From a virus: DNA of 31,387 nucleotides. Position numbers and translations under genes: made by a program. The notes below the pieces were generated by a model, which was given only the letters and a program-made list of their open reading frames with translations, ran no database searches and was not told the origin of the DNA. The stretch lies in the IMG/VR virus record IMGVR_UViG_3300025684_000617, positions 1 to 31,387 of that record; one strand, written 5' to 3'. Below are positions 1 through 31,387 of this stretch, piece after piece. Position 1 is the stretch's first letter; each line of letters begins with the position of its first letter.

Positions 1-20
1 GTTTGCTGTAACTATCCTTA
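1..20 (-). repeat. CUUACAGC-type stem element, copy D, cut by window edge
   Basis: Read on the minus strand this is AAGGATAGTTACAGCAAAC. It matches the other three copies (near 230-249, 300-319 and 456-475) in the arrangement 'stem strand, then UUACAGCAAA'. The partner strand that should pair with AGGATAG would lie outside the window. Just upstream (28-48) is a hairpin with stem GTAGG/CCTAC. The function is unknown. Confidence 0.5.
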
Positions 21-111
21 AAAAAATGTAGGATATCGCTTAACCTACAATGAGTGTACCTTTCATTTTTACGAATTCAGTACTAATGCCCTATCGCTGC
101 GATTTTTTTAG

Positions 112-185
112 TGGAGAATATCGGAGTCGAACCGATGACCTCCTGCGTGCAAGGCAGGCGCTCTAGCCAGCTGAGCTAATTCCCC
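112..185 (-). tRNA. tRNA-Ala (anticodon TGC)
   Basis: A full cloverleaf is visible: acceptor GGGGAAT pairs with ATTCTCC (one G-T), the anticodon arm is CCTGC-CTTGCAC-GCAGG, and the T loop is TTCGACT. The discriminator is A. CCA is not encoded; the trailer is CTAAAAAAA. It is the last tRNA of the cluster in the direction of transcription within this window. Confidence 0.95.
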
Positions 186-193
186 AATATAAC

Positions 194-249
194 AGGATGC
201 TGTTTCTGCTTTTCCAATAAAGTTTGTGTAAATTTGCTGGAAGCATCCT
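194..249 (-). repeat. CUUACAGC-type stem element, copy C
   Basis: On the minus strand, AGGATGCT is followed by TCCAGCAAATTTAC and about 25 A/T-rich bases, then by the exact complement AGCATCCT. The 8-bp stem differs in sequence from copies A and B while the motif after its first strand is kept, which suggests an RNA structure under selection. It lies just upstream of tRNA-Ala. Function unknown. Confidence 0.55.
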
Positions 250-259
250 TAAAAAGACC

Positions 260-319
260 AGAGTGCGTAAACGTGTTTGAATTAAAGTCAAATGTTTGTA
301 AATTTGCTGTAAGCACTCT
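260..319 (-). repeat. CUUACAGC-type stem element, copy B
   Basis: On the minus strand, AGAGTGC is followed by TTACAGCAAATTTAC, about 30 A/T-rich bases, and then the exact complement GCACTCT. It begins about 18 bases after the last base of the permuted tRNA-Leu 5' half. It has the same layout as copies A and C with a different stem sequence. Function unknown. Confidence 0.55.
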
Positions 320-337
320 TAAAGTAAGTTTCAGGTT

Positions 338-444
338 CCATTTAACGGACAGCCGAGTCTACCAATTCCTCCATACACCCATTTTAGATTTGTGATTAGT
401 GGGTGCACCGGGACTCGAACCACGGAACGCCTTGCGGCAGCTGT
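338..444 (-). tRNA. circularly permuted tRNA-Leu (3' half encoded before 5' half)
   Basis: The 3' half (444 to 400) is transcribed first: ACAGC (3' strand of the anticodon stem), a long variable arm GCC-GCAA-GGC, the T loop TTCGAGT, acceptor TGCACCC and discriminator A. After a 19-nt linker (399 to 381) comes the 5' half (380 to 338): acceptor GGGTGTA, a leucine-type D arm with AATTGGTAGA, G26 and GCTGT. The two halves fit: GGGTGTA pairs with TGCACCC, and GCTGT pairs with ACAGC. The variable arm matches that of tRNA-Leu(TAG) at 3377-3458. The 5' half runs on through CCGTTAAATGG, so the anticodon depends on the joining point. TAA lies in this stretch, but an ordinary Leu(TAA) gene also exists at 3799. 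The T stem has a bulged T. The outer flanks AGGTTCC (475-469) and GGAACCT (339-333) are also complementary and would bring the ends together. I saw no group I intron core. Whether it is processed to a working tRNA is inference. Confidence 0.8.
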
Positions 445-455
445 TTTACTTCCTT

Positions 456-475
456 AAATTTGCTGTAAGGAACCT
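456..475 (-). repeat. CUUACAGC-type stem element, copy A (first strand)
   Basis: AGGTTCC followed by TTACAGCAAATTTA lies directly before the permuted tRNA 3' half. The complementary strand GGAACCT is not nearby but at 333-339, beyond the 5' half, so the whole permuted tRNA sits inside the stem. In copies B and C the same position holds only 25-30 A/T-rich bases. Confidence 0.55.
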
Positions 476-480
476 TATAT

Positions 481-510
481 TTCTTAATATAACCAATATG
501 TCAAAGAGCT
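481..510 (-). repeat. 30-bp repeat, also at 2766-2795
   Basis: The plus strand here and at 2766-2795 agrees at about 26 of 30 positions; the shared core is CCAATATGTCAAAGA. Both lie in RNA-cluster spacers, the second just after an early-type promoter. A shorter form of the core recurs in other spacers of the cluster (see findings). It may be an RNA processing site or leader element. Confidence 0.5.
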
Positions 511-562
511 ATTGTTTTAATAACACTTGTTATATAACCTTCTTAATCCTTTGTTTCAATAG

Positions 563-636
563 AGGCGAAGGTTGGATTCGAACCAACGAATAACGGGGTT
601 GCAATCCGCTCCCTTAGACCACTTGGGTACTTCGCC
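563..636 (-). tRNA. tRNA-Cys (anticodon GCA)
   Basis: Acceptor GGCGAAG pairs with CTTCGCC, the discriminator is T (expected for Cys), the anticodon loop is TTGCAAC, and the T arm is GTTGG-TTCGAAT-CCAAC. The anticodon stem GCGGA/CCCGT contains one A-C mismatch and one G-T pair, so it is weaker than usual. Confidence 0.92.
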
Positions 637-641
637 AAAAT

Positions 642-761
642 AGAAGAGGCTCTGGGTCTTGCAGGGTTACTGGTTATAAGATACAGGCCTTTACACTACT
701 CCAAACCCTTTTTCGTGCCTTTACCCAATTAAATATAACTACAGCTTGAACTGCCTCTTCT
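642..761 (-). ncRNA. structured RNA candidate closed by a perfect 9-bp helix
   Basis: Between tRNA-His and tRNA-Cys, the minus strand starts AGAAGAGGC and ends with its exact complement GCCTCTTCT 120 nt later. Inside, TGGGT/ACCCA and GGGTT/AACCC can nest. There is no T-loop consensus and no open reading frame of note, so it is not a tRNA or a gene that I recognise. It could be a small phage RNA or a processing spacer. Confidence 0.45.
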
Positions 762-764
762 TAG

Positions 765-838
765 GGTGACTGATGGGTTACGATCCCACTACCTCTAGAA
801 CCACAATCTAGCGCTCTACCGATTGAGCTACAGACACC
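765..838 (-). tRNA. tRNA-His (anticodon GTG)
   Basis: The anticodon arm is CTAGA-TTGTGGT-TCTAG. The first base is G at position -1 opposite discriminator C, the histidine-specific extra pair. The acceptor stem has one T-T mismatch. The T loop is ATCGTAA instead of the usual TTCGANN, which is unusual because T54 is replaced by A. Confidence 0.88.
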
Positions 839-842
839 ATAT

Positions 843-920
843 TGGTTGCGGGACCGGGACTTGAACCCGGAACTTCGGCTTATGAGACCGACGAGATAAC
901 CAATTTCTACACATCCCGCA
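843..920 (-). tRNA. initiator-like tRNA-Met (anticodon CAT)
   Basis: The segment TCGTCGGTCTCATAAGCCGA and the acceptor closely follow bacterial initiator tRNA. The usual C1-A72 mismatch is replaced by a weak T1-A72 pair. The anticodon stem keeps two of the three initiator G-C pairs (the third is T-G). CCA is encoded. A phage-encoded initiator tRNA would act in translation start; the role is inferred from the sequence only. Confidence 0.85.
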
Positions 921-924
921 ATAT

Positions 925-1001
925 TGGTTGGAATGGGCGGACTCGAACCGCCGACCACATGCGTATCAGGCAAGTGCTCTAACCAACTGAGCTACATTCC
1001 A
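925..1001 (-). tRNA. tRNA-Ile (anticodon GAT)
   Basis: Acceptor TGGAATG pairs with CATTCCA, the anticodon loop is CTGATAC, the T arm is GGCGG-TTCGAGT-CCGCC, the discriminator is A, and CCA is encoded. One T-T mismatch occurs in the anticodon stem (CTTGC/GCATG). Confidence 0.92.
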
Positions 1002-1007
1002 ATTTAG

Positions 1008-1080
1008 TCGGGATAACAGGGCTCGAACCTGTGACCTCCACGTCCCAAACGTGGCGCGCTACCAACTGTGCTACATCCCG
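1008..1080 (-). tRNA. tRNA-Pro (anticodon TGG)
   Basis: The anticodon arm is CCACG-TTTGGGA-CGTGG with G37, as expected for proline tRNA. Acceptor CGGGATG pairs with TATCCCG. The discriminator A is followed by CTAAA rather than CCA. Confidence 0.94.
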
Positions 1081-1086
1081 AAAATG

Positions 1087-1159
1087 TGGTTTCTGCTGGG
1101 TTCGAACCAGCGACGCTCGGCTCTTCAGGCCGACGCTCTACCAACTGAGCTAAGAAACC
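1087..1159 (-). tRNA. tRNA-Phe (anticodon GAA)
   Basis: Acceptor GGTTTCT pairs with AGAAACC, the anticodon arm is TCGGC-CTGAAGA-GCCGA, and the T arm is GCTGG-TTCGAAC-CCAGC. The discriminator is A, and CCA is not encoded. Confidence 0.95.
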
Positions 1160-1164
1160 AATTG

Positions 1165-1238
1165 TACACCAGAAAGGATTCGAACCCTTAACCTCTTGAT
1201 CCGTAGTCAAGTGCTCTATCCAGTTGAGCTACTAGTGT
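1165..1238 (-). tRNA. tRNA-Arg (anticodon ACG)
   Basis: Acceptor ACACTAG pairs with CTGGTGT, and the anticodon arm is CTTGA-CTACGGA-TCAAG. An ACG anticodon normally needs A34-to-inosine editing by host TadA to read CGN codons. The discriminator is A. Confidence 0.94.
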
Positions 1239-1243
1239 AATTG

Positions 1244-1326
1244 TTGGCAGGGAGGGATTCGAACCCCCGTACTCCGAAGAGAGCAGATTTACAGTCTGCC
1301 GCCTTTAACCACTCGGCCACCTACCA
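1244..1326 (-). tRNA. tRNA-Tyr (anticodon GTA)
   Basis: Class II tRNA with a long variable arm (CTCTCTTCGGAGT), anticodon arm GCAGA-CTGTAAA-TCTGC, acceptor TGGTAGG with CCTGCCA, and discriminator A. Confidence 0.94.
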
Positions 1327-1331
1327 ATATT

Positions 1332-1444
1332 GTACCAGGGCAGGAGTCGAACCTGCAGCGTTCCAGCCTTAGTAATCCATGATGGTCATGACTCCATCTT
1401 TCATACTAAATAGCCTTCTGTGTTTGCCGTTTCACCACCTGGCC
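1332..1444 (-). tRNA. tRNA-like gene with an inserted hairpin; isotype unresolved
   Basis: A good 3' end (T arm GCAGG-TTCGACT-CCTGC, acceptor CCTGGTA) and a D arm GTG-AAACGGCAAA-CAC are present. The acceptor 5' strand GGCCAGG pairs except for a G1-A72 mismatch. Between the D and T arms there are 63 bases instead of 23-36. They fold as TTAGTA/TACTAA enclosing GATGG-AGTCATGA-CCATC. No normal 5-bp anticodon stem with a 7-base loop is present. It could hold an intron, be an unusual large-arm tRNA, or be decayed. Confidence 0.45.
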
Positions 1445-1469
1445 AGTCAGTTCTAGAATTGACTGTTTG

Positions 1470-1544
1470 TGCACCTTGATGGATTCGAACCACCGACATC
1501 TTGCTTGTAAGGCAAGCGCTCTGAACCAACTGAGCTAAAGGTGC
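1470..1544 (-). tRNA. tRNA-Val (anticodon TAC)
   Basis: Acceptor GCACCTT pairs with AAGGTGC, the anticodon arm is CTTGC-CTTACAA-GCAAG, and the T loop is TTCGAAT. The discriminator is A, and CCA is not encoded. Confidence 0.95.
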
Positions 1545-1548
1545 ATTG

Positions 1549-1640
1549 TAGTCAGGACAGGACTCGAACCTGTCATCCGTTCTATCACCATTTCTAGTGG
1601 GACTCGAACCCCGATAGATAAGACTGTCCAGCACCTGACT
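1549..1640 (-). tRNA. tRNA-like gene with two T-arm-like hairpins; isotype unresolved
   Basis: Acceptor AGTCAGG pairs perfectly with CCTGACT, and the T arm GACAGG-TTCGAGT-CCTGTC is perfect. The interior is abnormal: TCTATC/GATAGA forms a 6-bp stem whose loop holds a second T-arm-like hairpin, GGG-GTTCGAGT-CCC. No normal D arm is seen. At 92 nt it is class II sized. It could be a tRNA with an insert, a nested or permuted pair, or a decayed gene. Confidence 0.4.
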
Positions 1641-1666
1641 ATAATTCTAAATGTTCGGCACATCCA

Positions 1667-1730
1667 GCAGTTTTCTTTTCCATAAGTACCGCTTATAGTA
1701 AAGTTATCACGTGTTCTCTACTATAACTGC
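1667..1730 (-). ncRNA. structured spacer between tRNA-Lys and the tRNA-like gene at 1549
   Basis: On the minus strand, GCAGT-TATAGTA pairs with TACTATA and, after a 21-base bulge, ACTGC. The helix is perfect in both parts. No T loop or coding frame is present. It may be a small RNA or a structured leader for the odd tRNA-like gene that follows at 1640. Confidence 0.35.
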
Positions 1731-1741
1731 TTTAACACTTG

Positions 1742-1815
1742 TACCCCCTCAGGGACTCGAACCCTGGACTCCCACATTAAAAGTGTGGTACTCTAGCCAA
1801 CTGAGTTAAGAGGGC
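1742..1815 (-). tRNA. tRNA-Lys (anticodon TTT)
   Basis: Acceptor GCCCTCT pairs with AGGGGGT (G1-T72 at the end), the anticodon arm is CCACA-CTTTTAA-TGTGG, the T arm is CAGGG-TTCGAGT-CCCTG, and the discriminator is A. Confidence 0.94.
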
Positions 1816-1828
1816 AAATTTGATTGTT

Positions 1829-1895
1829 CTGATTAGGTGAGGAATCGAACCTCACATCTTTGGCTCGCCCGTGTTATCCATTACACCACTAACCA
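1829..1895 (-). tRNA. short tRNA-like gene lacking a normal anticodon arm
   Basis: Acceptor TGGTTAG pairs with CTAATCA, a D arm GTGT-AATGGATA-ACAC is present, and a 6-bp T stem encloses TTCGATT. The total is only 67 nt. Only 15 bases lie between the D and T arms, too few for a 5-bp stem, a 7-base loop and a variable loop. GCC can be read in GAGCCAA but without T33 or a paired stem. It is a possible decayed tRNA, or a gene whose missing arm is supplied otherwise. Confidence 0.4.
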
Positions 1896-1923
1896 AGGTA
1901 ATCAACCTAGTCTTGCAAGATTT

Positions 1924-2001
1924 GTTGCGATTGAGGAATCGAACCTCGGAGGGGAGCTACCCAATACGTCTCATGAAAACGTCTCTGTACCACCATCGCA
2001 A
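1924..2001 (-). tRNA. tRNA-like gene, CAT loop, reduced D arm
   Basis: Acceptor TTGCGAT pairs with ATCGCAA, the anticodon-like arm is ACGTT-TTCATGA-GACGT (CAT), a variable hairpin GGG-TAGCT-CCC follows, and the T loop is TTCGATT on a 4-bp stem. Only 12 bases lie between acceptor and anticodon stem, so the D arm is missing or minimal. It resembles D-armless tRNAs. CAT could mean Met or lysidine-modified Ile. Confidence 0.45.
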
Positions 2002-2130
2002 TATATTTTACTTCTAAAACTACCCATAGGTGCGGCAGCATCCGAGGGTATCATTCTAAACCTTTACTGCAGTTAATCAGTCTAGCCTGGCTGTGAATGC
2101 GACCAACTATTAACGAACTTTCTCCATCAC

Positions 2131-2287
2131 CCCCGATGGTCAGTCGGGGTCTATCCTTTTCAGGAAGATACTTATTCTCACCACTTTTAGAAGTCTTAAA
2201 CCAAATTTGAGTTGCAAACGTTGTAGGCCTCTTTGCAAATCTATCCTACCGCTTCTACGTTCCCTTTCGGGCTCCATTAGTTTAAGA
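2131..2287 (-). ncRNA. structured RNA candidate between tRNA-Gln and the gene at 1924
   Basis: The spacer 2002-2292 holds no gene. On the minus strand, TCTTAAAC (2287-2280) pairs exactly with GTTTAAGA (2201-2194). Inside are CCC-GAAA-GGG and a hairpin with stem GTAGG/CCTAC (2249-2223). Further on (2149-2131) is CCCCGA-CTGACCA-TCGGGG, a perfect 6-bp stem with a 7-base loop of anticodon-arm shape. I could not match it to a known RNA class; RNase P and group I signatures were looked for and not found. Confidence 0.4.
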
Positions 2288-2292
2288 ATTAG

Positions 2293-2365
2293 TTACCCCA
2301 CCAGGGATCGAACCTGGACTCTTCTGAACCAAAATCAGACGTGTTGCCAATTACACCACAGGGCA
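2293..2365 (-). tRNA. tRNA-Gln (anticodon TTG)
   Basis: The anticodon arm is TCTGA-TTTTGGT-TCAGA, acceptor TGCCCTG pairs with TGGGGTA (three wobbles), the T arm is CCAGG-TTCGATC-CCTGG, and discriminator A is followed by CTAA. Confidence 0.93.
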
Positions 2366-2371
2366 ATATTG

Positions 2372-2513
2372 TGATTCCGGTTGGAGTCGAACCAACATGA
2401 TGCTTTAGGAGATTTAACCGCTGAGGGTTCGTCAACCTTCTAGTTAACTCTCCAACTAACACCCACCGTTAGGTAGTGACCTTTCACGTTCAAAGGTATA
2501 TCCATTCGGAACC
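2372..2513 (-). ncRNA. 142-nt tRNA-like RNA with extra arms
   Basis: The 3' end is a normal tRNA end (T arm GTTGG-TTCGACT-CCAAC, acceptor CGGAATC, discriminator A). A matching acceptor strand GGTTCCG lies 142 nt upstream. Between them are perfect hairpins ACCTTT-GAACGTG-AAAGGT and CTAAC-GGTGGGT-GTTAG. A longer stem GGAGA/TCTCC, continued by TTAAC/GTTAA, encloses GGTT-GACG-AACC. No usual D arm or anticodon loop with T33 is seen. It could be an intron-bearing tRNA or a tRNA-like regulatory or structural RNA. Confidence 0.45.
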
Positions 2514-2556
2514 AGGTTTGAGTTTTTAATTGATCAGAAGAACTCTAACTTCGTGG

Positions 2557-2629
2557 CAGTCCTGACGGGAGTCGAACCCGCTCCACCGACCGTGACAGGG
2601 TGGTATCTTAACCGTTTGACCTCAGGACT
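2557..2629 (-). tRNA. tRNA-Asp (anticodon GTC)
   Basis: Acceptor AGTCCTG pairs with CAGGACT, the discriminator is G (expected for Asp), the anticodon loop is CTGTCAC, the T loop is TTCGACT, and CCA is encoded (to 2554). The anticodon stem CCACC/GGTCG has one mismatch. Confidence 0.9.
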
Positions 2630-2634
2630 ATTTT

Positions 2635-2738
2635 GTAGGCCTTGCACCTACTCGGGAGCATCTATATCCCTCCAAATATTAAAAGAGCCGGTCTCTTTAA
2701 GACTTACTTAAGCATATCGGCTGGGCCGTTAGACCAGC
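2635..2738 (-). ncRNA. structured leader between early-type promoter and tRNA-Asp
   Basis: On the minus strand, GCTGGTCT (2738-2731) pairs with AGACCGGC (2694-2687) around CGGC-CCA-GCCG. Downstream is a hairpin GTAGG-TGCAAGG-CCTAC (2651-2635) that ends five bases before tRNA-Asp. The same GTAGG/CCTAC stem, with CAA in the loop, appears at 2223-2249. It may be a 5' leader of the tRNA transcript that begins near 2807. Confidence 0.4.
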
Positions 2739-2805
2739 TTTCAAATCAGAAGTAATATCTGCATTTTCTTAATTTTACCAATATGTCAAAGAACCATTTT
2801 GTTTG

Positions 2806-2855
2806 TTACAGTGCAAATATAATAAGAATATTTGACACTGAAAAACTTTTTTGCA
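2806..2855 (-). promoter_or_regulatory. early-type promoter, copy 1
   Basis: On the minus strand, TGCAAAAAAGTTTTTCAG leads into GTGTCAAATATTCTTAT and the -7 box TATATTTG (2821-2814), then CACTGTAAC. It matches the Bacteroidota -7 consensus TAnnTTTG. It drives the downstream half of the tRNA cluster from about 2807. Confidence 0.8.
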
Positions 2856-2876
2856 ACTTTTTTCAAAGTTTTTTTG

Positions 2877-2947
2877 CACGCCTGTAAGGAATCGAACCCT
2901 ACCCACGAGGTTTTGGAGACCTGTGCGGCACCTTGCCTGTCAGACGT
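2877..2947 (-). tRNA. tRNA-Trp (anticodon CCA)
   Basis: Acceptor ACGTCTG pairs with CAGGCGT, the discriminator is G (expected for Trp), the anticodon loop is CTCCAAA, and the T loop is TTCGATT. The D arm is compact (GGC-AAGGT-GCC), and the first anticodon-stem pair is a C-C mismatch. Confidence 0.85.
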
Positions 2948-2954
2948 ATTAATG

Positions 2955-3029
2955 TCGAGTATGCTGGATTTGAACCAACGATCTCCTACGTCCAAGGTAG
3001 GCGAGGACTCCGGACTCCTCTAATACTCG
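2955..3029 (-). tRNA. tRNA with anticodon TGG (second Pro-like)
   Basis: Acceptor CGAGTAT pairs with ATACTCG, the anticodon arm is CCTAC-CTTGGAC-GTAGG, and the T loop is TTCAAAT. The D arm is unusual, with a 5-bp stem GAGGA/TCCTC around GTCCGGAG. Base 37 is A, whereas proline tRNAs normally have G37 (as at 1008-1080), so the amino acid is less certain than the anticodon. Confidence 0.75.
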
Positions 3030-3046
3030 ATATGTAAAGAACTCTG

Positions 3047-3129
3047 CGGAGAGACTGGGAATCGAACCCAGGCAACCTTTCGGTTGTACACCTTAGCAGG
3101 GTGCTGCATTACCGCTCTGCCACCTCTCC
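3047..3129 (-). tRNA. tRNA-Ser (anticodon GCT)
   Basis: Class II with variable arm CAACC-GAAA-GGTTG, anticodon arm GCACC-CTGCTAA-GGTGT, acceptor GGAGAGG with TCTCTCC, and discriminator G (expected for Ser). Confidence 0.95.
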
Positions 3130-3132
3130 AAA

Positions 3133-3168
3133 ATAAAAAAGGGCCTCAATCTTGCGATGAGGCCCTTA
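3133..3168 (-). terminator. rho-independent terminator
   Basis: On the minus strand, stem AAGGGCCTCA pairs with TGAGGCCCTT, followed by a T run. It ends the transcript of the small RNA candidate at 3199-3300, before tRNA-Ser. Confidence 0.85.
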
Positions 3169-3198
3169 TTTCTAAGTTATATTATATGTTCTATCTAC

Positions 3199-3300
3199 CT
3201 AAGTTCATACAATATTCGGGCCTCTGAGCTCACACGGCTTAATCGCCTGTGACCATCCAAAATCGACCATATATGTATGACTGCGTTTCATTGAACTTAG
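3199..3300 (-). ncRNA. small RNA candidate with its own promoter and terminator
   Basis: A late-type promoter motif (3327-3316) lies about 20 bases upstream and a terminator (3168-3133) lies downstream. The RNA begins CTAAGTTCA (3300-3292) and closes with the exact complement TGAACTTAG (3207-3199). Inside are CATACA/TGTATG (competing in part with the outer helix) and a strong hairpin TCACAGGC-GATTAA-GCCGTGTGA with one bulged G. No convincing reading frame is seen. It is a candidate late-expressed phage small RNA of about 170 nt; no known family was recognised. Confidence 0.55.
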
Positions 3301-3315
3301 TTTTGTGTGTTAATT

Positions 3316-3327
3316 TATGTATATATC
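3316..3327 (-). promoter_or_regulatory. late-type promoter motif before small RNA
   Basis: GATATATACATA on the minus strand, matching the motif found before the structural genes. The predicted start is about ten bases downstream, at the 5' end of the folded RNA. Confidence 0.55.
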
Positions 3328-3337
3328 AGTTACTATT

Positions 3338-3368
3338 CAAAAAGTTTCAACTTTTATCAAACTTTTTG
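3338..3368. repeat. perfect 10-bp inverted repeat
   Basis: CAAAAAGTTT and AAACTTTTTG are exact complements around an 11-base loop, just upstream of the late-type motif and just downstream of tRNA-Leu(TAG). It could be a weak bidirectional terminator or a protein-binding site. Confidence 0.45.
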
Positions 3369-3376
3369 AAAATTAG

Positions 3377-3458
3377 TACTCAAGGAGGGACTCGAACCCT
3401 CAAGCCTTGCGGCACTGGTTCCTAAGACCAGCGTGTCTACCAATTCCACCACTTGAGC
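3377..3458 (-). tRNA. tRNA-Leu (anticodon TAG)
   Basis: Class II with D arm AATTGGTAGA, anticodon arm CTGGT-CTTAGGA-ACCAG, variable arm GCC-GCAA-GGC, acceptor GCTCAAG with CTTGAGT (G1-T72), and discriminator A. Its variable arm is the reference used to place the permuted Leu gene. Confidence 0.95.
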
Positions 3459-3464
3459 ATATTG

Positions 3465-3538
3465 TGGGCCCTGCAGGGCTCGAACCTGCGACCTACTGAT
3501 TATGAGTCAGTTGCTCTAACCAACTGAGCTAAGAGCCC
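3465..3538 (-). tRNA. tRNA-Met, elongator type (anticodon CAT)
   Basis: Acceptor GGGCTCT pairs with AGGGCCC, the anticodon arm is ACTGA-CTCATAA-TCAGT, and the T arm is GCAGG-TTCGAGC-CCTGC. It lacks the initiator-type G-C run seen at 843-920. A lysidine-modified Ile role cannot be excluded. Confidence 0.9.
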
Positions 3539-3544
3539 TCAATT

Positions 3545-3670
3545 CTAGTTAATCACCAATGCCGTTATCACTATTCCTATTAAGAGTAGTATAACCGACA
3601 AAATTGCTACATTCTCAGAGTCTTTAATTTGACTCAATCTCTTACCTTGGTTATCGTTCATCATTATCAT
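3545..3670 (-). CDS. 41-aa single-pass membrane peptide
   Basis: A short open frame between tRNA-Arg(TCT) and tRNA-Met, starting ATG at 3670 (in-frame ATGs also at 3664 and 3661) and ending TAG. Residues 1-20 are polar (NDNQGKRLSQIKDSENVA) and residues 22-41 are strongly hydrophobic (ILSVILLLIGIVITALVIN), giving one predicted transmembrane helix at the C end. No Shine-Dalgarno sequence is seen, as for other genes here. It would be made from the tRNA transcript that starts at about 4312. It could be a small membrane-acting phage peptide. The hydrophobic pattern argues for a real gene, but the size leaves doubt. Confidence 0.5.
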   Translation of the reverse strand: MIMMNDNQGKRLSQIKDSENVAILSVILLLIGIVITALVIN

Positions 3671-3677
3671 AATTTAG

Positions 3678-3751
3678 TGATCGCGACAGGATTCGAACCT
3701 GTGACCGTCTGCTTAGAAGGCAGATGCTCTATCCAGCTGAGCTACGCGACC
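3678..3751 (-). tRNA. tRNA-Arg (anticodon TCT)
   Basis: Acceptor GGTCGCG pairs with CGCGATC, the anticodon arm is TCTGC-CTTCTAA-GCAGA, and discriminator A is followed by CTAAA. It reads AGA/AGG codons, which are common in this A/T-rich genome. Confidence 0.95.
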
Positions 3752-3798
3752 ATTCTTTTAACAGTCTTTATATGAATAAAGAACTGTTTGTTTCTTAG

Positions 3799-3883
3799 TA
3801 GTCGGGGCGGGAATCGAACCCGCAAGGACATAATGTCCACTGGAGTTTAAGTCCAGCGTGTTTACCTATTTCACCACCCGACC
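3799..3883 (-). tRNA. tRNA-Leu (anticodon TAA)
   Basis: Class II with anticodon arm CTGGA-CTTAAAC-TCCAG, variable arm GGACA-TTA-TGTCC, acceptor GGTCGGG with CCCGACT (G1-T72), and discriminator A followed by CTAA. Its presence means the permuted Leu gene is not needed simply to supply this anticodon. Confidence 0.95.
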
Positions 3884-3887
3884 GGGT

Positions 3888-4131
3888 GCCTAGATTTCGT
3901 TCTAGGCCGACGTGATCTCTTTAGGTCCTTGACTCTAAAGGATCAGCAGCTACTAGGCTGCTAATGCAAATTCTCCATCTGCGTCGACCAATCATCTCCT
4001 CTTACCGCTAATACTGCTGTCAAAAGCCGGTCACCCCCATATCTGTGAATATGTTAAAGAACTTAGTGGAGGTGGCGGGATTCGAACCCGCGTCCAACAA
4101 TCTGCCAATAAGTATCATCGACAATTAGTTT
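3888..4131 (-). ncRNA. ssrA: circularly permuted transfer-messenger RNA (tmRNA)
   Basis: The tRNA-like 3' part is encoded first (about 4131 to 4067): GGACGCGGG-TTCGAAT-CCCGC, acceptor CACCTCC and discriminator A. After a 28-nt linker (4066 to 4039) comes the 5' part from 4038: acceptor GGGGGTG and the tmRNA signature GGCTTTTGACAG. The acceptor strands pair over seven positions (one G-T), and CAGCAGT in the 5' part pairs with ATTGTTG just before the 3' T arm, as expected for helix P2. A tag frame follows (3982-3953), reading ADGEFALAA and two TAG stops. Hairpins CTTTAG/CTAAAG and GCCTAGA-ACGAAA-TCTAGGC close the coding piece. tmRNA rescues stalled ribosomes and tags the nascent peptide for proteolysis. 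Permuted, two-piece tmRNAs are known from alphaproteobacteria, some cyanobacteria and others. Only one possible pseudoknot region before the tag is visible, so the RNA is compact. CCA is not encoded. Piece ends are estimates. Confidence 0.88.
3953..3982 (-). other. tmRNA proteolysis-tag reading frame
   Basis: The resume codon GCA (3982) is followed by codons for DGEFALAA and TAG TAG. With the alanine from charged tmRNA the tag would be AADGEFALAA, comparable to the E. coli tag AANDENYALAA. The ALAA end is the classic ClpXP/ClpAP recognition signal. The bases before the resume codon (GGTCGAC) resemble the usual upstream context. Confidence 0.88.
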
Positions 4132-4132
4132 G

Positions 4133-4206
4133 CTCCCCCACCTGGATTCGAACCAGGGACCTACTGATTAACAGTCAGCCGCTCTAACCAACTGAGCTAT
4201 GGAGGA
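4133..4206 (-). tRNA. tRNA-Asn (anticodon GTT)
   Basis: Acceptor TCCTCCA pairs with TGGGGGA, the discriminator is G (expected for Asn), the anticodon arm is GCTGA-CTGTTAA-TCAGT, and the T arm is CCTGG-TTCGAAT-CCAGG. The tmRNA acceptor piece follows almost directly. Confidence 0.94.
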
Positions 4207-4212
4207 ATATTG

Positions 4213-4284
4213 TAGTCCGTACGGGAATCGAACCCGTGTCTTCACCGTGAAAGGGTGATGTCCTGACCCCTAGACGAACGGACC
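4213..4284 (-). tRNA. tRNA-Glu (anticodon TTC)
   Basis: Acceptor GGTCCGT pairs with ACGGACT (G1-T72), the anticodon arm is TCACC-CTTTCAC-GGTGA, the T loop is TTCGATT, and the discriminator is A. It is the first gene of the cluster, about 28 bases after the predicted start at 4312. Confidence 0.95.
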
Positions 4285-4310
4285 ATTATGTAAAAGAACG
4301 TTTTGTTTAA

Positions 4311-4361
4311 TTGCAGTGCAAATATAAACAAAAAATCTGACACCTGAAAACTTTTTTTGAC
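4311..4361 (-). promoter_or_regulatory. early-type promoter, copy 2
   Basis: On the minus strand, AAAAAAAGTTTTCAG, GTGTCAGATTTTTTGTT and the -7 box TATATTTG (4326-4319), then CACTGCAA. It heads the whole RNA cluster, with tRNA-Glu first. Confidence 0.8.
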
Positions 4362-4369
4362 TTTTTTGC

Positions 4370-4405
4370 AAAAAAAAAGAGGGCCTCAATTTCTTGAAGC
4401 CCTCT
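4370..4405 (-). terminator. rho-independent terminator downstream of the sigma gene
   Basis: Stem AGAGGGCTTCA pairs with TGAGGCCCTCT and is followed by nine T residues on the minus strand. It separates the sigma-factor unit from the tRNA promoter at 4311-4361. Confidence 0.88.
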
Positions 4406-4430
4406 AGTTAGTTTAGTGTCTTATCTGAGT

Positions 4431-4505
4431 TTATCGAATAAGAGGGCTTCGGAGACCAGGTTCTAGTCTTCTTAAATTAAGCTCTATGTTATTCAATAAT
4501 CTCAT
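4431..4505 (-). CDS. possible 24-aa basic peptide
   Basis: ATG at 4505 opens a 24-codon frame (MRLLNNIELNLRRLEPGLRS and four more residues) ending TAA, placed between a late-type promoter motif (4533-4522) and the terminator at 4405-4370. The unit is short and could equally be a small noncoding RNA; the peptide has no recognisable relative. The promoter-terminator bracketing is the main reason to list it. Confidence 0.25.
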   Translation of the reverse strand: MRLLNNIELNLRRLEPGLRSPLIR

Positions 4506-4521
4506 TTTCTTCTCTTTTGTG

Positions 4522-4533
4522 ATAGTATATATC
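4522..4533 (-). promoter_or_regulatory. late-type promoter motif
   Basis: GATATATACTAT on the minus strand, 17 bases before the small frame at 4505 and downstream of the sigma gene. Confidence 0.4.
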
Positions 4534-4567
4534 GTTAACTTTTTAAAAGTTTCAATTTTTTGTAACT

Positions 4568-5185
4568 TTATTCATCCATTGCTCTTTGGATTAGAACTTT
4601 ACCGCGACGAACTCTGTTCTTTACAGTCTGTAGAGATACTTCATATTTCTCTGCAATATCTTCATACTTCATATTATGGAATAGACGATCTTGCATGATC
4701 TCACGGTACATTGGCTTAAGACTGTTAATACACGCAATTGCACTGTCGTAACGTTCTTGTAAATATGCATCTTCTTCGTAGAAGTCTGCTTCAGTCATGC
4801 GCTCTTCTGAGTCTAAGAGTAAGTTGTCGGCCATGTTAGTTGTATGGTTGCCTTCAGTTACTTCGATTCCGTAGTCTCGCATTGCATCTAGACTGTATTT
4901 ACGATTACGTTTACGAATATGACTTAGACATTCGTTGAATGCAATCTTGTAAAGCCATGTAGTTACCTGATACTCTGGTTTGTACTGATCTATCTTAGTC
5001 CAAAGCTTGGTCAGTGTGTTAGCTAAAACATCATCAGTTGCTTCTGAGTCTTTGATAATGTTGAAGATATAAGACTTAAGTCCTGGCTTTACTTTCTTGT
5101 AAAGTAGGTTATAGTCTTTTTCACTGCGTGAAGAATAAAAGTTTTCTGCTAATTCTCTGTAGCTCAAATCGGATGTCTTTGTCAT
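4568..5185 (-). CDS. ECF-like RNA polymerase sigma factor
   Basis: A sigma-70 family protein of about 205 residues with the two domains of extracytoplasmic-function sigmas. The sigma-2 part (residues ~20-100) includes LKSYIFNIIKDSEATDDVLA and TTWLYKIAFNECLSHIRKRN. The sigma-4 part (last ~60 residues) has a helix-turn-helix MKYEDIAEKYEVSLQTVKNR. It would direct host RNA polymerase to phage promoters. The start is set at ATG 5185: an in-frame TTG at 5221 lies inside the -7 box of the early-type promoter, so it cannot be in the transcript. The gene stands alone between that promoter and a terminator. By analogy with T4 gp55 it may serve late transcription, and a late-type motif precedes the structural genes. 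That link is inference. Confidence 0.88.
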   Translation of the reverse strand: MTKTSDLSYRELAENFYSSRSEKDYNLLYKKVKPGLKSYIFNIIKDSEATDDVLANTLTKLWTKIDQYKPEYQVTTWLYKIAFNECLSHIRKRNRKYSLDAMRDYGIEVTEGNHTTNMADNLLLDSEERMTEADFYEEDAYLQERYDSAIACINSLKPMYREIMQDRLFHNMKYEDIAEKYEVSLQTVKNRVRRGKVLIQRAMDE

Positions 5186-5212
5186 GTAGTTCTTTTTAGT
5201 TGTTGAATAGTT

Positions 5213-5260
5213 ACAGTACAAATATAATAAAAATATCTGACACTAAAAAACTTTTTTGCA
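5213..5260 (-). promoter_or_regulatory. early-type promoter, copy 3 (sigma gene)
   Basis: On the minus strand, TGCAAAAAAGTTTTTTAG, GTGTCAGATATTTTTAT and the -7 box TATATTTG (5226-5219), then TACTGTAAC. The transcript would start about 27 bases before the sigma start codon. Confidence 0.8.
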
Positions 5261-5278
5261 ATTATTTTGCAAAAAATA

Positions 5279-5794
5279 TTAAATATCTTGAAAGATCTGT
5301 AGAGTCTTCTCTAGATCCTGTGGCTTATAGCCCCATAGATCTGTTGAAACATTAATACGCTTCTTCTTTGGGTCACTCTTAAACTGCTTCTGTGGGTGTC
5401 CTATGATTGAGTAGTAACCTTTCTGCTTACCAGGCCATGCTTCCATAGGCCAGTAGCTTAGATTAGCTTTCATCAATTCAAGAGGCATAATCCGGTTAAT
5501 GACCTTAACACCATCTCTCAATAAACCCTTTCTAGCCAAAACAACTACAGCATCATCATATTCTGCTGGCATTAACCAGATATTACCGTTAAGTCTTTCT
5601 AGAGCCTCTTGTGCTGTCTTTGGATCCCATGCAAAGTTACCTAGATGATAGACAATATCGCCTGGAGATACAACATTATTCCACTCTCTGATTAGAAAGT
5701 CGTTCATCTCATCTATATTCTCGAAAGGTCTCTTGTAAGTTTTAATCGCTGCTGGGCGCCCTAGTTGCATATTCGAAGTTACGAATCTCTTCAT
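5279..5794 (-). CDS. metallophosphoesterase-like protein with lost metal ligands
   Basis: The 171-residue protein follows the layout of phage calcineurin-type phosphoesterases from end to end: TYKRPFENIDEMNDFLIREW, then GDIVYHLGNFAW, the LERLNGNIWL segment, a GH motif, and a closing VSTDLWGYKPQDL. The usual metal-binding residues are replaced at every site I can align: DxH becomes NMQ (TSNMQLGRP), GDFAF becomes GNFAW, GNHD becomes PAEYD, and GHSH becomes GHPQ. The fold is probably kept while phosphoesterase activity is probably lost. It is the last gene of the operon from 8952, overlapping its upstream neighbour by one base. It might bind a nucleotide or protein, or inhibit a host enzyme; no function is proven. 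Confidence 0.75.
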   Translation of the reverse strand: MKRFVTSNMQLGRPAAIKTYKRPFENIDEMNDFLIREWNNVVSPGDIVYHLGNFAWDPKTAQEALERLNGNIWLMPAEYDDAVVVLARKGLLRDGVKVINRIMPLELMKANLSYWPMEAWPGKQKGYYSIIGHPQKQFKSDPKKKRINVSTDLWGYKPQDLEKTLQIFQDI

Positions 5795-6330
5795 TAAGCT
5801 ACAATAAATTTAATGTTATATCTGTTCCAAAGTTCTTCAATAAACTCAGCCTCGTTAACACTGTCAACTGAGTTCTGAATTCTCTTTTCTGCAGTTGTGT
5901 CAATAAAGAGAAAGATTACAAAGTCAAAATGTGTTGCATAGATCATAGATTGACCAATACCGCCACGTAGTTCTGAACCTTTGCCACCGCGTTTAAATTC
6001 GATTGCTATACGAAGCCCATTCATCTCGAGAACCATATCTGGTCTGTTCTGAGTACCCATGAAAAGAATATTGTTGACAGTTGTCTTAACATTGCCTTCC
6101 CATTTTAAAGCTTCTTTTACACGCTCTTTTGCTATAGTCTTATCTAGATCTTTTGTCTCAACAAGGTGTGCTGTTAAGTTATCTACTAAGTGTGGATATA
6201 TGAACTGTTTAATTTTATCCTCACTCTGTTTACGATAGTCAATTGTCTCGTAAATGTCATCGTGAGTAAGAACTTCCTGGATTAAATCCAGGAAGTCCAA
6301 TCTTTTTCTGCTCTTACTCGCTATCTTCAT
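5794..6330 (-). CDS. PD-(D/E)XK nuclease-like protein
   Basis: 178 residues. Around residues 95-115 the sequence NRPDMVLEMNGLRIAIEFKR shows the core of the PD-(D/E)XK fold: PD, ten residues, then ExK. A following GGIGQSMIYA segment fits the helix after the core, and a strand FVIFLFIDT follows. The N-terminal 90 residues are helical and charged. Such proteins cleave or bind DNA or RNA; the substrate is not evident. It overlaps the genes on both sides by one base each, so it is translationally linked to them. Confidence 0.6.
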   Translation of the reverse strand: MKIASKSRKRLDFLDLIQEVLTHDDIYETIDYRKQSEDKIKQFIYPHLVDNLTAHLVETKDLDKTIAKERVKEALKWEGNVKTTVNNILFMGTQNRPDMVLEMNGLRIAIEFKRGGKGSELRGGIGQSMIYATHFDFVIFLFIDTTAEKRIQNSVDSVNEAEFIEELWNRYNIKFIVA

Positions 6331-6851
6331 TACGCTTGGTTTTCTAGAGTCGTTCTTTCTAACTCTGGTTCTACCTCTTCAGCGTTTTCAAGCGAATTGA
6401 TCTCTCTTTCAGTTGCATCTAATTCTGCATGCATATCAGAGATCTGCTTGTTCATCTCACCAAGTACTGACATTGCGTTTGTTACTGTCTCGCCAACATT
6501 AGTTAACATTGTAATAAAACGACGTGCTGATTCAACACCAACTCCTTCTACGTTTAGAAGAGCTTGGTAAAGACCATTTAGCTCATGAGCTTTTAGTTTG
6601 ATTACAGTAGCATCATCTTCAGAGTTGTTTAACTCTTTGCTCTGTTTTTTCAACTGATCATAAAGAGCTACGATAACTGCAGCGTTTTGAGTCTTCCATG
6701 TAAAGCCCTTGTTTAAGTGCTCCATGATTGTTTTAATCTGCTTGCGATCGTCTAGTTCTATTTCAAATAGCTTTTCGGCAGATTCAATTTGTAATTGGTC
6801 TAGTTTTTCAACTAGCTCTGTTCTTTTTGTCTTGAGTGTTTCTAATGACAT
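6330..6851 (-). CDS. coiled-coil protein of unknown function
   Basis: 173 residues, almost entirely charged helix with heptad-like spacing at both ends (KTKRTELVEKLDQLQIESAE; AELDATEREINSLENAEEVE) and a more hydrophobic middle (NVEGVGVESARRFITMLTNV). I do not recognise the family. A variant of the late-type motif (GAATATATAAAA, 6888-6877) precedes it, so this and the two downstream genes might also be transcribed separately. Confidence 0.75.
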   Translation of the reverse strand: MSLETLKTKRTELVEKLDQLQIESAEKLFEIELDDRKQIKTIMEHLNKGFTWKTQNAAVIVALYDQLKKQSKELNNSEDDATVIKLKAHELNGLYQALLNVEGVGVESARRFITMLTNVGETVTNAMSVLGEMNKQISDMHAELDATEREINSLENAEEVEPELERTTLENQA

Positions 6852-6888
6852 ATTTATTAAAATTTAAGATTCTTGATTTTATATATTC

Positions 6889-7362
6889 TTAAAAATCTGG
6901 GTTAGTAATTCTGATTTCAAAATCTTTAAAGTCCTTAAACTGAGCTTCGTCAGCTTCAAGTCTGCGTGCAATTGAGTCGTTGACATCATCTCTTAGATTA
7001 AGTCTTTCAACTCTAGTCTTGCGATCCATGTCTAGATAAATGACCATACACTGCTTACGGTATTGTGTTGGTAAAATGTCAAGGCCATCCTTGCTCATAA
7101 TCATAACGTCTGTCTCTGCAAAGTCCTCTTTAGTCTGACCGTAGTACCAGCCGTTGAAGTACATGTATTCTACAAACTGATCCTCTTCAATCATCTGTTT
7201 GAAATCGTCTTCATCTGTAAAATGGTAGTCAACACCGTCTACTTCGTTTTGTCTTGGTGGTCTAGTAGTATGGCTTACACCAACTTTAAAGTCACAGAGT
7301 TTAAGTCTATTCTTAAGATAGTCTTTGCCAGATGCTGCCTTACCTACAAGTACTAATTTCAT
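6889..7362 (-). CDS. guanylate-kinase-like nucleotide kinase
   Basis: 157 residues with the guanylate kinase pattern: P-loop VGKAASGKD at residues 6-14, then the substrate motif SHTTRPPRQNEVDGVDYHF, EYMYFNGWYYGQTKE, and a lid with REVERL-like KTRVERLNLRDD. It would phosphorylate GMP/dGMP or another nucleoside monophosphate, supporting phage nucleotide supply. Cellular enzymes have about 200 residues, so this one is short, mainly at the C end. It is a different family from the T4 gene 1 dNMP kinase. It lies between the glycosylase and the coiled-coil gene in the early-type operon. Confidence 0.82.
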   Translation of the reverse strand: MKLVLVGKAASGKDYLKNRLKLCDFKVGVSHTTRPPRQNEVDGVDYHFTDEDDFKQMIEEDQFVEYMYFNGWYYGQTKEDFAETDVMIMSKDGLDILPTQYRKQCMVIYLDMDRKTRVERLNLRDDVNDSIARRLEADEAQFKDFKDFEIRITNPDF

Positions 7363-7391
7363 ATCTTTTATACGTTTAAGTTTAAAATTGT

Positions 7392-8240
7392 TTACGTTCT
7401 TTCATAAGCTTTTGGGTTCGGTAGACCAGAATAATAATCCCACTCTGAATCCAGGTCTAATACGTCCCATTTAGGATCGTACCAGAACCTTCTGCCAGTA
7501 GAGTCTATACGCTCGTTCATCTCTTTGTTTCCATAACAGAGCATAAATTTACCAGCTTGACTCTCTTTACCAAATGGATTCTGCCAGTCTTTAATACTAC
7601 CACCGCCGCGTTGATATGCCAGCATCGGGATGTCTCGACAGAGTTCTAAGATGATCGGGTATTTTGCGATCTGTTCTCCGGCTGGTAAGAATGGATTTAC
7701 GTCTTCTGCGCGGTAAATAATCTCAGCTCTTAAGTAGTTGCCGATGCCGTTGAAGTACTTCTGGTCCATTAGGACTTCGAAGAGCTGCTTTTTGAATTTA
7801 GCCTTGGTAAGATTAGTCATCACGTTCAAGAAGAACTCTTTATAATCTGCCGTTGGATCCGGGCCTCGCTTGTCCGACCAGCCCTCACCAGCCTTCCAGT
7901 TACCAAAGCGACGCACATCCACAAAGGACAACACAGAGCCATCTGTGGCGCCGAAATTCAAGTGTGCATGTTTATCTTCCTTACCGATTTGAGTTAACCT
8001 GAAGTGCCCTGACATGCCCATACCCATCCGTATCGGATAGACCTTATCTGAATTAAGATCCTTGAGCTCAAGTAAGAGCTCTTTGCCTCGGCTCTGGGCC
8101 TCAATCTTAAAGGTATCAAAAGGTGCAGAGACTTCTGCACCCTTGTGTACTGGATTCTTTCCTATCTTCGTGAATGTCTTACTGCTTGTTGCTGCATTCA
8201 CATAGTCTGCTGTAAGTTTAAGTTCTGCTAGCTCAGGCAT
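7392..8240 (-). CDS. Fpg/Nei family DNA glycosylase, zincless finger
   Basis: 282 residues starting MPELAEL, which gives the N-terminal proline nucleophile after Met removal and the catalytic glutamate. A lysine (RGKELLLEL), the strand motif DVRRFGNW and the helix-two-turn-helix FNGIGNYLRAEIIY are all typical. The C-terminal hairpin keeps the key arginine (STGRRFWYDP), but only one cysteine remains where four normally bind zinc, so this is a zincless-finger type, as in NEIL1. The expected role is removal of oxidised bases with lyase cleavage, protecting or repairing phage DNA. It overlaps the upstream gene by 13 bases. Confidence 0.85.
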   Translation of the reverse strand: MPELAELKLTADYVNAATSSKTFTKIGKNPVHKGAEVSAPFDTFKIEAQSRGKELLLELKDLNSDKVYPIRMGMGMSGHFRLTQIGKEDKHAHLNFGATDGSVLSFVDVRRFGNWKAGEGWSDKRGPDPTADYKEFFLNVMTNLTKAKFKKQLFEVLMDQKYFNGIGNYLRAEIIYRAEDVNPFLPAGEQIAKYPIILELCRDIPMLAYQRGGGSIKDWQNPFGKESQAGKFMLCYGNKEMNERIDSTGRRFWYDPKWDVLDLDSEWDYYSGLPNPKAYERT

Positions 8241-8566
8241 AAGTTCTTATTTACCATGTTCTCAATCAAGTCTTCAAAGTCACCAGAGTAGCCTTTAGCA
8301 CCGACGTGCCAGCGATCATACTCATTCAACGTATAGTCTTGGTCATAGGTCTTCCAGTCATAAATAGTGTAGACTTTACCGTCTAACTTAAGAACCCATT
8401 CATATTGAATCTTACCATCACCAGAGTCTTCTGGTTTAAAAGTTGGCTCTCCTAAGACTTTATAGAGGTCTGTAAATTTAATGCCAGTCTTTAGATAGCC
8501 TTTAAGTGAAGTACCGGTAGCTTCGTACCGGGCTTCTTCTGCTGTTAGTTTAATTAATGCTTCCAT
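8228..8566 (-). CDS. hypothetical protein, 112 aa
   Basis: An acidic, aromatic-rich small protein (IQYEWVLKLDGKVYTIYDWK; LNEYDRWHVGAKGYSGDFED). The central segment reads like a short beta sheet. I do not recognise a family with certainty; similar small proteins are common in phage early regions. It is second in the operon, with start and stop overlapping its neighbours. Confidence 0.7.
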   Translation of the reverse strand: MEALIKLTAEEARYEATGTSLKGYLKTGIKFTDLYKVLGEPTFKPEDSGDGKIQYEWVLKLDGKVYTIYDWKTYDQDYTLNEYDRWHVGAKGYSGDFEDLIENMVNKNLCLS

Positions 8567-8952
8567 TATGCGTACGTATTTATAAGGTTAACAGGCAATT
8601 TGTAAGTCTTACCGTCTGAGCACTTGGCCAAGACTGGGTACTTTTTGCTGCGTGGCTTCAAACCAACGATGGTATAAGTGTTACCATTGCGCTCAAACTC
8701 TTGGCCCAAGTCCATGTTAATGCCCAAGATTGTTTTATAACGATTGAAGTCTGTAGCTTCTTTAGACATTGTGATGCCACCATCACCTACTGTAGCAACT
8801 TGTACCTTTGTGGTAAAGTTATCTCCAGTAAAGCGAGTGTTACCCAACTTAACCTCTACGCCATACTTGTTGGCAATTGATTTAAGAGCTGCTTCGATTT
8901 CGAAGTTGATTTGACGAATGTTTTGGCGATTGAATGATGTTACTTTTGTCAT
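8566..8952 (-). CDS. hypothetical phage protein, 128 aa
   Basis: Residues 1-35 form a charged helix (RQNIRQINFEIEAALKSIAN). The rest is strand-rich and ends with a small barrel-like segment (NGNTYTIVGLKPRSKKYPVL and KCSDGKTYKLPVNLI). Proteins of this type occur in many phages, but no role is established to my knowledge. It is the first gene of the operon, with its ATG at 8952 about 30 bases after the predicted transcript start. Confidence 0.72.
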   Translation of the reverse strand: MTKVTSFNRQNIRQINFEIEAALKSIANKYGVEVKLGNTRFTGDNFTTKVQVATVGDGGITMSKEATDFNRYKTILGINMDLGQEFERNGNTYTIVGLKPRSKKYPVLAKCSDGKTYKLPVNLINTYA

Positions 8953-8980
8953 TTTGTTTTTATTTACGTTTAACTTTTAA

Positions 8981-9030
8981 TTACAGTATAAATATAAACA
9001 AAAAGATTGACACCTGAAAACTTTTTTGCA
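8981..9030 (-). promoter_or_regulatory. early-type promoter, copy 4 (8952-5279 operon)
   Basis: On the minus strand, TGCAAAAAAGTTTTCAG, GTGTCAATCTTTTTGTT and the -7 box TATATTTA (8996-8989), then TACTGTAA. The last base of the -7 box is A instead of G. Confidence 0.78.
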
Positions 9031-9056
9031 ACTTTTTTGCAAAAAGTTATTAACAA

Positions 9057-10241
9057 TTACCCTTTAGTGATTGTCATATGTCTAAAAAAAGTAAACCAGC
9101 CGTAACCAAACATCCTGCCCTTGATAACGTCAAGTAAGCTCTGATGATCTGTGTTAAAATGGTCGCTTGCATCTTCCATATTGTCGAATTCGCCTTCAGC
9201 GTGGTTGTATATTGTAACCCGCTCAAATATATTCAAGCTTGTTAAAAGTCGCTCCTGGCTACTTTCTGATAGCTCTTTCCAGGGCACAATTATATTTGGG
9301 CAGTCAAAATCATTAAAGAGAATAGTCTTGTCGTGATATAGTGTCTTAATCAACTCTTGATCTGCATCAGATATATCTGCAACCAGGCTTACTCGATCAA
9401 CCGAGTCTAAGAACTTACATGCTGAAATGGCTGATGTGTAATTGTAGAGATGATCGTAGACTGGAATATGGCCGGTTGGTTCCATATTAGAATACTTGTC
9501 TATATAGTAACTTGCGTTTGTGTTAAACTCACGATGCTCTTCAACTGACATCCAACCTGAGTCAGAACCATCTCTGCGTACATAAGTATACATCCTTCTT
9601 GGTATGTGCAGATGCTTACCTCTAGTTAAATTATAGAACGTGAATAGAGTATCTGTTGATGTTCTAGTATTCTTATTCATATGCATTCTACTTTCAGTTG
9701 GTCTACGCATACATCTAGCATGACCATACATATTATATGAAGATCTGTCTTTCCAGTGTTGGTTAACATCATTAGTAGAACGATAGTTAAATTCAGCTAG
9801 ATAATCTTCAGGTGGCTTTACAAAAAAGTACTGTTGCAAATGGCCTTCAACGTTAGTCATTGTTGAGTCGCCATAAATACTCATGACTTCCGGGTACATC
9901 TCAAAGTGATTGTGATAAGTCTGTAAGATGTTAGGGTCTATGATGTCGTCTGAATCCAGATCGAAATAGTAGTCATAATCTAGATGATGGAAGAAGTTCT
10001 GATAGAGATAGAGCTCACGCTTCTCTTTCACGTCGTAGTAAATGATGCGCGGGTCGTTCAGCTTTAGGATCTCATTCTTAAGCCAGGTTCTGTATTCTGG
10101 CTCTGCGCTAAAGTCATCACCAACGATTAAGGTCCAGTTCTGATAGGTCTGGTTAAGTACATTCTTAAACGTAAGTTCAAGATGCTCTGGTGGATTATTA
10201 TAGAATGACGTAACTAGTAGAAACTTCTTATCTTGATTCAT
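9057..10241 (-). CDS. family 2 glycosyltransferase
   Basis: 394 residues. The N-terminal 120 residues carry the GT-A fold: LLVTSFYNNPPEHLELTFKN, NWTLIVGDDFS, and a DxD-type metal/nucleotide-sugar motif in YYFDLDSDDIIDPN. The C-terminal half is unassigned. Such enzymes transfer a sugar from a nucleotide donor. In a phage the target could be modified DNA bases, a virion protein or host surface glycan. Its start overlaps the end of the GT9 gene by 14 bases, so both act together or are at least co-translated. Confidence 0.85.
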   Translation of the reverse strand: MNQDKKFLLVTSFYNNPPEHLELTFKNVLNQTYQNWTLIVGDDFSAEPEYRTWLKNEILKLNDPRIIYYDVKEKRELYLYQNFFHHLDYDYYFDLDSDDIIDPNILQTYHNHFEMYPEVMSIYGDSTMTNVEGHLQQYFFVKPPEDYLAEFNYRSTNDVNQHWKDRSSYNMYGHARCMRRPTESRMHMNKNTRTSTDTLFTFYNLTRGKHLHIPRRMYTYVRRDGSDSGWMSVEEHREFNTNASYYIDKYSNMEPTGHIPVYDHLYNYTSAISACKFLDSVDRVSLVADISDADQELIKTLYHDKTILFNDFDCPNIIVPWKELSESSQERLLTSLNIFERVTIYNHAEGEFDNMEDASDHFNTDHQSLLDVIKGRMFGYGWFTFFRHMTITKG

Positions 10242-11226
10242 ATACCTCTAATATTTTCATTAAGACTTGGTCAGGACTAGGCTGACATTTAAACTCTGTA
10301 AATCCTTCGGCGCATTCAGGTACATAGTGTATTCCGTTGATGCTGCCCCATTCTTTAACTGAGTATTTTGGATCAGATGCACAGAAGATCTTACACTCAC
10401 CGCCGATATAATGAAACTTATAGTCTTGTGAGCCATTACGCCATGGTGCAATCTTTTCCGGTCTAATTGAACTACCTATGGTAAAGATCTCAGAGTCAGT
10501 TGTACCTGCAACATGCATTGGTCCGGCATCAAAAGTTACTAGACCGTATGCGTTATTCAAGATGTGCCAAAGTTCACTGATTGGGCTATCGGTAAGATCA
10601 CAGTAGTTTAGATCCACGCCTTCAAGCTGGATTGTATTCTTATCTAAGTGGCCGTTAAATGTAGCCTCTTTATGACTCATACCAATCGTTACAATCTTAA
10701 AGTCAGTATGTTTTTTGACAAGGTCAACCATACGCTGCCACTTTTGAATCGGCCAAGTTCTTGAAGGCCAGTTCTCTGTAACGTGAAAGACCAGATAGTT
10801 CTTGTCTATCTTAGCTGCTCTTTCACTGATTGGATCTGGAATAAACTCACATTGTAATTCATCTGGGTATAAGTACATACCAACGCCCATTGCATGAAGT
10901 TGTCTAGCTTCTATATTGTGCAATTTCATTTCAATTGCTCTATTGTAGAAGTTATCACTAGCCATACCATAATTGGTCTTGATAAACTGGTTGTAAGTCT
11001 CAAAGATTTCAGCCCATTCACCAGGCCATTCTTCTGTGTAAGGTATGATATTGTCTACATAAGGACTATTCTTAAAGATCTCCGCTCTGTGGGTCATCAC
11101 GTCAATCTTATGTCCATAAGAGAGTGCTACCTTTTTAATCGTAGGAGTCGAGCACAGAGTGTCTCCAAGTGGCTTACACGATACCTTAACGAGTACTCGT
11201 TTATTGTTAGGTCCTAGTTCTAACAT
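10228..11226 (-). CDS. family 9 (heptosyltransferase-like) glycosyltransferase
   Basis: 332 residues with the GT9 two-domain GT-B layout. The N domain has KPLGDTLCSTPTIKK (usual GDxxxxTP motif). The C domain has WPIQKWQRMVDLVKKHTDFK, the donor-site motif VTFDAGPMHVAG and SEIFTIGSSIRPEKIAPW. Family members move ADP-heptose or related sugars onto lipopolysaccharide core. Phage copies are rarer; surface modification to block superinfection or glycosylation of virion proteins are options. Flanked by the KTSC-domain gene and the GT2 gene with overlaps on both sides. Confidence 0.85.
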   Translation of the reverse strand: MLELGPNNKRVLVKVSCKPLGDTLCSTPTIKKVALSYGHKIDVMTHRAEIFKNSPYVDNIIPYTEEWPGEWAEIFETYNQFIKTNYGMASDNFYNRAIEMKLHNIEARQLHAMGVGMYLYPDELQCEFIPDPISERAAKIDKNYLVFHVTENWPSRTWPIQKWQRMVDLVKKHTDFKIVTIGMSHKEATFNGHLDKNTIQLEGVDLNYCDLTDSPISELWHILNNAYGLVTFDAGPMHVAGTTDSEIFTIGSSIRPEKIAPWRNGSQDYKFHYIGGECKIFCASDPKYSVKEWGSINGIHYVPECAEGFTEFKCQPSPDQVLMKILEVYESR

Positions 11227-11453
11227 TCTTCTTCAACCTGAATCTTCTCAAATTCATAATTAGGCTTGATGATCTCATTTAAGGCCCTGCCCTGTGAATC
11301 TGCCATGTTAAAAAGATTCCAGTCTGCTATTTCAACGCCTTTATAAAAATAAGACGCATGGTTGAAATGAACTGTTAACGTTTTATGTTCAACGTTATAT
11401 GCAGCTGATTTAATAGTAGATGAGTCGTAATGTGAAATTGTGCTTGTTATCAT
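11220..11453 (-). CDS. KTSC-domain protein
   Basis: 77 residues, nearly all one KTSC-like domain: SSTIKSAAYNVEHKTLTVHF, then SYFYKGVEIADWNLFNMADS, QGRALNEIIKPNYEF. The name-giving KTSC/SxG motif is in the variant form DSQGRALNEII. These small domains occur in phages and bacteria, sometimes fused to nucleic-acid enzymes; their function is not settled. It is first in the glycosyltransferase group and overlaps it by seven bases. A variant late motif (GATTATATAAG, 11480-11470) lies upstream. Confidence 0.7.
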   Translation of the reverse strand: MITSTISHYDSSTIKSAAYNVEHKTLTVHFNHASYFYKGVEIADWNLFNMADSQGRALNEIIKPNYEFEKIQVEEEC

Positions 11454-11494
11454 ATGTAAGTCTTTACAACTTATATAATCAACTTAGAAATTGT

Positions 11495-14400
11495 TTATCT
11501 TTCTTTAAGCTTAATACCCTGTGACGTTAGAGTATCTTCTAACTCTTGGATTGCTCTAACAATACTGCTAGTGTCAATTCCTTGCATGTCTGTATTGCCA
11601 CCAGCACTACTACCTTGAGTTACTGGAGCAGGAGTAGAGTTACTACTAAGGAATCCTGAGAGTGTATCTACAAGGTTAGAAGCAGCATTCGAGATATTAG
11701 ATGAAGCTTCGTTATTCGTATCTCCAGCCTTAGCAACACTACCTTCAAAGTCAGCGATCATACTTGCTAGTTCTTGAACTGCTAGGATCAACTTATCTCC
11801 AAGTTGGGCAAGAGCATTATCTTTACCTACACTAGCAAGATATGCAAGTGCCTTAAACATATCTGTAGATGCCTCAATTGCTTCTATGTTCATTGAATTA
11901 GAAGCTTTTGCAATTCGAGAATATGCGTCAGCCGTTTTATTTAAAAACACTGGGAAAGCTTCGAAAAATTGTTTAAGATTCATGCCAGTACCATCAGTGT
12001 CACTAAAATACGGAACAACTGACCTTATAAGACCTCGTATTTTATCAATATTATCAACAGATCCTGTTGCAACTAAAGATTTAAAGCCATTGGCCAATGG
12101 TCCCAGCGCATCAGAAACAAGCTTTATCCTTTTGTTCTCCTTGAGCAATTCTTTTAAGAGGTCAAGTGGTGATGGCTGATCACTGCCAAATAGACCGGCT
12201 AGTCCATCAAGTAAGCCTCCGATTACATTTCCTACTCCTCCAACAACACTTGCGCCTGCAGTTGCTCCAACAAAGACTAACCAACCAACACCAAGTGCAG
12301 CAATACCTGCTGCTAAACCTAATAGATTTTCAACTCCAAGTTCGTTTTTAACTCTTGCAAATGTATCAATAATAGCATTGATCGGTGTTATCAGAGCATT
12401 TGTAAAGTTTTGAGAGATTGCACCCAAATCTGGCATAGCGCTCAAGATCCATGCTACTGCTAGCATACCTGCTGCAATTACAATCATACCAACAACTCCT
12501 AAAAGAATACCGACTGCTCCAACACCACTTGTTGCAATTAAACCTATAATAAGTACTGGTATTGTAAATAATACAAGAGAAAGAGCAACACCAAGACTCC
12601 AGTCTATTGGAGGTGCACTGTTAAAACTATCTGGCATCCATGAGAATATCCATGCTACACCCACAATAGCCAGTGCAACTACAATCATACCAACTGCACC
12701 CTTTAACATTCCACCATAACCAATACGCATTTTATCAAATAGAACTGTAAGAAGCGCGAACGGAATACCGAATGCTAAAATAGCAATACCTGAGTTTTTA
12801 GACCATTCAACCGGAGGTGCACTCCAGTTACCTTCTAAGAACGAGAATATCCATGCCACAGCGCTGATTGTTACAGCCACTAGTATAGTTGCTAGTGCAC
12901 CTTTAAACATATCTTTAAAGCCAATTCTAAATTTAGAAAAGAGTACTGTAAGTATCGCAAACGGAGCTCCGAATGCTAAAAGCGCAAGACCGGCTGTTTG
13001 CGTCCATTCTACTGGAGGCGCGTTCCAAGTATTGCCTAACATACCAAATATGTATGAAATACCTACTATTGATGCAGCAATTGCTGCCATAGCTAAAGCT
13101 CCTTTAGCAATATCTTTAAAACCAACTCTTCTTGACTGAAGAGCTTTAGTAACTAGAGCATATGTAATACCAAATGCTAGTATAGTTAGACCTGCTTGAA
13201 GTGACCATTCTACCGGCGGAGCATTCCATGTGTTACCTAGCATACCAAAGATGTAAGATATTCCTACAATTGATGCTGCAATAGCTAATACCGCTACACC
13301 GCCTTTAACAAGGTCTTTGAAGCCAACTTTTCTAGCCTGCAGGGCTTTAGTAATTAGAGCATACGAAATACCGAATGCCAGTATTGAAAGTCCTGCTTTA
13401 AGAGACCATTCAACTGGCGGAGCATTCCATGTGTTACCTAGCATACCAAAGATGTAAGATATTCCTACAATTGATGTTGCTATTGCTACCATTGCTAAAC
13501 CACCTTTAGCAAGGTCTTTGAAACTAACTCTTCTTGATTGTAAAGCTTTTGTAACTAGAGCGTATGTGATTCCAAATGCAAGTATAGTTAGACCTGCTTG
13601 AAGTGACCATTCTACCGGCGGAGCATTCCATGTGTTACCTAAAGCCCCAAATATGTATGCAATACCTGTAACTGATGCTGCAATAGCCAACATAGCTGCT
13701 CCTCCTTTAAGAATATCTTTAAAACCAACTCTTCTTGACTGAAGAGCTTTAGTAACTAGAGCATATGTAATACCAAATGCTAGTATATTTAGACCTGCTT
13801 GAAGTGACCATTCAACTGGCGGTGTTTTATATGAACCTGGTAAGAGTTGAAAAAGAGTTGCCGTTGCAACTATACCAGCTGCAATTATTGGTATAATCAA
13901 AGAAGATAGTAAAGTATCTTTCAAGTTCATTTTACCAGGTCTACCACTACGTCTAAATAGACCGCCCGACGCAGACTTTCCTTTCATTAGCTGGACAACT
14001 AATCCCAATGCAGTTCCAAATATAAGAACTGCTAAACCTGCTGTAAAAATAAATGCAAGTGTATCTCCTGTAATTTTAGGAACTCCTACTGATTCAAGAG
14101 CTTTAAAAGCAAGAGCAGTTGAAACAATACCAATAGCTATCATCGGTATCACTAGAGCTGACATAACTATATCCTGAGTAGAAAGTTTTGCTGGTTTTGA
14201 TTTAGCAGATCCAGTAAGGTTCATTAGTCCTGGTGTAGAAGTCTCTTTACCCTTTATCATGCTGACTACCATGCCGATAGTAACACCAAATGCAAGAATT
14301 GCTAAACCAGCAACTGCAATAAATTTAATCATACCTGTATAATCCAGGCTATTCATAGCTGTAATTCCTTTTGAAATATAAGGTGCTGCTTTTGCAAGAG

Positions 14401-15625
14401 CAACAGCCATTAAACCACCAACTGCAAGATATGTAACCGCCTTAAGAGCAAATATACCTATTCCTTTAAGGTCCATTTTCTGGTTTCTTTTCCTAGAATT
14501 ATCCTTTTTAAGAAGTGATTCGGTCTCGCTACCTCTCTTAGAAACTACAACCTCTTTACCTAACAGTGTTAAACTTGACATAAGTGCAACAACACCTGCT
14601 ATTGGCATCAAGATCTTAAGTAGACCTTCAACTTTAGCAACATCAGCATCAGTTACGTTGATCGCAGCTAGTGCACGTGCCGCTAATCCAACTGGAATTA
14701 AAGCAAGCGCCATGGCGGCCATTGTAGCTCCTAATAGAGCAATCTGTCTTGGGCCGATCTTATTTAACATCGGCAGTGCAAATCTAACTACGAATAACGC
14801 ACCTGCAAGTGGTATCATTGCTGCTGATGCAATTACAAACGACGCTGCAGTTTTAGGGCTAACATCTGGCATCATTCGCATAGCCCCTGCAATAATTACA
14901 GTGTTGATTGACATAATCGTCAACGCCTGCATAATCTCATTTGTGTTGTTAGAGTTCAAGAACTTGTTCATTAAACCAGAGAACGCCCACGCGTTAATCA
15001 GCTGAATGAAAATTTGCCCTTGTATATAAAGCGCTGCAGAAATTGCAATGAATGATAATAATGAAGCACCGGAGGGTATAGGCATTGCCTTAAGTGCGAA
15101 TGCAGTTGCTATTATTAAACCTACCATGAGCCCGATACCGGTTGCAAATGACACTATTCTAGCCATTTGCCCAAAAATACTACCGCTTTCTCCGTTTAAC
15201 AAGTCTTCCATGATTTTCATCAAAGGTATCAGACCTGCCATAATTAGAGTACCCATTGCTATGTCAGTTAGACTAACACCACGTGTTGCTTGAAATGCCT
15301 GGGAAAGTGTAAAGATACCGAAACCTACTACTGCAATCAGACCACCAATGCCCAACATTTTTTCAATAGTAACTCCACTTTTTAGTTTGGCACCTTGGTC
15401 GACGGTCTTTTTCATAAGAACGTCTTTAATATCTTTAAGAACTGATGTATTTTCTGCTATACTAGCGGCTAGACCTGCAGTAACCGAGAGACTGGTCTTT
15501 GAGATCTCCTCTATCCTATTGATAGATGCCTTGGTCTCCGTTGCAACATATTCAATCTTTGATAGTAAAGAATTAGAATTTATTACATGACCAATAAGTT
15601 GTTTATCAGTATTTTGATTTGCCAT
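11495..15625 (-). CDS. probable tail tape measure protein with seven internal repeats
   Basis: 1376 residues. The N end (~80 residues) is polar and helical, followed by several hydrophobic segments. The middle holds seven tandem units of about 67 residues, each with PPVEWS-like sequence, a hydrophobic LTILAFGITYALVTKAL, a short basic turn (QSRRVGFKDI) and a second hydrophobic IAASIVGISYIFGML. The last ~250 residues are helical and glycine/serine-rich near the end. The position after sheath, tube and the assembly-chaperone-like pair, the length, and the many membrane-type helices fit a tape measure, which sets tail length and can cross the host membrane on ejection. A different large membrane-inserting virion protein is the alternative. 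Confidence 0.6.
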   Translation of the reverse strand: MANQNTDKQLIGHVINSNSLLSKIEYVATETKASINRIEEISKTSLSVTAGLAASIAENTSVLKDIKDVLMKKTVDQGAKLKSGVTIEKMLGIGGLIAVVGFGIFTLSQAFQATRGVSLTDIAMGTLIMAGLIPLMKIMEDLLNGESGSIFGQMARIVSFATGIGLMVGLIIATAFALKAMPIPSGASLLSFIAISAALYIQGQIFIQLINAWAFSGLMNKFLNSNNTNEIMQALTIMSINTVIIAGAMRMMPDVSPKTAASFVIASAAMIPLAGALFVVRFALPMLNKIGPRQIALLGATMAAMALALIPVGLAARALAAINVTDADVAKVEGLLKILMPIAGVVALMSSLTLLGKEVVVSKRGSETESLLKKDNSRKRNQKMDLKGIGIFALKAVTYLAVGGLMAVALAKAAPYISKGITAMNSLDYTGMIKFIAVAGLAILAFGVTIGMVVSMIKGKETSTPGLMNLTGSAKSKPAKLSTQDIVMSALVIPMIAIGIVSTALAFKALESVGVPKITGDTLAFIFTAGLAVLIFGTALGLVVQLMKGKSASGGLFRRSGRPGKMNLKDTLLSSLIIPIIAAGIVATATLFQLLPGSYKTPPVEWSLQAGLNILAFGITYALVTKALQSRRVGFKDILKGGAAMLAIAASVTGIAYIFGALGNTWNAPPVEWSLQAGLTILAFGITYALVTKALQSRRVSFKDLAKGGLAMVAIATSIVGISYIFGMLGNTWNAPPVEWSLKAGLSILAFGISYALITKALQARKVGFKDLVKGGVAVLAIAASIVGISYIFGMLGNTWNAPPVEWSLQAGLTILAFGITYALVTKALQSRRVGFKDIAKGALAMAAIAASIVGISYIFGMLGNTWNAPPVEWTQTAGLALLAFGAPFAILTVLFSKFRIGFKDMFKGALATILVAVTISAVAWIFSFLEGNWSAPPVEWSKNSGIAILAFGIPFALLTVLFDKMRIGYGGMLKGAVGMIVVALAIVGVAWIFSWMPDSFNSAPPIDWSLGVALSLVLFTIPVLIIGLIATSGVGAVGILLGVVGMIVIAAGMLAVAWILSAMPDLGAISQNFTNALITPINAIIDTFARVKNELGVENLLGLAAGIAALGVGWLVFVGATAGASVVGGVGNVIGGLLDGLAGLFGSDQPSPLDLLKELLKENKRIKLVSDALGPLANGFKSLVATGSVDNIDKIRGLIRSVVPYFSDTDGTGMNLKQFFEAFPVFLNKTADAYSRIAKASNSMNIEAIEASTDMFKALAYLASVGKDNALAQLGDKLILAVQELASMIADFEGSVAKAGDTNNEASSNISNAASNLVDTLSGFLSSNSTPAPVTQGSSAGGNTDMQGIDTSSIVRAIQELEDTLTSQGIKLKER
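12600..13830 (-). repeat. tandem coding repeats, unit about 201 bp, seven copies
   Basis: Copies begin at PPVEW-type codons near 13820, 13620, 13420, 13220, 13015, 12815 and 12610. The middle four are nearly identical in DNA; the outer ones have diverged, as expected for expansion from the centre by unequal exchange. The array lies within the probable tape measure gene. Confidence 0.85.
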
Positions 15626-15640
15626 CTAGTGTTTAAAAAA

Positions 15641-16087
15641 TTATACAGATCTTTTAGCTTCTTGCTTAGCCGCTTTTAGTATTTTAGCCAGTTCATCACT
15701 GTCCATTGCAACTAATTCTCGCTCTAAATCTTTTCTTGTTCTTGAGTTTTTCTCAAAATCAGATATGATCTTACTTTCCGACTCTTGTTTATCTATTAGA
15801 CTTTCTATTTGAGCTTGAATCTGATCCACCTTCTCTTGTGCTTCTGCTGCATGGTGATCTAAATCCTGTCTTTCCAGTTTTTTAACCTTAGCTTCAGCTT
15901 TCTTTTTAAGCTTCTCTAGTTCTTTAAGACTGGCCTTTGAGATCTTTCTATTCATGTAAGCATTTTTGATCTGCGGACCAAACGCAATTCCTATACCTGC
16001 AATTGCAAACGCTAAAGTAACTGGGTCTACGAATTCGTTAATCATAGCTTCATTTAAGAACTGGTTATAGCCTTTAATCTTCTTCAT
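15641..16087 (-). CDS. capsid-targeted protein candidate with membrane segment and coiled coil
   Basis: 148 residues. The N end MKKIKGYNQFLNE|A resembles the T4 capsid-targeting sequence MKTYQEFIAE|A, which sends internal proteins into the prohead and is cut after Glu by the gp21 protease. A hydrophobic stretch follows (residues ~22-40, PVTLAFAIAGIGIAFG) and then a long charged coiled coil (LKELEKLKKKAEAKVKKLER). Two other genes here (23109 and 30228) share the N-terminal pattern. Packaging and ejection with DNA is inferred. Preceded by a terminator and a late-type motif. Confidence 0.65.
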   Translation of the reverse strand: MKKIKGYNQFLNEAMINEFVDPVTLAFAIAGIGIAFGPQIKNAYMNRKISKASLKELEKLKKKAEAKVKKLERQDLDHHAAEAQEKVDQIQAQIESLIDKQESESKIISDFEKNSRTRKDLERELVAMDSDELAKILKAAKQEAKRSV

Positions 16088-16104
16088 GCTGGAAATTGTA
16101 ATTT

Positions 16105-16116
16105 ATTGTATATATC
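16105..16116 (-). promoter_or_regulatory. late-type promoter motif before the 16087 gene
   Basis: GATATATACAAT on the minus strand, about 20 bases before the start codon and just after the terminator at 16152-16118. Confidence 0.6.
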
Positions 16117-16117
16117 C

Positions 16118-16152
16118 TAAAAAAATAAGGGAACGCATGGTCCCCTTATTTT
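16118..16152 (-). terminator. rho-independent terminator
   Basis: Stem AATAAGGG pairs with CCCTTATT around GACCATGCGTT on the minus strand, followed by a T run. It lies directly after the end of the tail assembly frame at 16158. Confidence 0.8.
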
Positions 16153-16157
16153 ATAGT

Positions 16158-16376
16158 TTACATTTTCGGAACTTTGATGTTAGGTACCTTTATGTTAGGT
16201 ACCTTCATTCCGTTTGTCATGCCACTTGCAGCCTCATTTTGGCCCTTGTTAGCTTCGTTCTCTTTCTTTAAATCGTCAACTAATTCTTTAACGATATAGT
16301 GGTATTCATAATACTCCATCTCATTAAGCTCTGAAGGCTGTATATGAAGATGTTTGTATACATAAAACCTAACTTT
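16158..16376 (-). CDS. downstream frame of tail assembly chaperone, probably read by +1 frameshift
   Basis: 72 codons in the +1 frame relative to the upstream gene: KVRFYVYKHLHIQPSELNEM, YYEYHYIVKELVDDLKKENE, then a glycine/asparagine-rich end and the short repeat KVPNI-KVPNI-KVPKM. There is no ATG at its beginning; the first in-frame ATG would drop the conserved-looking first 20 residues, and the frame upstream of the junction shadows the other gene. Joined to the upstream frame it would give a protein of about 405 residues. This resembles the G/GT chaperone arrangement of many tailed phages and the gene 26/51 position in T4. The DNA for the end repeat (GTTAGGTACCTT twice) is a small direct repeat. 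Confidence 0.6.
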   Translation of the reverse strand, partial: KVRFYVYKHLHIQPSELNEMEYYEYHYIVKELVDDLKKENEANKGQNEAASGMTNGMKVPNIKVPNIKVPKM

Positions 16377-16380
16377 AAAG
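16374..16380 (-). other. candidate +1 frameshift site CTT TAA A
   Basis: The upstream frame ends GAA CTT CTT TAA. Slipping of the Leu codon CUU by one base onto UUU skips the first base of the stop and continues AAA GTT AGG in the downstream frame. The bacterial prfB site works in the same way (CUU UGA C). Confidence 0.5.
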
Positions 16381-17376
16381 AAGTTCTTCAGAGAGATCTT
16401 GAACAATGAATAGAGATTTGATGCCGTCACGAAAGTTGATAGGTATAGAGGCCTCCTCGTCCTCTACCATGACTTTCATCTCTGGCTGTATACCTACTTT
16501 CATTTTTTCAGCTAACTTATATAGCAACAAATATTTCTTATTCTCCCATCCGTTCATCTCAACCTCAAGCTCCCAAAGTCTTTTTTGATTAAACGTTCTC
16601 CAGTCTGTAGCAACGAAAGGCGCAATTTGTAGAAGTGATTGATCTATTTCTTGCTCCTTGTCTCTACGTTCTTTAATATATTTTGTAACTTCTGACATTA
16701 CACCAATTGAAGGTGGTCGCATTACGATCTCACCGTAAGATTTAGTTCTGATGAGGAATGCTTTATGTTCTTTACTATAATATTTCTCAAGCTCTGCTGG
16801 AATATCAAAATACTCAAAGTATTCTCTCTTAATTTCAATCTCATGTTTAACACCTCTCCTGTTAGACCAGTCAACCTTAAGGCTGTTTTCTGGTTCTGGG
16901 AATGTTAAATCTCTGATTGCTAAAATCAAGATAAATCTATCTTCTTCACAAATATCTTTAAATGAAGTTCTGGATTTCTCATTAGTAACCCGTGTACAAG
17001 ACTCTACGATTGCATTAAGCTTCTCGTCAATGTCTAATAGATTATTTTCATCCATAGTTGAGAAATGTCTAATCTCAGCTACTTTTGCAGATCTAATTTG
17101 TATAGATGTTCCTTCTGGGTAAAATCTACCTCTAGATGGTAAACTATCTAATGGTAATTCATGCCAGCCTAGTATGTTATCTGATTTCTCAGGTACTGCT
17201 GGTCCAAAGTTTTTCATGTTTACAGAGCCTAAACCCTGTTTTTCTACAGCAGATTCCATGGAGTCTGCTTCAGCGTCTGCAATTTGATCATGGTGTGCAT
17301 TAGTATTAACACCCTGATCCTTTGCATCTAACTGTCTTGCTAAATCTTCTTGATTCATATTGTTATCTTCTTTCAT
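16375..17376 (-). CDS. probable T4 gp26-like tail/baseplate hub assembly protein
   Basis: 333 residues. The first ~60 are acidic and disordered. Then comes ILGWHELPLDSLPSRGRFYP followed by IQIRSAKVAEIRHFSTMDEN, a pattern typical of the T4-like gp26/tail assembly family ('LPS-G-FY' and a conserved 'R..T..E....' segment). The rest is a mixed alpha/beta domain ending IKSLFIVQDLSEELL. It would help assemble the hub or tape measure. It lies between the tube gene and the tape measure candidate, and ends at the frameshift site. The start could be ATG 17376 or the in-frame ATG at 17358. Confidence 0.6.
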   Translation of the reverse strand: MKEDNNMNQEDLARQLDAKDQGVNTNAHHDQIADAEADSMESAVEKQGLGSVNMKNFGPAVPEKSDNILGWHELPLDSLPSRGRFYPEGTSIQIRSAKVAEIRHFSTMDENNLLDIDEKLNAIVESCTRVTNEKSRTSFKDICEEDRFILILAIRDLTFPEPENSLKVDWSNRRGVKHEIEIKREYFEYFDIPAELEKYYSKEHKAFLIRTKSYGEIVMRPPSIGVMSEVTKYIKERRDKEQEIDQSLLQIAPFVATDWRTFNQKRLWELEVEMNGWENKKYLLLYKLAEKMKVGIQPEMKVMVEDEEASIPINFRDGIKSLFIVQDLSEELL

Positions 17377-17378
17377 TT

Positions 17379-17600
17379 TTACTTATTTTTTAAGTTTTTA
17401 AGGTCTTGTTTTATTGTTGTTTTTTCTTCAGTTGAACGTTTACTCAGTTCTTGTTGGATTAATATACGTATGAAAGCACTGATAGAAACTGGTCTTTCCT
17501 CCTTTTCTAATGCATCATTCAATATGATCCTGTTGACCTGATTAACCTCATCTTCTGTCAAAAGTACTTGCAACTTCTTTGTCAGTTTATGATTGTTCAT
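17379..17600 (-). CDS. small ribbon-helix-helix-like protein
   Basis: 73 residues. LQVLLTEDEVNQVNRIILND gives a strand followed by a helix, and PVSISAFIRILIQQEL a second helix, the ordinary RHH/CopG order. The C end is lysine-rich. RHH proteins bind DNA as dimers and often repress their own operon. Placed between tube and chaperone genes it might tune late gene expression. It ends two bases before the next gene. Confidence 0.6.
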   Translation of the reverse strand: MNNHKLTKKLQVLLTEDEVNQVNRIILNDALEKEERPVSISAFIRILIQQELSKRSTEEKTTIKQDLKNLKNK

Positions 17601-17637
17601 AGTATATTATGATGTTATTATATTATGTTTCAAGTTT

Positions 17638-17672
17638 AAAAAAAGAGAGAGGCTGTTTAAGGCCTCTCTCCC
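17638..17672 (-). terminator. rho-independent terminator after tail tube gene
   Basis: Stem GAGAGAGGC pairs perfectly with GCCTCTCTC around CTTAAACA, followed by seven T residues on the minus strand. It would reduce read-through from the highly expressed tube gene. Confidence 0.9.
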
Positions 17673-17690
17673 TCTTGTATTCTAATTGTA

Positions 17691-18248
17691 TTAGTTTAAT
17701 TCTTCAGCGTAAACATCACTTCTCCATGTAACTTCAAGAGTTTGTGGATCTGTTGTTTCGTAGCTTAGTTCTCCAGTGAAACCTAGACCTGATGTTATAA
17801 AACAATCGTCTAGCGTTACTTTTCTGAAAATATCACCTTCTCTGTTGAATTGAACAATTACGATAGTTCCTACGTAATTCTTTTTCAAGCCCATCTCACC
17901 AGTTTCTGGATTGTATGCATTTCTGTACCACTGTCTCATGGTCTTATACAAGTAAGCTTGATTTGAATCGTTTAAGTTTAACGTAAAGTTAACGGTTACG
18001 TCAATTGCAGTACCATCAGGCATACCTGCATAAGATCTAGTTGAGAACTTATACTTTTGCTCGACGGCTGCTACTTCTCTATGAAGCTGTTCTAAACCGG
18101 AAATTGAGTTTACATGTTGTAATAACAGTGATTGACCCGATACGTTTGCTGGAGGTAGAATAGTTACCTCAAACAGGTTAGCCTGTACTGGTTCGAACTG
18201 TTTACCTTTCTTGCTGGTTTGGTCTTCTGAATAATGTGGTAAAGCCAT
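17691..18248 (-). CDS. tail tube protein (T4 gp19-like)
   Basis: 185 residues, close to T4 gp19 (163). It has the tube pattern FEVTILPPANVSGQSLLLQH near the N end, HREVAAVEQKYKFSTRSYAG, VTVNFTLNLNDSNQAYLYKT, and a C-terminal FTGELSYETTDPQTLEVTWR strand pair. It polymerises as hexameric rings around the tape measure inside the sheath. It follows the sheath gene as in T4 and has its own late-type motif and terminator. Confidence 0.88.
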   Translation of the reverse strand: MALPHYSEDQTSKKGKQFEPVQANLFEVTILPPANVSGQSLLLQHVNSISGLEQLHREVAAVEQKYKFSTRSYAGMPDGTAIDVTVNFTLNLNDSNQAYLYKTMRQWYRNAYNPETGEMGLKKNYVGTIVIVQFNREGDIFRKVTLDDCFITSGLGFTGELSYETTDPQTLEVTWRSDVYAEELN

Positions 18249-18264
18249 TTTTTATCTTTCTTTT

Positions 18265-18276
18265 ATTTTATATATC
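18265..18276 (-). promoter_or_regulatory. late-type promoter motif before tail tube
   Basis: GATATATAAAAT on the minus strand, 17 bases before the ATG at 18248. Confidence 0.65.
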
Positions 18277-18285
18277 TTTAGTTTC

Positions 18286-21216
18286 TTATGCAAAGTTTCC
18301 TGTTGCGATTTCACCAGTGTTTAAAATAGTAACACGTGATACAAGAATTTCAAGACCTTTAACTGGTTCAACATATGTATCTAAGATACCCATATTGTTG
18401 TCGATTACTTCGTTAGTGTTGTTTGTAGTGTCCATGATGTTTCTGTAGTCATATACACCACCATCTTTCTTCACTGACTCCATAAAGTTATCGGCTAGAG
18501 TTTGAATCTCTAATCTTGTTTGTGCACTGTTAAACTCGAACAAGTAGTTTTGTAGGATTGCAGCTAGGCCATCTTCAATGTAGATCATTGCTTCTCTTAC
18601 GTGAGCTGATGATAGAGCTGATTGGATTGACTGTTGTGCAGTCTTGTTACCTTTGATTACGATACCAACACCTCTTTCGAATACGATTGGGTTGTAACCA
18701 AACGGCTCAAGTACGTCTCTGTCATTCTTGTCGAATGGAAATTCTACACCCTGTACGCCAGTACCACCTACAACACCTCGTCTTGGACCCGCCACGATTG
18801 ACCATGGTAGAGCGTCAGAATACTTGTCGATGTAGTTGTTTGATACGTATGCTGCTGGTGGAATTACCTTAGTTCTTCCGTTCTCTAGTACATTAAGACC
18901 TGGACCGTAGTAGAATGCAAAGTTTGCACCCTCGTTAAGTGAAGGTAGAGTGTATAGAGCAGTTGGGTTAAGGTTTATGTTACCACCTGTTCCCACGTAT
19001 CTTGTTTCAAACTCACCAGTAATCTCGTTCATGAACGATGGGTTTTCAGAGTTTTTAAGTTCTTTAACCATTGGTGCGTTTAGGATTGCACTTGCATTTT
19101 GTCTCTCTTTACAAAGTTGAGCAATTTCTTCTTTGTTTAAGATACCGCCGGCTTCTAAAGAACCGAATGTATCAACAACATATCTGAAGTCGATTGCGTC
19201 TTTGTCGATAAGGGTATTAGAAAGACCGTTACCTGGCTTTAACATTGTTAAAAGCTCTGCAATTGTCTTATCAGTTTGAGTTGCACCTTCGATTGGGAAC
19301 ATCTTGTAAACTTCAGTTGCTTCTTCATATGATCTAAGAGCATACTCTGGCTCAACTGACATGTTTCTGTGACAGATAAACTCAAATGTGTAAGTTGTAT
19401 CTCCGTTACCATCAACTGTTGGTGTTAACTTCTTAATTTGCTTGATTCTAGCCAGTTCGCCTTGATCTGCATTTGTAGGTAAGTACATACCAACTTTAAT
19501 GTGCATAGTTTCGCTATCTGGATCTAGTGCATTGTAGTTTGGATTAAATGCTGGTTCAGCACCGCCTGCTACAACTAGCTTAGACATTGTGAAGATACCT
19601 GCACCCTTGTCCAAGAAGCTCCATCCTGTTGGGAATTGAGCTGTTCTTGCGTTTGCACCAATTGTTACTATGTTAAATGGGTTGTTAAGTGTATCACCGG
19701 TTACTGCTCTTGAGTAAGAAGTAAGTGAAGCTGCTGTTTGTCCAGAGAAAACTGAAGCTGAAAAGCCGTCGTTACCATCTGGTGAAATAACAACCTTATT
19801 AGGATCTGTTGTATCGATGTTAGCAATCTTAGCATACTCACCTAGATTTTCTGAAGGTAAGAATGTAGTGCTGTTTACGTCATTAGGTACCCATGATGCT
19901 GAAACACCTGCTGCAACAATCTCTAGTTCTCCGTCGTTGTTAATGTTTAGAACTGCAGAGTTAAATACAGCTGCAGTAGATACTGCACTAAAGTTCTCGT
20001 AGATAGACTTGCTTGGAGCATCGCTACCTGCGATTGTTAAAGTAGAATCAGTACCATCATCTGTAACTACGTCGATTTGTACGTATTCACCTGCGATTTC
20101 TGAGTATAACCATTCTCCTGCTTCAACACCAAGTGCTTGTAGTTGAGTTGCAGTAATACCTCTGATAATCATATCGTTACCTGCAGTGATTTCAACAATT
20201 CTACCATCACTTACACCATCCGTTAATACAATGCCGTTATTTACGTCTTCTTGTACTACTAAGTGTGAAAGTAACTCATAGTCTTGATAGATGTTAAAGT
20301 CTGTACCTACCATGTCAATTGCGCCAATTGCATCTTCGTTAACCGCACAGAAAAGACCAGTTCTTCTAGCCTCGTTGTTGATTAGGGTCTCGATGTAAAA
20401 TTGACGACCTTCGTTGTCTACGAATTCTGGAATCATTGAACCAGTGTATTGAGCTAGTAACTCAACTTCTCTTAGTGCTGTAAAGTTAGATAGAAGATCT
20501 TTTCTAAGACCATCGCTTGTAAACATTGCACCATAAACTGGATCGTTGTTCAATTCAGTTGAATCAAACTTACCTTTGAATACTAGTACGTCGATCATGT
20601 AGTCAGAAATATACTCTAGGTCATTAACACCTTCTGGTACATTACCTTCACCGTACCACTCTCTTGCTGTTACGTTAAAGCCGTCTGTGTTTGCAGCTTG
20701 TCTAACGATGATTGTGATTGGATCTTGCTTAATGTTTACGAAAGTAAGAGCGTTTGTTGAAGATGCTGTAGTGTTACCAGCTAGTGCTAGTACTTTTTCA
20801 TCATCTGGTGCCCAGAATTTACCGGTATCGAAAGCCTTGCTAAACTCATCTGTTAGAGTTGCAGCAGTTAGACCTTGATCTCCACCAGCAGTTACTGGAG
20901 AAACGCCATTGATTAGATCGTTTTCGTCTTTTGCGGTTAAATTCATTGCCAAGATCGGGCCTCTTGAAAGAGCTTCAAGTGCTGATCTGTGGAAGAACAT
21001 TCCCTTTCTTTCTAAAGACTTGTCAATACCTCCAAATATCTGAACGAACTGTTCAGTATCTTCGATTAAGACTGGTGTGTTGTAAGGACCTTTTTTAGAT
21101 CTACCAACAACTAGTCTAATAGTCTCAGAAGGAATATTAACTGTCTGTGATTTGTCAAACTCTAGACGATATACGCCTGAGCTCTTGAACTGTTGTAATT
21201 GAGGACTTAATGCCAT
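18286..21216 (-). CDS. tail sheath protein (T4 gp18-like), enlarged
   Basis: 976 residues against 659 in T4. The N end (SGVYRLEFDKSQTVNIPSET and VVGRSKKGPYNTPVLIEDTE) and the C end (GVGIVIKGNKTAQQSIQSAL; LEIQTLADNFMESVKKDGGV; EPVKGLEILVSRVTILNTGE) match contractile sheath proteins. The extra length is in the middle (about residues 120-640), which is rich in Asp, Thr and Asn and likely forms protruding surface domains. The sheath surrounds the tube and contracts on infection. It has its own late-type motif upstream. Confidence 0.92.
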   Translation of the reverse strand: MALSPQLQQFKSSGVYRLEFDKSQTVNIPSETIRLVVGRSKKGPYNTPVLIEDTEQFVQIFGGIDKSLERKGMFFHRSALEALSRGPILAMNLTAKDENDLINGVSPVTAGGDQGLTAATLTDEFSKAFDTGKFWAPDDEKVLALAGNTTASSTNALTFVNIKQDPITIIVRQAANTDGFNVTAREWYGEGNVPEGVNDLEYISDYMIDVLVFKGKFDSTELNNDPVYGAMFTSDGLRKDLLSNFTALREVELLAQYTGSMIPEFVDNEGRQFYIETLINNEARRTGLFCAVNEDAIGAIDMVGTDFNIYQDYELLSHLVVQEDVNNGIVLTDGVSDGRIVEITAGNDMIIRGITATQLQALGVEAGEWLYSEIAGEYVQIDVVTDDGTDSTLTIAGSDAPSKSIYENFSAVSTAAVFNSAVLNINNDGELEIVAAGVSASWVPNDVNSTTFLPSENLGEYAKIANIDTTDPNKVVISPDGNDGFSASVFSGQTAASLTSYSRAVTGDTLNNPFNIVTIGANARTAQFPTGWSFLDKGAGIFTMSKLVVAGGAEPAFNPNYNALDPDSETMHIKVGMYLPTNADQGELARIKQIKKLTPTVDGNGDTTYTFEFICHRNMSVEPEYALRSYEEATEVYKMFPIEGATQTDKTIAELLTMLKPGNGLSNTLIDKDAIDFRYVVDTFGSLEAGGILNKEEIAQLCKERQNASAILNAPMVKELKNSENPSFMNEITGEFETRYVGTGGNINLNPTALYTLPSLNEGANFAFYYGPGLNVLENGRTKVIPPAAYVSNNYIDKYSDALPWSIVAGPRRGVVGGTGVQGVEFPFDKNDRDVLEPFGYNPIVFERGVGIVIKGNKTAQQSIQSALSSAHVREAMIYIEDGLAAILQNYLFEFNSAQTRLEIQTLADNFMESVKKDGGVYDYRNIMDTTNNTNEVIDNNMGILDTYVEPVKGLEILVSRVTILNTGEIATGNFA

Positions 21217-21245
21217 TGTTATTTGTTCTTTTTTTTTAGATTCTT

Positions 21246-21257
21246 TATTTATATATC
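21246..21257 (-). promoter_or_regulatory. late-type promoter motif before tail sheath
   Basis: GATATATAAATA on the minus strand, 30 bases before the ATG at 21216. It is close to the T4 late box TATAAATA. Confidence 0.7.
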
Positions 21258-21275
21258 TGTGTTACTCATGTTTTT

Positions 21276-23105
21276 TTACTTCAGTAGATCGTAAATATCA
21301 AATTGTAAATCTCCTTGTACATCATTGTCTTTATAGAGCACTGATTCCATCTCTGCATGTAGACCATCATCAATCACGTCAAGTATTTCTTCAATGTAAT
21401 CTGCATAGTCAGTTGTATTCAAGAATTCAGTAGCTGTAATGGCCGTAATGATAATATCATCATGTCCCATTTGAGCAGCATAACCGCCAGTTCGGCCTTT
21501 ACCGAATAGACTAGCTTCTTGTACTGTTTCTTCATCTGTAATATTTATCCTATTGTTCTTGTATAATTTTGCAAAGTTCTGACAGAATATTGCTTTATTA
21601 TCTGATTTTAATTTAATACCTGGCTTAAGAGTTCTAGAATCATGTCTGTGTTTAAATCTTACGATCATCTCATCGTCAAAGTCATTTCTTTGTGGAAATA
21701 CAGTTGATAAGTATTTGAATAAGACTGTACCATAAGTATTATATTCCACAATCATCTTTACATTCTCATTATAGAAGACATCAACCGCTAAGGTATAAAG
21801 TATCTTTGCAAAGTCTTCAATCACATGTTCATTACTTCTAAAACGACCAACCTGTTCTAATTTAAAGAAGTCGTACATAGCTCCTGGATTATTTACCAGG
21901 TTAATCTCTTTAGTAGTCATTGGTTGAACCTCAAAGATATTAATTACCGAGAAGTCACCACCGTTACCTTCAGCAATATCTACTGTAAAGAGCCAGTAGC
22001 GATCTTCAGTTCTACAATCTTCAACATCAAAGTCTGGATGAAATTCCAAGAAGCCTTCCACATCAATGCTAATATCGTCAAATTGATCTAATTCTCTGCT
22101 TGTATATTTTGCCTTTGACTTACGCATTTTCTTTAAATCAACCGGGTCTAAAAGTAGATTAGATGAGCTTACAAACTCATTTCCATACTGTCTGTTAAAC
22201 GCCTCAATTGAGCCCAAGTTAGCAAGTTCTCTATTGTACCATTCATCATCTCGATCCGGATGTTCCCACCAGTCAATTCGCATTGGATGGTATTCATTCT
22301 CATTTCGTTCGGCCGCAGCATAGATCTGATAAAATTTGTTAAAGCCGTTTGGCGTTGACGTAATTGTAATTCTTGAAACTTTAGATGCCGAAAGCGTTGG
22401 ATAAACGTTCTCGTAGAATGTATCAACAATAGCCGGGTGGATATGTGCAAACTCATCTAAGAATAGATTATGAATTGTAAAACCAATACCGGCCTTTGCT
22501 GTTGTTGATTGGCCAGCTAATCTACAGCCATTATCACAACGTACGTTCATCACGTCATACTTAATAATGCCTGGCTTCATAAAGAAAGGTAGGTTCTCAA
22601 CTACAACCTTCGTCTTATCAATAATTTCCTTTGTTGTATCTGACTTGTTTGCCAGAATTAGAGTGTTCTTATCTGTGTTAAAAATTAAGTACCATGCGTT
22701 GTATATTGATGCCGTAATTGTCTTACCCATCTGCCTAGACGCTAGTACAATATTAAAACGCTCGTGTTGGAAATTACGCAACATACGTTTCTGGTATTCA
22801 CGCAGTTTAACATTCTTGATCCCGTCATCTGTCATTACTACTGCATATTTCTCTGCAAAGTAGACAATATCGGTGGCACATCTTGCTAGTTCTGTTATTT
22901 CAGCATCTGTATACTCAAAGACGATGTTACCACGTCGTAAGAACTGCTTACCTTCGTAAAAAGGCAACTTAACCTTAGGTCTGTAACCTTGGTCAAGTGC
23001 TAGTAAAAGGTCATCAATCTGCTTAGTTGACCAGACAATTCTATCCGAGTCTACTTCAGATTCACCCTTTGGGATCCACTTGTTATCACCTACGTAATCA
23101 CTCAT
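21276..23105 (-). CDS. large terminase subunit (T4 gp17-like)
   Basis: 609 residues, the same size as T4 gp17. The ATPase domain has Walker A in VLASRQMGKTITAS (about residue 125), Walker B NLFLDEFAHIH and motif ITSTPNG. The nuclease domain has acidic residues in FTVDIAEGNGGDFSVINI and IVEYNTYG, and a late MGHDDIIITAITA. It drives DNA into the prohead and cuts the concatemer. It starts three bases after the small capsid-targeted gene ends, in one unit with the small terminase. Confidence 0.95.
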   Translation of the reverse strand: MSDYVGDNKWIPKGESEVDSDRIVWSTKQIDDLLLALDQGYRPKVKLPFYEGKQFLRRGNIVFEYTDAEITELARCATDIVYFAEKYAVVMTDDGIKNVKLREYQKRMLRNFQHERFNIVLASRQMGKTITASIYNAWYLIFNTDKNTLILANKSDTTKEIIDKTKVVVENLPFFMKPGIIKYDVMNVRCDNGCRLAGQSTTAKAGIGFTIHNLFLDEFAHIHPAIVDTFYENVYPTLSASKVSRITITSTPNGFNKFYQIYAAAERNENEYHPMRIDWWEHPDRDDEWYNRELANLGSIEAFNRQYGNEFVSSSNLLLDPVDLKKMRKSKAKYTSRELDQFDDISIDVEGFLEFHPDFDVEDCRTEDRYWLFTVDIAEGNGGDFSVINIFEVQPMTTKEINLVNNPGAMYDFFKLEQVGRFRSNEHVIEDFAKILYTLAVDVFYNENVKMIVEYNTYGTVLFKYLSTVFPQRNDFDDEMIVRFKHRHDSRTLKPGIKLKSDNKAIFCQNFAKLYKNNRINITDEETVQEASLFGKGRTGGYAAQMGHDDIIITAITATEFLNTTDYADYIEEILDVIDDGLHAEMESVLYKDNDVQGDLQFDIYDLLK

Positions 23106-23108
23106 ACT

Positions 23109-23456
23109 TTAGTCTTCTTTTTCGTCAACCAGGTACATGAAGTTAGAAGGTATAACCATCTTTTGTATTTTTAAAGCTTTAAGTATAAGGCCAACAATTA
23201 AACCACCTGGCATAACTGCTATTGTACTTAAACCAATAGTCTTTAATATATCTTTAAGTTGATTGCCAATTTCTACACGCTCTTCATCTGAAATCTCTTC
23301 ACCATGTCTTACGGATCTATAGATTTTAGAAAAGGCTTCTTTAGTTTCTTTTCCCTCTTTTGCAAGAGCTTTAAAGAATTTAGAAGTTGATTTACCTAAG
23401 TTTTTTAAGCTTCTGTCCTCATTTACAAACTGTTCAAATAATTGTACTTTTTTCAT
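23109..23456 (-). CDS. small capsid-targeted protein candidate
   Basis: 115 residues. The N end MKKVQLFEQFVNE|D has the form of the T4 capsid-targeting sequence, with the predicted cut after Glu13. The rest is basic (SLKNLGKSTSKFFKALAKEG) with a hydrophobic segment near the C end (GLSTIAVMPGGLIVGLILKA). It sits between the two terminase genes, an unusual place for such a gene. It could be an internal or ejected head protein. Confidence 0.6.
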   Translation of the reverse strand: MKKVQLFEQFVNEDRSLKNLGKSTSKFFKALAKEGKETKEAFSKIYRSVRHGEEISDEERVEIGNQLKDILKTIGLSTIAVMPGGLIVGLILKALKIQKMVIPSNFMYLVDEKED

Positions 23457-23457
23457 T

Positions 23458-24117
23458 TTATAATTCTTCTGTTTCTACATCTTCAATATCTTCAATATCT
23501 TGTTGATTAATTCCTTGTTGGATCGCATGCATTAGATCTTTAGTTCCACGCTGTACATTTTTGCTGCTACTGTCACCGCCAGATTCTTCAATCTCACGTT
23601 TGTCATCTCTCTTCTTATAGATCTCAATATCTCGTGCAATTCTTTTAGTAGCCTCTTCAGCTGCCATTAGATACATGGTCTGACTCTTGATGATGTCTAA
23701 CATTGACTTTTGTAGAGTTGCAAGTACCTCAAACATTCTTGGTGCTAATTCACCATCATCGATTGTTTGTAATAATGTGGTCAATGCTCTTTCACCGGCT
23801 TGGAGTTGATAGATTAACGATGACATTGTCATTTCATCCATCTTCTTTTTAGCCTGAATATATTCATCCTTCTCGATAATATCGGAATCAAGATAGAACT
23901 TCATTAGACTAGTAATGGTTTTCTTGGCTTTTTTGGTAGAGCTTTCTTTCATCTCACCATAGTTGGCCGGAGCCATTAGCTGCGTTTTTCTCTGTGTTGC
24001 TGGCAGGTCTCTTGGATCAGATTCAACGTCAATTGACTCTTCATCGCCAATTAGACCATCGAGTTCACGTCTAATTTCATCTGCCTGCTCAGATATACTT
24101 CTTTTATCTTCGCTCAT
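23458..24117 (-). CDS. small terminase subunit (T4 gp16-like)
   Basis: 219 residues. The N third is acidic and disordered. The helical core contains RMFEVLATLQKSMLDIIKSQ, which follows the T4 gp16 pattern (RHMEVFATLMGQM...). The acidic tail ends IEDIEDVETEEL. The protein forms a ring that regulates the large subunit and genome recognition. Its position two genes before gp17 supports the call. A late-type motif (24144) lies 27 bases before the start. Confidence 0.75.
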   Translation of the reverse strand: MSEDKRSISEQADEIRRELDGLIGDEESIDVESDPRDLPATQRKTQLMAPANYGEMKESSTKKAKKTITSLMKFYLDSDIIEKDEYIQAKKKMDEMTMSSLIYQLQAGERALTTLLQTIDDGELAPRMFEVLATLQKSMLDIIKSQTMYLMAAEEATKRIARDIEIYKKRDDKREIEESGGDSSSKNVQRGTKDLMHAIQQGINQQDIEDIEDVETEEL

Positions 24118-24132
24118 AAGTTGTGCTTTTAT

Positions 24133-24144
24133 ATGCTATATATC
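24133..24144 (-). promoter_or_regulatory. late-type promoter motif before small terminase
   Basis: GATATATAGCAT on the minus strand, with a second A/T block ATATAAAA right after it. Confidence 0.55.
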
Positions 24145-24148
24145 TAGA

Positions 24149-26089
24149 TTATCTAGACTGGTTATACCTTCTTAATTGAATTGAAGGAATAGCATTATCG
24201 ATTACATGTGCCAATTGTGAATCTCTAACAACATACTGCTGTAAGACATTTGTGTGTTGATCTTGGCCAATTGTTTGACCAAAGATTCTAATGTTAGTGA
24301 CATCTAATTTAGCTGGTTGTAACATCCAGTTCTTAATAGGTTCCCATGTACGTGCATTTGTAAATGTCTTAGTTTGGTTCATTTTAGAAACCAGAGTTTT
24401 ACTAGTACTGCTCGGTGCTTGTCTGTTGCTATTCGGATCTAAACGGTATAGATTACAAGACATCTGCTTATACTTGTTGCTTAGATTATAAACTAGACCA
24501 TACCATACGTTATTCTCAAGTCCTAGTGCGCTGCCAAATATATGTACACCGTTGTTTAGATAGACTTTAATACTTGAGCCGTTAGTTGTTATTTTTAAGC
24601 CGTTCTGATTAGAGTAACCGTCGATAATAACTTGTTCTGTTGTATCTGTCAATTTTGGTCTGAACCAGATTGTAACTGCAAGATTCTCAGCCTCTGTTAA
24701 GCTTGAAACCTTATTGTAGGCCACAAGTTCCATTGATTTATCTGGCGTTGAATCCAAGTCATAGTTGTTCTTAGAGACTACAGTCCACTGATTTCTAAGT
24801 TCAGCATCTGAAATTGTAAGTTTCTTATGTAGTCTAGCTCTAACGCCGTCGCCGACCTCAGCAAATACAGTTTTGTACTGCGTTGGTTTGGTTATCTTCT
24901 CAAATTCTTCTTTTCTCTCTTCACCAAATATTTCTTCTTGGCCAACTGTTAGGTCTGCAAGCTCTTGTTCTACTTGTGTGTCTTCATGGATATTGCTTGT
25001 ACGCTCTTCATATTTGCGTAACATCAACTTCCAGTACGTTAAATCTAGATTAAACTCATCTGCATAAGCAACCGTATTTACTTCATACATACGGTTAATT
25101 CTCGGGAAATAGAGATAGTCTCTACTGCGCGGGCTTGGCCCAATACCAAATGCGTTTTGAAACTGTGTCCTAGTTAGATGGATTTCAAACTCATCAAAGC
25201 CCATACCAAAAATATCGTAGTTAAACTCACGTGTTGGAAATTCATTGCCCGGTACCATAATCTTTAATTCGGCCGACTCTTTTACATTATAAAGTGAATA
25301 CTCTTTCAGGATTACGTCTCGGCTACGATTGTCTGGCTCAACTCTAAAATATTTTACGGGATGTCCCCACATTTCAGTTGAAACATCTGTAATCTGACGA
25401 TAAACTGAAGTTGGCTTAGTTAAAGCATAAGGGTCCCACATTTCATCTGTACATTCTGCAATAATGTTTGCGCATCCAGTCATTGCATAAGGATCCACAC
25501 ATTCACCACAGAATTCTGGACAACTAATAATCGTACCGGCTGCAGTACTTAGCTCATAAGTCAATGAGAGCAATGTTATTCTATTAACGTTACTTAGTCT
25601 ATCAACTTCAAGTCTAAGCTCAATCCAAAGCGGTTGATCTGGGTCAAAGTTAAGTCCTAATAGATCATAAGGTCCGTTGTTAGTCGTTAAAGGCAGCAAC
25701 TGGCTCATTTCACCTGGTTCTTCACCCTGTGACCATCTGTATTGGTATGTGAAAAGATTATTTGCGTCCTCTGGTAAATAGAAAGTTAGACCGCTTGCCG
25801 TAAAAGTTGGTGCTTCAATAACTGTAAACGTATTCGCGTCAACTATTTGATCGACTGTATAGTATTCGTTACCTACGATGAACTGATCACCTAGGCTTAA
25901 ACTTAGGTTTGTATTTGTGCCGGTAACTGTGGGAGATGCTGCCGTAAAGTTAAGAGTGCCCTGTGTGTTTGGTGTACTAACACCAACTACTGATGTCCAG
26001 CTTAAAACATTCTGTACGTTTAAGTATGGATTCTCTAGCTTTGCGTATATTACATCACCGATCTGGTCTGCTGTAAAATTATTTACCAT
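24149..26089 (-). CDS. large virion structural protein with LamG-like domain
   Basis: 646 residues. The N-terminal ~190 residues are strand-rich (threonine, asparagine). Then comes a cysteine-rich stretch (CPEFCGECVDPYAMTGCANI). The middle is YLYFPRINRMYEVNTVAYAD with an acidic helix (EEIFGEERKEEFEKITK). The C-terminal part (about 440-600) looks like a concanavalin/LamG sandwich (LAVTIWFRPKLTDTTEQVII; NNVWYGLVYNLSNKYKQMSC). In T4 the neck genes 13-15 lie just before gene 16, so a neck or neck-fibre role is possible, but no specific relative was recognised. Confidence 0.6.
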   Translation of the reverse strand: MVNNFTADQIGDVIYAKLENPYLNVQNVLSWTSVVGVSTPNTQGTLNFTAASPTVTGTNTNLSLSLGDQFIVGNEYYTVDQIVDANTFTVIEAPTFTASGLTFYLPEDANNLFTYQYRWSQGEEPGEMSQLLPLTTNNGPYDLLGLNFDPDQPLWIELRLEVDRLSNVNRITLLSLTYELSTAAGTIISCPEFCGECVDPYAMTGCANIIAECTDEMWDPYALTKPTSVYRQITDVSTEMWGHPVKYFRVEPDNRSRDVILKEYSLYNVKESAELKIMVPGNEFPTREFNYDIFGMGFDEFEIHLTRTQFQNAFGIGPSPRSRDYLYFPRINRMYEVNTVAYADEFNLDLTYWKLMLRKYEERTSNIHEDTQVEQELADLTVGQEEIFGEERKEEFEKITKPTQYKTVFAEVGDGVRARLHKKLTISDAELRNQWTVVSKNNYDLDSTPDKSMELVAYNKVSSLTEAENLAVTIWFRPKLTDTTEQVIIDGYSNQNGLKITTNGSSIKVYLNNGVHIFGSALGLENNVWYGLVYNLSNKYKQMSCNLYRLDPNSNRQAPSSTSKTLVSKMNQTKTFTNARTWEPIKNWMLQPAKLDVTNIRIFGQTIGQDQHTNVLQQYVVRDSQLAHVIDNAIPSIQLRRYNQSR

Positions 26090-26109
26090 TGAGGCTTAAG
26101 TCTGTATTT

Positions 26110-26121
26110 TGTTTATATATC
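26110..26121 (-). promoter_or_regulatory. late-type promoter motif overlapping upstream stop codon
   Basis: GATATATAAACA on the minus strand. Its first bases are the last codons and stop (GAT ATA TAA) of the 26113-26778 gene. The start codon at 26089 is about 21 bases downstream. Confidence 0.6.
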
Positions 26122-26778
26122 AGACTCAATATCGGTGATTAAGAGTATTTCTGGGTTATCCGCCTCATATACCTCAAAGTATTGTATCATAGCATTGAGT
26201 ATGGTGTAGATTTCATTTGTATTGTTTGCAGCAAGATAGTTATCAATTTTCTCCATTAGCTCTTGTGTTTTAACCACCTTAAAGTATTCTTCTGTATCTA
26301 GAATGTTCATCTTGTTTAAGAGCTTATTAATAACATAAACTTGATGACCGTTGAAATGTTCAAAGACTTTAAAAGTACCTCTTAATGTTTTAATGTTAAA
26401 TTTAATAGTCTTAATCTGCTCTATTTCGACTATGCGCTTATAATTCAGGTTCTTGTTGAGATTGACTTTAATCCATTTAAGATTAACCATATTCTCAAAG
26501 ATCTTTTTAATAAAGTAGATTGTGGTTGCCTCTTTATGCATTAAACTTTCACCAATAGAGTCTATTCTGTTTAGATCATCATAAAAGTATTCGTTAACTA
26601 TATTTTTAAGATCATTTGTAGAGATTAGGACCGATCCTCTGACCAACTCTTTAGAATTATAATGACGCTTAAGTAAGCCCCATAGTTTTAAGTCTATCGA
26701 GTTATATTTATAGAGTGTAATATCTACAACTTCTGAAAATATGTCTTTATTTTGAGTAAACATCAATCTGCTTTTCAA
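26113..26778 (-). CDS. hypothetical protein, 221 aa
   Basis: A lysine-, asparagine- and isoleucine-rich protein, mostly helical (IDLKLWGLLKRHYNSKELVR; ATTIYFIKKIFENMVNLKWI; NAMIQYFEVYEADNPEILLI). I do not recognise it. It overlaps the upstream gene by 32 bases and ends inside the late-type promoter of the next gene. Given its place before structural genes it may be a tail completion or head-tail joining protein, but nothing in the sequence proves this. Confidence 0.65.
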   Translation of the reverse strand: MKSRLMFTQNKDIFSEVVDITLYKYNSIDLKLWGLLKRHYNSKELVRGSVLISTNDLKNIVNEYFYDDLNRIDSIGESLMHKEATTIYFIKKIFENMVNLKWIKVNLNKNLNYKRIVEIEQIKTIKFNIKTLRGTFKVFEHFNGHQVYVINKLLNKMNILDTEEYFKVVKTQELMEKIDNYLAANNTNEIYTILNAMIQYFEVYEADNPEILLITDIESDI

Positions 26779-27175
26779 TATTTTTTAAGTCAGCATAAAG
26801 GCTTTCTTTGGCAAATTGCTCAAGTTCTTTAAGCTCTCTTTTACCAATTTCATTCTTATCCATATAGATTCTGACAGCATCTTCACTTGGGGTATATTTA
26901 TCTTTGATTGTAGTCTTAGCCTTTTTGGTTTTAGTATACCACCAACCAGGCACTGACTTAAATCGAGTTGCGACCATACCCCATGACTCGACTACAGCAG
27001 CACCATTAATACCATTATGGTTAAACACATTGGCGTTTCCTGGAAACTTAATAGCAAAAAAGCGATTAATCATAAAATGATGACGCTTCTTACTATGGTT
27101 CTTTATTTTATCAAATTGATCCCGCTTCGTAAACATAATCTTTACGAAGTCAAATAGTTTAGTTTCGTCTAACAT
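26747..27175 (-). CDS. hypothetical protein, 142 aa
   Basis: A basic, aromatic protein (KNHSKKRHHFMINRFFAIKF; WGMVATRFKSVPGWWYTKTK). The second half is a charged helix (ELEQFAKESLYADLKNIEKQ). The pattern suggests nucleic-acid binding. I recognise it only as a kind of conserved hypothetical protein in T4-like phages of Bacteroidota. It is downstream of the exonuclease and the 58-aa gene in one operon. Confidence 0.65.
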   Translation of the reverse strand: MLDETKLFDFVKIMFTKRDQFDKIKNHSKKRHHFMINRFFAIKFPGNANVFNHNGINGAAVVESWGMVATRFKSVPGWWYTKTKKAKTTIKDKYTPSEDAVRIYMDKNEIGKRELKELEQFAKESLYADLKNIEKQIDVYSK

Positions 27176-27176
27176 G

Positions 27177-27353
27177 TTATTTTATCCAGTCTAGAAATGC
27201 TAGATGATATGCATCAAGCAGTGTAAATTCTTCATCGCCTTTATTCTCGCCCCAGATCTTTTCTGCACTCTCTTTAACTTCGGCTCTTAAACCATGAGCA
27301 TTTGCTTCAGCCAATATTTCATATATTGTTATTTCTTCCTGTAGAGTATGCAT
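27177..27353 (-). CDS. small hypothetical protein, 58 aa
   Basis: ATG at 27353 shares a base with the exonuclease stop codon (TAATG), and the frame ends TAA one base before the next gene's ATG. The product (MHTLQEEITIYEILAEANAH... DAYHLAFLDWIK) is acidic and helical. The exact fit into the gap between two genes and the start-stop overlap argue for a real, translationally coupled gene. No family recognised. Confidence 0.7.
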   Translation of the reverse strand: MHTLQEEITIYEILAEANAHGLRAEVKESAEKIWGENKGDEEFTLLDAYHLAFLDWIK

Positions 27354-28627
27354 TAGAATAAGTTGTTTAAGTTTTTAGTCTTAGGTATTGCTTTTGTTTC
27401 TTTCTCAGTGCTCTTTTTACCAACTAATTTCATTGGCTTTGATGGCTCTTCTTCTGGAATATCCATACCTGCAAATGCATCTGGGCCAGCGCTGTGTTTC
27501 TTCTCTAACCAACCAGTATCTGCCAAGATCTTATCCATCTCAAGTAGAGTTTCAACGTTATTTAATGCACCTTCCCAGTCAGTTTCGATAGCTGCAAAGA
27601 TTGCTTTCTGGATAGCATCTGGAATGGTTCGAGTATGTAATAACATCAGCGCAATATTCTTAGTTAGGCTTACCTTAATTAAGTTTATATTGCTGTGGCC
27701 AACCACTCTGTAGATAATATCTGATAGAGCGTCTTTATGTTCAGTAGAGAAAAGATAATCAATTGTAAAATCTTTATGCTCTTTAGTAAACTGATCGTAG
27801 ATCTTGTTAGCCATATTATCGGTAATTGAGTAGGTTCTCAACTTGCCGTTCTTCATCTCTTTCTGCCAAGTTACAACAGATTGAATGTTGTCTGACTTAT
27901 CACCAACGAGCATCTTAGTAAAGATAAAACGATCACAGTCGACTTCTTCAACTATAACTTTATTATCTTTTACCCAATCTAATATTCTAGACTGATAGTC
28001 ATCTCTAAGCATATGTTGACCGCCCATGTTGAATAACATGTCGTCTCTATCCATTTTCTGTGCTGCAGACTTTTCCATGTCTTCAACGAAGCCAGGATAT
28101 GCATACAGAGTTCTCTTAGTGTTATAGTACCAGATTGTATGTGCGTCGTTTGCAGTTGAATGATTAACTAATTGGATTAAGTCACGGTCACCAGTCCAAA
28201 CGATACAACTTTTGCCGCGATCGTTCAGCATTGTTGACCAACCAAATAGAACATCATCAGCTTCAGCACCGCTGATCTGATGTACTGTTACACCATGGCC
28301 TTGCATAATCTTTTGAAATTCTTCATAGATCGAGTAAACTGCTGTCCAGTCTACGTCACTCTTTTGTTTTCTAGTACCTTTATATTCTGCTTCTGGATAG
28401 AGGTCCTTGCGCCAAGATTTAGAGTCAACTGCAATGACAACGTCATCTACAAATGATTTAAACTTGCGCATCTCAGATGCAAAATCAATTGACAGCTTAC
28501 GCATAAACTGTGCTTTTTGTTTATCATCACCTAGGAGCATGCCGCTTTTAGGTTTAGGCAGAACAAAAAGGCGACTGAAGACAAAGTAATTGCCATCTAT
28601 TAGTAATGTATGTTTTCCCACCTTCAT
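27353..28627 (-). CDS. 5'-3' exonuclease / flap nuclease (T4 RNase H-like)
   Basis: 424 residues with FEN-family metal-site motifs in order: LLIDGNYFVFSR (residue 8 on), DDVVIAVDSKSWRKDLYPEA with YKGTR, HQISGAEADDVL, WTGDRDLIQLV and MLVGDKSDNI. The family removes RNA primers and 5' flaps during lagging-strand synthesis. The C-terminal ~60 residues are a flexible tail ending TKNLNNLF, which resembles a sliding-clamp binding peptide (inference). T4 RNase H has about 305 residues, so this one is longer. It is the first gene after early-type promoter copy 5. Confidence 0.88.
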   Translation of the reverse strand: MKVGKHTLLIDGNYFVFSRLFVLPKPKSGMLLGDDKQKAQFMRKLSIDFASEMRKFKSFVDDVVIAVDSKSWRKDLYPEAEYKGTRKQKSDVDWTAVYSIYEEFQKIMQGHGVTVHQISGAEADDVLFGWSTMLNDRGKSCIVWTGDRDLIQLVNHSTANDAHTIWYYNTKRTLYAYPGFVEDMEKSAAQKMDRDDMLFNMGGQHMLRDDYQSRILDWVKDNKVIVEEVDCDRFIFTKMLVGDKSDNIQSVVTWQKEMKNGKLRTYSITDNMANKIYDQFTKEHKDFTIDYLFSTEHKDALSDIIYRVVGHSNINLIKVSLTKNIALMLLHTRTIPDAIQKAIFAAIETDWEGALNNVETLLEMDKILADTGWLEKKHSAGPDAFAGMDIPEEEPSKPMKLVGKKSTEKETKAIPKTKNLNNLF

Positions 28628-28640
28628 ATTGTTATCTTTT

Positions 28641-28690
28641 ATATAGTGTAAATATAATAAAAATATTTGACACTAAAAAATTATTTTGCA
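28641..28690 (-). promoter_or_regulatory. early-type promoter, copy 5 (exonuclease operon)
   Basis: On the minus strand, TGCAAAATAATTTTTTAG, GTGTCAAATATTTTTAT and the -7 box TATATTTA (28656-28649), then CACTATA. The start would be about 15 bases before the ATG at 28627. Confidence 0.78.
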
Positions 28691-28699
28691 AAAATCTTG

Positions 28700-29656
28700 T
28701 TATTCTCTTACAATAGTCTGGATCTCGTATACACAGCTTAACATGGTTACGACCGGATCAATTACATGGACTCTTTGAGCCTGGTGTTTAGCCACTGTAA
28801 TAATGATCTGTGGTATATGTTTAACGCTTTGAGATCTTTCTTGTTTTATATATTCTACAAAATCATCACCTAGAGTCTGTAGAATATCGTCTGTCTTTGA
28901 AGCATAATTGCTTACCAAGAGCTGATAGTTTTTAGCTGGATCTGTCTCATTAAAGATTAGATCAAAAACATCTTTATAGACTGAGTTGAAGCGTTTAACT
29001 TCCGCTTCAGTAATATGATTTGTACCTTGTGTTTTGTAGCCTTGTAGTTTATTCAAGGTGCTTCTTAGATCTGGAAAATTACGACGTACAAACTCAACTA
29101 ATGCTGGTTTTTCAATCGTCATCTCTTCTTGATTACAGATGTTATAAACACGCTTAATATATTTCTTAGTCAACTCAGTCTCTTCATCCTTGTCAAAATC
29201 AAAGTTAATCACTTCAAATCGGCTTAAGATTGGATCTGGTATTTTGTTGATATAGTTACATGTTGCAATAAACCTAGAATTTGATGCAAACGTCTCCATT
29301 GTAGCACGCAGTGCTTTAAAGAATTGATCAGATACACCGTCAACCTCATCTAGGATAACTACCTTAAACATACCAGGCTTATCCATAATTGAAACTGTAG
29401 AGCAGAAGTCAGTGATTCTAGTTCTAATCACATCAACTGAAGTGTCTGTTGATGCATTGATGTAGAGGTACGGCAGTTCAAACTGATTGACGATAGCCTT
29501 AGCAGCTGAGGTCTTTCCAGTTCCTGGACTACCGGACAAGAGCATATTCTGCACTAGGCCATCTTTAAATTTGTTCATTACTCGTTCAGGTAAGATCAGC
29601 TCACTTAGATCCTTTGGACGATATTTCTCTGTAAAGAGTTGATTAACTGATTGCAT
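28700..29656 (-). CDS. clamp loader large subunit (T4 gp44-like AAA+ ATPase)
   Basis: 318 residues, the same size as T4 gp44 (319). It begins LFTEKYRPKDLSELILPERV, followed by Walker A LLSGSPGTGKTSAAKA, Walker B VVILDEVDGVSDQFF, sensor 1 FIATCNYINKIPDPILSR with the arginine-finger SRF motif, and a C-terminal collar. The complex loads the sliding clamp onto DNA for replication. No partner resembling gp62 was recognised in the window. The gene faces the plus-strand gene at 29719 across a 62-base divergent gap. Confidence 0.93.
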   Translation of the reverse strand: MQSVNQLFTEKYRPKDLSELILPERVMNKFKDGLVQNMLLSGSPGTGKTSAAKAIVNQFELPYLYINASTDTSVDVIRTRITDFCSTVSIMDKPGMFKVVILDEVDGVSDQFFKALRATMETFASNSRFIATCNYINKIPDPILSRFEVINFDFDKDEETELTKKYIKRVYNICNQEEMTIEKPALVEFVRRNFPDLRSTLNKLQGYKTQGTNHITEAEVKRFNSVYKDVFDLIFNETDPAKNYQLLVSNYASKTDDILQTLGDDFVEYIKQERSQSVKHIPQIIITVAKHQAQRVHVIDPVVTMLSCVYEIQTIVRE

Positions 29657-29718
29657 ATATAGTACGTTTGTATCTTATATGAAGGTTGGTCTCTTAGTTT
29701 CACTGATAAATAGTATAT

Positions 29719-30231
29719 ATGGCTAGATCTTATGCTGACATTAGAATAGAGAGGACTAATGGTCCATATCCAATCAATCGATACGGTATTAAACTGAAGC
29801 CTCTTCAGAGAAAGCACCGTAGGTTCTTGATTGAAAACAGACATATTAAGAAGTGGTCTGATGACGAACAGTTTATCCATTGCGTCCTTAGAATGCAGAA
29901 AGTCAGCACTAAAGACAGTACTGCATACAAAACATACTTTGATTGGCAATCTGAGCGCCCTGTGGGCATCAACGAGTTTAAAGAGGGTGCTAACACAGTT
30001 AATTGGTTATGTGCCATCAGCGGCAAACCAATCAAGTCAAAGTTTATGAACTTTGATCTTGAGAACTTTGTCCACCCAGAATATCATGATGTCTTAAAGG
30101 CTCCAATGGTAGACAGCAGGATTCTTAAGAGTTCAATTGAGTTTCGTCGTAAATGTAAAGAACTCCTGCTCAATGAGAGACAGGAGTTCCTAGATCTTGC
30201 AAAGAAGAACGCTAAGCGTAAATTAGATTAA
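29719..30231 (+). CDS. hypothetical protein, 170 aa; only plus-strand gene
   Basis: Starts ATG at 29719 in the divergent gap with the clamp loader. The product is basic and helical at both ends (GIKLKPLQRKHRRFLIENRH; EFRRKCKELLLNERQEFLDL), with a middle segment containing one cysteine (NWLCAISGKPIKSKFMNFDL). The leader contains GATAAATAGTATATATGG, A/T-rich and perhaps a promoter. Its 3' end overlaps the convergent 30228 gene by four bases. No family recognised; the opposite strand frames inside it are shadows. Confidence 0.75.
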   Translation: MARSYADIRIERTNGPYPINRYGIKLKPLQRKHRRFLIENRHIKKWSDDEQFIHCVLRMQKVSTKDSTAYKTYFDWQSERPVGINEFKEGANTVNWLCAISGKPIKSKFMNFDLENFVHPEYHDVLKAPMVDSRILKSSIEFRRKCKELLLNERQEFLDLAKKNAKRKLD

Positions 30232-31085
30232 GCTTCAGTTTCTTCAGCTTCTTCTTTATCTTTAAATTCTTGTTGAAGTTTTTCTTTTTCAGCTTTAATT
30301 CTGGCTAGGTCTTCCTTAGAAGCATTCTTAACCTTCTCTTCAGCTGCTTTCTTCTCATCTTCAGCTTTCTTTAATCTTCTATCTAGTGATCTTACGGCAT
30401 TACGGTAAGTCTTCTGGTATCTTTCTTTTTCTGAATCTGAAAGAACTTTAGAGTCTAACATAAATTGAGCGATTTCCATTCTAACCTCAGCATTTAGAGT
30501 TCCTACAAAGTCTTTATACTTAGGGTATTTTTCAATCAACGCTGCACTCATATCTTCAGCCGATTGTCTTAATTCTTTAACTTTTTTGTTAAATTCTTCA
30601 ATCTTCTTTTTAGACCTTTCATCAACATCTTGTTTCTTATAATCTCTAAGCTCTTTTACATAGATCTCCATCTTTGCAGCTTTTATCATATTAGCTCTAA
30701 CTACCTTTTTGTGTTTAGCTCTAATTTTAGATTTTGTAACGGCTCTTTTAATTAAGACTCCAACACCGATACCAGCAGCACCAACCACACCAGCAGCAAT
30801 TACTGGGATCATGTATAATTCCGCTGAAACTATCTGATCTACAGTACCTTCATTAAGTTGTGATTCGTTTGCAAATTCTTCAACACCTTCCATATTATTT
30901 GCAAGGTATTCAAGTTTGTTAATAATAGTATCAACATCTCTTGCAATATCTGTTCTAATGCCGGTTTTTGTGTCTATGTTAACGTCAACATTTTGTTTAA
31001 CGTCAACATTCCTAATATTAGTATCTACTGCAGTTCTCGTCTCAGCAAATTCTTCAAAAAGCATTAATTTATTCTTAAACTTCAT
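30228..31085 (-). CDS. capsid-targeted protein candidate with membrane segment and coiled coil
   Basis: 285 residues. The N end (LMLFEEFAE|T at residues 7-16) matches the capsid-targeting pattern, with a predicted cut after Glu. A segment rich in Asp/Asn and Val follows, then a membrane-type helix (VIAAGVVGAAGIGVGVLI), a basic stretch and a long coiled coil (RLKKAEDEKKAAEEKVKNAS) with an acidic end. The layout is like the 15641 gene: targeting signal, hydrophobic helix, coiled coil. It directly follows the capsid gene and its terminator, and has its own late-type motif. Confidence 0.65.
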   Translation of the reverse strand: MKFKNKLMLFEEFAETRTAVDTNIRNVDVKQNVDVNIDTKTGIRTDIARDVDTIINKLEYLANNMEGVEEFANESQLNEGTVDQIVSAELYMIPVIAAGVVGAAGIGVGVLIKRAVTKSKIRAKHKKVVRANMIKAAKMEIYVKELRDYKKQDVDERSKKKIEEFNKKVKELRQSAEDMSAALIEKYPKYKDFVGTLNAEVRMEIAQFMLDSKVLSDSEKERYQKTYRNAVRSLDRRLKKAEDEKKAAEEKVKNASKEDLARIKAEKEKLQQEFKDKEEAEETEA

Positions 31086-31111
31086 CGTACCCTTATTTTT
31101 TTAGTATCTTT

Positions 31112-31123
31112 GTATTATATATC
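31112..31123 (-). promoter_or_regulatory. late-type promoter motif before the 31085 gene
   Basis: GATATATAATAC on the minus strand, 27 bases before the ATG, just after the capsid gene terminator. Confidence 0.6.
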
Positions 31124-31135
31124 AGACTTCTATAA

Positions 31136-31172
31136 ACAAAAAAGAGGCCCTCGAATGAGAGCCTCTCTTTAT
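31136..31172 (-). terminator. rho-independent terminator after capsid gene
   Basis: AGAGGCTCTC pairs with GAGGGCCTCT (one T-G) around ATTC on the minus strand, followed by a run of six T residues. Confidence 0.9.
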
Positions 31173-31195
31173 TATAACGTTTATCTAGTTAAAGA

Positions 31196-31387
31196 TTATA
31201 GTTCAACGTTTTCAACTTTCAACTCAACATACTGAGTTTCTGGGTGGAATCCAGCTTCAACTAATGCGAATCTAGACTTAACAGCTACTTTAGGAGCCAT
31301 AGTTCCTTCAGCAATTGTTTGTACTGATTCAGCCATTAAGTAAGGCATGAATACTAATCCAGCACCGTTACCATCACCTTTTCTACC
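31196..31387 (-). CDS. major capsid protein, C-terminal 63 residues (T4 gp23-like), partial
   Basis: The frame is open from the right window edge to TAA at 31198-31196. The product (GAGLVFMPYLMAESVQTIAE, KVAVKSRFALVEAGFHPETQ, YVELKVENVEL) matches the C-terminal part of T4-type capsid proteins, where 'G-V--PY' and 'R-gLv' segments are conserved. The rest of the gene lies beyond the window. The terminator just downstream fits a highly expressed gene. Confidence 0.8.
   Translation of the reverse strand, partial: GRKGDGNGAGLVFMPYLMAESVQTIAEGTMAPKVAVKSRFALVEAGFHPETQYVELKVENVEL

Follow-up and report, generated by a model that had tools for sequence, protein, structure and literature searches.

A circularly permuted tmRNA gene lies on the minus strand, at ~4130–3888, of a viral DNA stretch of 31,387 nucleotides (IMG/VR record IMGVR_UViG_3300025684_000617, positions 1–31,387; hereafter the window). 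Judged from its sequence and that of its relatives, the gene probably specifies a working phage-encoded tmRNA that consists of two paired pieces and uses host machinery.

A permuted tmRNA gene within a tRNA array

The RF04321 model (tmRNA_permuted), which merges the alpha, beta, and cyanobacterial permuted tmRNA lineages, matched the window gene with 56.8 bits, above its gathering cut-off of 47 (E = 1e-8, for the full window, both strands, and all 4227 Rfam families). The one-piece model RF00023 reached 41.5 bits at the same place by aligning to the 3′ end alone. The tmRNA stretch has a fold z-score of −3.7, with 0 of 200 shuffles equally good. ARAGORN called no tmRNA at 4130–3888 of the window; this program does detect permuted tmRNAs in other phages, but a gene of the window type escapes it, although it is the usual annotation tool.

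Along the minus strand, on which all features of the gene and its neighbors are encoded, the order is tRNA-Asn (4206–4132), acceptor piece, 28-nt linker, coding piece, and tRNA-Leu(UAA) (3883–3798), the two tRNAs standing directly upstream and downstream of the tmRNA. Both neighbors were called by ARAGORN and Rfam, which together place the tmRNA gene within an array of >20 tRNA genes. One tRNA at 2557–2629 (minus) was found in the Rfam search (48 bits) and is not in the ARAGORN output.

The acceptor piece (4131–4067), encoded first and corresponding to the 3′ part of the mature tmRNA, was delimited from the RF04321 match, the RF00023 3′-end match, helices, and sequence. It contains the 3′ strands of P2, the T-arm and 3′ acceptor strand (4095–4068), and the discriminator A4067; its probable 5′ end was placed from the spacer after tRNA-Asn. 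CCA is absent from the window copy. The intervening linker (4066–4039) would be removed in the mature RNA, as in known permuted tmRNAs; its length varies in homologues (28, 28, 19, 18, and 20 nt) and the flanking sequence is conserved. The coding piece starts at G4038 with the 5′ acceptor strand GGGGGUG (4038–4032), followed by the D-loop segment ACCGGCUUUUGA (4031–4020), which is Bacteroidota-like with one extra base according to a genome scan and D-loop comparison, and by the coding-side strands of P2 (4019–3987), assigned from pairing in the family.

The acceptor stem, GGGGGUG/CACCUCC, is paired at 7/7 positions between 4038–4032 and 4074–4068 and includes G3–U70 (G4036–U4070), the alanine identity pair. 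P2 consists of three segments of 7, 7, and 10 pairs, each fully paired: P2a, CAGCAGU (4019–4013)/AUUGUUG (4101–4095); P2b, CGGUAAG (4007–4001)/CUUAUUG (4112–4106); and P2c, GAUGAUUGGU (3996–3987)/ACUAAUUGUC (4129–4120). A T-arm with a TTCGA loop and a D-loop without a D stem are present in the RF04321 and RF00023 alignments. The resume codon GCA (3982–3980) opens the tag frame ADGEFALAA (GCA…GCC, 3982–3956), which is found by translation and matched in homologues and is followed by two stops, TAG TAG (3955–3950). These stops lie inside the loop of a P5-like hairpin (3962–3957/3950–3945), where the last base of the second stop is also the first to pair. Between P2c and the resume codon there are only 4 nt, too few for the usual pseudoknot PK1 at that place, so that the efficiency of resumption is uncertain. 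Beyond P5, the MFE and centroid folds contain a long hairpin, GAUCCUUUAG…CUAAAGAGAUC (3944–3915), with counterparts recognized by eye in L201 and L224. A terminal hairpin, GCCUAGA-ACGAAA-UCUAGGC (3907–3888), is seen in the alignment, the sequences, and the fold; its loop ACGAAA is common to the whole family, and a T run follows it in the L053 and L485 types.

A preliminary description, made from the letters of the window, had proposed a permuted tmRNA at 3888–4131, and every feature that it named is present, on a strand that it had left unstated. The 28-nt linker is found in the sequence, the acceptor strands and the P2 helix given there as CAGCAGT/ATTGTTG pair across the break at 7/7 positions each, translation yields the tag and both stops, and the covariance search suggested there returns the permuted model above its cut-off.

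Conservation in related phages

A motif scan and protein-guided searches identified homologues on nine further IMG/VR viral contigs (loci L201 [G001, 176 kb], L222/L207, L223, L224/L202, L077/L203, L053, L485, L486, and L487). All nine score above the RF04321 cut-off, at 60 to 76 bits (G001, 67.6; G013, 62.7; G019, 60.2; G049, 67.4; G050, 67.6; G491, 72.8; G554, 76.1; G555, 72.8; G556, 73.1); the tmRNAs of L201 and L223 are identical, as are those of L053 and L486. Of the 24 pairs of P2, every family member retains at least 23, with both-side changes at 9 positions and one-side changes at 9 more, counts that derive from seven distinct rows, some closely related, and that therefore reflect sequences more than events. 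The both-side changes fall at 5/7 positions of P2a, where pairing is never lost, 3/10 of P2c, and 1/7 of P2b. Since the MAFFT alignment (A1) sets the L053-group D-loop one base out of place, pairs were counted by explicit register. Pair 5 of the acceptor stem is exchanged from G-C to A-U in homologues, and the stem is kept in all distinct members. The homologous tags read ANDNFALAA or ANDEFALAA; FALAA and the stop are retained, and the LAA codons differ only synonymously. Because the helices keep paired changes and the tags keep FALAA through synonymous changes, the window tmRNA reads as a maintained gene, not a relic.

The L201 locus has the same gene order, including tRNA-Asn upstream and tRNA-Leu(UAA) downstream, and the tRNA-Leu(UAA) neighbor is also common to L202 and L203. 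Many relatives (G020, G026, G033, and G051), possibly fragments, contain no tmRNA of either kind over cut-off; the permuted tmRNA is an accessory gene.

The phage and its probable host

The window encodes a T4-type terminase, a tail sheath, a clamp loader, and a sigma factor, gene content that identifies this marine phage as a T4-like myovirus. The sigma-70-like factor (4568–5221, minus) adjoins the tRNA array and is a good marker of this phage group. The nearest phage terminases include those of LR756500 (44%), Tenacibaculum PTm1, phage PAU, Flavobacterium MaF61, and Prevotella Lak. A Shine–Dalgarno-like motif was found for 1 of 26 window genes, and leaders are A-rich; in Bacteroidota, Shine–Dalgarno motifs are few and leaders are A-rich. 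Terminase neighbors, Shine–Dalgarno scarcity, and the D-loop point to Bacteroidota as the probable host. Both the T4-like assignment and the probable host agree with the preliminary description.

Two observations concern these phages apart from the permuted gene. The huge phage LR756500 (L231) has a one-piece tmRNA at 94509–94921 with the tag frame GNNAEMRMAA, and two neighboring glycosyltransferase genes, belonging to families 2 and 9, stand near phage structural genes at 9057–11226 (minus) of the window.

Bacteroidota affinity and origin of the permutation

The 5′ signature GGGGNNGACCGG N{1,4} TTGACAGC was scanned across the genomes of 84,980 species. Among the matches listed, almost all were from Bacteroidota and mostly visibly one-piece, and the few non-Bacteroidota titles among them mostly had no tmRNA there. 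A D-loop pattern preceded by CTCCA matched no bacterial genome. In a comparison of some 13 bases, which is accordingly weak, the best similarity of the window-family D-loop was 0.92 to Bacteroidota one-piece tmRNAs, 0.79 to TCGAC-type permuted phage tmRNAs, and 0.67 to alphaproteobacterial two-piece tmRNAs.

Bacteroidota cells themselves have one-piece tmRNA: RF00023 matched 118 of 118 genomes tested, 114 of them above cut-off. Under strict filters, RF04321 exceeded its cut-off in 1 of 395 Bacteroidota genomes, and this copy (L440 9945–10342; G307 C1; tag GKVIQMNNAPVRLAA) belongs to an integrated phage, adjoining phage polymerase, DnaB-like helicase, and Sak4 genes in a genome with a one-piece tmRNA of its own (160 bits). 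Since the filtered scan gave this single copy, situated among phage genes, the idea of permuted tmRNA being widespread in Bacteroidota cells was rejected. Two further candidates were set aside as one-piece genes upon inspection, namely L368, a subthreshold RF04321 match, and L489, a pattern match with a chance CTCCA upstream.

Descent from an alphaproteobacterial two-piece tmRNA was rejected by T-arm and D-loop. The window T-arm is GGGTTCGAATCCC, as opposed to the alphaproteobacterial GGGGGCGGTACCC type, and the D-loop, CCGGCUUUUGAC, carries one extra base and contrasts with …AGGAUCGAC; neither alphaproteobacterial feature is found in the window tmRNA. Another permuted tmRNA, in G052 (L244 ~900–1065; contig shared with L444), stands beside tRNA-Leu and has the D-loop GAATGGTATCGACAG and the tag frame DEQLLAAA. 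Its first 19 bases are identical to the Bacteroidota one-piece gene L465, and the sigma factor of this phage is 75% identical to that of the window. We tentatively entertain, with less than even confidence, that one-piece Bacteroidota tmRNAs became permuted separately in Bacteroidota phages, perhaps on several occasions. If so, phages, beyond three cellular lineages, would also be a source of split tmRNA genes. It is also possible that the window family came from another permuted phage lineage and changed later, since the L053/L485 D-loop (ACCAGGCUUUUGAC) approaches that of L016, a permuted tmRNA gene from a phage (ACCAGGCUUCGAC; tag ANDELFALAA).

Permuted tmRNAs thus circulate in the phages of a phylum in which the cells themselves carry the one-piece form. 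Should this be confirmed, the host tmRNA and the phage tmRNA would differ in architecture and yet work in a single cell with the same SmpB and ribosomes, and such a cell would be a natural test of whether splitting of the RNA matters. Renewed permutation in phages likewise becomes a testable question.

Proposed function and alternatives

In Caulobacter-type two-piece tmRNA, tRNA-processing enzymes cut a precursor into pieces that remain paired (PMC9004378, PMC11915505). For the window tmRNA, we infer how it is processed and charged, that it uses SmpB, when it acts, and what the phage gains, along the following course. The tRNA array, including the tmRNA, would be transcribed as a single precursor, which host tRNA-processing enzymes, by analogy, would cut at G4038 and around A4067, with the linker discarded and CCA added; location in a tRNA array fits cutting by such enzymes. 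Pairing in the acceptor stem (7 bp) and in P2 (about 24 bp) would hold the two pieces together. Host AlaRS would charge the RNA via G3–U70, and host SmpB and EF-Tu would deliver it to ribosomes that have stalled at the end of a broken mRNA. No SmpB was recognizable in the phages tested, so host SmpB would be needed. Translation would resume at GCA, appending (A)ADGEFALAA, and the tagged product would be degraded by host ClpXP-type proteases. The benefit to the phage may be that ribosomes are kept free while infection cuts mRNA; the preliminary description had suggested a role late in infection. The proposal is weakened by the need for host SmpB, by the short spacing before the resume codon, and by the relatives that contain no tmRNA over cut-off.

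Three other roles or fates were weighed against this working tmRNA. A change of tag might be the main role, the phage-specific ADGEFALAA steering or slowing proteolysis in comparison with a GENNYALAA-like host tag. The A-initial window tag is indeed unlike most Bacteroidia tags, which are G-initial, but it still has the ALAA end, the usual degradation signal, and the Ala-initial tags ANDNYALAA, ADDYSYAMAA, and AENNYALAA exist in the phylum Bacteroidota; we consider a tag change unlikely to be the main role. An inhibitor whose tRNA-like domain sequesters host SmpB or AlaRS, blocking host trans-translation, would suit a phage without SmpB of its own, and mycobacteriophage DS6A has a tRNA-like RNA, lacking a tag, for which the same has been proposed (PMC4131195, PMC11915505). 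A pure decoy, however, needs neither a tag frame with its resume codon and stop nor a P5-like hairpin, all of which are kept here, nor the restriction of FALAA changes to synonymous ones, which makes inhibition quite improbable.

That the gene is a functionless, decayed or hitch-hiking fragment of a host gene, for example from imprecise excision, appears highly improbable. Integration is common at tmRNA genes (PMC9004378), but this gene is complete, no integration remnant was seen, and paired changes, a conserved tag, and the tRNA-array setting extend across ten contigs. The preliminary description had named an intact one-piece version elsewhere as the sign of a decayed copy; none over cut-off appeared in the 176-kb relative G001, and a decayed copy was rejected by this result together with covariation and tag conservation.

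Comparison with known tmRNAs

The window gene shares with the permuted tmRNAs of RF04321 the gene order, the linker, the split tRNA-like domain, P2 pairing, and a tag ending in LAA, but the window family scores 57–76 bits, as compared to 115–164 in Alphaproteobacteria. Mycobacteriophage DS6A likewise carries a phage-borne tRNA-like domain, but its tmRNA has no tag part, whereas the window gene has a full tag and a P5-like hairpin. Bacteroidota cells and Cellulophaga phage Calle_1 have tmRNAs with the same D-loop type (ACCGG/ACTGG…UUUUGAC), which differ from the window tmRNA in being unpermuted, about 360–400 nt long, and mostly G-initial in their tags. Apparent long tag frames of ~30 and ~44 codons were observed in Calle_1 (L507, MT732432 42950–43310) and L489 (337–556), respectively, that of the Calle_1 one-piece tmRNA being without an LAA end. 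The crAss-like phage cr125_1 (L225, NC_055900.1 87913–88362), a Bacteroidota-type phage, also has a permuted tmRNA, annotated merely as SsrA, with the D-loop GGTTTTGACAGC; it is unlike the window tmRNA in that it scores 46.3 bits, has a linker of near 180 nt and a tag frame that begins with G, and comes from a phage of another order.

Two-piece tmRNAs of marine phages, such as OM43 phage Melnitz, are likewise permuted ssrA genes in T4-like phages (PMC9004378). That 2022 survey reported 53 phage two-piece tmRNAs found by ARAGORN, T4-like myophages included, 50 of them from marine or aquatic samples, with alpha, cyano, or gamma assignments (PMC9004378), whereas the window family is missed by ARAGORN and has Bacteroidota-like features. 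The main search of the tmRNA database was by ARAGORN and BLASTN, and because both this search and the 2022 survey relied on ARAGORN, families like that of the window are probably undercounted. A strict pattern returned at least 119 stretches from IMG/VR, of which at least ~106 read as permuted tmRNAs. A large group of marine phage contigs (L094, L106, L038, L441, L443, and others) carries permuted tmRNAs with the D-loop ACTGGATTTGACA and the tag GEQVE(M/L)AMAA, for which no similar tmRNA was found in the GenBank phage collection.

A search of main text in the open-access literature found no description of a permuted tmRNA in Bacteroidota phages. The preliminary description had called such a gene in a T4-like phage unusual, which does not hold for phages as such, permuted tmRNAs being known in them, T4-like phages included, but does hold for the Bacteroidota setting and the sequence family. 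Permuted tmRNA in marine phages is already published, and the broad idea is not new (PMC9004378); what is new is the setting in Bacteroidota, the variant D-loop, and the very short distance between P2 and the tag, which look like a previously unrecorded variant of the permuted tmRNA.
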